DNA of 33,274 bases, taken from assembly GCA_016291475.1 (NCBI GenBank), contig JAEEXJ010000028.1, positions 1 to 33,274 of the forward strand, read 5' to 3'. Below the pieces are notes generated by a model. That model ran no database searches. It had not been told where the DNA came from and saw only the letters and a list, made by a program, of their open reading frames with translations. Position numbers and translations under genes: made by a program. This stretch comes from Lachnospiraceae bacterium. Its GTDB lineage: Bacteria; Bacillota_A; Clostridia; Lachnospirales; Lachnospiraceae. Below, piece after piece: positions 1-33,274 of this stretch (its first letter is position 1; each line of letters opens with the position of its first letter).

Positions 1-43
1 AAGAGCTTCTGGTCTGTATTGATAAAGGATCTGAAGCTTTCTG

Positions 44-733
44 TTAGTTTTTGACAAGCCTTCTTTCGAGTTCTTCAAAATCATAATCATCCCTTTGAGG
101 ATAATTGTTGAACTGATTAACATACTTCCTGTGAGAATATGAAGTCTGGTTTTTCTCTTTATCCGTATGATTTGGGATGGGGGTATATATAGCTGTTGTA
201 ATCTCTGTAGTATTCTTTGTAATTGTATTACCGTCCGGGGCAATAGGTGTTTCCAAATCGGGAACCACATCCTTCCCAAAAGGGAAACATGTATTACCAC
301 TGGGGAAAGTAAGTTTTTTTAGAGTTTCAGGGAATAATTCCAGGAACATAATGTTTGGCAGCTTACCATAACCGGTCATAACAGCTTTAAAGTGTCTTTG
401 AACCACTTCAAGATTCTCAAGAAGCTTTAATGCCTCGCGAACCTGTTTTTCGCTACAGTTAAACTTATTACAGATGTCAGCATATGATTTTTGCAGAAAA
501 TCCTTGTCATAGAACTTCTTTTTATAAGTGACATTCCCGGATTTTTCATCCCTGATCTCAGTAGGACGGTACCAATATACGATGTCGGCAAGAATATTGA
601 TTGCCAAGAGATTTGGTTTACCGTTTTCGTTAACCACGGTATGATACCAGGCTTCTGGAATGATATTTCCCATTAATTGGATCTTTCCAACCTCATCAAC
701 TATTAAGTTCCCTGAGCTGTAAACAACCTTCAT
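44..733 (-). CDS. Winged-helix replication-initiator-like protein of a mobile element
   Basis: Predicted DNA-binding protein of 229 residues. The middle part has a winged-helix pattern (KSYADICNKFNCSEKQVREA followed by LKLLENLEVVQ), as in replication initiators and replisome organisers of phages and integrative elements. The C-terminal third is polar and low in complexity, then closes with FNNYPQRDDYDFEELE, a tail I associate with Lachnospiraceae/ICE replication proteins (from memory, not searched). I chose the ATG at 733 because GGAAG lies five bases before it; an in-frame ATG at 748 would add five residues but has no good ribosome site. The gene reads away from a tRNA-like attachment fragment at 877-897 and has phased TGGTCT repeats directly upstream, which suggests replication or autoregulation. 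It could also be a plain HTH regulator. Family call moderate, exact role unknown. Confidence 0.6.
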   Translation of the reverse strand: MKVVYSSGNLIVDEVGKIQLMGNIIPEAWYHTVVNENGKPNLLAINILADIVYWYRPTEIRDEKSGNVTYKKKFYDKDFLQKSYADICNKFNCSEKQVREALKLLENLEVVQRHFKAVMTGYGKLPNIMFLELFPETLKKLTFPSGNTCFPFGKDVVPDLETPIAPDGNTITKNTTEITTAIYTPIPNHTDKEKNQTSYSHRKYVNQFNNYPQRDDYDFEELERRLVKN

Positions 734-775
734 TAATTCTTCCGTCATTAAAAGGGTAAAAAAAACAGACCTTTA

Positions 776-821
776 TGGTCTGTAAAAGTGGTCTGAAAAT
801 GGTCTATAGGTGGTCTGAAAG
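776..821. repeat. Phased TGGTCT iteron-like repeats
   Basis: Four TGGTCT hexamers start at 776, 789, 800 and 811, so the steps are 13, 11 and 11 bases, close to one DNA helical turn each. Three continue as TGGTCTG. The first copy also forms a 7-bp inverted repeat with ACAGACC at 765-771 (loop TTTAT). The array lies just upstream of the minus-strand winged-helix gene, where iterons or an autoregulatory operator are expected. No function is proven. Confidence 0.55.
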
Positions 822-876
822 AAATGGATGAGCGTGCAAACCTCCTATTTTAGTTGTTTTTTAAAGGTCGAAATTC

Positions 877-897
877 GTTCAAGTCCCGCCTTCCGCA
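877..897 (+). other. 3' tRNA(Leu)-like fragment, candidate attachment site
   Basis: The 21 bases read as the T-loop (TTCAAGT), the 3' T-stem strand (CCCGC), the 3' acceptor strand (CTTCCGC) and discriminator A of a tRNA, most like tRNA-Leu. Nothing upstream supplies the 5' T-stem, anticodon or 5' acceptor strand, so this is only a 3' end. Integrative elements that insert at the 3' end of a tRNA gene leave such a fragment at their far end. Here it would mark the right end of an element extending leftward out of the window. Confidence 0.6.
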
Positions 898-909
898 TCG
901 AAATAAAGA

Positions 910-936
910 CCCTCAGGCAAAAGCCTGAGGGTTTTT
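910..936 (+). terminator. Rho-independent terminator
   Basis: Perfect 9-bp stem CCCTCAGGC / GCCTGAGGG with AAAA loop, followed by TTTTT. It lies between the two opposing tRNA-like 3' ends and probably began as a tRNA terminator. Confidence 0.85.
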
Positions 937-944
937 ATTTTGTG

Positions 945-965
945 TGCGGAAGGCGGGACTTGAAC
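945..965 (-). repeat. Inverted copy of the tRNA(Leu)-like 3' end
   Basis: Exact reverse complement of 877-897 over 21 bases. On the minus strand the T-stem extends a little further (CGGG before TTCAAGT), but the body of the tRNA is again missing: upstream on that strand lies the coding-like remnant at 979-1194. Together with 877-897 it forms a long inverted repeat around the terminator. Confidence 0.75.
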
Positions 966-978
966 CCGTTATGAAAAT

Positions 979-1194
979 ATGGGTGCCACGGATATAGTTT
1001 GTGAACGCTCTACAGCAACATTACTTGGTGAAGAAGTTCCATGCATTACTTTAAAAGTGAATTATCTCGGAACCGAAATAAATATGCTTATGACCTTTAT
1101 TATTAAAGATAATTATTCTGCTACGATCACAGTACAGGCAGCAACTGATGAAAAGATATCTCAGCTTCTGAGTTTCTTTGTTCCTATTCAGTGA
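979..1194 (+). pseudogene. C-terminal remnant of an unidentified (secreted?) protein
   Basis: Open frame of up to 71 residues with a stop (TGA at 961-963) just upstream in frame and no ribosome site before the ATG. The alternating hydrophobic pattern (CITLKVNYLGTEINMLMTF, then YSATITVQAAT and a C-terminal helix) resembles the last domain of larger Clostridia secreted proteins or lipoproteins rather than a complete small protein. It begins within 15 bases of the tRNA-like inverted repeat, so I infer the 5' part was removed by the rearrangement that created that junction. It could instead be a real small orphan protein; expression looks unlikely without a start signal. Confidence 0.4.
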
Positions 1195-1210
1195 GTATGA
1201 TGAATAGAAT

Positions 1211-1252
1211 ACTAACCATCTTTGGCTTTACGCTGAGGGTGGTTAGTTTTTT
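1211..1252 (+). terminator. Rho-independent terminator after the 979-1194 remnant
   Basis: ACTAACCA (1211-1218) pairs with TGGTTAGT (1240-1247), and T residues follow to 1252. A working terminator here suggests the remnant is the end of a once complete gene. Confidence 0.75.
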
Positions 1253-1271
1253 ATTGTGGTTATCACTCAAC

Positions 1272-1300
1272 TTGCAAATATATCCGTGAAAGATTATAAA
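1272..1300 (+). promoter_or_regulatory. Sigma-A-type promoter
   Basis: -35 TTGCAA (1272-1277), 17-base spacer, -10 TATAAA (1295-1300). It sits 39 bases before the start of the glycine-zipper gene and may also drive pyk. Confidence 0.7.
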
Positions 1301-1339
1301 TATATTTGTTGTGCTTATGAGCTATAAAGGAGAATGGTT

Positions 1340-1963
1340 ATGGAAAATGTAGATATTAAAGGACTCGGTGATCTTAAGGTTGTAACCGATCTGTTTTCAC
1401 AGGTTGGATGCTCCGAAGAAGATAATTGCATTGTTGTTGTGACTAACAGGGATTTTGGCACCGCTTCATACGCAGGAGATATTATGACTGCAAACTCGAC
1501 AGTTGCAGGTGCTAAGGCCGGCGGAGTAGTAGGCGGATTGGTTGCGGGAGCAGTTGCCGGTGCGATCAATGCTTCCGTTCAGGAGAAGGTGGGAGAGTTC
1601 CATAATAGCCTGGACTATAAAAAGCAGATTGCATTTGACACACGTAATTACGCAGGATTTCTGGTTAATGTAGTTTCAAACGGAATCGGTGTTATTCCGC
1701 TTAAGAACGGCGGACAGTTGATCCCTAATATAAAAGATCTTAAGACCGACGCAGATAATTTTGTATTTTTTGAAAATGATGAGATAGAGACAAAAGCACT
1801 TAAAAAGCTTCCTCTTCATTTTTCTTCCGTAAAGCTTGCATTATGTTTTAGGGGTACCGGAGAACTTAAAGTAGATACTCCCTGGGAATGCCCCAAGAAG
1901 CACAAGCTTATTCCTTATCAGGAAGAGAACTTTAATAAGCTTGCTGCGAAGCTTGGTAAATGA
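1340..1963 (+). CDS. Uncharacterised protein with a glycine-zipper segment
   Basis: 207 residues. I chose the ATG at 1340 because AGGAG ends seven bases before it; the ATG at 1334 would be only one base from that site. About residues 57-80 run AGAKAGGVVGGLVAGAVAGA, a Gly/Ala small-residue repeat typical of membrane-inserting glycine-zipper helices. The rest is soluble-looking, with a C-terminal half that may be a PH-like or beta-rich domain, but I do not recognise a family. There is no signal peptide. It has its own promoter at 1272-1300 and is followed 27 bases later by pyk with no terminator between, so the two may share a transcript. Function unknown. Confidence 0.75.
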   Translation: MENVDIKGLGDLKVVTDLFSQVGCSEEDNCIVVVTNRDFGTASYAGDIMTANSTVAGAKAGGVVGGLVAGAVAGAINASVQEKVGEFHNSLDYKKQIAFDTRNYAGFLVNVVSNGIGVIPLKNGGQLIPNIKDLKTDADNFVFFENDEIETKALKKLPLHFSSVKLALCFRGTGELKVDTPWECPKKHKLIPYQEENFNKLAAKLGK

Positions 1964-1990
1964 GGATATCTGAATTGGAGTGATAGTAAT

Positions 1991-3403
1991 ATGAGAAAAA
2001 CAAAGATCGTATGTACCATAGGCCCTGCCAGTGAAAGTCCCGAGATGATCGAGAAATTGTGTCTTGCCGGAATGAATGTTGCAAGACTGAATTTTTCACA
2101 CGGATCCCATGAAGAGCATAAAAGAAGGATAGAAAATATCCGTAAGGTAAGTGAAAAACTTCATTTGCCCATTGCAATACTTCTTGATACGAAAGGTCCG
2201 GAATTCAGGATCAAGACCTTTAAGGACGGTAAGATTTCGCTCAGTGCCGGAGACCGTTTTGTATTCAGGGAAGAGGACAGTATTGGCGATAAGGACGGAG
2301 TATCCGTCAATTTCAAAGGTCTGGCTAGTGATGTTGTTCCCGGCGATCATATTCTGGTATGTAACGGTCTTATGGATTTCCTGGTAAAAGAGATCGCAGG
2401 GAACGAAGTTATATGCGAGACTCTTACGGATGGAAATCTTTCCGACAGGAAGAGCATGAACTTCCCCGGTAAGATAATGAGCACCGAGTTCTTAAGTGAG
2501 CAGGATAAGGAAGATATAAAGTTCGGAATCGAGAACGAAGTTGATTTTATAGCATGCTCGTTTGTGTCAAGGGCAGACGATCTCAGAGCCGTAAGAGATT
2601 TCCTTGAAGCCAACGGATCCCCAGATATCGAGCTCATAGCTAAGATTGAGAATCAGCCCGGTATAGACAATATCGAAGAGATCTGCGAACTTTGTTCCGG
2701 AATCATGATCGGACGAGGAGATATGGGTGTTGAGATAGCTCCCGAAAAGCTCCCCGCAGTACAGAAGAGCCTCATCACCAAATGCAGACTTCTCGGTAAG
2801 AGAGTTATCACAGCTACCGAGATGCTTGAGTCAATGATCTCATCACCCCGTCCCACCCGTGCTGAGGTATCGGACGTTGCTAACGCGGTATATGACGGAA
2901 CATCCGCGGTTATGCTGTCCGGTGAGACCGCTGCGGGCAAGTATCCCGAGCAGGCGGTTAAGATGATGGCATCTATAGCGGAATCCACGGAAGCTGAGAT
3001 CCATTACGAGAAGAGATTCCACAATAATTCTTTTGAGATGAGAAACAATGTGGACTGTATCTCACATGCGGTTTGCGGAATGGCTATAGATGTTAAAGCT
3101 AAGGCCATCGCTGTATGCTCTATTTCCGGAATCACTGTAAGAATGGTATCCCGATTCAGATGTCCGGTCGATATAGTCGGAATCACCACCAATGAAAAGA
3201 GCTACAGAAGACTTGCTCTTTCATGGGGAGTAACTCCCGTACTTTGTGAGAAGTTCGATTCCACTGACGTACTTTTCTATTATGCGCAGAAAACCGCAAC
3301 AGAACTCTTTTCACTTAAGGAGGGAGACAGCGTTGTTATTACCGGAGGTATGATAAACGGAACTTCCGGAAATACCAATCTGATCAAGATTGCAACGGTA
3401 TAA
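1991..3403 (+). CDS. pyk: Pyruvate kinase
   Basis: Catalyses phosphoenolpyruvate + ADP to pyruvate + ATP, the last step of glycolysis, in the cytoplasm. 470 residues, matching the A-B-A-C core. Visible marks are RKTKIVCTIGPAS at the N terminus, ARLNFSHG (R32, N34), LLDTKGPEFR (about 65-73), AKIENQPG with K218 and E220, GRGDMGVE (241-248), and SGETAAGKYPEQAV. The extra C-terminal PEP-utiliser-like domain of many Bacillus-type enzymes is absent; the protein ends at the usual ITGG...NTNLIKI strand. One oddity is TEMLESM at 276-282, where the family usually has TQMLxSM. GGAG ten bases before the ATG is a slightly distant ribosome site. A terminator follows. Identification is firm. Confidence 0.97.
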   Translation: MRKTKIVCTIGPASESPEMIEKLCLAGMNVARLNFSHGSHEEHKRRIENIRKVSEKLHLPIAILLDTKGPEFRIKTFKDGKISLSAGDRFVFREEDSIGDKDGVSVNFKGLASDVVPGDHILVCNGLMDFLVKEIAGNEVICETLTDGNLSDRKSMNFPGKIMSTEFLSEQDKEDIKFGIENEVDFIACSFVSRADDLRAVRDFLEANGSPDIELIAKIENQPGIDNIEEICELCSGIMIGRGDMGVEIAPEKLPAVQKSLITKCRLLGKRVITATEMLESMISSPRPTRAEVSDVANAVYDGTSAVMLSGETAAGKYPEQAVKMMASIAESTEAEIHYEKRFHNNSFEMRNNVDCISHAVCGMAIDVKAKAIAVCSISGITVRMVSRFRCPVDIVGITTNEKSYRRLALSWGVTPVLCEKFDSTDVLFYYAQKTATELFSLKEGDSVVITGGMINGTSGNTNLIKIATV

Positions 3404-3424
3404 TCTATAGCGCAGGATTTATAT

Positions 3425-3462
3425 GACGGTTTCCGATGACTTGTTCGGGAACCGTCTTTTTT
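3425..3462 (+). terminator. Terminator of pyk
   Basis: GACGGTT (3425-3431) pairs with AACCGTC (3450-3456), with an inner CC/GG pair and a run of T to 3462. Confidence 0.85.
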
Positions 3463-3510
3463 GTGGAAACGATTTCAAGTAGAAAAAATTTACACACTTC
3501 ATGACATTTT

Positions 3511-3539
3511 TTGACAAGTTATTTTTCTGTTATTATGCA
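3511..3539 (+). promoter_or_regulatory. Promoter candidate for the GH43 gene
   Basis: Perfect -35 TTGACA (3511-3516), 17-base spacer and a weak -10 TATGCA (3534-3539). A weak -10 behind a strong -35 would fit a regulated promoter, but no operator is obvious. Confidence 0.5.
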
Positions 3540-3583
3540 AAAATATATGTGTAACCAATAATTATTCTGAAAGAGAAATGATT

Positions 3584-4564
3584 ATGAGAAGACCTAACGA
3601 AAGAAAACCTTTGGTAACCCATATGTATACTGCCGATCCTTCGGCTCATGTATTTGACGGAAAGATCTACATCTATCCTTCACACGATATTGAGCTGGAT
3701 GTTCCCGATGATGATGACGGAGCACAGTACATGATGGAAGATTACCATGTATTATCAATGGATAATCTGGATTCTCCCTGTGTTGACAACGGTGTTGCCA
3801 TCAATTATAAGGATATTCCCTGGGTTAAGCAGCAGATGTGGGCTCCCGATTGTGTTAAGGTAAACGGAAAGTATTATCTTATTTTCCCTGCCAAGGATAA
3901 GGAACTTAAATTCCGTCTCGGCGTTGCCGAATCAGACAGCCCTGTAGGACCTTTCAAACCTCACGAGAATTTCATCGAGGGCAGCTACAGCATCGATCCC
4001 GCTGTTCTTGTAGATGATGACGGAAGAATTTACTGCTATAACGGCGGACTTTGGGGCGGACAGCTCGAGATGTGGCAGTCAGGAGAGTTTAATCCCGACG
4101 AGCCCAGGCCGGAAGGAGATGTTCCCGCACTCGGACCCCTTTTCGCAGAGTTTACTCCCGATATGAAGGGATTCAAAGCAGCTCCCAAGCATATCGAGAT
4201 CCTTGACGAGAACGGAGATCCCATCAAGGCTTGTGACGAGGATCGCAGATACTTCGAAGATCCCTGGGTTTACAAGTTCAACGGAAAGTATTATTTCTCA
4301 TATTCAACCGGAACAACTCATTACCTCTGTTATGCTGAGGGAGATAAGCCCGACGGACCTTTCACCTACAAGGGAAGGATCATGGAGCCCGTTCTCGGAT
4401 GGACCACACATCACTCAATACTTGAGATAGACGGCGAGTGGTATATTTTCTACCATGACTGCGAGCTTTCAAAGGGAATCACCCACGAAAGATGCGTTAA
4501 GTATACCAAGCTCAACATTGCAGAAGACGGAACCATCGAGACCATTCATCCTTACGATGACTGA
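3584..4564 (+). CDS. GH43-family glycoside hydrolase (beta-xylosidase / arabinofuranosidase type)
   Basis: Five-bladed beta-propeller glycosidase acting on xylo- or arabino-oligosaccharides by inversion. Key marks, numbered from the ATG at 3578: YTADPSAHVFDG holds the catalytic base (D20), SIDPAVLVDDDG the pKa-tuning Asp (D140), and YFEDPWVYKFNGKYYFSYS the catalytic acid (E227). MWAPDC, NGKYYL and GVAESDSPVGPF are typical blade motifs. I prefer the ATG at 3584 (GAAAGAG lies eight bases upstream) over 3578. There is no signal peptide or carbohydrate-binding module and the length (326 residues) is that of a single domain, so it should work inside the cell on imported oligosaccharides. It stands alone between its promoter and a terminator, with no transporter beside it. 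The family is sure; substrate is not. Confidence 0.92.
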   Translation: MRRPNERKPLVTHMYTADPSAHVFDGKIYIYPSHDIELDVPDDDDGAQYMMEDYHVLSMDNLDSPCVDNGVAINYKDIPWVKQQMWAPDCVKVNGKYYLIFPAKDKELKFRLGVAESDSPVGPFKPHENFIEGSYSIDPAVLVDDDGRIYCYNGGLWGGQLEMWQSGEFNPDEPRPEGDVPALGPLFAEFTPDMKGFKAAPKHIEILDENGDPIKACDEDRRYFEDPWVYKFNGKYYFSYSTGTTHYLCYAEGDKPDGPFTYKGRIMEPVLGWTTHHSILEIDGEWYIFYHDCELSKGITHERCVKYTKLNIAEDGTIETIHPYDD

Positions 4565-4589
4565 TCCCACAAATCCATAAGTGCTGAAT

Positions 4590-4620
4590 AGGATGGCCTT
4601 TTACAAAAGGCCATCCTTTT
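4590..4620 (+). terminator. Terminator of the GH43 gene
   Basis: Long stem AGGATGGCCTTTT / AAAGGCCATCC around ACA, then TTTT. Confidence 0.85.
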
Positions 4621-4708
4621 ATATAGAAGAAACTTTTATAGCGAAGATTATAATAATAAAATTTATGTAAAGTTTCTAATTTTAGTATAGATTTTTTGTT
4701 TATTATTA

Positions 4709-4802
4709 TGTTAGAATAGCGCTCCGTGGGTACAGATAACGATTTCCTCCGACTATTTTTGAAGAATAGTTTATTGACGACACGAAGGATAGCAGGTATT
4801 AA
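4709..4802 (+). promoter_or_regulatory. Extended -10 promoter and about 80-base leader of the EAL gene
   Basis: TGTTAGAAT (4709-4717) is an extended -10 with no clear -35. The leader to the ATG at 4803 contains a hairpin ACTATT / AATAGT and scattered short complements (TTCCT against AGGA). I tried to match it to GEMM-type c-di-GMP riboswitches and could not. It may be an ordinary structured leader. Confidence 0.4.
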
Positions 4803-5510
4803 ATGATAAATTTTGACCATTTACCATTGGGCAAAGATATACTGGATGCGTTGAAGGAATTATCCATTAATTATGTATTCCAGCCTATCTTCAAGGCAGA
4901 CGGCAAAACAACATATGCATGGGAAGCTCTCATGCGTCCCAACGGAATGACAGTTACCGAACTTATCGATGATTATTCGAAGAAGGACAAACTCCATGTT
5001 CTTGAGGTGGCAACATTCTTCGGAGCTATGCAGGAGTTTTTTGAGAGAGGATATACTCAGAAAATATCGATCAATTCATTTTCATCGGACTGCATGAGTG
5101 TGGAAGAATCCGAGGTGTTTTATGAAACCTTCGGAGAAGAGCTTCGCGACAGACTGATCGTAGAGAATCTTGAGTATCCGTATTCTTCTGCCGAGGATTG
5201 TCAGGAGAAGAGTAAGTCCGTAAGAATGATGAACAACATGCTTTCGGTTGATGATTTCGGCAGCGGTATCAATGATCTTGAGACCGTGGAACTAATGGAG
5301 CCCGACATCGTTAAGCTCGACCGCGGACTGATCTCGGGAATAGACCATGATTCCGAGAAACAGGACAATGTTGAGAACCTTGTTTCCCATTTCCATTCAA
5401 AGGGGATGCTGGTCGTTGCCGAGGGAGTAGAGAAAAAAGCGGAATTTGATTATCTTGTGGGACTGGGTGTGGACCTTTATCAGGGTTTTTATCTGGCTCG
5501 TCCGGCATGA
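4803..5510 (+). CDS. EAL-domain cyclic di-GMP phosphodiesterase
   Basis: Stand-alone EAL domain (235 residues) hydrolysing c-di-GMP to pGpG. The expected metal and catalytic positions all appear kept: WEALMRP with E41, SINSF (Asn of the usual N-x-S/P strand), VENLEYP (first Glu), VDDFGSG (paired Asp), VKLDR (Lys), AEGVE (Glu) and YQGFYLARP (Gln). So it is probably active. There is no sensor, REC, GGDEF or membrane segment, thus input must come from expression or a partner. AGG-containing ribosome site about seven bases before the ATG. Its neighbours are unrelated; the only other c-di-GMP gene in the window is the cyclase at 13603-14901, far away and on the other strand. Confidence 0.93.
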   Translation: MINFDHLPLGKDILDALKELSINYVFQPIFKADGKTTYAWEALMRPNGMTVTELIDDYSKKDKLHVLEVATFFGAMQEFFERGYTQKISINSFSSDCMSVEESEVFYETFGEELRDRLIVENLEYPYSSAEDCQEKSKSVRMMNNMLSVDDFGSGINDLETVELMEPDIVKLDRGLISGIDHDSEKQDNVENLVSHFHSKGMLVVAEGVEKKAEFDYLVGLGVDLYQGFYLARPA

Positions 5511-5534
5511 TGAATAGAAATAAAATATATTTTC

Positions 5535-5575
5535 CGGGGCCGGTTTTTCGTATGGAAAAGCCGTCCCCGTTTTCT
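5535..5575 (+). terminator. Terminator of the EAL gene
   Basis: CGGGG...CGG stem pairs with CCG...CCCCG with one internal mismatch, extended by a T/A arm, then TTTTCTT. Confidence 0.8.
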
Positions 5576-5596
5576 TATGGCGGATATGGGAATTTC

Positions 5597-5625
5597 TTGT
5601 TAAAACCGTGGTTTTGATATATAAT
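5597..5625 (+). promoter_or_regulatory. Strong sigma-A-type promoter
   Basis: -35 TTGTTA (5597-5602), 17-base spacer, perfect -10 TATAAT (5620-5625). Starts the run from the SEC-C gene onward. Confidence 0.8.
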
Positions 5626-5661
5626 AAACGTTGATTTTTTTGATAGAAAGGGGCATGAAAA

Positions 5662-6168
5662 ATGGCACTGCTTGAAGATTGGCGAAGACTCGCTTATGAC
5701 GAAAAAGCTGATAAAGGAAAGATTCAGAAACTGTGGGGAGATTATTTCCTCAAGGAGAAGGAGATTTACGCAGAGCTTCTTAAGAATCCCGATGAAGAGG
5801 TAAAAGGAACCGTTAAGGATCTTGCCGCTAAGTATGGCATTGATCTTATGTTCATGGCCGGTTTCCTTGACGGAATAAATGATTCCCTTAAGACTCCCAA
5901 TCCCATTGAAGAGATGACTGAGGATACCGAGGTATCTCTTGCATTCGATAAGGAACTTCTTTACAAGAACATGGTAGGTGCGGGAGCTGACTGGCTCTAT
6001 GGATTACCTGAGTGGGAATCCATCTTTGATGAGGCTAAGAGAAAAGAGCTTTATCATGAGCAGAAGATCTCCGGAACCGTAAAGCGTGAAGGAGCTAAGG
6101 TTTATCCCAACGATCCCTGCCCTTGCGGAAGCGGAAAGAAATATAAGAAGTGTTGCGGAAAGGCTTGA
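5662..6168 (+). CDS. SEC-C zinc-binding motif protein
   Basis: 168 residues. The C terminus is a textbook SEC-C motif, [13 protein letters not shown] (C153, C155, C164, C165), the zinc site found at the end of SecA and in many small proteins. The N-terminal 140 residues are acidic, predicted mostly helical, and belong to no family I can name; similar helical-plus-SEC-C proteins are common in Lachnospiraceae. AAAGGGG before the ATG is the ribosome site. Stop and the next start are only one base apart, so it is surely co-transcribed with the DUF308 gene. A role in protein handling at the ribosome or translocon is a guess from the motif only. Confidence 0.85.
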
Positions 6169-6169
6169 T

Positions 6170-6820
6170 ATGGCTAATAAAACCGACAAAAAAACCAAGG
6201 ACCTTCACAAAAGCGCGAGACCTAAGATAAAGCCTACGGCTGCATTTTACGGACTTATATGTATGATCATCGGTATCATCGATCTGGTAAATCCGGAGAA
6301 GATGCTGAACATCATCGCATATGCTTTGGGAATCTCCGCCATTATCGGCGGACTGATCTTTGTGATCATGTATCTTGCCAGGGATGTGAGACACAATCTC
6401 GGAAACAACGATTTCCTGAACGGTGTGGTTTCAATAGTAGTCGGTATAGTAATACTACTTAAGTGGAAAGAACTGATGACGATCGTTCCCATAGTACTGG
6501 GCGTTCTCATCATAGTCAGCGGATGCATCAAGCTTCAGGATTCCATCGATCTTAAAAAGCTTGGTCATCCCATGTTTGCCGCAATGCTTATTTTTGCATT
6601 TGTCTTCATTATTTTCGGAGCTGTGCTTGTTGCAAATCCTTTTGAGAGTGAGATCCTTCTTCTCAGACTCATCGGAGTGGCACTTATCATTGCGGGAATG
6701 ACCGATCTTGTTGCTTCGGTATTTTTTGAAGGAATAAGAAGTCAGTATGATGTCGAAACCATTGAAACGACATACACCGAAGCTGAAGACGCCGGTGAAG
6801 ATACCGATAAGGTTAAATAA
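6170..6820 (+). CDS. DUF308/HdeD-like membrane protein
   Basis: 216 residues from the ATG at 6170, which has GGAAAGG six bases before it. A longer frame from 6086 overlaps the SEC-C gene out of frame and lacks support. After a basic head (residues 1-25) the protein has about six hydrophobic helices in three pairs with Gly-rich turns (for example GLICMIIGIIDLV, VSIVVGIVILLKW, LLRLIGVALIIAGMTDLV), the pattern of the DUF308/HdeD family, and an acidic C-terminal tail (EAEDAGEDTDK). HdeD is linked to acid tolerance in enterobacteria; that role should not be carried over here. It sits between SEC-C and apt in one operon. Confidence 0.85.
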   Translation: MANKTDKKTKDLHKSARPKIKPTAAFYGLICMIIGIIDLVNPEKMLNIIAYALGISAIIGGLIFVIMYLARDVRHNLGNNDFLNGVVSIVVGIVILLKWKELMTIVPIVLGVLIIVSGCIKLQDSIDLKKLGHPMFAAMLIFAFVFIIFGAVLVANPFESEILLLRLIGVALIIAGMTDLVASVFFEGIRSQYDVETIETTYTEAEDAGEDTDKVK

Positions 6821-6838
6821 TAGGGGGAAAGGTTTAAG

Positions 6839-7363
6839 ATGAAAAAACTTGAAGATTATGTAACAACTATTCCCGATTTTCCTGAGCCCGGAATCATGTT
6901 CAGAGATATTACCTCTGTTCTTCAGGATGCGGACGGTCTCAGACTTGCTATCGATACCATGCAGGATGCTATCAAGGATCTTGATTTTGACGTGGTAGTC
7001 GGACCGGAATCCAGAGGATTTATTTTCGGAATGCCCATTGCTTACAATCTTCATAAGCCTTTTGTTCTTATCAGAAAAAAAGGAAAACTCCCCAGAGAGA
7101 CCGTTGAGAAGACATATGATCTTGAATACGGCACCGCAACCATCGAGATGCACAAGGACTCCATCAAGCCCGGACAGAAAGTTCTTATAGTAGACGATCT
7201 TATCGCTACCGGCGGAACCACTCAGGCTATGATCGAGATGATCGAAAGTCTTGGCGGAGAGGTTGTAGGAATCTCTGTCGTAATGGAACTTGCAGGTCTT
7301 AAAGGCAGAGAAAAACTTAAGGGATACAGACTCGAGTCTTGCATTACCTATCCCGGAAATTGA
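6839..7363 (+). CDS. apt: Adenine phosphoribosyltransferase
   Basis: Converts adenine + PRPP to AMP + pyrophosphate (purine salvage). 174 residues, the normal length. Marks are IPDFPEPGIMFRDIT at the N terminus, VVGPESRGFIFG (54-64) and the PRPP loop VLIVDDLIATGGTT (115-128) with the two Asp and the Thr/Gly-rich turn. A GGGGG/AAAGG ribosome site precedes the ATG. apt next to rel is a common Firmicutes arrangement and ties purine salvage to (p)ppGpp metabolism. Confidence 0.97.
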   Translation: MKKLEDYVTTIPDFPEPGIMFRDITSVLQDADGLRLAIDTMQDAIKDLDFDVVVGPESRGFIFGMPIAYNLHKPFVLIRKKGKLPRETVEKTYDLEYGTATIEMHKDSIKPGQKVLIVDDLIATGGTTQAMIEMIESLGGEVVGISVVMELAGLKGREKLKGYRLESCITYPGN

Positions 7364-7373
7364 TTTGAATTAC

Positions 7374-7400
7374 GGTCACTTACCATAAGTGACCGGTTTT
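7374..7400 (+). terminator. Hairpin between apt and rel (attenuator or weak terminator)
   Basis: Perfect 9-bp stem GGTCACTTA / TAAGTGACC with CCA loop, followed by GGTTTT. The T run is short, so read-through into rel is likely. Confidence 0.55.
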
Positions 7401-7428
7401 AGAATACAAAAGGATTTTTTGCAGGCGT

Positions 7429-9744
7429 ATGAAGGATATTTCGGACATTAAAGACGGAACCATAACCGAAAGGGGAGGTATCTGCGAAAACCAGGATTTC
7501 ACCGATCCTAAGCTCCTTTATGAGGAGCTTGTTTCCCATGTCCGTAAATATCATCCCAGCGACGATATCACCATGATCGAGAAGGCATTTGCCCTTGCGG
7601 ACAGTGCACATAAAGGTCAGATCAGAAAATCGGGTGAGCCTTATATCATTCATCCCCTGAATGTTGCCATTATTCTGGCTGAACTGGAGATGGATAAAGA
7701 GACCATCGCCGCTGCGCTTCTTCATGACGTACTTGAAGATACCGAAGTATCGGAGACCAGTCTCAGACAGGAATTCGGAGATGAAGTTACTCTTCTTGTA
7801 TCCGGTGTAACTAAGCTGGAAAATATTCCTCTTTCCAGGAATATGGATCAGTCCGATGAAAAGCTTGAGATCCAGGCAGAAAACCTTCGTAAGATGTTCT
7901 ATGCGATGGCACGCGATATCAGAGTCATTCTGATAAAACTCGCTGACCGTCTCCATAATATGCGCACGCTCCAGTACCAGCCTCCCGCAAGCCAGATCAG
8001 GATCGCCAGAGAGACAATGGACATCTATTGTCCCATTGCACAGCGCCTCGGTATCAGCAGGATCAAGGTAGAACTGGACGATCTTTCCCTCAAGTATCTT
8101 GAGCCCGAAGCTTATAACGAACTCAAGAACGCTATCGCGGAAAAGAAAACAGAGCGTGAGGCTTACATCGAATCCATCGTAAAGGACGTTAAGGGATACA
8201 TCGATGAAGCCGGTATTAAAGCGAAAGTAAACGGAAGAGTCAAGCACTTCTTCTCCATCTACAAGAAGATGAAGAACCAGAACAAGACTCTCGATCAGAT
8301 ATACGATCTTTTTGCAGTCAGGATCATTGTTGATTCGGTAATGGACTGCTACGCGGCACTCGGCGTGATCCACGAAAATTACAAACCTATCCCGGGCAGG
8401 TTCAAAGATTATATTGCGATGCCCAAGGAGAACATGTATCAGTCGCTCCATACCACACTTATCGGTAAGGACGGACAGCCTTTCGAGATTCAGATAAGAA
8501 CCTTTGAAATGCACAAAGCTGCCGAATACGGTATCGCAGCTCATTGGAAATATAAGGAAGTCTCCAACGGACAGACGCCCGAAACAGGAGAGGAAGAAAA
8601 GCTCACCTGGCTCAGACAGATCCTTGAGTGGCAGCAGGATATGACCGACAACAAGGAGTTCATGAACCTGCTGAAGAATGACCTGGATCTTTTCTCCGAT
8701 TCGGTTTACTGCTTTACTCCCACGGGAGAAGTTAAGAACCTGCCTTCGGGATCTTGTCCCATCGATTTTGCGTATGCGATCCATTCCGCAGTTGGAAACC
8801 GTATGGTGGGTGCAAGGGTAAACGGAAAGCTGGTGCCTATCGATTACCGCATTAAGAACGGTGATCGTATCGAGATCATAACCAGTGCAAATATCAAGGG
8901 TCCCAGCGCAGACTGGCTCGGCATTGTAAAGAGTACTCAGGCCAAGAATAAGATCAATCAGTGGTTCAAGAGTGTTACCAAGGAAGATAACATCACCAAG
9001 GGCAAGGATATGCTCTTAACCTATGCCAAATCCAGAGGCATTGACATATATGCGATAATGACTCCCGAGTATCAGGAGGACATCGCATCCAAGTATTGTT
9101 ATCAGGATTGGAATTCGATCCTTGCAGCGGTCGGAAGAGGGGCGCTTAAAGAAGGACAGGTTCTCGGAAGACTCGAGGCGCTTTATGAGAAAGATCATCC
9201 TACGATCCTTTCAAATGAAGAAGTCATCGCTCAGGTCGCCGAAGCCAACCAGAATGCTTCCTCGAGGCACAGTCACGGAAACAACGGCGGTATTACCGTC
9301 AGGGGTATCACCGATCTTTCCGTCAGATTTTCCAAATGCTGTTCACCTGTTCCGGGCGATGAGATCGTGGGATTCGTTACAAGAGGAAGAGGAATATCGA
9401 TCCACAGAACGGACTGTATCAATATCCTTGCTCTTCCCGCTGATGAGAGAACCAGACTTATCGAAGCTTCATGGGCACCCGAATCTCTTAATTCCGGAAG
9501 CGGCAGTTATGAAGTTGATATCAGGATCTATGCCAATGACAGAAGCGGTATACTTGCTGATATATCCAGGATATTTACAGAGAAGAACATTTCGCTTCTC
9601 GGAGTAAATTCACGTGTTAATAAACAGCAGGTCGCTACCATACAGCTTACATTCGAGATTCACGGACGTGATGAGCTGGAAAATATCTGTGATAAGATCC
9701 GCGGTGTTCAGGGCGTAGTGGACATCGAAAGAGCCGGAGCATAA
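7429..9744 (+). CDS. relA: Bifunctional (p)ppGpp synthetase/hydrolase (Rel)
   Basis: Makes and degrades (p)ppGpp, the stringent-response alarmone. 771 residues with all domains in order: HD hydrolase (H99-D100 in ALLHDVLEDT; D173 in LADRLHNMRT), synthetase with RFKD at 324-327 followed by YIAMPKENMYQSLHT, TGS (from about 424, VYCFTPTGEVKNLP), a helical part, the zinc-finger segment (FSKCCSPVPGDEIVGF...HRTDC) and the C-terminal ACT domain (from about 700). The RFKD form (RxKD) is the one found in bifunctional Rel/SpoT enzymes, against ExDD in synthetase-only RelA; with the intact HD site this indicates both activities. The N-terminal 25 residues before DPKLLYEELV are extra and the start site (GCAGG, three bases) is weak, so the true start might be slightly downstream. 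Confidence 0.97.
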   Translation: MKDISDIKDGTITERGGICENQDFTDPKLLYEELVSHVRKYHPSDDITMIEKAFALADSAHKGQIRKSGEPYIIHPLNVAIILAELEMDKETIAAALLHDVLEDTEVSETSLRQEFGDEVTLLVSGVTKLENIPLSRNMDQSDEKLEIQAENLRKMFYAMARDIRVILIKLADRLHNMRTLQYQPPASQIRIARETMDIYCPIAQRLGISRIKVELDDLSLKYLEPEAYNELKNAIAEKKTEREAYIESIVKDVKGYIDEAGIKAKVNGRVKHFFSIYKKMKNQNKTLDQIYDLFAVRIIVDSVMDCYAALGVIHENYKPIPGRFKDYIAMPKENMYQSLHTTLIGKDGQPFEIQIRTFEMHKAAEYGIAAHWKYKEVSNGQTPETGEEEKLTWLRQILEWQQDMTDNKEFMNLLKNDLDLFSDSVYCFTPTGEVKNLPSGSCPIDFAYAIHSAVGNRMVGARVNGKLVPIDYRIKNGDRIEIITSANIKGPSADWLGIVKSTQAKNKINQWFKSVTKEDNITKGKDMLLTYAKSRGIDIYAIMTPEYQEDIASKYCYQDWNSILAAVGRGALKEGQVLGRLEALYEKDHPTILSNEEVIAQVAEANQNASSRHSHGNNGGITVRGITDLSVRFSKCCSPVPGDEIVGFVTRGRGISIHRTDCINILALPADERTRLIEASWAPESLNSGSGSYEVDIRIYANDRSGILADISRIFTEKNISLLGVNSRVNKQQVATIQLTFEIHGRDELENICDKIRGVQGVVDIERAGA

Positions 9745-9753
9745 TATAACCGA

Positions 9754-9766
9754 GTGACAGTGGGGA
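9754..9766 (+). repeat. Half unit of palindrome family B (GTGACAGTGGGGA)
   Basis: Thirteen bases identical to one end of the palindrome at 24175-24202 read on its other strand. The GGGGA, followed by GAAGG, serves as ribosome site of the MBL gene. Confidence 0.5.
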
Positions 9767-9773
9767 GAAGGTT

Positions 9774-10445
9774 ATGGGTAAGATCAAGATAGGCGGAATG
9801 GTCATAGGAAGCGTCCAGACCAATTGCTATTTCGCATACAGAGAAGGCGAGAAGGATTGCATCGTATTTGATGCTCCCGATACCGGCAAAGAGATCGTAA
9901 GACGTATCGAAGGAGCGGGACTTCATGTGCGTGCACTTCTCCTTACTCACGGTCATTTTGATCATATAATGGGTGCACAGGATCTTCGTACATCCGCTTC
10001 CGGCCTTGCGGAGAGCAGGGGAGAGGATGCGGTTAAGATATATGCTCCGTCATCGGAAAAGGAAATGCTTTCCGATTCATCCTTTAACATGACTGCGATG
10101 ATGGGAACTCCCATGACGGTACGTCCCAATGAATGGCTGGAAGACGGTCAGGAACTTGAGATCGCCGGTATTAAGATCAAGGTTATCTTCACACCCGGAC
10201 ACACTCCCGGAAGTGCATCGTTTTATATCGAGGAAGGCGGATTTCTTATATCGGGAGATACTCTTTTCCAGGAATCCGTGGGAAGAACGGATTTCAGAGG
10301 AGGAAGTACGAAGACGCTGATGGAGAGCATTCAAAACAAACTCTTTACACTTCCCGATGATACACAGGTTTTTCCCGGTCACGGAGCTTCTACAACGATC
10401 GGTCACGAGAAAAAGTACAATCCTTTTTTTACTGATGAATTTTAG
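9774..10445 (+). CDS. MBL-fold metallo-hydrolase (glyoxalase II-like)
   Basis: 223 residues with the di-metal metallo-beta-lactamase signature: LLTHGHFDH (H59, H61, D63, H64), GHTPGSASFY, SGDTLFQESVGRTD (bridging Asp) and FPGHGASTTIGHEK (last His). This subgroup is usually labelled hydroxyacylglutathione hydrolase-like, but Clostridia mostly lack glutathione, so the substrate is probably another thioester or bacillithiol-type conjugate, or unknown. It lies between rel and hemZ, a position I know for this family in Lachnospiraceae. GGAGAAGG upstream is a strong ribosome site and partly derives from a palindrome half unit. Confidence 0.92.
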   Translation: MGKIKIGGMVIGSVQTNCYFAYREGEKDCIVFDAPDTGKEIVRRIEGAGLHVRALLLTHGHFDHIMGAQDLRTSASGLAESRGEDAVKIYAPSSEKEMLSDSSFNMTAMMGTPMTVRPNEWLEDGQELEIAGIKIKVIFTPGHTPGSASFYIEEGGFLISGDTLFQESVGRTDFRGGSTKTLMESIQNKLFTLPDDTQVFPGHGASTTIGHEKKYNPFFTDEF

Positions 10446-10450
10446 ACGAT

Positions 10451-10473
10451 TGTGGGGACGTACCCCGTTGTCA
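10451..10473 (+). repeat. Palindrome family B unit
   Basis: Contains GTGGGGACGTACCC, shared exactly (reverse strand) with 24183-24196, then CGTTGTCA against AATGTCAC there. It fills the gap between the MBL and zinc-ribbon genes, six bases after the MBL stop. Confidence 0.65.
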
Positions 10474-10492
10474 GCTGTAAGGAGGGCTTGCG

Positions 10493-10912
10493 ATGATTTA
10501 CTGTCCGAAATGCAAAGAATCACTTGGCGATAACATTACAACCTGTCCTTTTTGTTTTCATGAGATAACCGATTATGAACGCGTTCTTATAGCCAAGGAA
10601 CAGCGCAAGGAAGAAGATGATGCTCATTATGAGGAGATCATGAAGGCTGAAGCTTATGCCAGGATAAGGCTGGTCTGCATGCTTGGTGCCGCTGTTTATC
10701 TGGTAGTGCTTTTCCTCATATTCAGCATTCTTATGTACGCCGGTCTGCTTATGCCTGCTTTTACCGTGTTTTCCGTCGGCATGATTTTTTATCTGTTGAT
10801 GTCCGCATATTTGATCTTCATAAAGAAGATAAATAATTGCCCGCATTGCGGAAAATACCTGTTTAGAAACTGGGGAACAAATTGTCAGTGGTGCGGCGGA
10901 ATAATTCGTTAG
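10493..10912 (+). CDS. Two-zinc-ribbon membrane protein
   Basis: 139 residues. A zinc ribbon opens the protein (CPKCKESL...CPFC, four Cys) and a second closes it (CPHCGKYL...CQWCGG). Between them lie a charged helix and two membrane helices (about residues 60-112: MLGAAVYLVVLFLIFSILMY and a following one), so both ribbons should face the cytoplasm. No enzymatic motif is seen. GGAGG seven bases before the ATG. Sandwiched between the MBL gene and hemZ, with only four bases to hemZ. Function unknown. Confidence 0.85.
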   Translation: MIYCPKCKESLGDNITTCPFCFHEITDYERVLIAKEQRKEEDDAHYEEIMKAEAYARIRLVCMLGAAVYLVVLFLIFSILMYAGLLMPAFTVFSVGMIFYLLMSAYLIFIKKINNCPHCGKYLFRNWGTNCQWCGGIIR

Positions 10913-10916
10913 AGAT

Positions 10917-12500
10917 ATGAATAATACTTATGTTTATATTGAACCGGAGAAGTTTTTGATGGATGTTCTGGCGCTTCTCCGGTCCTTTTATGCAAAACTG
11001 GATATAAAACCCGTAGTCCCCGAGAGCAGGGAGGATGTCAAAGCGGATGCTGAAAAAGCAGGTTATTTTTTCAGTGTTAAGGTTATGGAAGACGGAAATG
11101 CATCGGTTTCTTTTAAGGGAAACGGATTTGTATTTTCGCCTGAAAAATCTTCACCGGATGATTTCACTTCCTACAAAAAAGAACTGTGCAGAAAGCTTTA
11201 TTCTGTATTTAAAGAAGATACGGGCAGGGATCTTCCATGGGGAATGATGAACGGTGTTCGTCCCACAAAGCCTGCCTTTATCGCCGCGATGTCGGGAAGA
11301 GGAAAGTCTGAGTCCGATGAGTATTACAAGTCTGAATATCTTGTTACCGATGAAAAAGCCGATATGTCCTGGGATATCGCAAGGTCGGAGCTGAATGTTC
11401 TAGGCGGATGCGAACACGTTGAAAGCAGATGCTCCGGTGACAGGAGAGGGTATGCAGGCGGATATTCCGTTTATATAGGAATCCCCTTTTGCCCCAGCAG
11501 ATGTTTGTATTGTTCCTTTACTGCTTATCCTTTGGCGGCATTTAAAGACAGCGGAGATGCTTATGTACAGGCTCTTACGGAGGAGATGAAAGCTTGCTCC
11601 CAAATCTTCCCCGGGAAAGCACCTGACAGCGTTTATATGGGAGGAGGTACACCCACCGCACTTAACGCCGGGCAGCTGGACCGTATCATATCGGTTGCGG
11701 AAGATGTATATTTTACGGGACCTTCCATGGAATTTACCGTTGAAGCCGGAAGAGCCGATTCCATCACGGAAGATAAATTAAAGGTTTTGAAAAAACACGG
11801 AATATCCAGAATATCCGTTAATCCCCAGACCTTTAATCAAAAAACTCTCGATCTTATCGGAAGGAAAGCTACGGCCGATGAGACGGTTAAGGCGTTTAAC
11901 CTTGCAAGGGAGATGGGATTTGACAATATCAATATGGATATCATCCTTGGACTTCCCGGTGAAGGAACGGATGAAGTAAAACATACCTGTGAAGTGATAG
12001 AAAAACTTAGGCCCGATTCGCTTACGGTTCATTCACTTGCTCTTAAGAGGGCATCTTTCCTCGGCGAGTGGATAGAAAAGAACGGTCACTCCGCATTTAC
12101 GAATACCGATGAAATACAGTCTCTGGCCAGGGACTGTGCATCGAATATCGGTCTCGAACCTTATTATCTGTACAGGCAAAAGGATATGTCCGGAGGATTT
12201 GAAAATATCGGTTATGCCCTTCCCGGAAAAGAGTGTCTTTACAATGTGGTCATGATGGAAGAAGTCCAGAGCGTCCTTGCTTTCGGAGCGGGGACCATCA
12301 GTAAAAAAGTTGTCCCCGCATCAAACGGAACAGGGGGACGGTTCTGTCGTTCCACAGATTCACCGAGCCTCGGAGAACTGATCCGCTCCGGAGATGCTCT
12401 TCATATGGATATTTCCAGATGCGAAAATTTTAAAGAAGTGGGAGATTACATAAATCGTCTGCCCGAACTCATAGAACGCAAAAAAGAATTGTTTAACTAA
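10917..12500 (+). CDS. hemZ: HemZ-type radical SAM coproporphyrinogen dehydrogenase-like protein
   Basis: 527 residues. The radical-SAM cluster motif is FCPSRCLYC (C192, C196, C199), followed by MGGGTPTAL (SAM-binding GGE-like motif), the VEAGRADSI strand and NMDIILGLPGEG. The N-terminal 160 residues form the extra domain that separates HemZ from HemN. The family is annotated for oxygen-independent coproporphyrinogen III oxidation, but many relatives lack proof and some handle haem in other ways; there are no other haem genes here. Oddity: codons 471-480 (GTGGRFCRST) are a REP unit (12327-12354) inside the frame near the C terminus. The remaining tail (DYINRLPELIERKKEL) is family-like, so the insertion kept the frame. 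Start four bases after the previous stop. Confidence 0.88.
   Translation: MNNTYVYIEPEKFLMDVLALLRSFYAKLDIKPVVPESREDVKADAEKAGYFFSVKVMEDGNASVSFKGNGFVFSPEKSSPDDFTSYKKELCRKLYSVFKEDTGRDLPWGMMNGVRPTKPAFIAAMSGRGKSESDEYYKSEYLVTDEKADMSWDIARSELNVLGGCEHVESRCSGDRRGYAGGYSVYIGIPFCPSRCLYCSFTAYPLAAFKDSGDAYVQALTEEMKACSQIFPGKAPDSVYMGGGTPTALNAGQLDRIISVAEDVYFTGPSMEFTVEAGRADSITEDKLKVLKKHGISRISVNPQTFNQKTLDLIGRKATADETVKAFNLAREMGFDNINMDIILGLPGEGTDEVKHTCEVIEKLRPDSLTVHSLALKRASFLGEWIEKNGHSAFTNTDEIQSLARDCASNIGLEPYYLYRQKDMSGGFENIGYALPGKECLYNVVMMEEVQSVLAFGAGTISKKVVPASNGTGGRFCRSTDSPSLGELIRSGDALHMDISRCENFKEVGDYINRLPELIERKKELFN
12327..12354 (+). repeat. REP unit (family A) inside hemZ
   Basis: 28 bases beginning GGAACAGGGGGACGG and ending GTCGTTCCA, identical to the unit at 12506-12533 apart from one base at the end. 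Ends GGAAC/GTTCC are inverted. It is in frame with hemZ. Confidence 0.85.
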
Positions 12501-12505
12501 AAAAT

Positions 12506-12575
12506 GGAACAGGGGGACGGTTCTGTCGTTTCATATATTCTAAAAGGTGAAACGACAGAACCGTCCCCTTGTTTT
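12506..12575. repeat. Inverted pair of REP units 5' of the RAYT gene
   Basis: Unit one (12506-12533) and unit two (12548-12575, reversed) pair almost perfectly over 26 bases around a 14-base loop. This is the classic two-unit REP (BIME-like) form and lies six bases after the hemZ stop. Confidence 0.9.
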
Positions 12576-12763
12576 AACATTTTTTGTCTATTTAGTATAT
12601 TTTTCTGTGACGTGTGCGTCATATCTGACTTTATTATTCCGGTATCTCCAGCGTTTTCGCGGTTTTCTTTTTTCCACATTGTGTCAATATCATTTAATCG
12701 TTCAATGGGATAGTATTCTCTTACATGTTTGAAATATCTATGTGGATTTAAGGAGAATACCTA

Positions 12764-13591
12764 ATGCCGAGGCGCGCGCGAATAATAAGTAATACGAATA
12801 TATATCATGTAATGATCAGAGGAATCAACAGACAGATTATTTTTGAGGATGATGAAGATTATAAGAAATTTCTTTATATTCTTCTTGATTGTGTAAAGAA
12901 AACAGAATGCCGTATATATGCGTACTGTCTGATGCCTAATCATGTTCATTTACTGGTTGATCCACGTTTTAGCACGATTGAGACTGTTATGAAAAGCATA
13001 GGAATCAGGTATGCAAGATTCTACAATGATAAGTACCAGCGAACCGGTCATCTTTTTCAAGATAGATTTAGAAGTGAGAATGTAGAAGATGATAGATACT
13101 TTTTGGTAGTTCTGCGATATTTTTTGCAAAATCCGTTAAAAGCCGGATTAGAGAATGAGTTAGGCCAATATCCGTGGAGCAGTTATAAAATCTATAAGAA
13201 TAGAAATGATTATATAACAGATGCAAAATTTGCTATAGATTTAGCGGGAGATAAGGAAAAACTACTTGAGTTCCTAAATGAAAAAAATGATGATGAAGCG
13301 ATGGAAATGAAGACGCATCGTAAAATTCGTTTAAATGATGCAAAGGATGTACTTGAGGCGGTTTCAGGCTGCAGAAATGTAGCTGATTTTCAGAACATGG
13401 ATTCAGACGAGCAAGCAAAGACTATTGAAGAACTTTATAAACGAGGACTATCGATGTTTCAAATCAGTCTGTTGTCTGGAAAATCTAAAACAACGATATA
13501 TCGTAAGTTGAAGGGTGAAACGAAAGAGCCGTCCCGCCGTTCCGTTAACAAAAAAGTGGAACGAAAGAACCGTCCCTTCGTTCCACATTAA
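12764..13591 (+). CDS. REP-associated tyrosine transposase (RAYT, Y1/TnpA family)
   Basis: HUH single-strand nuclease related to IS200/IS605 TnpA, thought to cut and mobilise REP hairpins. 275 residues. The HUH pair is H60-V-H62 in PNHVHLLV; the nucleophile is Y119 in RYFLQNPLKAGL. An N-terminal RRAR start and YPWSSY after the active site are family marks. About residues 215-250 add a helix-turn-helix (YKRGLSMFQISLLSGKSKTTIYRKL). Residues 251-275 are encoded entirely by two REP units, so the repeats have become the protein's tail. AAGGAG eight bases before the ATG. The gene is more AT-rich than its neighbours by eye, which suggests acquisition. All catalytic residues are present, so it may be active. 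Confidence 0.93.
   Translation: MPRRARIISNTNIYHVMIRGINRQIIFEDDEDYKKFLYILLDCVKKTECRIYAYCLMPNHVHLLVDPRFSTIETVMKSIGIRYARFYNDKYQRTGHLFQDRFRSENVEDDRYFLVVLRYFLQNPLKAGLENELGQYPWSSYKIYKNRNDYITDAKFAIDLAGDKEKLLEFLNEKNDDEAMEMKTHRKIRLNDAKDVLEAVSGCRNVADFQNMDSDEQAKTIEELYKRGLSMFQISLLSGKSKTTIYRKLKGETKEPSRRSVNKKVERKNRPFVPH
13516..13585 (+). repeat. Two same-orientation REP units at the RAYT 3' end
   Basis: Units 13516-13543 and 13557-13585 share RAACGAAAGARCCGTCCC. The second has 9-bp perfect inverted ends (TGGAACGAA/TTCGTTCCA). Both are the reverse of the family A orientation in hemZ, and both are coding. Confidence 0.85.
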
Positions 13592-13602
13592 TGGGTTTAT
13601 GA

Positions 13603-14901
13603 TTATTTGGTGGTAACTTTATTTCTTCCTTCCGACTTGGACAGATACAAAGCCTGATCCATTCTGTCAAAAGCTGAGGTGAATTCGTCATCTTTCAGGA
13701 TCTCGGTAACTCCTGTGCTGACGGTAATGTTTCCTGCTACATTGAAGTCTTCCGACTGAACCATTGACCTGATCTCTTCGGCATATCCGTGAGCTTTGGT
13801 GGAATCCGCATCATAGCATACTGCTACAAACTCTTCTCCGCCCCATCTTCCGATAACGACATTCTTCTTGGAGAAGTATTCCTTGATCATGAATGCGAAA
13901 TGCTTGAGTGTCATATCACCGACCGCATGTCCGAAGGTATCGTTGACGTTCTTGAAGAAGTCGATATCGAACATCATCATTGATACTTTTCTGTCGGTTC
14001 TTCCGACTATTTCGATGGCGTTATGGATCTCCGTCTCGATCCTTCCGTGATTGAAAATATCGGTGAGAGTATCCTTGGAGGCCAGCTCTTCATATTTTTT
14101 TAATGTGGACATCAGCTGAACCGAATTTTCGTGGATGTCCTGAACCATGAAGACATAACGGAAGTCTTCGGCGTTATTGGTCTCCGCACGGGAGAAGATC
14201 AGCTTGACCCAGATATAAATGCCCTCGAGATTTTTCATCAGGCAGTCAAAAGAAGACGTACGTCCGGGTTCAAGGTGTTTTTTCAGGTATTCGGGATCCG
14301 TTCTTTCAAGGAACAGCTCCTTATCATCGGGCCAGATCATATTGACGATCATCATTCTCCACTGGGAGTACTTGATCTCAACATCCATTGTATCATCGGA
14401 TATCTCAGTGATGCTGATGCTGGAGGTGGTGTCCTTGAACAGATCTATATACATGGAGAAAAGATATGTGTTCTGGATGGTGTTTACCTTTTCCTTGGTC
14501 AAAAACTCCTGCATATAATCACTGGAGTCCAGCTCGTAAAGGATCATTATGTGGAAATTATCCACGTAAGGCGCTATGGTCATCTGGACGGAATGAGGTG
14601 TTCCGTTTTTGAAGAGCTTAAGTCTTCGGCTGTATTTTCCTTTGAATTTCCCGATTCTGGGTATGAATACCTGATAATCTTCCGTAACTTCTTTGTCCTG
14701 TTCGTTTTTTAGATGAAACCAAAGCTTCTGAGTAAGAGCCTTGTAACTTCCCGTATCATCTATGAAATCCTCGAACAGACCCTTTTTTGTAAGGGTTTTG
14801 TAAGTGTCGGCATCCGAATCTATCACGACAATGGCATCGATGCCCTGCTCGATAAAAGAGGCTGCGTCATTCAAAGTGAAATCATCCAGTGTTTTTGCCA
14901 T
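13603..14901 (-). CDS. GGDEF diguanylate cyclase with PAS-like sensor region
   Basis: Makes cyclic di-GMP from two GTP. 432 residues. Residues 1-265 contain one or two PAS-like sensor folds (for example SQWRMMIVNMIWPDD and YIWVKLIFSRAETNN...YVFMVQDIHE) with no membrane segment. From KDTLTDIFNHGR onward it is a GGDEF domain: FDIDFFKNVNDTFGHAVGD and the active motif RWGGEEF (GGEEF 354-358). The RxxD inhibitory site is absent five residues upstream of GGEEF, so classical product inhibition is not expected. GGAGG lies seven bases before the ATG. The gene is convergent with the RAYT gene, 11 bases apart. The ligand of the sensor part is unknown. Confidence 0.93.
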   Translation of the reverse strand: MAKTLDDFTLNDAASFIEQGIDAIVVIDSDADTYKTLTKKGLFEDFIDDTGSYKALTQKLWFHLKNEQDKEVTEDYQVFIPRIGKFKGKYSRRLKLFKNGTPHSVQMTIAPYVDNFHIMILYELDSSDYMQEFLTKEKVNTIQNTYLFSMYIDLFKDTTSSISITEISDDTMDVEIKYSQWRMMIVNMIWPDDKELFLERTDPEYLKKHLEPGRTSSFDCLMKNLEGIYIWVKLIFSRAETNNAEDFRYVFMVQDIHENSVQLMSTLKKYEELASKDTLTDIFNHGRIETEIHNAIEIVGRTDRKVSMMMFDIDFFKNVNDTFGHAVGDMTLKHFAFMIKEYFSKKNVVIGRWGGEEFVAVCYDADSTKAHGYAEEIRSMVQSEDFNVAGNITVSTGVTEILKDDEFTSAFDRMDQALYLSKSEGRNKVTTK

Positions 14902-14991
14902 AACAAATCCTCCGAATATGGTAATCCACTAGTTTATTATACCGCTTTTATAACTTTAAGTTAACATTATGCTCAAATTACAAGGCGATAA

Positions 14992-15053
14992 TTGCAAGAA
15001 ATCCCCATATGTGCTAATATTTTACCGATTTTATCACTTTAATTTATTAAAGT
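14992..15053 (+). promoter_or_regulatory. Promoter and palindrome of the amino acid ABC operon
   Basis: -35 TTGCAA (14992-14997), 17-base spacer ending TGTGC (TG near the -10), -10 TAATAT (15015-15020). Downstream, ACTTTAAT-TT-ATTAAAGT (15036-15053) is a perfect palindrome placed in the early leader, a possible operator. The layout closely resembles that before hisS. Confidence 0.7.
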
Positions 15054-15077
15054 AATTTGATATGAGGAGTATTTATT

Positions 15078-15866
15078 ATGAAAAAGAGTAAGATCATCGC
15101 AACTCTCATGTGCGGGGTTCTCACCGCAGGACTAATTACTGCTTGCGGCCCCATTCATGAGGCAACCTTTACCGTAGGATTTGATGCGGAATTTCCTCCT
15201 TACGGTTATATGGATGACAACGGAGAGTACACCGGATTTGACCTTGAACTTGCAGAGGAAGTCTGCAAGCGTAACGGATGGGAACTTGTAAAACAGCCCA
15301 TTGACTGGGATGCCAAGGATGCCGAACTTAATTCCGGTACCATCGACTGCATCTGGAACGGATTTACCATCAACGGACGTGAAGATCAGTACACTTTCAC
15401 CGATCCTTATGTAGATAACAGCCAGGTAGTTATCGTAGCAGAGGAAAGCGGAATCGCATCTCTCGCAGATCTTGCCGGTAAGAATGTAGGCGTTCAGAAG
15501 GATTCTTCCGCGCTTGCCGCTCTTGAGGGGGATCAGGCCGATGTCGCAGCTACCTTCGCAGAGCTTACCCAGTACGGTGATTACAACACTGCATACCTTG
15601 ATCTTAAGCAGGGCGTGCTTGATGCCATCTGCATCGATATCGGAGTTGCAAATTACCTTCTCGGACAGACCGATGGCGGTTTCGTAATCCTGGACGAGCA
15701 GCTTGCTACCGAGCAGTACGGAGTAGGATTCAAGCTTGGAAACACCGAGCTTCGCGATAAGGTTCAGAAGACTCTTGAGGAGATGGCAGCTGACGGCACC
15801 CTTGCTCAGATTGCCGAAAAGTATGCCGATTACGGTATCCCCGAATCTGTTTGCCTCGGAAAATAA
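15078..15866 (+). CDS. Amino acid ABC transporter substrate-binding lipoprotein
   Basis: 262 residues. Lipoprotein signal: KKSKIIA, a hydrophobic core and ITAC with C23 as the lipidated Cys. The mature part is the SBP family 3 fold (YGYMDDNGEYTGFDLELAEE, DCIWNGFTI, VGVQKDSSA), which binds polar amino acids outside the membrane. GAGGAG eight bases before the ATG. First gene of a complete three-gene importer with its own promoter. The specific amino acid (Glu/Gln, Cys, His/Arg type) cannot be read from the sequence. Confidence 0.95.
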   Translation: MKKSKIIATLMCGVLTAGLITACGPIHEATFTVGFDAEFPPYGYMDDNGEYTGFDLELAEEVCKRNGWELVKQPIDWDAKDAELNSGTIDCIWNGFTINGREDQYTFTDPYVDNSQVVIVAEESGIASLADLAGKNVGVQKDSSALAALEGDQADVAATFAELTQYGDYNTAYLDLKQGVLDAICIDIGVANYLLGQTDGGFVILDEQLATEQYGVGFKLGNTELRDKVQKTLEEMAADGTLAQIAEKYADYGIPESVCLGK

Positions 15867-15869
15867 TTC

Positions 15870-16523
15870 ATGTCATTAGATGTTATATTTTTAAAACTTA
15901 TGAGCGGTATGGGTGTGACGGTGTCGATCTTTCTGTTGACACTTGTCTTTTCCATACCGCTCGGTTTGCCTATATCTCTTGCCAGGATGAGTAAGAATAA
16001 GTTGCTTTCTTTACTTGCCGGAATTTATATTTCCGTCATGAGAGGAACGCCTCTTATGCTTCAGATCATCGTAATTTATTTCCTGCCTTTCTACGGCTTC
16101 GGATTAAATGTCACGGCAGGGTATCGTTTTGTTGCAGTAATAATCGCCTTTTCTTTAAACTATGCGGCTTATTTTGCGGAAATCTACAGATCGGGAATCC
16201 AGTCCATTCCGAAGGGTCAGTACGAGGCCGCCCAGATACTGGGATATTCGGGCCCACAGACATTTGTCAGGATCATAATGCCGCAGATGTTCAAAAGAGT
16301 ACTTCCCGCAATGACCAATGAGATCATAACTCTGGTTAAAGATACGTCTCTTTCTTTTGCGATAGCTACGGCGGAGATGTTTACCATGGCCAAGCAGATA
16401 GCTGCCAAGGAAGCCAGTCTGATGCCTCTTATGGCGGCCGGAGTTTTTTACTACATCTTCAATTTTATCGTAGCGATTGTCTGCAAAAAAGTTGAGAAAA
16501 GATACGACTACTACAAGATTTGA
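15870..16523 (+). CDS. Amino acid ABC transporter permease (HisM/GlnP type)
   Basis: 217 residues with about five membrane helices. The EAA loop that docks the ATPase is GQYEAAQILGYSGPQTFVRIIMPQ, followed by a conserved NEIITLVKDTSL segment. It begins three bases after the binding protein and ends three bases before the ATPase, so the three are translated together. One permease gene implies a homodimer in the membrane. Confidence 0.95.
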   Translation: MSLDVIFLKLMSGMGVTVSIFLLTLVFSIPLGLPISLARMSKNKLLSLLAGIYISVMRGTPLMLQIIVIYFLPFYGFGLNVTAGYRFVAVIIAFSLNYAAYFAEIYRSGIQSIPKGQYEAAQILGYSGPQTFVRIIMPQMFKRVLPAMTNEIITLVKDTSLSFAIATAEMFTMAKQIAAKEASLMPLMAAGVFYYIFNFIVAIVCKKVEKRYDYYKI

Positions 16524-16526
16524 CTT

Positions 16527-17282
16527 ATGGAATTATTGAAAGTTGAAAATTGCAGAAAGAGTTTTGACGGAGAGGAGATTCTTAAAGGCATCTCATTGTC
16601 CGTTGATCAGGGAGAAGTTGTTTCTGTGATCGGTCCTTCCGGTTCCGGAAAATCCACATTCTTAAGATGCGCATGCATGCTGGAAACAATGGATGGGGGT
16701 AACCTGTCCTATGAAGGAAAGGCTGCGGCACATGAAGAAAACGGACGTGTCATATATGCTCCGCATGACAAACTTAAGGAGATACGGAAGACCTTCGGGC
16801 TTGTGTTCCAGAACTTCAATCTGTTCCCTCATTACACGGTTCTTAAAAATGTTACCGAGCCTCAGATGATAGCGGGCAAGACTAAGGAAGAAGCTCAGAA
16901 GAAGGCTCTTGAATGCCTTGAAAAACTGGGTTTGTCTGATAAGGCAAATAACTATCCCTGCCAGCTTTCGGGAGGCCAGCAGCAGAGAGTGTCCATTGCA
17001 AGAGCGCTGGCTCTTGAACCCAAGGTTTTATTTTTTGATGAACCCACATCGGCCCTCGATCCCGAACTTACCGGAGAGGTTCTCAAGGTTATAAGGGATC
17101 TTGCAGCATTACATATGACTATGATCATCGTCACACACGAGATGAACTTTGCAAGGGATGTTTCCGACCGTATGATCTTTATGGAAAATGGTGTGATCCG
17201 TGCGGAAGGAAGTCCCGAAGAATTGTTTAATTCGGATGATGAGAGACTTAAGTCCTTCATGGGAAAACTTAACGGTAACTAA
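16527..17282 (+). CDS. Amino acid ABC transporter ATPase (HisP/GlnQ type)
   Basis: 251 residues. Walker A GPSGSGKST, Q-loop in FGLVFQNFNLFPHYTVLKNV, signature LSGGQQQRVSIARAL, Walker B VLFFDEPTSALDPE and the switch His in VTHEMNFARDV. A short insertion after the first strand (about residues 60-80, AAAHEENGRVIYAPHDK) is tolerated in this family. It energises the permease at 15870. A strong terminator follows directly after the stop. Confidence 0.96.
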   Translation: MELLKVENCRKSFDGEEILKGISLSVDQGEVVSVIGPSGSGKSTFLRCACMLETMDGGNLSYEGKAAAHEENGRVIYAPHDKLKEIRKTFGLVFQNFNLFPHYTVLKNVTEPQMIAGKTKEEAQKKALECLEKLGLSDKANNYPCQLSGGQQQRVSIARALALEPKVLFFDEPTSALDPELTGEVLKVIRDLAALHMTMIIVTHEMNFARDVSDRMIFMENGVIRAEGSPEELFNSDDERLKSFMGKLNGN

Positions 17283-17335
17283 AAAAGGTGCTGTCGCTCC
17301 GGATGAATTGAATCATCAGGGCGACAGCACCTTTT
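17283..17335 (+). terminator. Terminator of the ABC operon (hairpin family GGTGCTGTC)
   Basis: 15-bp stem AAAAGGTGCTGTCGC / GCGACAGCACCTTTT with a 23-base loop. A/T tracts on both sides make it able to act in both directions. It shares GGTGCTGTC/GACAGCACC with the hairpin at 18195. Confidence 0.85.
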
Positions 17336-17498
17336 AAAAGGTCTTAATACCCTGGATTTCGGTCTTTTTTTGTAAGTGTCTGTATTGAGGAACACTTTAA
17401 AAGACTGATACCTGATCAGAGTTATTAATTCGTCTGAATTATAAAAGATAATATAGTCTAGTAAGAGAATTCCCCACGACAAAGAAGGGAGCATGATT

Positions 17499-18119
17499 AT
17501 GGTGAAAAAAACTTTAACTATAGTGGCATTGGGGATGTTTGCTTTTATGCTATCTTGCTGTACGGATGGAGGATGTGAAGAGAAAAATGATGGGGTATTG
17601 TCCGAAGAGGATTCGTTTGAAAATGAATCATTCGATTTTTGCTGGATAGAAACTGAAACCAAACAGGATATATATAATAAGCTAAATTTAGCCATTCGAG
17701 CTGTTGATCAAGATACTTCTTATCACTTGGCAGACGATTTATCACTTTTAGAGACAACGGAACCTGTATATGCATATTGTCTGATTGATGATAAATTTGA
17801 GATGGTAACAATTTATTATCCAATTATTTATAAAGGGCATGTTGTAGCTATGGCGGATGGATATCGATATCTCGAAGGGAATTTCGATATAGATGTAATA
17901 CTTGGGGAAGCAGTTGATGAACTTGATAACAAAAATATAAGCATTCTCTTTGCAAATGGTGTTTATGCATATGATGGAGAAAAAATCACATTTCTTTATT
18001 ATAGTCTTGAATATGATGAAAATAACATAAATTGCCTTGATTCAGAAAAAGAGTATGATTTATCGAATATTCATGTAACAAACATGACCCATACAGAATT
18101 GCTGAATTATCCATTTTAA
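17499..18119 (+). CDS. Unknown lipoprotein, AT-rich
   Basis: 206 residues from the ATG at 17499, which has AGGGAG seven bases upstream; the ATG at 17493 is too close. Signal VKKTLTIVALGMFAFMLSC with a lipid-attachment Cys at 20, then an acidic linker (EEKNDGVLSEEDSFENE). The rest is a mixed alpha/beta domain (YAYCLIDDKFEMVTIYYPII, GHVVAMADGYRYLEG) that I do not recognise; it resembles the repeat-less secreted domains often seen in Lachnospiraceae. It is visibly more AT-rich, with different codon use (ata, aat, tta), than the adjacent ABC operon. It stands alone between two related terminator hairpins. Likely acquired; function unknown. Confidence 0.75.
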   Translation: MVKKTLTIVALGMFAFMLSCCTDGGCEEKNDGVLSEEDSFENESFDFCWIETETKQDIYNKLNLAIRAVDQDTSYHLADDLSLLETTEPVYAYCLIDDKFEMVTIYYPIIYKGHVVAMADGYRYLEGNFDIDVILGEAVDELDNKNISILFANGVYAYDGEKITFLYYSLEYDENNINCLDSEKEYDLSNIHVTNMTHTELLNYPF

Positions 18120-18194
18120 AGTTTAATTGAGAATTTCTATTTAGAAAGATAATTAAAGAGGTTATAACTTGTTGGTATTGATTTGTTATGAAAT

Positions 18195-18236
18195 AAAGGT
18201 GCTGTCACACTGTTTATTGTGACAGCACCTTTTTTG
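18195..18236. terminator. Bidirectional terminator (hairpin family GGTGCTGTC)
   Basis: 15-bp stem AAAGGTGCTGTCACA / TGTGACAGCACCTTT with an 8-base loop and T run. It serves the lipoprotein gene and, on the minus strand, the gene at 18245-18829. Confidence 0.85.
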
Positions 18237-18244
18237 TACTTTCA

Positions 18245-18829
18245 TCATTCTTCTATCAGCACTGACTCCGGAGTAAAAAACATATCCTTTCCGATGAGTC
18301 CCATTACCGCACCGCGGTTATATCTGCTGTTGCAAGCTTCCACCAGGGTGTTTTCAAGTTCTTCCATGGAGGGCTCTACATATTTCTTTTGGGATTTGTA
18401 GTTTGCAAAGTTAGCTATAGTGATGATCGAATAGGGCATCATTCCGAACAATCCGACAAAGAGAAGCAGCTGAAAAGGCAGAACTCCGGTGCCAGCCAAT
18501 CCCACGAAGCCGGCAATGGCCATTATCATGAAGATTGAAAGTTTCTTCATACTGCTTAAAAATGCATCGAATTTTCTGTCGGAATCATTGAGATACTTTT
18601 CAGCGCAGCATGAGCAATATCCGCCCCAGCACTTGACCCAGTTGCCATGTGCAGTGGTCTCAATCTTATTATCATCCATTACGCTGCGTTCAAGCTTTTT
18701 GTGAACGCAGGAATAATCGCCTCCGAAAAAAGGAATGGGACGAAGCTCTTTTCCGCACTTCGGACATACATCCCCTTCTTTAAGATCGACATAATAAAGA
18801 TCTGTATCACCGTAAATCAGTCTTTCCAT
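18245..18829 (-). CDS. Zinc-ribbon membrane protein of unknown function
   Basis: 194 residues. N-terminal ribbon CPKCGKEL, a further cluster CVHKK...CWGGYCSCC with six Cys in about 75 residues, then two membrane helices (about 96-140: LSIFMIMAIAGFVGLAGT and FQLLLFVGLFGMMPYSII) and a cytoplasmic-looking tail with NSRYNRG. No enzyme motif. GGAG before the ATG and a good promoter upstream. It resembles in plan, not in sequence, the zinc-ribbon protein at 10493. Function unknown. Confidence 0.75.
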   Translation of the reverse strand: MERLIYGDTDLYYVDLKEGDVCPKCGKELRPIPFFGGDYSCVHKKLERSVMDDNKIETTAHGNWVKCWGGYCSCCAEKYLNDSDRKFDAFLSSMKKLSIFMIMAIAGFVGLAGTGVLPFQLLLFVGLFGMMPYSIITIANFANYKSQKKYVEPSMEELENTLVEACNSRYNRGAVMGLIGKDMFFTPESVLIEE

Positions 18830-18871
18830 TTCAATCTCCTGCTTTTTAAAGGTGGTGCGTTTACTTAATAC

Positions 18872-18900
18872 ATTGTATGTTTTATCGGGCGGCGAATCAA
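18872..18900 (-). promoter_or_regulatory. Promoter of the 18245-18829 gene
   Basis: Read on the minus strand: -35 TTGATT (18900-18895), 17-base spacer, -10 TACAAT (18877-18872). About 43 bases before the start codon. Confidence 0.7.
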
Positions 18901-18969
18901 TAGATAGGGGAGAGGTCTTTCTATTATTTCATTTTGACAGTAAAAGTGCCCGGAGATAAAATAAATATC

Positions 18970-19632
18970 ATGTCAAAACCAGTCAGGTGGACAATATGTA
19001 TATGGTGCTTTCTTTATGCTGTGATAATGATTATAGCACTTAAATATGAAAGCAGCGTTCCCATAGGAGAGCTTGGAAGTATCAATCTGCATGCCCTGAA
19101 CAATGCATTCAGGGAGCTGTTTCATTATGAGCAAGCGGGAGGATATTTCAGGTCTCTTTATATTTTTACTGAGATTTTGGGCGCGGTTTCAATTCTTGCC
19201 TGCATTTTCTGGACCGGTCTCGGTATTAAGGATCTGATAAAGTATCGTGATATTAATGATGTTGATAAGAGTATCTTTGCCACATGGCTTTTGTATGCCC
19301 TTGCACTCATCGTGTGGTTTATAACTCAGAAGCTGTCGGTACATTACGCTCCGGTATCGGTGCATCCCAAGAGTGCACTCGTGGTTTCTTTTCCCTGCGG
19401 GAATACATTTCTGATAATCATATCAATGTGCAGTTCCATATATCTGATCGGTTATTTCCTGGAGGAAAAGAAGAGAGCTGTCCTGATCCTTCGCATAATC
19501 TGCATAGCAATACTTGTTTTTGGAATTGTTTTAAGGATGATATGCGGAACAAACTATCTGACTGACATCCTTGGTGCCATCGGATTCGCTGTTCCCGCGG
19601 TGGTGCTGTATTCCTTTGTCTGTGACGTGTGA
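18970..19632 (+). CDS. PAP2-like membrane protein with a degenerate active site
   Basis: About 220 residues with five or six membrane helices. The order of elements follows PAP2 (lipid phosphate) phosphatases: a helix pair, a loop KLSVHYAPVSVHP, SFPCGNT at the place of the family's SFPSGH, and CGTNYLTDILGAIG at the place of R-x5-H-Y-x-T-D-V-x-A-G. The two catalytic His are replaced (Asn in SFPCGNT; Asn before YLTD), so phosphatase activity is doubtful. I chose ATG 18970, although GGAG is 14 bases upstream; a TTG at 18934 would add twelve residues. The family call rests on motif shape and is moderate. No operon partner: it diverges from the zinc-ribbon gene and converges on the HipA-like kinase. 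Confidence 0.6.
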   Translation: MSKPVRWTICIWCFLYAVIMIIALKYESSVPIGELGSINLHALNNAFRELFHYEQAGGYFRSLYIFTEILGAVSILACIFWTGLGIKDLIKYRDINDVDKSIFATWLLYALALIVWFITQKLSVHYAPVSVHPKSALVVSFPCGNTFLIIISMCSSIYLIGYFLEEKKRAVLILRIICIAILVFGIVLRMICGTNYLTDILGAIGFAVPAVVLYSFVCDV

Positions 19633-19654
19633 AACGGAATTGAATAAATATATT

Positions 19655-20404
19655 TCATACGTCGCATAGTTTATATAATCTTGAGTACACATTATCTGAG
19701 CCCGGATCTTTGGTTCGCAGATATTTTTTTATTGCGGGAATGTTTAGTTTTAAAGTGGATTTCGATTCGAGATAAGATCTGTTCAGTTCAAAGCTTCCGC
19801 TGAATGCTTTTGCAAATGCCTTACTTTTGTTATCGGTTATATTTTTATCGGGATCATACTTTGAGTTTCCGATGAACAGGCTTTTTCCGTTATCAAATAT
19901 CGGGGCCGGGCGAAATCCCGCCCCATCATATATAAGTCCCAGATTGTTGAAATGCCTGTCTTCATTGAGGATCAGTGCATCCAGCACAAAAGTATTGGCG
20001 AGGTAAGTTGATATGTCCAGCTTGGTATTCTTTTTAACAAAATCAAGAATGTATTCAATCGCATCGTCATAATCCATTTTGGATGTAACTGCTGCAGGGT
20101 CGGTGCCGGAGATGTTAAAATGCAACCGGTATAGAGTTATAAACGATTCGCCGGAAGCGAGAAAATCATTGCTGACACATCCGGTTTCACCATTGATACG
20201 AAGGCTTTTATAAGATACATATTCATTTTGATCGAAATCGCTGATATCCAAAATGCGGGAGACCAGTTCCTCGCAGGATCCCTCGCCGCCGTATCTGTCG
20301 ATCTTGTACCATTTGTTTTCAAAATAATATTTTATCTGAGTTCCGTCACTTGTTCCGTTATCGTTTATCAGATATCTGCTGTCAATGGAAATATCAGGAA
20401 GCAT
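19655..20404 (-). CDS. HipA/HipT-like serine/threonine kinase (toxin-type)
   Basis: 249 residues, matching only the kinase core of HipA. Gly-rich loop DNGTSDGTQ (15-23), probable ATP lysine K34 in KWYKIDR, helix Glu E46, catalytic loop LNEDRHFNNLG (D149, N154) and metal-binding Asp D171 in APIFDNGKSLF. HipA enzymes phosphorylate tRNA synthetases (GltX, or TrpS for HipT) and halt growth; the target here is unknown. The N-terminal subdomain of full HipA (about 100 residues) is missing and seems to be part of the upstream protein. The gene overlaps the end of the HTH gene by 11 bases and has GGAGG before its ATG, so translation is coupled. Its promoter is the operator-promoter at 20984-21013. 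Confidence 0.85.
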   Translation of the reverse strand: MLPDISIDSRYLINDNGTSDGTQIKYYFENKWYKIDRYGGEGSCEELVSRILDISDFDQNEYVSYKSLRINGETGCVSNDFLASGESFITLYRLHFNISGTDPAAVTSKMDYDDAIEYILDFVKKNTKLDISTYLANTFVLDALILNEDRHFNNLGLIYDGAGFRPAPIFDNGKSLFIGNSKYDPDKNITDNKSKAFAKAFSGSFELNRSYLESKSTLKLNIPAIKKYLRTKDPGSDNVYSRLYKLCDV

Positions 20405-20978
20405 AGAAACCTCCCGTAAGTGTTTTATAGTTTATAGTCTCTCCTTCGAATTTGAACCATGTCTTATCCTGAATCATTTTTCCGTGTGTTTTCTTGCATA
20501 TCTCATAGGGATTATATTCTGACAGGCCCAGAGCATTCAGCAGTTTATCGGCATCAGTTCTTTTTTCATCAAAGCATCTGTCTTTGAGTATCTGGCCGAA
20601 TACAAATCTGGGAATCGTATCTGCATAGAAGATCTGTTTGGCGGGGTGGAGTATAAATCTGTCGGCATGAATTTCTTTCTCATCGACAGTAACTGAAGAA
20701 ATAACTTCATCTTCCCACATTAGTAAGAAATTCGGAAATGCTGCCTTATCCTTCGGGTCTGAAAGAGCATATTCCAATGTTCGATACAGTTCGTCCATTG
20801 ACATCCCTGTAAATCTGGCCAGTTTATAGAGTGTTTCGCCCGTAGCGTCGCTAATATCTTTTTTTCCGGTAAAAATATAGTAGACGGTAGAATAAGCCAC
20901 ACCTGAGCGCTCACTCAGAGTGTGGAGATTAAGGGAATAGGCTTTTAATCTGTCGTATAAAAGAGTGTTTTTATTCAT
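20394..20978 (-). CDS. XRE-type HTH antitoxin with a HipS-like C-terminal domain
   Basis: 194 residues. Residues about 5-65 form a Cro/CI helix-turn-helix (LHTLSERSGVAYSTVYYIFTG...LYKLARFTGMSMDEL). The C-terminal part (about 90-194) contains IHADRFILHPAKQIFY...FGQILKDRCF...LLNALGLSEYNPYEICKKTHG, whose last segment looks like the LGL-S-x-D-P-F-x-L-L strand-helix of the HipA N-terminal subdomain (HipS in HipBST systems). So I read it as a HipB-HipS fusion paired with HipT; the HTH part is clear and the HipS part is inference. The ATG has no ribosome site and lies where a transcript from the promoter would begin. Likely represses its own operon through the palindrome. Confidence 0.8.
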   Translation of the reverse strand: MNKNTLLYDRLKAYSLNLHTLSERSGVAYSTVYYIFTGKKDISDATGETLYKLARFTGMSMDELYRTLEYALSDPKDKAAFPNFLLMWEDEVISSVTVDEKEIHADRFILHPAKQIFYADTIPRFVFGQILKDRCFDEKRTDADKLLNALGLSEYNPYEICKKTHGKMIQDKTWFKFEGETINYKTLTGGFYAS

Positions 20979-20983
20979 GTTTA

Positions 20984-21013
20984 AATTTTATCGCAGTTGC
21001 GATAAAATTACAA
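20984..21013 (-). promoter_or_regulatory. Operator-promoter of the HipA-like module; leaderless start
   Basis: A perfect 12-bp inverted repeat AATTTTATCGCA-GT-TGCGATAAAATT covers 20984-21009. On the minus strand it overlays -35 TTGTAA (21013-21008), a 17-base spacer and -10 TAAAAT (20990-20985). The ATG at 20978 begins seven bases after the -10, at the expected transcription start. A bound repressor would cover the whole promoter. Confidence 0.75.
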
Positions 21014-21056
21014 TCCGGCATGAAAAGACACAGCGTAAGCCATCTCCCTGTTTTCA

Positions 21057-21120
21057 TTGCAAGAAAGCCGTTTTTGTGCTAAAATTTAACGGATTTTGTG
21101 GAAAAAACATATATTAAAGT
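21057..21120 (+). promoter_or_regulatory. Promoter and leader box of hisS
   Basis: -35 TTGCAA (21057-21062), 17-base spacer ending TGTGC, -10 TAAAAT (21080-21085). ATTAAAGT follows at 21113-21120. It closely matches the leader of the amino acid ABC operon. No T-box structure fits in the short leader. Confidence 0.75.
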
Positions 21121-21142
21121 AAAGAAATGTTGAGGAACATAT

Positions 21143-22402
21143 ATGGCACTTAATAAGAAGCCCGTTACGGGTATGAAAGATATACTTCCCGAGGAGATGG
21201 CCATCAGGGAGTACGTACAGAAGGTTATAAGCGAAACCTATGCGGGATTCGGATTCACCAGAATTGAGACTCCCTGCGTTGAGACCATCGAGAATCTGAC
21301 CTCAAAGTCCGGAGGAGATAACGAAAAGCTGATCTTCAGGATCCTTAAAAGAGGTGAGAAGCTTAATCTTGAAACTGCTAAGACTCAGGATGATCTGGTG
21401 GATTCGGGACTTCGCTACGATCTGACGGTTCCCCTCGTAAGATATTATTCCAACAATTCATCCGTTCTTCCTGCTCCTTTTAAGGCACTTCAGATGGGAA
21501 ATGTGTGGAGAGCGGACCGCCCCCAGAGAGGCCGTTACAGACAGTTCATGCAGTGTGACATCGATATCCTCGGTGAAGCGGATAACCTTGCGGAAATCGA
21601 GCTGATCCTTGCTACGACAACCACTCTCGGAAAGCTTGATTTTAAGGGATTCGAGATCAGGATAAATGACAGAAGACTTCTCAAAGCCATGGCCGCGTGG
21701 GCGGGTTTTGCAGAGAGCGATTACGACAGTGTTTTCATTACCATCGATAAGATGGATAAGATCGGAATTGACGGAGTAAAGTCAGAGCTGCTTGAAAACG
21801 GGTATGCTGCAGAGACCGTTGAAAAGTACGTTGATCTGTTAAATAAAGCCGTTAAGGGTGAAGCCACTCTCGCAAACATCATGGATACAGTAGGTGAAGA
21901 ACTCGCCAAGGATCCCGTTACCAATCTTGAAGAGATAATCAGTGCGGTTGAAAGCTCAAAGCAGGCAGATTTCAAGATGGTATTCGATCCCACTCTTGTA
22001 AGAGGAATGTCTTATTACACGGGTACTATTTTTGAGATAGCGATTCCCGAGTTCGGCGGAAGCTGCGGAGGCGGCGGAAGATACGATGAGATGGTTGGCA
22101 AGTTCACCGGTCAGAGCGTACCTGCCTGCGGATTCTCCATCGGATTTGAGAGGATCGTACTTCTGCTTACCGAGAAGGGATTCAAGGTTCCCGGAAGCGG
22201 AGAAGGCAAAGCATATCTGATCGAAAAGGGAATCTCCGGAGACCGCCTCAGCGAGATACTTGCAAAGGCAGCGGATGAGAGAAAAGCCGGTAAGAAGATC
22301 CTTACCGTCAGAATGAATAAGAACAAGAAGTTCCAGAAAGAGCAGCTTACAAAAGCCGGCTATACAGAATTTGAGGACTTCTACAGGGAGGCACTGAAAT
22401 GA
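21143..22402 (+). CDS. hisS: Histidyl-tRNA synthetase
   Basis: Charges tRNA-His with histidine; class II. 419 residues. Class II motif 2 is RADRPQRGRYRQF, histidine-specific strands are LVRGMSYYTGTIFE and GSCGGGGRYDEMVGKF, and motif 3 is ACGFSIGFERIVLLL. The C-terminal anticodon-binding domain (after about residue 345) is short and weakly conserved (KAYLIEKGISGDR...RMNKNKKFQKEQL), a form I have seen in Lachnospiraceae HisS. AGGA eight bases before the ATG. Its stop overlaps the aspS start by four bases (ATGA), the usual Firmicutes hisS-aspS pair. Confidence 0.97.
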   Translation: MALNKKPVTGMKDILPEEMAIREYVQKVISETYAGFGFTRIETPCVETIENLTSKSGGDNEKLIFRILKRGEKLNLETAKTQDDLVDSGLRYDLTVPLVRYYSNNSSVLPAPFKALQMGNVWRADRPQRGRYRQFMQCDIDILGEADNLAEIELILATTTTLGKLDFKGFEIRINDRRLLKAMAAWAGFAESDYDSVFITIDKMDKIGIDGVKSELLENGYAAETVEKYVDLLNKAVKGEATLANIMDTVGEELAKDPVTNLEEIISAVESSKQADFKMVFDPTLVRGMSYYTGTIFEIAIPEFGGSCGGGGRYDEMVGKFTGQSVPACGFSIGFERIVLLLTEKGFKVPGSGEGKAYLIEKGISGDRLSEILAKAADERKAGKKILTVRMNKNKKFQKEQLTKAGYTEFEDFYREALK

Positions 22403-24174
22403 TACAGTCTAGAACACATAATTGCGGCGAGCTCAGAAGCGCCGATGAGGGCAAGGAAGTAACTCTTTGCGGATGGGTCGAGAATGTGAGAGAAGTCGGA
22501 GGAAACCTTTCCTTCATCATCTTGAGAGATTTCTACGGCATCACCCAGCTCGTTGCTGAGACCGAAGATATGGTTTCCGCATTCAAGAATATTACCAAGG
22601 AATCAACTGTTCAGGTTACCGGTAAAGTAAGGATCAGAAGCAATAAGAATGACAAGATCCCTACCGGAGACATCGAAGTTGTTCCGGATTCGGTTAAGGT
22701 TCTCGGCAAGAACAGAAATTCAGAGCTTCCTTTTGAGATCAACAGATCCAAAGAAGCTGACGAGGCTACCAGACTTAAGTACAGATATCTGGATCTGAGA
22801 AATCCCGAGGTTAAGAAGAATATCGTACTCAGATGCAATGTTGTTGCCGAGCTCAGAAAGGCAATGACAGAGGAAGGATTCCTGGAGATCACAACTCCCA
22901 TCCTTACCGCATCTTCACCCGAAGGAGCAAGAGACTATCTTGTTCCCGCAAGAAAGCATCCCGGAAAGTTCTATGCGCTTCCTCAGGCTCCTCAGCAGTT
23001 CAAGCAGCTTCTGATGACTTCAGGATTCGACCGCTATTTCCAGATCGCTCCCTGCTTCAGAGATGAGGATGCCAGAGGTGACCGTACTCCCGGTGAGTTC
23101 TATCAGATGGATATGGAGATGGCCTTTGCAACTCAGGATGATGTTCTCGGAGTCCTTGAAAAGGTTCTTGTACCCGTATTCGAAAAGTATGGAATATATG
23201 ACCGTATAACTCCCGCTCCTTTTAAGAGAATTCCTTTCAGAGAAGCTATGGAAAAGTACGGTTCCGATAAGCCCGATCTCAGAATCGACCTTGAGCTTAG
23301 CGATGTAACCGATGTTCTCGGCGGAATCGATTTTGAGCCTTTCAAGGGACAGTGCGTAGAGGCTGTTGTTGTTACTGGATTTAACGCAACCAGAAAGCAG
23401 ATCGATCAGCTTGTTGCAGATGTAGAAGTTCAGACCGCAAGAAAGACCTGCTGGTTCAGAGTAGATGAAAACGGAGAGATCGTAGGCGGTATCGCTAAGT
23501 TCCTTCAGCCCATCAAGGATGAAGTCATCTCTAAGATGAATCTTGAGAACGGATGCTTCGTAGGTCTTGCCGCAGGTCCCAAGGCCGCAGCCCTTAAGAC
23601 CGCAGGTGTTCTTCGTACCAAGCTCGGAACTCTTTGCCCCGAGCATATGGATAAAGAGCAGTATCAGTTCTGTTGGATAGTTGACTTCCCCATGTATGAG
23701 ATCGGTGAGGAGTCGGGCGAGCTTGAATTCTGCCACAATCCTTTCTCAATGCCCGTAGGCGGACTTGAGACTCTTGAAAAAGCAGAAAGAGGAGAGATGG
23801 ATCCTCTCGATATAATGGCTAACCAGTACGATCTTGTTATCAACGGATACGAGTCCGCATCAGGCGCGGTAAGAAACCACGATCCCGAGATCATGGTCAA
23901 GGCATTCGAACTTGTACGTCTCGGAGAGGCTGAAGTTAAGGCTAAGTTCCCCGCTATGTACAATGCTTTTACTTACGGAGCACCACCTCACGCAGGAGCA
24001 GCTCCCGGAGTTGACAGAATGATAATGCTTCTCACCGGCGAAGAGTCGATCCGCGAAGTTATTACATTCCCCATGAACAAGAATGCACAGGATGTCATGA
24101 TGGATGCTCCTTCGGCCGTATCTCAGCATCAGCTTGACGAGCTCCACCTTGCCTGCGTTCCCGTAGAGGAATAA
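22399..24174 (+). CDS. aspS: Aspartyl-tRNA synthetase, bacterial type
   Basis: Charges tRNA-Asp; class II. 591 residues: N-terminal OB-fold anticodon domain (TLCGWVENVRE...FIILRDFYG), catalytic domain with FLEITTPILTASSPEGARDYLVP and CFRDEDARGDRTPGEFYQ-type motif 2, a GAD insertion domain (about 280-420) typical of bacterial AspS, and motif 3 GAAPGVDRMIMLLTG. The presence of the GAD insertion makes it the bacterial rather than archaeal kind. Coupled to hisS by a four-base overlap. Immediately after the stop comes a palindrome-family B repeat. Confidence 0.98.
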   Translation: MIQSRTHNCGELRSADEGKEVTLCGWVENVREVGGNLSFIILRDFYGITQLVAETEDMVSAFKNITKESTVQVTGKVRIRSNKNDKIPTGDIEVVPDSVKVLGKNRNSELPFEINRSKEADEATRLKYRYLDLRNPEVKKNIVLRCNVVAELRKAMTEEGFLEITTPILTASSPEGARDYLVPARKHPGKFYALPQAPQQFKQLLMTSGFDRYFQIAPCFRDEDARGDRTPGEFYQMDMEMAFATQDDVLGVLEKVLVPVFEKYGIYDRITPAPFKRIPFREAMEKYGSDKPDLRIDLELSDVTDVLGGIDFEPFKGQCVEAVVVTGFNATRKQIDQLVADVEVQTARKTCWFRVDENGEIVGGIAKFLQPIKDEVISKMNLENGCFVGLAAGPKAAALKTAGVLRTKLGTLCPEHMDKEQYQFCWIVDFPMYEIGEESGELEFCHNPFSMPVGGLETLEKAERGEMDPLDIMANQYDLVINGYESASGAVRNHDPEIMVKAFELVRLGEAEVKAKFPAMYNAFTYGAPPHAGAAPGVDRMIMLLTGEESIREVITFPMNKNAQDVMMDAPSAVSQHQLDELHLACVPVEE

Positions 24175-24202
24175 GTGACATTGGGTACGTCCCCACTGTC
24201 AC
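24175..24202. repeat. Palindrome family B unit between aspS and the PPTase gene
   Basis: 28 bases with ends GTGACA/TGTCAC and core GGGTACGTCCCCAC, starting right after the aspS stop codon. It shares 14 bases with 10451-10473 and its reverse strand begins like 9754-9766. Confidence 0.75.
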
Positions 24203-24210
24203 CGGTATGT

Positions 24211-24912
24211 ATGAGAATATATCTTCTAGATGTAAGTACATTACAGGATGAAAATACGGGCGCTGAGCTTTCGGTCAGGGCCCGCAGTCTCATTGATGAT
24301 TACAGAGGCTCGAAAGCGGATCAGTGCAAAAGTATTCCGGCCCGCGGACTTGCTCTGGGTGTCGGTATGCTGTTGCAGCTTGCCGCAAGAGGATATGTTG
24401 AAGATGTTTCAAGAGCCGCACAGGGAATCCCTATTGAGCTTACCGCAGAGGAAGCCGTCAGGATCCTTGCCAGAAACGGCGAAGTCTTAAAGCTTGCTTA
24501 CTCCATAGAAAACAGCGGAAAACCTTATCTTGAACCCGATATCCAGATACCTGCGGGGGAGAGAGGTATTCCTTTTATAAGCATTTCACACTCGGGAAAA
24601 TATGTTGCCCTTGCGCTTTCCTATTACGAGATAGGTATCGATATTCAGATGCGCAAGGAAATGAATACCGAGAAAATTTCTACCAGATATTTCACCGAAA
24701 AAGAAACCGCACTGATACATAAAGATCCCAATCTTTTCTTTACTCTCTGGTCCAGAAAAGAAGCCTGGGGAAAATGTGAAGGCTGCGGAATAACCGCTGC
24801 ACTTCAGAGAGATTTTTCCGATGTCAGCAAGGGGCTTTCCAGGTTCTATATGTGGAGTGAAAACAATGCTCCGTCAGGTTATGCAATGTGTGTCTGCGAG
24901 AAGATGTCCTGA
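24211..24912 (+). CDS. 4'-phosphopantetheinyl transferase (Sfp type)
   Basis: Transfers phosphopantetheine from CoA to a carrier-protein Ser. About 233 residues, the Sfp-type two-lobed length. Motifs: FISISHSGKYVALAL, GIDIQ (metal-binding Asp), and WSRKEAWGK, the W-x-x-KEA-x-x-K signature. I start it at ATG 24211 (MRIYLLDVS); the GTG at 24175 in the same frame would translate the palindrome. No good ribosome site precedes 24211, so translation may depend on coupling to aspS through the repeat hairpin. No NRPS or PKS gene lies nearby; its carrier may be elsewhere. Confidence 0.92.
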   Translation: MRIYLLDVSTLQDENTGAELSVRARSLIDDYRGSKADQCKSIPARGLALGVGMLLQLAARGYVEDVSRAAQGIPIELTAEEAVRILARNGEVLKLAYSIENSGKPYLEPDIQIPAGERGIPFISISHSGKYVALALSYYEIGIDIQMRKEMNTEKISTRYFTEKETALIHKDPNLFFTLWSRKEAWGKCEGCGITAALQRDFSDVSKGLSRFYMWSENNAPSGYAMCVCEKMS

Positions 24913-24933
24913 TACCGAGAGGATTTTTGTTTA

Positions 24934-26655
24934 ATGAAAAAGGTTCTTTCACTTTTAAAAAACTATAAAAAAGAGGCGTTTCTGGCTCCTTTTTTTAAGT
25001 TGGTCGAAGCGGTATTTGAACTTTTTGTTCCTCTTGTGATGGCGGATATCATTGACACAGGTATTCCCGCATCGGACACTTCATATATCATAAAAAAAGG
25101 TCTGATACTGGTACTTCTTGCAGCTGCCGGATTAACCGTTGCCATAACTGCCCAGTATTTTGCGGCTAAAGCTGCGGTCGGAGTTTCGGGTACTCTCCGT
25201 AAGAATCTGTTTGATCATATCATGGGACTTGAAGCACGCGAGGTTGACAAAGCCGGTACTTCAACACTTATCACCCGTATGACCTCGGATGTAAATCAGG
25301 TTCAGACAGGTATTAACATGTCGCTCAGACTTCTTCTGAGAAGTCCCATTATTGTCTTCGGTGCCATGATCATGGCGTTTACCATTGATGTTCCGTCGGC
25401 GTTGATTTTCTGTATTGCGGTTCCCATACTTGCGGTTATCGTAATCGGAATTACCAGGTTCAGTATTCCGATGTTTGCAGGAGTTCAAAAGCTTCTTGAT
25501 AAAGTGATGCTCTCATCAAGGGAAAATCTTACGGGTGTGAGAGTAATCCGTGCTTTCAATCTTCAGGACGAGGAGAAGAATTCTTTTTACGAAAAGAATG
25601 ATGCACTGAAAACTAAACAGATCAAGGCTTCCGATTTTACGGCACTGACCAATCCCATTACATTTATCATCGTTAACGTAGCGGTGATGTTCCTCATTCA
25701 TAAGGGCGCACTCAGAGTAAATATCGGCGCTATCACTCAGGGTCAGGCAGTTGCTATCCTTAACTACATGAGTCAGATTTTAGTCGAACTGCTTAAGCTC
25801 ACTAATCTGATAGTTACCATAACAAAATCCATTGCTTCGGCAGGAAGAGTAAGTGATGTGTTGGATATGCCCGTCAGGGACGGATCCCTTTGGGCAGAAA
25901 AACAATCCCATAATGGAACAACAGACGGGGATTTCATCAGATTTGACCATGTATCTCTTAAATACACTCCGGGTTCGGATGATGCACTTTCGGATATTTC
26001 CTTTGAAGTTAAAAAGGGAATGACCGTAGGAGTCATCGGCGGTACGGGTTCGGGTAAATCATCACTGGTTAATCTTATCCCCGGTATGTATGAAGCAAGC
26101 GAAGGAACAGTATTCGTAAGCGGCGAGGATGTAAAAAAATGTGACAGAAAAACGCTTCGTGACATGTGCGGAGTTGTCCCTCAGAAAGCCGTTCTTTTCA
26201 AAGGAAGTATTCGTTCCAACATGCAGATAGGTAAGAAAGAGCTTTCTGATGAAGAGATGACAGAGTGCCTGAAGAAAGCTCAATGCTATGACTTTGTTTC
26301 CGAAAAGGGCGGGCTTGATGCGGAGGTTTTACAAAACGGTAAGAACTTCTCAGGAGGTCAGAGACAGAGGCTTACCATTGCAAGAGCGCTGGTCAGAAAG
26401 CCGGAGATCCTGATACTCGATGATTCCACATCTGCTCTTGATTTTCTGACTGAAAAACATATAAGAGAAGAGATAGCAAAGCTTGAAGATATGACTGTAT
26501 TTATCGTATCCCAGAGAGCATCTTCCGTTATGAACGCGGATATGATCATCGTTCTTGATGACGGTAAAGCAGTGGGGATCGGTACCCACGAAGAGCTTCT
26601 TAAATCTTGTGAAGTGTACGAAGAAATCTATTACTCTCAGTTTGAGAGAAAGTAA
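24934..26655 (+). CDS. ABC half-exporter A (TM287/BmrC type, degenerate Walker B)
   Basis: 573 residues: six-helix exporter domain (1-310), then an ATPase. Walker A is GGTGSGKS (369-376), signature FSGGQ (472-476, canonical), Walker B ILILDDS with D497 where the catalytic Glu should be. That Asp is the mark of the non-catalytic partner in heterodimeric exporters such as TM287/288, BmrCD and LmrCD. The start KNYKKEAFLAPFFKLVEAVFELFVPLVMADIID is typical of that subgroup. Its expected partner is not next door but at 30849-32594, which has the matching defect. GAGAGG upstream of the ATG. Substrate (drug, peptide, lipid) unknown. Confidence 0.93.
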   Translation: MKKVLSLLKNYKKEAFLAPFFKLVEAVFELFVPLVMADIIDTGIPASDTSYIIKKGLILVLLAAAGLTVAITAQYFAAKAAVGVSGTLRKNLFDHIMGLEAREVDKAGTSTLITRMTSDVNQVQTGINMSLRLLLRSPIIVFGAMIMAFTIDVPSALIFCIAVPILAVIVIGITRFSIPMFAGVQKLLDKVMLSSRENLTGVRVIRAFNLQDEEKNSFYEKNDALKTKQIKASDFTALTNPITFIIVNVAVMFLIHKGALRVNIGAITQGQAVAILNYMSQILVELLKLTNLIVTITKSIASAGRVSDVLDMPVRDGSLWAEKQSHNGTTDGDFIRFDHVSLKYTPGSDDALSDISFEVKKGMTVGVIGGTGSGKSSLVNLIPGMYEASEGTVFVSGEDVKKCDRKTLRDMCGVVPQKAVLFKGSIRSNMQIGKKELSDEEMTECLKKAQCYDFVSEKGGLDAEVLQNGKNFSGGQRQRLTIARALVRKPEILILDDSTSALDFLTEKHIREEIAKLEDMTVFIVSQRASSVMNADMIIVLDDGKAVGIGTHEELLKSCEVYEEIYYSQFERK

Positions 26656-26690
26656 TAAAACGTAATTAAGTGTAGGAGGAAGAAATCAAT

Positions 26691-28469
26691 ATGAAGGAGT
26701 TAATGCTTGGAAATAAAGCATTTGCACGCGGACTTTATGAAGCCGGTTGCAGTTTTGTTTCCAGTTATCCCGGAACTCCCAGTACCGAGGTTACTGAGGA
26801 GGCAGTCAAGTATGACGAGATCTACTGTGAGTGGGCACCCAACGAAAAGGTAGCAATGGAAGCCGCGTTCGGTGCGTCCCTTGCAGGTGTCAGAAGCTAC
26901 TGCGGTATGAAGCATGTAGGCCTTAACGTTGCTGCGGACCCTCTATACACCATGTCATATACCGGTGTAAACGGAGGCGTTGTTATCTGTGTTGCCGATG
27001 ATGCCGGAATGCATTCGTCACAGAATGAGCAGGATTCCAGACATCATGCCATCGCATCCAAGGTTCCCATGCTTGAGCCTTCGGATTCCGCAGAGACTCT
27101 TTCTTTTGTAAAACTGGCTTACGATCTTTCCGAGGAATATGACACTCCCGTTATAGTAAAGATGTGTACCAGAGTGGCACATTCACAGTCTGTAGTCGAA
27201 ACATCCGAGAGAGCGCAGATTGCAAAGAAGCCTTACGAGAAGAACATTCCAAAGAATGTTATGATGCCCGGCAATGCCATCAAGCGTCATCCTTTTGTAG
27301 AGGAGAGATGTGAAAAACTTCGCAAATTGGCTGAGACCGCATCTTTTAACAGAGTGGAGATGAGAGATGCTTCGGCAACCGGTAAACACATCGGTATCAT
27401 TACCTGCTCCACAACATATCAGTATGTAAGGGAAGCATTCGGTGAGAGTGTATCCGTTCTTAAGCTTGGTATGGTAAATCCTCTTCCCATCGATCTTATA
27501 AAAGATTTCGCATCAAAGGTCGATACCGTCATAGTTGCGGAAGAACTTGATCCGATCATTGAAAATCACTGCAGAGCACTGGGAATAAATGTATACGGCA
27601 AAGATGTTCTTCCCATCTGCGGAGAGTTTTCTCAGAATCTTCTCAAGAAGTATCTTTCTCCCATCGTTACCGGAGAAGAGTACAAGGGAGAAGATGTATC
27701 TTCTGTTGAAGATGCAATCCCTAACAGACCTCCCGTAATGTGCGCAGGATGCCCTCACAGAGGACTTTTCTATACACTAAGCAAGAATAAGTGCACGGTA
27801 CTTGGTGACATCGGATGCTACACTCTTGGCGCCGTTGCACCTCTTTCCGCAATGGATATGACTCTTTGCATGGGCGCTTCCGTAAGTGCTATCCACGGAT
27901 TTAACAAAGCAGGCGGCGGAGAAAATGAAGGCAAGACCGTTGCTGTTATAGGTGATTCGACATTTATGCATTCCGGTATGACCGGCCTTGCAAATATCGC
28001 ATACAACCAGTCCGATTCAACCGTTATCATCCTTGATAACTCCATCACCGGAATGACCGGACATCAGCAGAATCCTACCACAGGACTTAATATCAAAGGA
28101 GATCCCGCAGGTAAGATCGATCTTGAAGCCCTCTGCCGTTCGATGGGATTTGAGAGAGTACGTGTAGTTGATCCTTACGATCTTAAGGCATGTGATGAAG
28201 CTGTCAAAGAAGAACTTGCGGTAAAGGCTCCTTCCGTTATTATTTCCAGAAGACCCTGCGCTCTTCTTAAGAATGTAAAACACAATCCTCCTCTTCGCGT
28301 AAACAGAGACAAGTGTGTGGGATGCAAGTCCTGTATGAAGATCGGATGTCCCGCTATTTCCATGAAAGACGGCAAGGCTCATATCGACAACACTCTTTGC
28401 GTAGGTTGCGGAATCTGTGAGCAGCTTTGCCCGGTAGGAGCTTTTGAATCCTGCCAGAAGGAGGCCTGA
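26691..28469 (+). CDS. iorA: Indolepyruvate:ferredoxin oxidoreductase, alpha subunit
   Basis: Thiamine-PP and Fe-S enzyme that oxidatively decarboxylates aryl pyruvates (from Trp, Phe, Tyr) to aryl-acetyl-CoA with ferredoxin. 592 residues: N-terminal pyrimidine-binding domain (SYPGTPSTEVTEE, with the EWAPNEKVAMEAAFGASLAG strand), a middle domain, the TPP domain (MCAGCPHRGLFYT, GDIGCYTLG, GDSTFMHSGMTGL) and two C-terminal clusters: CVGCKSCMKIGCP (the atypical C-x2-C-x2-C-x4-C of IorA) and CVGCGICEQLCP. GGAGG eight bases before the ATG. Two bases separate it from iorB. Confidence 0.97.
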   Translation: MKELMLGNKAFARGLYEAGCSFVSSYPGTPSTEVTEEAVKYDEIYCEWAPNEKVAMEAAFGASLAGVRSYCGMKHVGLNVAADPLYTMSYTGVNGGVVICVADDAGMHSSQNEQDSRHHAIASKVPMLEPSDSAETLSFVKLAYDLSEEYDTPVIVKMCTRVAHSQSVVETSERAQIAKKPYEKNIPKNVMMPGNAIKRHPFVEERCEKLRKLAETASFNRVEMRDASATGKHIGIITCSTTYQYVREAFGESVSVLKLGMVNPLPIDLIKDFASKVDTVIVAEELDPIIENHCRALGINVYGKDVLPICGEFSQNLLKKYLSPIVTGEEYKGEDVSSVEDAIPNRPPVMCAGCPHRGLFYTLSKNKCTVLGDIGCYTLGAVAPLSAMDMTLCMGASVSAIHGFNKAGGGENEGKTVAVIGDSTFMHSGMTGLANIAYNQSDSTVIILDNSITGMTGHQQNPTTGLNIKGDPAGKIDLEALCRSMGFERVRVVDPYDLKACDEAVKEELAVKAPSVIISRRPCALLKNVKHNPPLRVNRDKCVGCKSCMKIGCPAISMKDGKAHIDNTLCVGCGICEQLCPVGAFESCQKEA

Positions 28470-28471
28470 AT

Positions 28472-29044
28472 ATGAGTACAAAGAATGTAATGATCGTAGG
28501 TGTAGGCGGACAGGGTTCACTTCTTGCAAGTAAACTTCTCGGAAGACTTCTGCTTGATGAAGGATATGATGTTAAGGTATCAGAGGTTCACGGAATGAGC
28601 CAGAGAGGCGGAAGCGTTGTAACTTACGTAAGATACGGCGAGCATGTTTATTCTCCTGTTATCGATAAGGGCGAGGCTGATGTCATCGTATCATTCGAAC
28701 TTCTTGAAGCTGCAAGATGGCTTCCTTTCCTCAAAAAGGACGGAACCGTTGTAACCAATATTCAGCAGATAGATCCAATGCCCGTTATCACAGGTGCAAT
28801 GGAATATCCCGGTGAACTTGTAGAGAAGATGAAGAAGTCGGGTGCAAAAGTTGATGCTCTCGACTGCCTTAAGCTTGCTGAGGAAGCCGGTTCCTCAAAG
28901 GCTGTAAACATCGTTCTAATGGGACGCCTTTCTCATTATTTTGACATGCCCGAAGAGGCGTGGATGAAAGCAATGGAAGCCATTGTTCCCGCCAAGTTCC
29001 TTGAGATGAACAAGAAAGCATTCGAACTCGGTAAGAATGCCTGA
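28472..29044 (+). CDS. iorB: Indolepyruvate:ferredoxin oxidoreductase, beta subunit
   Basis: 190 residues, the gamma/beta domain that binds CoA-side elements of the IOR complex. GVGGQGSLLASKLLGRLL is the Gly-rich start, and SEVHGMSQRGGSVVTYVRYG the family signature. Its ribosome site (GGAGG) is in the last codons of iorA, so the subunits are produced together. With IorA it forms the heterodimeric or higher complex in the cytoplasm. Confidence 0.97.
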   Translation: MSTKNVMIVGVGGQGSLLASKLLGRLLLDEGYDVKVSEVHGMSQRGGSVVTYVRYGEHVYSPVIDKGEADVIVSFELLEAARWLPFLKKDGTVVTNIQQIDPMPVITGAMEYPGELVEKMKKSGAKVDALDCLKLAEEAGSSKAVNIVLMGRLSHYFDMPEEAWMKAMEAIVPAKFLEMNKKAFELGKNA

Positions 29045-29091
29045 TATATCTTTAAACCTAAGTCCGAATTTAATGTATAAGGGGTACGAAA

Positions 29092-30393
29092 TTGGAGAAA
29101 TATTTTCAGAAAGAGATCGAGTGTGCTTCGAGAGAAGAGATCACTAAGATCCAAAACGAGAAACTGACAGAGCAGGTAAAGCATGTATGGAACAATGTTC
29201 CTTACTATCGTAAGAAGATGGAAAAAGCCGGAGTTACTCCGGATGATATTAAGTCCATAGATGATCTTCACAAGCTTCCGTTTATGTCTAAAGCGGATCT
29301 TAGAGAAACTTATCCGGACGGCCTTCTTGGTGTTCCCAGGGAGGAAGTGGTCAGGATACATTCCACTTCAGGAACGACAGGCAAGAGAGTAATTGCTTAT
29401 TATACACAGGGAGATATGGATCTGTGGGAAGACTGCTGTGCCAGAGCTCTTGTTGCAGCCGGTGCATCCAAAGAGGATGTGGTTCAGGTATCCTACGGCT
29501 ACGGACTTTTTACCGGCGGTCTCGGTCTTGATGGCGGAAGCAAAAAAGTCGGTTGTATGACCGTCCCCATGTCTTCAGGCAATACCGAAAGACAGATCAT
29601 GTTCATTCAGGATCTGAATGCTTCCATTATCTGCTGTACCCCTTCTTATGCAGCATATCTTGGTGAGTCCATGAAGGAGATGGGACTTACCGCTCAGGAG
29701 ATTCCTCTCAAAGCGGGAATTTTCGGTGCGGAGGCATGGAGCGAAGAGATGCGAAGGAGTATTGAAGAGACTCTCGGCATCAAAGCATACGATATCTATG
29801 GTCTAACCGAGCTTTCCGGTCCGGGCGTCGCATATGAGTGCAGTGAACAGCACGGAATGCATATCAACGAAGATCACTTCATCGCAGAGATAATAGATCC
29901 TAAGACCCTTGAGGTTCTTCCTCACGGAACTCAGGGCGAGCTTGTTTTTACCGCCATTGATAAGAAGGGCTTCCCCATGATGAGATACCGTACCAGAGAT
30001 ATCTGCGTTTTGTCTGAGGAAAAGTGCAGCTGCGGAAGAACATTTATAAGAATGGCCAAGCCCATGGGCAGAAGCGATGACATGCTCATCATCCGAGGTG
30101 TTAACGTATTCCCTTCACAGATCGAAACCGTACTTCTCGAGCATGGCTATCAGGCTAATTACCAGATCATCATCGATCGTGTTAATAACACCGATACATT
30201 TGATATCCACGTAGAGATGACTCCCGAGATGTTTACGGATAATGTGTCAGAGATAACCAAGGCACAGAACGAGCTTATGCAGGGACTTATAAATATGCTT
30301 GGCATAAAGGCTAAGGTTACTCTTGTTGCACCTAAGAGTATTACCAGAAGCGAAGGAAAAGCGGTTCGTGTCATCGATAACAGAAAGATCTGA
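29092..30393 (+). CDS. paaK: Phenylacetate-CoA ligase family enzyme
   Basis: 433 residues, the PaaK length. AMP-forming ligase interconverting aryl-acetate and aryl-acetyl-CoA. Marks: HSTSGTTGKRV (P-loop), YGLTELSGPG (A5), FTAIDKKGFPMMRYRTRD (A7-A8 hinge) and GRSDDMLIIRGVNVFPSQIE in the C-terminal lid. It starts with TTG (29092) behind AGGGG; no in-frame ATG is near. Beside iorAB, it probably converts the aryl-acetyl-CoA to aryl-acetate with energy recovery, or activates aryl-acetate in the reverse direction; the sequence does not decide which. Confidence 0.94.
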   Translation: MEKYFQKEIECASREEITKIQNEKLTEQVKHVWNNVPYYRKKMEKAGVTPDDIKSIDDLHKLPFMSKADLRETYPDGLLGVPREEVVRIHSTSGTTGKRVIAYYTQGDMDLWEDCCARALVAAGASKEDVVQVSYGYGLFTGGLGLDGGSKKVGCMTVPMSSGNTERQIMFIQDLNASIICCTPSYAAYLGESMKEMGLTAQEIPLKAGIFGAEAWSEEMRRSIEETLGIKAYDIYGLTELSGPGVAYECSEQHGMHINEDHFIAEIIDPKTLEVLPHGTQGELVFTAIDKKGFPMMRYRTRDICVLSEEKCSCGRTFIRMAKPMGRSDDMLIIRGVNVFPSQIETVLLEHGYQANYQIIIDRVNNTDTFDIHVEMTPEMFTDNVSEITKAQNELMQGLINMLGIKAKVTLVAPKSITRSEGKAVRVIDNRKI

Positions 30394-30408
30394 TAAGGAG
30401 GTACCTTT

Positions 30409-30843
30409 ATGAGCGTTAAACAGATTTCTATATTCCTGGAAAATAAACCCGGAAAAATGTGTGAGGTGTCTGAAGTTCTTGCAGAGCGCGGCATCAACAT
30501 GAGAGGTATTTCCCTTGCAGAAACCGAGGGCTTCGGTATAGTAAGGATCATTGTTGATGATGTTTATGAAGCAACTACCGTTCTCAAGGACAATGACTTT
30601 TTAAATAAACTTACAAGTGTAGTGGTTGCTGAAATCCCCGATATTCCCGGTGGTTTAAGCCAGATACTAAAAGTATTTGCGGACGAGAATATCAATCTTG
30701 CATATATGTATGCTCTTTCCGCGGAAGGATCTACCAACAAAGCATATATGGTATTCAAAGTTGATGATCATAAGACTGCGCAGGCAGCGCTTACCAGAGC
30801 AGGTATCAGGGTTGTATCTCAGGAAGAAATCTCGACATTATAA
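30409..30843 (+). CDS. Tandem ACT-domain protein
   Basis: 144 residues made of two ACT domains (KQISIFLENKPGKMCEVSEVLAERGINM... and AEIPDIPGGLSQILKVFADENINLAYMYALS). ACT domains bind amino acids; stand-alone pairs next to paaK are common in anaerobes and are thought to sense aromatic amino acids and control the IOR/PaaK step or its expression. No catalytic or DNA-binding part is present. AAGGAGG precedes the ATG. It ends five bases before the next ABC gene. Confidence 0.94.
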   Translation: MSVKQISIFLENKPGKMCEVSEVLAERGINMRGISLAETEGFGIVRIIVDDVYEATTVLKDNDFLNKLTSVVVAEIPDIPGGLSQILKVFADENINLAYMYALSAEGSTNKAYMVFKVDDHKTAQAALTRAGIRVVSQEEISTL

Positions 30844-30848
30844 GTGAT

Positions 30849-32594
30849 ATGGAAATAAAAACTTCCAAAAATAAAATGAAAAGACTGCTGACCTATACAA
30901 GAAAGTATATGGTCTTTGAAGTTTTTGTGCTTATCTTCGCACTTCTTTCGGTTTCTTTTTCACTTTACATTCCCGTGCTTACCGGAAGAGCGGTGGATCT
31001 TCTTACTCCGGGTGTGGGCAATATCGATATGAATGCGGTCATAAAAGCTGCATCAAAGGTTGGTATCGCCGCACTGATAAGCGCATTTTTCCAGTATCTG
31101 ATGAGCAGGGTCGGAAATCATATAACATATAATGTTGTACGTGATATCAGAAACGATGCCATGAATAAGATCCAGCAGTTATCCGTATCTTATCTGGATT
31201 CACACAGAACGGGAGATATACTCAGCAGGATGATCGCTGATGCGGATACATTTGCTGACGGTCTTCTCATGGGATTTACACAGCTTTTTACAGGTGTGAT
31301 GACGATCCTTGGAACCCTCATTTTCATGCTGAGACTCAATCCCTTTATCACACTTCTTGTTGTGCTGATCACACCGATGTCACTTCTGGTTGCCCGATTT
31401 ATCGCAACCAGATCCCATTCTCTTTTCCTGGCACAGTCACAGGCAAGAGGAGCACTTACCGAACTGACGGAAGAGATGATATCTTCCCAGAAGACGGTCA
31501 GACTCTTTTCATACGAGGATGATGCCAGAAAGAATTTTAACGAAGCGGATGATGCTCTTTGTTCAGCTTCTCTTAAAGCTATATTTATCTCAAGTCTTAC
31601 CAATCCTTCCACCAGATTTGTAAACTCCTGCGTATATGCTTTGGTTGGTATAGGCGGAGCACTTTATGCTCTTCGCGGTGGCATTACCATCGGAGGGCTT
31701 ACTGCGTTCCTCGGATATGCAAGTCAGTACACCAAGCCTTTTAATGAGATTTCCGGAGTTGTAACTGAATTCCAGAATGCGCTTGTATGTGCGGGGAGGA
31801 TTTTTGAACTTATAGATGAGGACAGTGTTATCGCCGAAGCTTCTGACCCAGTCGCAAAAGAAGAAATACATGGTGATGTAAAGATCGATAATGTTGATTT
31901 TTCATACACCGAAGACAAGCCTCTTATAGAAGATCTTAATGTGGATGTTAAGAGTGGTCAGAGAATAGCCATTGTCGGTCCCACCGGTTGCGGTAAAACA
32001 ACCATCATTAATCTTCTTATGAGATTTTACGAGCCTCGTGACGGTAAGATAATCATTGACGGAAGGGACATCCGTGAGATATCCAGAAAAGATCTCAGGA
32101 ACTGTTACGGAATGGTTCTTCAGGAGACATGGCTTAAATCAGGTACCATAGCGGACAATATACGAATGGGCAAACCTGATGCAACCGATGAAGAAGTCAT
32201 TGCCGCAGCAAAGGCTTCACATGCACACGGTTTTATCAAGAGACTTGAAAACGGCTATGATACGGTTATCGGAGAAGAGGGAGAAGGACTTTCGCAGGGA
32301 CAGAAACAGCTCCTGTGCATATCAAGAGTTATGCTGGCACTTCCTCCCATGCTTATTCTCGATGAAGCGACAAGTTCCATCGATACCAGAACGGAGCTTA
32401 AGATCCAGAGTGCATTCGCCAAGCTTATGGAAGGCCGAACCAGCTTTATAGTAGCTCACAGGCTTTCCACCATCAAAGAAGCCGACATGATACTTGTCAT
32501 GAAAGACGGACACGTTATCGAGCAGGGAACCCATTCGGAGCTTTTGGCTTCCGGCGGTTTTTACCACGAGCTTTACACGGCACAGTATTCGTGA
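30849..32594 (+). CDS. ABC half-exporter B (TM288/BmrD type, degenerate signature)
   Basis: 581 residues: six-helix exporter domain and ATPase. Walker A GPTGCGKT (377-384), signature LSQGQ (481-485) in place of LSGGQ, Walker B LILDEAT with the catalytic E506. So it has the working Walker B and the defective signature, the exact complement of half-exporter A at 24934. Paired, they would give one canonical and one degenerate ATP site, as in TM287/288. It begins five bases after the ACT gene without a clear ribosome site, so it should be translated by coupling. A terminator follows. Substrate unknown; exporting a product of aromatic amino acid catabolism is speculation from position. Confidence 0.92.
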   Translation: MEIKTSKNKMKRLLTYTRKYMVFEVFVLIFALLSVSFSLYIPVLTGRAVDLLTPGVGNIDMNAVIKAASKVGIAALISAFFQYLMSRVGNHITYNVVRDIRNDAMNKIQQLSVSYLDSHRTGDILSRMIADADTFADGLLMGFTQLFTGVMTILGTLIFMLRLNPFITLLVVLITPMSLLVARFIATRSHSLFLAQSQARGALTELTEEMISSQKTVRLFSYEDDARKNFNEADDALCSASLKAIFISSLTNPSTRFVNSCVYALVGIGGALYALRGGITIGGLTAFLGYASQYTKPFNEISGVVTEFQNALVCAGRIFELIDEDSVIAEASDPVAKEEIHGDVKIDNVDFSYTEDKPLIEDLNVDVKSGQRIAIVGPTGCGKTTIINLLMRFYEPRDGKIIIDGRDIREISRKDLRNCYGMVLQETWLKSGTIADNIRMGKPDATDEEVIAAAKASHAHGFIKRLENGYDTVIGEEGEGLSQGQKQLLCISRVMLALPPMLILDEATSSIDTRTELKIQSAFAKLMEGRTSFIVAHRLSTIKEADMILVMKDGHVIEQGTHSELLASGGFYHELYTAQYS

Positions 32595-32617
32595 TCGGAT
32601 ACAGTCAAAACAAACAA

Positions 32618-32656
32618 AAAAGGGAAGGTTCTTACAGTAAGAACCTTCCCTTTTAT
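32618..32656. terminator. Terminator ending the hisS-to-ABC array; bidirectional
   Basis: 16-bp stem AAAAGGGAAGGTTCTT / AAGAACCTTCCCTTTT with loop ACAGT. A and T tracts on both sides let it also serve the convergent DUF4097 gene. Confidence 0.9.
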
Positions 32657-32663
32657 TCTTAAT

Positions 32664-33274
32664 TTATTCAGTAAAATCTATATTTACCGATCCGCTTGTG
32701 GTTGAGATTGTCAGCTTCTTATTACCGTCACTTGAATCGCTCAGATTACTTGATCCGGATGATGTGTCTATGCTGATATTGAAATCATCTTCATTTCCGA
32801 CGATGGTTCCTCTGACATCCCCGCTTGATGCTGTTATCTTGATGCTGTTTCCGGTTTCAACTCTGTCCAGAGTAACCGATCCGGAACTGGTGGAGGATGA
32901 GAAAGAATATAAGACAGTTACATTAACAGCCTTTAGTGACCCCGAGCTTCCGTCACACTCCAGATACTGAGCACTTACATCCTCCATATATCTTGTTCCG
33001 GATGTGGTTGAGAGTCTTGCTCCTTCTTTTACGGTGACAGATTTGATGCTTATATCACCGCTATTGCATTTGGTATCAAGCAGTTCATAGATATTTGAGT
33101 TTTCAATGCTTATTCCGCCCGAAGTATTTGAAGCTGTCAGGTTTTTACATACCAGGTTTTCTACATTTATTCCCCCTGATGTATTGGACAGTTTTGCATC
33201 GGTAGCGATATCAACATCGTTAATTCTTATACCGCCGGAGGTGTTTTTAAGATCAAGAGAGCTTACATTTATTG
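32664..33274 (-). CDS. DUF4097-type beta-repeat protein (partial, 5' end outside window)
   Basis: The reading frame is open from the stop at 32664 to the right edge; at least 203 residues are visible. It is built of repeats about 20 residues long with NTSGGI or NSGDI turns (for example LKNTSGGIRINDVDI, LSNTSGGINVENLV, ASNTSGGISIENSN, CNSGDISIKSV, ISTTSGSVNIDF), the ladder-like beta-helix of DUF4097 / putative adhesin proteins. Such proteins are often membrane-anchored and sit near PspC or DUF1700 genes; the N terminus, which would show the anchor, is missing here. The ATG at 32987 is internal, not a start. Function: probably cell-envelope related, unproven. Confidence 0.85.
   Translation of the reverse strand, partial: INVSSLDLKNTSGGIRINDVDIATDAKLSNTSGGINVENLVCKNLTASNTSGGISIENSNIYELLDTKCNSGDISIKSVTVKEGARLSTTSGTRYMEDVSAQYLECDGSSGSLKAVNVTVLYSFSSSTSSGSVTLDRVETGNSIKITASSGDVRGTIVGNEDDFNISIDTSSGSSNLSDSSDGNKKLTISTTSGSVNIDFTE

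Follow-up and report, generated by a model that had tools for sequence, protein, structure and literature searches.

Classification of HipA, HipBST and the more recently described Hip families has followed gene layout, and no relationship was apparent among their antitoxins. In hipBA, a helix-turn-helix (HTH) antitoxin is encoded upstream of HipA, a kinase that carries its own N-subdomain 1. The hipBST systems of E. coli O127, H. influenzae and L. pneumophila distribute HipB, HipS and HipT over three genes, and the kinase HipT phosphorylates TrpS. Their kinase core lacks N-subdomain 1. A homologue of that subdomain, HipS, is the product of a gene upstream of the kinase gene; it neutralises HipT, its Trp65 being inserted beside the Gly-rich loop (PMC10627512). 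Ten Hip layouts are defined in PMC8262856, none of them described, in the portion consulted, as an HTH fused to HipS; no description of such a fusion was found in the open literature or in section 3 of that paper.

Here we analyse a two-gene locus on a contig of 33,274 nucleotides from a gut Lachnospiraceae bacterium (JAEEXJ010000028.1; this whole stretch is hereafter referred to as the window). With a probability of about 0.75, we consider it to be an autoregulated HipBST-like, toxin-antitoxin-like module in which a single protein ('HipBS') combines the HipB and HipS roles, with a HipT-like kinase core encoded after it. Such a HipBS-T arrangement had been proposed in an earlier, sequence-only reading, and is supported here in the form of HipB and HipS fused beside the kinase core. 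As in hipBA, the HTH antitoxin is encoded upstream of a HipA-type kinase, but N-subdomain 1 would here sit on the HTH protein.

The gene pair and its kinase core

Both open reading frames were found at the positions given previously, and the partner of the kinase is termed HTH-S (HTH plus S domain).

19655–20404, minus strand: kinase gene, presumed toxin; 249 amino acids, HipA-type Ser/Thr core without N-subdomain 1
20394–20978, minus strand: HTH-S gene, presumed antitoxin and autorepressor; 194 amino acids, XRE helix-turn-helix plus HipS-like (HipA N-subdomain-1-like) domain
20394–20404, minus strand: overlap of the kinase and HTH-S frames, 11 nt
20330–20356, minus strand: Gly-rich loop GTSDGTQIK, kinase residues 17–25; seven residues invariant in 28/28
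19943–19960, minus strand: catalytic segment D149–N154 (DRHFNN), from the kinase alignment
19892–19894, minus strand: Mg-binding D171 (IFDNG), from the kinase alignment

The overlap of the two frames is consistent with translational coupling. For the kinase, Pfam gave a HipA_C match (E 2.9e-6, 27.5 bits, below the 30.5-bit cut-off) and NCBIfam only a far sub-cut-off match; the HTH-S protein had no NCBIfam match. A search for kinase homologues at E ≤ 1e-3 gave 475 matches, the best 120 of which were listed. K34, D149, N154 and D171, singled out earlier as being in place, are invariant in 28/28 aligned kinases, window included, as are the loop residues G17-T18-S19-D20-G21, Q23 and K25. Counting back from G-x-Q-x-K, T18 would fall at the position of the HipA/HipT autophosphorylation site. 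Just 16 residues precede the Gly-rich loop, and the kinase therefore lacks N-subdomain 1, as the sequence-only reading had it; the fold of a relative (P0193, which was not found among the viral contigs searched) agrees with such a core. The absence of this subdomain and the Ser/Thr at the Gly-rich loop are common to hipBST. The window kinase, however, is shorter than those of hipBST (249 versus 291–346 residues; PMC8262856), and its loop GTSDGTQ, where the invariant T18 and S19 are adjacent, differs from the S-aliphatic-S motif of HipT.

The S domain and its pairing with the kinase

The HTH-S protein comprises two domains:

20787–20951, minus strand: HTH_3 domain, residues 10–64 (Pfam PF01381, E 1.5e-6, above cut-off; VIA HTH matches)
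20415–20735, minus strand: S domain, about residues 82–188 (invariant columns, structural and profile matches)

The C-terminal ~105 residues constitute a conserved domain that holds 18/18 columns invariant across 31 sequences (R134, C135, R140, T164, H165, G166, D171, W174, F175 and others). This conservation extends to relatives with another N-terminus or without one, and the LGLSEYNPYEI segment, previously likened to HipS, falls within it. The search for HTH-S homologues at E ≤ 1e-3 gave 72, six of which are mainly HTH matches (P0067–P0069, P0071, P0072 and, partly, P0070).

VIA re-alignment of Foldseek candidates, using a predicted model of HTH-S, found a structural match of the C-terminal part to HipS: 6/6 rows wholly inside the S domain, among the matches listed, are HipA or HipS-type chains. 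Stl chain 8qe9_2A aligned to residues 6–66 of the model only, that is, to the HTH. No HipA or HipS occurred among the best 50 of 445 Foldseek matches of the model against the PDB. Regarding the profile search proposed earlier, direct comparison of S with HipA N-terminal and HipS profiles yielded nothing, and the two-step route over HipN worked, its HipN step being significant against shuffles. On the predicted model, computation shows a HipS-like fold for the S domain; model and profile chain together support the suggested fusion of a HipS part to the HTH protein. They likewise indicate that a HipS-like domain is encoded upstream of the kinase, as in hipBST, with the difference that HTH and S are here one open reading frame.

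By the two-step alignment, residues 134–140 of S take the plug-loop position. Over 75 rows (near-copies included), R134 and R140 are conserved at 100%, C135 at 95% and an aromatic residue at 136 at 97%. The plug that HipS places in the kinase active site consists of Trp65 and Glu63; Trp65 has no clear counterpart in S by this alignment, an apparent difference from hipBST. In a predicted S–kinase fusion model, the domains fail to superpose jointly on HipA.

S and the kinase form a constant pair. Among the matches listed from 299 genomes in the family of a Butyrivibrio, S adjoins the kinase in 55/60 (E ≤ 1.9e-20; weaker rows, many in HipA-size long frames, were left out). It lies within 600 nt upstream in 51 (gaps −16 to 149) and downstream in 2; a broader S profile added two more (G538, G327). 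The five kinases for which S was not found comprise two that begin at a contig edge (G274, G533), G498, G276 (internal stop) and G516 (truncated). Conversely, 13/66 S rows from these genomes (HTH-only rows left out) lack such a kinase. Across 195 genomes in the family of a Treponema, seven close kinases (E ≤ 4.6e-74; weaker rows of other genomes, E ≥ 2.5e-13, left out) and seven partners occur in the same seven genomes, always adjacent. A scan of genome contigs gave 33 S loci, with the kinase directly downstream in 26 (L021 is cut by the contig end). Kinase remnants were detected by profile in L006 and L011, and a kinase-like start by eye in L010; the kinase is absent from L003, L004, L022 and L033, in the last two of which the S gene itself is broken. 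The HTH-S gene is intact without an intact kinase in 5/33 loci.

In the metagenome proteins P0067–P0069, P0071 and P0072, the XRE HTH of the window is joined instead to a nucleotidyltransferase of the Pol-beta type, as employed by MNT antitoxins (assignment from a Pfam run on P0067 and P0069). Identity is 68–69% over 35–39% of the query in four of them and 42% over 76% in P0068. One DNA-binding part seems common to two unrelated toxin-antitoxin types. That these proteins also have the S domain was considered and proved wrong, only the HTH being common; no match spanned both HTH and nucleotidyltransferase among the rows of the 299 genomes.

N-terminal modules, operator and neighbourhood

S is preceded by one of four XRE classes, a resolvase-type HTH, an apparent ribbon-helix-helix, a YYY-motif module, or nothing (classes were assigned by reading the sequences, partly with Pfam):

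window's XRE class: window-type loci
second XRE class: L024, L025
spirochaete XRE class: L019–L021, L023, L032
MqsA-like XRE class: L105 (MqsA_antitoxin, 8.9e-10), L176 (HTH_3, 2.2e-8)
resolvase HTH_7: L064 (1.1e-9), L069 (3.3e-6)
apparent ribbon-helix-helix: P0062, P0064–P0066 (weak, best RHH_7 0.0039)
N-terminal module of ~120 residues with a YYYxQWxE motif: L053–L055, L083–L085

In one relative S is fused to the kinase, and in two Bacillales plasmids (L174, L175) it follows the kinase. A maximum-likelihood tree of 67 kinases (without the ribbon-helix-helix cases) needs 15 layout changes (minimum 8; shuffled mean 42.5). The S-alone layout by itself takes 12, at least 8 of them forced by supported branches. 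We read this as an S–kinase core whose DNA-binding part was acquired, lost or replaced on repeated occasions. The only clear case of a separate DNA-binding gene among the 16 loci labelled S-alone is L074 (minus strand), where a 56-residue ribbon-helix-helix-like gene (by eye) lies 39 nt before a stand-alone S domain, followed by the kinase, giving three genes as in HipBST. At L056, a 114-residue protein, which presumably resembles STAS/DUF4325, is encoded directly upstream of the S gene.

Upstream of HTH-S, operator and promoter form a compact unit:

20985–21008: near-perfect palindromic operator ATTTTATCGCAacTGCGATAAAAT, 6 nt before the ATG and kept in window-type loci
20985–21013, minus strand: predicted promoter, by consensus match and conservation only; −35 TTGTAA (21013–21008), 17-bp spacer, −10 TAAAAT (20990–20985)

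Position 21013, where the stretch first described as the module ended, coincides with the predicted −35 hexamer. The palindrome occurs once in the window, and a match at ≤3 mismatches arose in 3/100 shuffles. With small variants it lies upstream in 16/16 window-type loci having upstream sequence (L001–L004, L006–L017), the strict pattern being present in 13/16; four further matches are second copies of the same genomes. Identity across 16 upstream rows (window, L001–L004, L006–L015 and L017; L005 lacks the stretch and the start of L016 is uncertain) is 0.90 and 0.87 in −13 to −36, 0.66 in −1 to −12 and 0.27–0.32 beyond −37, counting the flanks of L011–L014, which are near relatives. The flanks beyond the unit are unrelated among window-type loci. 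By eye, each of the 16 rows has TTG at −35 and a TAAAAT-like −10 (TAATAT in L012 and L017), and none has a Shine-Dalgarno sequence in the 6 nt between −10 and ATG. The antitoxin message is therefore probably leaderless, with its transcription start expected at about the ATG. A generic promoter scan alone gave no more matches than shuffles. At this position, four spirochaete loci (L020, L021, L023, L032) carry a palindrome of another sequence.

A Pfam scan of ten neighbouring genes identified hisS and aspS, a GGDEF protein, an IS200-type transposase and an ABC transporter set, and left three genes without family at E ≤ 0.001 (17493–18119, plus strand; 18245–18829, minus; 18934–19632, plus). The transposase (12764–13591, plus strand) is IS200-like Y1 with an HTH_38 match. 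hisS and aspS (21143–24174, plus strand) lie directly upstream of the module on the opposite strand. Their position was considered as a hint to the kinase target and set aside: the adjacency is probably chance, because the neighbours differ in L003, L004, L010 and L033.

Mechanism, rival explanations and known Hip systems

By analogy with HipS on HipT, S should cap the kinase active site and keep the kinase off. The HTH, probably as a dimer, would bind the palindrome, which overlaps the spacer and −10 box, and repress the operon, whereby HTH-S or its complex would set its own level. On antitoxin shortfall, the kinase may arrest growth by phosphorylating an essential protein, which by analogy would be an aminoacyl-tRNA synthetase.

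The module could instead serve mainly in abortive infection, S and the DNA-binding part sensing phage and releasing the kinase. This is compatible with the mechanism above, altering its purpose and not its chemistry, and we hold it tentatively, at clearly less than even odds. PDC-M03 models are the best PADLOC matches of both window proteins: the kinase matches PDC-M03A, a defence candidate, at 3.5e-17 and the S domain PDC-M03B at 1.1e-4. The module is also patchily distributed, with unrelated upstream flanks, and HipA/DUF3037 (HipAD, DS-6) confers phage protection that depends on a predicted catalytic residue in its kinase (PMC13092281). PDC-M03, however, is a candidate label rather than a test result, the ten neighbours listed above count, by their Pfam families, against defence, and the window protein lacks HIRAN, which has been suggested to sense DNA ends in HipN. 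The palindrome at the start codon differs between window-type and spirochaete-type modules, each type having one of its own, which points to plain autoregulation.

Because the HTH-S gene can persist where the kinase is no longer intact, it may have a function of its own, as expected if the kinase were regulatory and phosphorylated HTH-S, its own transcription factor, or another regulator, rather than belonging to a toxin-antitoxin pair. We find this unlikely: loci that have lost the kinase and retained HTH-S are the expected remains of a toxin module, and since S also occurs by itself or within the kinase protein, what constantly accompanies the kinase is a HipS-like domain and not a transcription factor. 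Hardly credible is a C-terminal domain that resembles HipS in fold without relation, given the HipA and HipS-type identity of all listed rows wholly within S, the significant HipN link, and the conserved position of S beside a kinase core from which precisely this subdomain is missing.

The HipBST-like module favoured here also resembles hipIN (kinase HipI plus HipN, which joins a HipS-like part to HIRAN) in its short kinase and HipS-like domain. By our reading, hipIN is PADLOC PDC-M03, for which the open literature gave no match. The window protein has an HTH where HipN has HIRAN (no HIRAN match at E ≤ 1, Pfam), and its S part is C-terminal rather than N-terminal. Its gene lies upstream of the kinase, whereas the hipIN antitoxin is downstream; the kinase comes first in L037, L124 and L181. 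PDC-M69A also matches 12/31 S proteins (best 4.5e-5), and had no match at E ≤ 0.01 in a checked set of ten proteins.

An HTH protein and a short kinase in one operon are likewise found in hipRG, where HipR is an HTH described as 'Stl-like', and the HTH_7-S relatives (L064) resemble the description of HipP of hipMP as 'gamma-delta-resolvase-like' (PMC8262856). HipP is encoded downstream, HTH_7-S upstream; HipG is described there without Ser/Thr by the loop, whereas T18 and S19 are invariant here. No HipS-like domain is reported for HipR or HipP in section 3 of that paper; likened by description only, both may be HTH-S-type proteins. HipAD (DS-6, PDC-M66) has two genes, a HipA-related kinase and a non-HipB partner, as in the window, but that partner is DUF3037/DUF1829, neither of which matches the window protein at E ≤ 1 (Pfam); the name PDC-M66 for the HipA/DUF3037 pair is from PMC12548924.

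The same cap domain occurs under various DNA-binding parts, on its own and joined to the kinase, which suggests that the many layouts share one mechanism. It is conceivable, at odds a little short of even, that S serves short Hip kinases as an all-purpose cap, combined with interchangeable DNA-binding or sensing modules (including HIRAN in HipN). hipBST, hipJS, hipIN and probably hipRG and hipMP would then be one combinatorial family, in which the labels 'Stl-like' and 'resolvase-like' hide a HipS domain. S alone, HTH-S and the S–kinase fusion are natural pieces for asking which part inhibits and which senses, and the compact promoter–operator unit, with its apparently leaderless antitoxin message, makes a simple test system for autoregulation in gut and rumen Bacillota.
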